A stretch of DNA of 5,369 nt from Clostridia bacterium (lineage in GTDB: Bacteria > Bacillota > Clostridia > Oscillospirales > Butyricicoccaceae), in contig JAFQVZ010000100.1 in assembly GCA_017407765.1 (NCBI GenBank), forward strand, positions 1 to 5,369, read 5' to 3'. Below are positions 1 to 5,369 of the stretch, piece after piece. The notes beneath the pieces are model-generated. The model was not told where the DNA came from. It saw nothing but the letters and a program-made list of their open reading frames with translations, and did not search any database. Each line of letters starts with the position of its first letter. The stretch's first letter is position 1. The translations under genes were made by a program, and so were the position numbers.

Positions 1-318
1 AAGCTCGACGTTTTCGACAACATTGAGCTTGGGTATGAGGTTATACTGCTGAAAGATAATGCCGATAAACCGGTTTCTGATGGATGCCTGCATATCGTCG
101 TCCATAGTGGAAACATCTATGCCGTTAAGTGTATAGGTCCCCGATGTGGGAACGTCAAGGCATCCGATTATATTCATGCAGGTCGACTTACCCGAACCCG
201 ACTGGCCGACGATTGCGACAAACTCGCCCTCTTCAATATTAATGCCGACCCCGTCAAGAGCGCGCACAACACTGTCGCCCATATGATAGAGCTTATATAT
301 ATCCCTGAGTTCGATCAT
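1..318 (-). CDS. ABC transporter ATP-binding protein, MacB/LolD type (N-terminal 106 residues, cut by window edge)
   Basis: The reading frame opens at ATG 318 and runs off the left edge, giving 106 residues of a protein that is usually about 220 to 250 long. It should be the cytoplasmic ATPase that powers an exporter. Seen directly: MIELRDIYKLYHMGD at the N-terminus, Walker A GQSGSGKST at residues 38-46, the stretch MNIIGCLDVPTSG just after it, which is typical of the MacB/LolD/YknY group, and the Q-loop FQQYNLIP starting at residue 89. The signature motif, Walker B and H-loop lie outside the window. The start is supported by a purine-rich AAGGTGGAG (322-330) that overlaps the adaptor's stop codon. 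Only 10 bases separate the two genes, so they are surely co-transcribed and probably translationally coupled. By analogy with YknXYZ and MacAB, a FtsX-like permease should follow. The transported substrate (peptide, antibiotic or lipid) cannot be inferred. Confidence 0.93.
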   Translation of the reverse strand, partial: MIELRDIYKLYHMGDSVVRALDGVGINIEEGEFVAIVGQSGSGKSTCMNIIGCLDVPTSGTYTLNGIDVSTMDDDMQASIRNRFIGIIFQQYNLIPKLNVVENVEL

Positions 319-328
319 AGGCTCCACC

Positions 329-1981
329 TTAGTCAGCTTCGGAGGCCTGGCCCATAGGACTGTTGTTTATCATCGTTTCAAGCAGCGATGTGGTGGCTGT
401 GCTTACGCCTACCTCTTCTCCCTCGCTGATGCCGCCGATGACCTCAATATAGTCTTCATCCGAGCGGCCTACTTCGACCTCTACGCTGCGGTAGCCCTCG
501 GGAACATTATTCTTGATATCGCCCGCACTCTCGGGATCGACTACAAAGACGGTGTTTCCGCGGTTTACGGCGCTGATGGGAACTGTGAGAACATCGATAG
601 CCTCTTCAATAACGATATCGGCTGTTACATTCATGCCGGGCAGAAGCTCGCCATATTCTTCGATGATGACACGGACCGGATATGTGGTAACGCCCGACGC
701 GACCGTGCCGTTTATGCCAATGCGGTCGATATACCCGGTGAAGGTTTCGCCGTCAACTGCATCGGCCTCAATATATACCTTCTGTCCGATCTCTACATCG
801 CGGATATAAAGCTCGTCAACATTGAGTGTGAGGGTAAGATAAGACATATCATAGATGACTGCCATGGGTGCTACTGCCGATGTGCTGTCGAGAGTATCGC
901 CTGCTTTATAGTTCTTTACGACCACTGTGCCCGATATAGGAGCCTTAATGGTGTAGTTTTCAAGAATATTACGGGCATTTTCCAGCGAAAGCTCAGAAGA
1001 ACGAACGCCGAGCTGAGCCTGCTCGATCTGACGCTGAGCGGCATCACTGTCGATAGCCATAAGCGCCTGATCGCGCGATACCCGATCGCCTTCCGAAACA
1101 TATACCGCCGTAACTGTTCCGTTTGTGCCTGCCATAACCATCGAAGCGGCGTTGGATGCAAACATGCCCGAAGAGGCACAGGAGATGCCGTTTACAACAG
1201 CAGTCGCCTGAGCTCCGTCGGCAATACCGCCGGGGTTGGAGACCGTGATCTTCACATCACAGGTGAGGATGCCGCCGATGCCGGCCTTAACAGCGCCCGA
1301 AACACTGTTCACAATGCCCTGCACAACTTCGCCTGTGTCGGTCATGGTGACCTGTGCCGACATTCCTGCCGAAAGCCGGGATGCGTCCAGCTGGTGGAAG
1401 GGAACGGTGAGCTCCATATTATCTGTATCACGGATCTCGGCAAGCATCGTGCCGGCCGTGACCTCATCGCCCTTCTTTACATAGAGCTTCATAACTCTGC
1501 CGGGCGCTGCTGCCTTAGGCTCAAGGCCGTCAACGGCATCAATAACGCTGTCGTAAGACAGACCGGCATTCCTGAGAGCGATCTCAGCCTGCTCGATAGA
1601 TCTTTCGGCATCGGAGCTGTCGATGCTGAACAGAAGATCATCCTTATTTACATAGTCGCCTTCTTCAAAGTCGGCCGTAAGTATATCGCCTTGAACCAGA
1701 CCGATGATATTATACGAATCCGCAGGCTGAAGCGCGCCGCTGCCGCCGACCGTAACGGTGATATCGCGTCTCTCTGCGGCATAATTGCGATAACCGCTGT
1801 CCTTATTTGCCCCTTCAATGATCATGGGGCGCACAACGAACCAAAACAGCAGCGCCGCTATGCCGAGCACCACCGCAATGATGCGTTTGTTCTTCTTTCT
1901 CTTCTCTCCTGCCACCATTCTGTCAAGCTTGGCATTTGCAGCCGCATCCTTTGAAAGCTGCGGATCTGTGATCTGAGCCAT
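329..1981 (-). CDS. HlyD/MacA-family membrane-anchored adaptor (periplasmic-adaptor-like) of an ABC exporter, with duplicated core
   Basis: This 550-residue protein has a basic cytoplasmic N-terminus (KRKKNKR, residues 27-33), one membrane segment at about 34-52, and an extracellular remainder. The extracellular part contains two successive adaptor cores. Core 1 has a lipoyl half at about 93-121 (ADFEEGDYVNKDDLLFSID), a short helix at 123-145, a second lipoyl half at 156-184 (KAAAPGRVMKLYVKKGDEV) and a beta-barrel-like stretch at 189-265. Core 2 repeats this with a lipoyl half at 281-312 (GTVTAVYVSEGDRVSRDQ), a helix at 314-342 (QRQIEQAQLGVRSSELSLEN), the other half at 344-365 (TIKAPISGTVVVKNYKAGD) and a barrel at 381-460. 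A membrane-proximal domain follows (461-535). Family adaptors are usually 350 to 450 residues with a single core, so this one is long. A strong ribosome binding site, AAAGGAGA (1989-1996), sits 7 bases before the ATG. The adjacent ABC ATPase argues for an ABC exporter rather than an RND pump. The substrate is unknown. Confidence 0.92.
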   Translation of the reverse strand: MAQITDPQLSKDAAANAKLDRMVAGEKRKKNKRIIAVVLGIAALLFWFVVRPMIIEGANKDSGYRNYAAERRDITVTVGGSGALQPADSYNIIGLVQGDILTADFEEGDYVNKDDLLFSIDSSDAERSIEQAEIALRNAGLSYDSVIDAVDGLEPKAAAPGRVMKLYVKKGDEVTAGTMLAEIRDTDNMELTVPFHQLDASRLSAGMSAQVTMTDTGEVVQGIVNSVSGAVKAGIGGILTCDVKITVSNPGGIADGAQATAVVNGISCASSGMFASNAASMVMAGTNGTVTAVYVSEGDRVSRDQALMAIDSDAAQRQIEQAQLGVRSSELSLENARNILENYTIKAPISGTVVVKNYKAGDTLDSTSAVAPMAVIYDMSYLTLTLNVDELYIRDVEIGQKVYIEADAVDGETFTGYIDRIGINGTVASGVTTYPVRVIIEEYGELLPGMNVTADIVIEEAIDVLTVPISAVNRGNTVFVVDPESAGDIKNNVPEGYRSVEVEVGRSDEDYIEVIGGISEGEEVGVSTATTSLLETMINNSPMGQASEAD

Positions 1982-2019
1982 CAGTCATTCTCCTTTAACC
2001 ATTGTTCTTATAATTATAT

Positions 2020-2047
2020 ATTTTACGACCAAAATACAAAAGGTCAA
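2020..2047 (-). promoter_or_regulatory. Predicted sigma-A-type promoter of the adaptor/ABC exporter operon
   Basis: Read on the minus strand, TTGACC (2042-2047, five of six to the -35 consensus) is followed after 16 bases by TAAAAT (2020-2025, five of six to the -10 consensus). Transcription would start near 2013, leaving a leader of about 30 bases before the adaptor ATG at 1981, with its ribosome binding site at 1989-1996. The site lies after the terminator of the upstream operon, as expected for an independent transcription unit. It is a prediction by eye; the surrounding DNA is AT-rich, so chance matches are possible. Confidence 0.55.
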
Positions 2048-2059
2048 CCACCGTCTGAT

Positions 2060-2072
2060 AAAGTTTAACTTT
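2060..2072. promoter_or_regulatory. Short perfect dyad upstream of the adaptor-operon promoter, possible operator
   Basis: AAAGTT-T-AACTTT is a perfect 6-bp inverted repeat around a single base, lying 13 bases upstream of the predicted -35 box. Its size and position would suit a regulator binding just upstream of RNA polymerase. No regulator gene for this exporter is present in the window, and an AT-rich dyad this short can occur by chance. Confidence 0.25.
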
Positions 2073-2109
2073 TTATTACAATTATGCCGGACCACAATCC
2101 AATATAACA

Positions 2110-2141
2110 AAAAAGGATGACCGCCAAGGGTCATCCTTTTT
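2110..2141 (-). terminator. Intrinsic terminator closing the double-cubane reductase operon
   Basis: AAAAAGGATGACC (2110-2122) pairs perfectly with GGTCATCCTTTTT (2129-2141), giving a 13-bp stem with a 6-base loop. On the minus strand the stem is followed by a run of T (complement of 2109-2114). It starts 17 bases after the activator gene's stop codon at 2159-2161. Because both flanks are A/T runs, the hairpin could in principle act in both directions, but no plus-strand gene needs it. It insulates the downstream exporter operon. Confidence 0.9.
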
Positions 2142-2158
2142 AACGCAAACTATTTAAT

Positions 2159-2929
2159 TTACTTCTTTTCGGCTCTCTTCATAAAATCATAACCGATAAC
2201 TGCCGCGCCGATGGCTCCGCAGAGCTGGCTCTGGGGATGAGTTACAACGGGCTTGTCCAGCGCCTCTTCAAGGCGCGAGCGGAAGCTCTCGTATCTTGCC
2301 AGGCCGCCGCTGAAGAAAACCTTTCCGTTCATGGGCAGCTTGCTTGCAAAGATCGCTGTACGACGGCAGATGGAGCGGATAACGCCAAGGGCAATATCGC
2401 CGCGCTCTGCGCCGTTTGCCAGCATACTGATGATCTCGCTTTCTGCAAAAACCGTACACATGCTGGTGATCTCGATCTGCTCCTTCTGCTCGAAGCTGTC
2501 GAGCTCGTCGCGGTCGCATTCAAGGATACGGCACATCATTTCTACAAAACGGCCTGTGCCGGCAGCGCACTTATCGTTCATCAGGAAGTCCTGAACATTG
2601 CCCTTGCCGTCAAGCAGAACAGCCTTGCTGTCCTGACCGCCGATATCGACAAGGCCGGAAACGCCGCCGCCAAGGAAGTATGCGCCTCTGGCATGGCAGG
2701 TGATCTCTGTGACCTTCTTGTTTGCCTCAGGCAGCAGCTCGCGGCCGTAGCCTGTTGTGACGATATAGCCTACCTCTTCGCTGTAGAGCTTATCGTATAT
2801 TTCCTTCATTCTCTGGGCAGGACGCGCGCCCGTGGGAACGATCATTGTTTCAAGGATCTTCTCACCGTCATAGAGGGCGCCTTTAACTGTCGTCGAACCG
2901 CAGTCGATACCTAAACTCAGCTTTGCCAT
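2159..2929 (-). CDS. ATP-dependent [4Fe-4S] activator/reductase of a 2-hydroxyacyl-CoA dehydratase-superfamily protein (HgdC/YjiL/DCCP-reductase type)
   Basis: This 256-residue cytoplasmic protein has an ASKHA-fold ATPase signature: phosphate-binding GIDCGSTTVKG at residues 7-17, DIGGQDSKAVLLDG at 95-108, and a C-terminal FFSGGLARYESF (205-216) plus CGAIGAA (237-243). The two cysteines expected to hold one [4Fe-4S] cluster at the homodimer interface are present as NDKCAAGTGRF (C121) and TSMCTVFAESE (C158). In this family (HgdC, FldI, BadF/BadG relatives, YjiL), ATP binding and hydrolysis push an electron from the cluster to the partner enzyme at very low potential. Length matches the family (about 255 to 260). 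The gene begins 3 bases after the stop of the partner gene and has only a weak ribosome binding site, so translation is probably coupled. Its partner is therefore the upstream 382-residue protein. An electron donor such as ferredoxin or flavodoxin is not encoded here. Confidence 0.93.
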   Translation of the reverse strand: MAKLSLGIDCGSTTVKGALYDGEKILETMIVPTGARPAQRMKEIYDKLYSEEVGYIVTTGYGRELLPEANKKVTEITCHARGAYFLGGGVSGLVDIGGQDSKAVLLDGKGNVQDFLMNDKCAAGTGRFVEMMCRILECDRDELDSFEQKEQIEITSMCTVFAESEIISMLANGAERGDIALGVIRSICRRTAIFASKLPMNGKVFFSGGLARYESFRSRLEEALDKPVVTHPQSQLCGAIGAAVIGYDFMKRAEKK

Positions 2930-2932
2930 GGC

Positions 2933-4081
2933 TTAGAGCATCTCGATGAAGGCTGCAACTCGTGTGTTGACCTGGCCTGCATCTGTGGACGAATAGTCTG
3001 TTTCCATGTACATATAGGGGATATTATGCTTCTCTGTAACGTGCTTCTTGATCTTGTAGGACTCGACATTGAAGGTATGGCAAGCCTGCAGAACGACCTC
3101 GATAACGCCGTCGATCTTATACTCTTCAAGCAGACGGTCGAACAGGTCGAGGCGGCCGGGGTTGGGCGACATGCAGGAGCAGGGGATATTGATATATCTC
3201 TTTGCCAGAGCCTCGTATACGTCGGGATTTGTCTCGTCTACCAGCTCGTCTACCGATCTTGCACCGCCGCAGTTCTCATAGCATACGACTACGCCGCCGT
3301 TTTCTTCGATAGCGCCAACGACCTTGGCTGTCGAACATCCGATGGGCGAACCTGTGAGCAGGATGCGCTTGCGGCCTTCATACTTCTTGGGATCATATTC
3401 GTCCTTGATCTTCTGTGTCAGAGCTCTTACATCAGCTGTTGCCTTGGGCATGTCGAAACGGAACTGAACACCGTCGAGGACCTTATGCATTTCCATACCG
3501 CCCATGGGAGGGGGATCCATCTTCTGCAGGCCATAGAACTCCTTAAGAGCCTTGCGCTGCTCGTTTACGATATGGATAGACTTGCGGATATCATCTTCTG
3601 TGATCGTTGTGTCAAACTGCTCTTCGAGAACGCACTTAAAGCGCTTGATCTCTTCCTTGAAGAGCTGTGTGCCCATCTCGCTCTTCTTGTTGGGGAGCTC
3701 GAGGACATGAACATTCTTGAACTCTGCCAGCATCTCATACATCTTCTTCTTGCCGTCGCATGTTGTCTCGCCGACGATAAGATCGGAGAAATAGAAGAAG
3801 GGGCACTTGTCGGTCTTGGCAAAGCCATAGCTCGACTTGATAAGGGGGCAAAGGTTGCGGGGCAGATCCTGCTCGGCATCGGGAATTGTTTCGCCTGTCT
3901 TGGAGCAGAGGCCGACCATTACGGCACCCATAGCCATGGGGATCTCCTTGGGGAGATATGTGCAGAAGCCACCGACAACGGGAACGCCCTTCTGCTTCAG
4001 TTCATACATGGGAATGAAAGAGTTCTTGCGCTGTTCGGAAAACTCTTCAAAAATAGCGGGAAGTTCTTTAACGAGTTCCAT
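2933..4081 (-). CDS. Double-cubane-cluster-type anaerobic reductase (2-hydroxyacyl-CoA dehydratase D-like superfamily, YjiM/DCCP group)
   Basis: This 382-residue cytoplasmic protein belongs to the HgdB/FldC/BcrC superfamily of iron-sulfur reductases and dehydratases. Diagnostic stretches include DLPRNLCPLIKSSYGFA (72-88), FFYFSDLIVGETTCDGKKK (95-113), LLTGSPIGCS (241-250) and the C-terminal VLQACHTFNVESYKIK (330-345). Twelve cysteines are present. C40, C78, C108, C301, C303 and C334 lie in the motifs that look most conserved and are candidates for cluster ligands, which is an inference. True 2-hydroxyacyl-CoA dehydratases and benzoyl-CoA reductases need two different subunits, whereas here a single subunit is paired directly with an activator. 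That organisation and the sizes (382 + 256) match the double-cubane cluster protein described from Carboxydothermus and the E. coli YjiM/YjiL pair. Characterised DCCP carries an [Fe8S9] cluster and reduces small molecules such as acetylene in vitro; the physiological substrate is not established. The start has AAGGAG at 4093-4098. Confidence 0.87.
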   Translation of the reverse strand: MELVKELPAIFEEFSEQRKNSFIPMYELKQKGVPVVGGFCTYLPKEIPMAMGAVMVGLCSKTGETIPDAEQDLPRNLCPLIKSSYGFAKTDKCPFFYFSDLIVGETTCDGKKKMYEMLAEFKNVHVLELPNKKSEMGTQLFKEEIKRFKCVLEEQFDTTITEDDIRKSIHIVNEQRKALKEFYGLQKMDPPPMGGMEMHKVLDGVQFRFDMPKATADVRALTQKIKDEYDPKKYEGRKRILLTGSPIGCSTAKVVGAIEENGGVVVCYENCGGARSVDELVDETNPDVYEALAKRYINIPCSCMSPNPGRLDLFDRLLEEYKIDGVIEVVLQACHTFNVESYKIKKHVTEKHNIPYMYMETDYSSTDAGQVNTRVAAFIEML

Positions 4082-4107
4082 ATTAAAACACTCTCCTTAA
4101 TATATTA

Positions 4108-4146
4108 GGGGGTTAATTTCCATCCCTTTAATTTTAGAATACCCCC
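4108..4146. promoter_or_regulatory. GGGGGT / ACCCCC inverted repeat bracketing the -10 region, possible operator
   Basis: GGGGGT (4108-4113) and its exact reverse complement ACCCCC (4141-4146) stand out in an AT-rich gap and lie on either side of the predicted -10 box, 27 bases apart. A further ATACCC at 4173-4178 repeats the ATACCC at 4140-4145 in the same orientation, 33 bases away. Similar C/G-tract half-sites are known in CsoR operators, but there the C tract precedes the G tract with a short gap, so this is not a canonical CsoR site. It could bind another regulator, or pair at RNA level only if transcription starts further upstream. Confidence 0.3.
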
Positions 4147-4159
4147 ATAAATAACGCAA
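4131..4159 (-). promoter_or_regulatory. Predicted promoter of the double-cubane reductase operon
   Basis: On the minus strand, TTGCGT (4154-4159) is separated by exactly 17 bases from TAAAAT (4131-4136), five of six to the -10 consensus. The -35 match is weak (three of six), which would suit an activated or otherwise regulated promoter. Transcription would begin near 4124, giving a leader of about 43 bases with the ribosome binding site at 4093-4098. The csoR terminator lies upstream, so an internal promoter is needed here. Confidence 0.5.
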
Positions 4160-4186
4160 ATAGTGTTTTCAGATACCCTTTTTACA

Positions 4187-4207
4187 CTTATAGCTTTTTT
4201 CTATAAG
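4187..4207. repeat. 7-bp perfect inverted repeat in the csoR/reductase intergenic region
   Basis: CTTATAG (4187-4193) and CTATAAG (4201-4207) form a perfect dyad around a 7-base T-rich centre. It lies about 28 bases upstream of the predicted -35 box of the reductase operon and about 20 bases past the csoR terminator. It may be a binding site for a dimeric regulator, or a weak secondary hairpin. The function is unknown. Confidence 0.3.
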
Positions 4208-4208
4208 C

Positions 4209-4232
4209 GCATTAAAATGTGCATTAAAAATG
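4209..4232. repeat. Tandem near-repeat of GCATTAAAA(A)TG at the csoR terminator tail
   Basis: GCATTAAAATG (4209-4219) and GCATTAAAAATG (4221-4232) are two adjacent copies with a 12-base period that differ by one A. The second copy supplies the T-run of the csoR terminator when read on the minus strand. It probably arose by local slippage, and no function is evident. Confidence 0.4.
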
Positions 4233-4257
4233 CCCGAAGAGGCGATCCTCTTCGGGC
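4226..4257 (-). terminator. Intrinsic terminator of the copA-csoR operon
   Basis: GCCCGAAGAGG (4232-4242) pairs perfectly with CCTCTTCGGGC (4247-4257), an 11-bp GC-rich stem with a 4-base loop. On the minus strand it is followed after one base by TTTTT (complement of 4226-4230). It begins 4 bases after the csoR stop codon, so it ends the copper operon cleanly and separates it from the reductase operon. Confidence 0.93.
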
Positions 4258-4261
4258 GGTT

Positions 4262-4522
4262 TCACATAAGCTTTTCAAGAAGCATAAGGATCTCGTCGAT
4301 CTTTTCTTCTCTTTCACTATCACTTGATGCCTCGCGGACGCATCCGCTGACATGGGCAGAGATGATCTCGCGGTTGGCTCGCTTGAGCACGCTCTGAGCC
4401 GCCATGATCTGGCTCGAGATATCGAGGCAGTAACGGTCTTCATCGATCATCTTTATAACGCCGTCAATCTGACCCGAAGCTGTTTTAAGCAGCCTCAGGA
4501 CCTTTGCTTTATCGGCTCTCAC
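4262..4522 (-). CDS. csoR: CsoR-family copper-sensing transcriptional repressor
   Basis: This 86-residue all-helical DNA-binding repressor should release its operator when it binds Cu(I). The CsoR fingerprint is complete: KVLRLLKTASGQIDGVIKM near the N-terminus, then the metal ligands C32 (EDRYCLDIS), H57 and C61 (SAHVSGCVREA). The C-H-C set is that of Cu(I) sensors rather than the formaldehyde (FrmR) or nickel (RcnR) sensors, which carry additional or different N-terminal ligands. Length matches the family (about 85 to 100). The start is a GTG whose first bases overlap the copA stop as GTGA. No good ribosome binding site precedes it, so translation is probably coupled to copA. A later start would remove the conserved first helix. 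Being in the same transcript as copA, it most likely autoregulates the operon through an operator upstream of the window. Confidence 0.94.
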   Translation of the reverse strand: MRADKAKVLRLLKTASGQIDGVIKMIDEDRYCLDISSQIMAAQSVLKRANREIISAHVSGCVREASSDSEREEKIDEILMLLEKLM

Positions 4523-5369
4523 GCGATAGATGTAACTTCGTAGCCGGCATCGACGACTGCCTTTGTCAAAGCTTCATCGGATACATCAGCTGTCAGTGTG
4601 ACCTCAGCTGTGCCTGCTTCAAGATTAACCTTGGCCTCTACACCCTCAAGAGCATTGAGGGCCTTTTCTACGCGGCCGCTGCAGTGAGGGCACATCATGC
4701 CTTCGATCTTCATTGTCTTTGTCATTGTTTCTTCTCCTTCATCATTTGTATTTTCAACAATTTCTGTTACCTGAGTTATTTCGGCTGCCTTTTCTTCAAT
4801 AACCGGCTTCGCTTCGGGCCTGAAGAAATTGAGCCTCAGAGCATTGGAAACAACGCATACCGACGAGAGGCTCATGGCTGCGGCACCGATCATGGGGCTC
4901 AGCTTGATGCCGAAGGGCCCCCACAGCAGGCCGGCTGCCAGAGGAATGCCTACCGAGTTATAGAAGAAGGCCCAGAAGAGGTTCTGCTTGATGTTTGTAA
5001 TTACCGAACGGCTGAGCCTATAGGCAGTTACGGCATCCAGCAGGTCGCTCTTCATCAGAACAACATCGGCGCTCTCTATAGCGATATCGGTTCCGGCGCC
5101 GATCGCGATGCCGACGTCGGCACGGACAAGGGCAGGAGCATCATTGATGCCGTCACCAACCATGGCTACCTTCTTGCCCTGCTCCTGAAGGGAGCGGATC
5201 TCCTTTTCTTTATCGCCGGGAAGGACCTCGGCAATGGCATGGGTGATGCCCAGCTGACGTCCGATCGCCTCGGCTGTAACACGGTTGTCACCGGTCAGCA
5301 TGACCACCTCAAGGCCAAGCTCCTTCATGCGGTCGATGGCCATACGCGATGTAGGCTTGACGACATCGG
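4519..5369 (-). CDS. copA: Copper-exporting P1B-type ATPase, C-terminal 282 residues, with a fused C-terminal HMA domain
   Basis: The frame is open through the right edge; the first complete codon is 5365-5367 and the visible part starts DVVKPTSRMAIDRMKEL. Residue numbers here count from that codon. Visible are the nucleotide-domain motif MLTGDN (23-28), the hinge motif VGDGINDAPAL (70-80), and the last two membrane helices with Cu(I) ligand signatures YN (136-137, in FFYNSVGIPLAAG) and MSLSS (165-169). These place it in the P1B-1 Cu(I)/Ag(I) export group. The phosphorylated DKTGT and the membrane CPC motif are off the window. An acidic linker (about 183-214) leads to a complete HMA domain with GMMCPHC (223-229) and the C-terminal AGYEVTSIA. 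HMA domains of this family are usually N-terminal, so a C-terminal one is a notable though known variant. There is no stop or frameshift between ATPase and HMA domain. It acts in the cytoplasmic membrane to expel copper. Confidence 0.95.
   Translation of the reverse strand, partial: DVVKPTSRMAIDRMKELGLEVVMLTGDNRVTAEAIGRQLGITHAIAEVLPGDKEKEIRSLQEQGKKVAMVGDGINDAPALVRADVGIAIGAGTDIAIESADVVLMKSDLLDAVTAYRLSRSVITNIKQNLFWAFFYNSVGIPLAAGLLWGPFGIKLSPMIGAAAMSLSSVCVVSNALRLNFFRPEAKPVIEEKAAEITQVTEIVENTNDEGEETMTKTMKIEGMMCPHCSGRVEKALNALEGVEAKVNLEAGTAEVTLTADVSDEALTKAVVDAGYEVTSIA
4723..4739 (-). promoter_or_regulatory. Candidate internal ribosome binding site and ATG inside copA, for a free CopZ-like chaperone
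   Basis: Within the linker of copA, AAGGAG (4734-4739) lies 8 bases before an in-frame ATG (4723-4725). Starting there would yield a 68-residue protein, MTKTMKIEGMMCPHC and onward to the copA stop, which is the size of a normal CopZ/HMA copper chaperone. The spacing and the strength of the site are as good as those of genuine starts in this window. The encoded linker residues here are Glu/Gly-rich (DEGEET), so the motif could also be a coding coincidence. Confidence 0.45.

Follow-up and report, generated by a model that had tools for sequence, protein, structure and literature searches.

A locus of a Clostridia bacterium of the Butyricicoccaceae raises the question of what a double-cubane protein (DCCP) and its activase do where they are encoded as a pair with no pathway gene adjoining them. 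The locus is found on a contig of 5369 bases (C322; JAFQVZ010000100.1 of assembly GCA_017407765.1), which has been analysed in its entirety and is referred to here as the window. The source assembly is a draft genome of 1.76 Mb with a completeness of 83%. All 6 genes of the window are carried on the minus strand and its features are listed below, each with the evidence in brackets.

2933..4081, minus strand: DCCP of the YjiM type, 382 residues (NF040772, ligand columns, tree, model compared with PDB structures)
2159..2929, minus strand: DCCP reductase / acyl-CoA dehydratase activase of the YjiL type, 256 residues (TIGR00241, alignment to 4eht, 1hux and 7yyl_E)
2930..2932, minus strand: 3-base spacer separating the DCCP and activase genes (ORF coordinates)
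4082..4231, minus strand: leader of the DCCP-activase pair, the likely place of its promoter (promoter and Rfam scans, aligned upstream stretches)
4232..4257, minus strand: terminator-like hairpin of 11 pairs, 3' of the CsoR gene and ahead of the pair (hairpin scan)
2110..2141, minus strand: terminator-like hairpin of 13 pairs, 3' of the activase gene (hairpin scan)
4262..4522, minus strand: CsoR-type metal-sensing repressor, a neighbour and likely a separate unit (PF02583)
4519..5369, minus strand: final part of a copper P-type ATPase, carrying a CopZ-like HMA tail, a neighbour truncated by the contig end (Pfam and NCBIfam scans)
329..1981, minus strand: RND/MacA-like membrane-fusion protein, a neighbour and likely a separate unit (TIGR01730)
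1..327, minus strand: start of an ABC ATPase, a neighbour truncated by the contig end (PF00005)

The initial annotation described a two-gene pair, and the open reading frames of 382 and 256 residues, both with an ATG start codon, are indeed separated by 3 bases on the minus strand. Translation of the longer one gives the twelve Cys residues that had been counted (40, 59, 78, 93, 108, 150, 249, 267, 271, 301, 303 and 334) together with both of the sequence motifs quoted for it. The protein matches PF06050 at 1.8e-119 and scores 521.1 bits with the double-cubane family model NF040772, the cut-off of which is 350. The models of the two-subunit enzymes give scores far below their cut-offs, namely HadC (115.8 vs 700), HadB (29.3 vs 750), BzdN (71 vs 453.8), BcrC (35.3 vs 421.15) and BcrB (25.8 vs 486.55). 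From the aligned columns C40, C78, C108, C271, C301 and C334 are predicted as the ligands of an [8Fe-9S] cluster; they align to Cys36, 73, 100, 263, 293 and 327 of BzdN, which are given as its ligands in PMC11971306. A structure with only one cluster per subunit had been named as an observation that would speak against a double-cubane protein; all the six Cys of the double cluster are present by alignment, and the DCCP fold is recovered in a predicted monomer model compared with PDB structures, the model itself containing no clusters.

In the phylogenetic tree the window protein groups with DCCP/YjiM, as had been anticipated, with supports of 100/98 and 100/97 and apart from HadC, BzdN and MbdN, which stand in for the HgdB, FldC and BcrC named in the initial annotation. 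A place within the clade of two-subunit dehydratases, the outcome put forward as contrary to this assignment, did not occur in this tree, which is drawn with a midpoint root and in which some rows, G044_L022 among them, sit on long branches and are uncertainly placed. The pair almost certainly forms a YjiM-type double-cubane system, and is thus a new example within the already known family of DCCP and DCCP reductase.

Comparison with the known systems places it more closely. YjiM/YjiL of E. coli (b4335/b4334), which had been suggested as homologues, are confirmed as such: the protein is 56% identical, falls in the same clade (100/98) and shows the same order of DCCP and activase genes as the window. 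In E. coli a Se/S-carrier gene, ytiA (b4715, PF11823), directly follows yjiL and the window is without it. The DCCP and DCCP-R of Carboxydothermus hydrogenoformans (6eno, 7yyl, 7yzm) match the window in fold, in the six cluster Cys and in the partner ATPase; this DCCP belongs to a separate clade with 37% identity, has 421 residues against 382 with an N-terminal extension that the window protein lacks, and carries F344 at a clade-typical position where the window has M304. BzdN (8s02), the double-cubane subunit of class I benzoyl-CoA reductase, has the same six ligands and fold, but it is only 22% identical, lies outside the clade and differs from the window system in that it acts on a CoA ester jointly with BzdO (PMC11971306). 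The HadBC and HgdAB dehydratases share superfamily and activase type with the window but are made up of two different subunits, and HadC, also outside the clade, lacks the counterparts of C40 and C271.

The 256-residue protein is identified by PF01869 (3.7e-50) and by TIGR00241 with 247 bits over a cut-off of 125. It had been described as an HgdC-type activator with C121 and C158, and both residues fall on Cys columns in the alignment with the activator structures 4eht, 1hux and 7yyl. The protein is predicted to be an ATPase with an intersubunit [4Fe-4S] cluster held by C121 and C158, a ligand role that we presume from HgdC. The activase gene directly follows that of DCCP at 8 of the 9 loci of the window's closest clade; the ortholog at L038 has no activase gene next to it.

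Family scans bear out that a second dehydratase subunit, a CoA-transferase and an acyl-CoA dehydrogenase are all missing from the window, whose other genes encode part of an ABC ATPase, CsoR, a membrane-fusion protein and the tail of a CopA/CopZ protein. The source genome encodes three HGD-D proteins in total, all above the double-cubane cut-off, of which the one on contig C35 is a paralog of the C. hydrogenoformans type by the tree. The DCCP could be thought of as one half of a 2-hydroxyacyl-CoA dehydratase or benzoyl-CoA reductase with its partner encoded elsewhere. The superfamily and fold are common to these enzymes, and tandem HGD-D genes occur elsewhere in the genomes of three relatives (G004, G005, G006), which counts against a uniform stand-alone picture. 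We give this reading hardly any credence in view of the low scores with the Had, Bzd and Bcr models, the full set of six double-cubane ligands and the gene content of the relatives. Among 18 DCCP-bearing genomes checked, namely the own genome and 17 relatives, exactly one HGD-D protein is encoded in six (G001, G002, G009, G015, G030, G034), which are 98-100% complete, and in G001, G002, G015 and G030 this sole protein is of the YjiM type. A second subunit is therefore not required, and a partner with which the DCCP must be conserved, the other finding named as contrary, is rejected. The proposal of a stand-alone pair thus holds for the YjiM/YjiL branch with respect to the unneeded partner, but its view of the role as simply open is not fully upheld. 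By analogy with the solved relatives the DCCP would act as a homodimer.

The pair looks like a transcription unit of its own, since hairpins with T-rich tails close the CsoR unit (4257-4232) and the end of the activase gene (2141-2110). Between 1900 and 4700, on both strands, 7 terminator-like sites have been found against a mean of 2.6 in shuffled sequences. For the leader (4082..4231) no sigma-70-like match is listed on the minus strand. A riboswitch or other known RNA is rejected there, with nothing at the Rfam gathering score and two weak matches judged to be chance. A conserved operator is likewise dismissed, the nine aligned upstream stretches sharing only AT-rich sequence and the ribosome-binding region.

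These hairpins bear on the possibility that the pair belongs to a copper or metal stress locus together with CopA/CsoR and the MacA-like exporter. Such a locus is suggested by the synteny, the pair being preceded by CopA-CsoR and followed by the fusion protein at all the 6 loci of the window's genus (the window and L035-L039). The pair is however set off by one hairpin that closes the CsoR unit before it and by another that closes the pair itself, and it is kept in orthologs of 85-86% identity from another genus in which the neighbours are absent as far as the contigs reach, the copper genes upstream at L033 and L034 and the exporter downstream at L064. The copper genes represent synteny at the level of the genus, and a copper-linked role is rejected as very improbable.

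The gene neighbourhoods have been surveyed at 80 related loci, with genes called by a simple codon-score script that may miss some and grouped, the Pfam and NCBIfam labels being taken from one representative per group and the rest from our own HMMs. The set of the YjiM type comprises 58 loci, including the window. Oligopeptide ABC systems are found near some of these (e.g. L041, L048, L051), and MtaA-like methyltransferases at nine, with a corrinoid protein in most. Ten loci encode a DCCP fused to a PucR-type HTH region (713-737 residues; Pfam scan of two of the ten proteins, all of which cluster together at similar length), with an M20 hydrolase nearby in 10/10, an SBP_bac_3 polar amino-acid ABC transporter in 9/10 and a PatB C-S lyase in 6/10. 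No activase is listed at these ten loci, and a fusion of DCCP and activase is ruled out, the extra part being the PucR-type HTH by Pfam. The Se/S carrier (PF11823) and a class V aminotransferase are present, within the flanks available, at 5 of the 58 loci (L075, L077, L081, L086, L093); the remaining YjiM-type loci show none of the listed neighbour types. Selenium genes have not been found beside the pair in the window, and a scan of the available flanks of its eight closest orthologs for Se/S carrier, YedF and class V aminotransferase gave none of the three. These observations count against a role of the pair in selenium use, the evidence for which comes from the source genome and its relatives.

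The initial annotation considered the role of the pair an open question for want of pathway genes next to it. None is indeed adjacent, but a tie of the family to selenium use emerges from the genomes at large. In a class sample of 243 genomes, for which a completeness of at least 90% was asked and which includes the own genome, a double-cubane protein is over the cut-off in 31 and SelD in 59; the counts draw on draft genomes. SelD is present in all the 31 genomes with DCCP against 28 of the 212 without (Fisher p 3.7e-23). The control consists of all the 50 genomes with an NF040772 match at E 0.001 or better but none over the cut-off, the matches being other HGD-D proteins and some of them short and weak; SelD occurs in 13 of these, a proportion close to the overall 59/243, and presence of the superfamily alone is therefore no explanation of the tie. 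The association persists within families (CMH chi2 8.97 with correction; strata copied by hand, nine genomes without a SelD match being left unassigned to a family). In family f48 one genome has both genes and eight have neither, and in f74 three have both and one has neither.

A search of 60 relatives, own genome included and five genomes shared with the class sample, gave SelD in 17 of 18 genomes with DCCP against 10 of 42 without. The sole DCCP-bearing relative that lacks SelD (G032) carries selA and therefore looks like a selenium user too. Where every typed double-cubane protein of a genome is of the YjiM type, SelD is present in 7/7 cases of the class sample and 7/7 of the relatives, the typing in both sets being by best BLAST hit to tree-typed references and leaving out, among the relatives, six matches over the cut-off (two each of G004 and G005, one of G021 and the C35 protein of the own genome, which was placed by the tree). 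DCCP is absent from 28 of the 59 class genomes with SelD and is therefore not needed for SelD as such.

A shared lifestyle could add to the tie between DCCP and SelD. On this basis the pair might be a stand-alone double-cubane reductase of a non-selenium substrate, such as a small compound of nitrogen or carbon, with the tie to SelD as a by-product. The varied neighbourhoods of the YjiM type, with oligopeptide ABC systems, M20 with amino-acid ABC and PatB, or MtaA-like genes, are in keeping with this, as is the window itself without a selenium neighbour. It is at odds with the distribution of SelD, found in 31/31 class genomes with DCCP and in 13/50 with below-cut-off matches only, and with the location of selD in four genomes. 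In G118, G201 and G269 selD is within 0.3-0.5 kb of a YjiM-type DCCP on the same strand, and in G264 it is about 1.1 kb from a DCCP of another type, beyond its activase and again on the same strand. We regard a non-selenium substrate as doubtful, though as the most serious of the alternatives. The three operons of selD with the YjiM type all come from a single genus, g95, an observation that counts against the selenium reading.

The order in G118 is yqeC, yqeB, yedF, selD, DCCP, activase and a mocA-like gene (MocA below its cut-off). Judged by position, G201 repeats this order, and molybdenum-hydroxylase small-subunit-like genes below their cut-offs come next. In G281 a MocA-like gene, YqeB, a Sec-lyase-like gene of the cysteine-desulfurase family, YedF and a Se/S carrier, called by our own HMM, precede the DCCP-activase pair. 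Overall, selenium-type genes lie within about 5 kb at 7 of the 9 class loci of the YjiM type (G118, G137, G138, G159, G201, G269, G281), and G215 and G282 have none within that distance.

Such operons would suit a role in maturing the labile selenium cofactor of selenium-dependent molybdenum hydroxylases (SDMH) together with YqeB and YqeC. That reading is contradicted by the absence of yqeB over the cut-off from 13 of the 31 DCCP-bearing class genomes and by the window's own genus, in which yqeB has not been found in 7/7 genomes, four of them 98% complete, while selA is present in 6/7. A role in SDMH only is rejected with yqeB missing across this genus, and we hold SDMH maturation to be very improbable for the pair. 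Of the two traits tested, that of the genus is selenocysteine; selD is present in 7/7 of its genomes with an in-frame TGA, and in the 6/6 genomes having both it is on a different contig from the window ortholog.

The scan for selA, yqeB and SelD covered 26 chosen genomes, 18 with DCCP and 8 without. Twelve of the 18 have selA without yqeB, four have yqeB without selA (G009, G015, G016, G034, with the YjiM type only in G015) and G004 and G020 have neither over the cut-off. DCCP occurs in 12/12 genomes with selA against 4/8 with yqeB, a tighter tie to selA that weakens any claim that the downstream trait is irrelevant. As DCCP occurs with selA or with yqeB, selenium supply at the SelD step or earlier would be what the two cases share, with an uneven fit. 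We estimate at roughly 60% the probability that the pair serves selenium supply as a stand-alone reductase acting at SelD or upstream of it. A narrower proposal, the making of selenide for SelD by the pair, we put forward tentatively and with the odds against it.

The steps of such a system can be sketched from the solved relatives. The activase dimer would accept electrons from a low-potential donor, and ATP hydrolysis would raise them onto the [8Fe-9S] cluster in each subunit of the DCCP homodimer, where a small molecule would be reduced, although the enzyme might instead only pass electrons on. From the genomic tie, this molecule would be a selenium species, either bound to a DUF3343/YedF carrier protein or a methylated or oxidised compound, and the system would maintain selenium in the selenide form for use by SelD. 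A possible generalisation, though an unlikely one at present, is that the low-potential reductases still missing from prokaryotic selenium metabolism are double-cubane reductases, an ATP-driven, nitrogenase-like cluster converting scavenged or carrier-bound selenium to selenide for SelD. If true, the archetypal [8Fe-9S] proteins, including YjiM/YjiL of E. coli, would thereby gain their first physiological role; few clusters in biology bear comparison with those of nitrogenase, and the double-cubane cluster is among them. If the SelD tie reflects function, the role of DCCP would be testable by simple selenium assays in E. coli K-12, because yjiM, yjiL and the Se/S-carrier gene ytiA adjoin one another in this organism.

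A link between DCCP and selenium is already in print, and the counts against SelD are the new part of the present analysis. The function of the archetypal DCCP was still called unknown in 2025 (PMC11971306), and PMC10418091 has DCCP 'provisionally linked to selenium metabolism'. In PMC5322559 the STRING neighbours of YedE, YedF, LysR-like and DUF3343 proteins include subunits and activases of the HGD type. Term look-ups for dehydratase, hydroxyglutaryl and activase gave no occurrence in the text covered of the selenium papers PMC2276186, PMC9312934, PMC5029168 and PMC2432076, nor in that of the 2024 C. difficile SDMH paper PMC11448449, and PMC10134865 and PMC12176620 have the name of the double-cubane cluster in their reference lists only. 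No count of the co-occurrence of double-cubane proteins with SelD was found in the literature searched.

Further observations concern the genes in other organisms. A table in the YgfI section of PMC9068703 lists negative values for E. coli yjiM and yjiL, and in C. maritimus both DCCP genes are down under CO according to PMC7306483. ClMlp2 is described in PMC10418091 as catalysing methyl transfer from methylcobalamin to selenide, and a reading of the MtaA-like neighbourhoods as methyl-selenium chemistry would agree with a place in selenium supply but is no proof of it.

Two further double-cubane proteins are encoded in the genome that carries the window (G000). The first (locus L162, contig C35) belongs to the clade of the Carboxydothermus hydrogenoformans DCCP and is flanked by a Se/S carrier and a gene of the cysteine desulfurase family that resembles Sec lyases, past which lies a second Se/S carrier. 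Divergent MtaA-like methyltransferases are also located nearby, and this neighbourhood is similar to the published methyl-selenium clusters.

L162 (G000, C35), 3285-8309: neighbourhood of the Ch-type DCCP

The other (L002, contig C355) is situated at a contig end and is preceded by ORFs that putatively encode oligopeptide ABC ATPases; L041, L048 and L051 have a similar gene order that includes an SBP_bac_5 gene.

In three related genomes a full double-cubane protein adjoins a shorter protein of the HGD-D superfamily, which has a 371-residue frame and scores below the NF040772 cut-off.

G006, C7, 50790-53025: tandem HGD-D pair
G004, C113: tandem HGD-D pair
G005, C226: tandem HGD-D pair

This tandem arrangement suggests that some relatives may form heterodimers. 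At L038 (9150-11245), which encodes an ortholog of the window protein, no activase ORF is present between the DCCP and the MacA-like fusion protein, and none is listed anywhere on its contig (G003, C9).

Another class of DCCPs, 713-737 residues in length, has a C-terminal PucR-type helix-turn-helix region (L078, L079, L080, L083, L085 and L087-L091; Pfam scan on two of the ten loci).

L085, 8001-10142: example of the DCCP-HTH fusion

An M20 hydrolase is encoded near these fusions, often together with a SBP_bac_3 transporter and a PatB C-S lyase, and no activase has been found in the examined flanks of the ten loci. They are perhaps double-cubane-based sensors.

SaoX-type substrate-binding proteins and ArsP-type permeases adjoin double-cubane proteins at L109, labelled from NCBIfam and Pfam, and at L110, L106 and L108, labelled from purpose-built HMMs. 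In Clostridium clostridioforme (L057, 3-4474) the pair lies downstream of ORFs putatively read from sequence as xanthine-dehydrogenase-type subunits and a purine permease.
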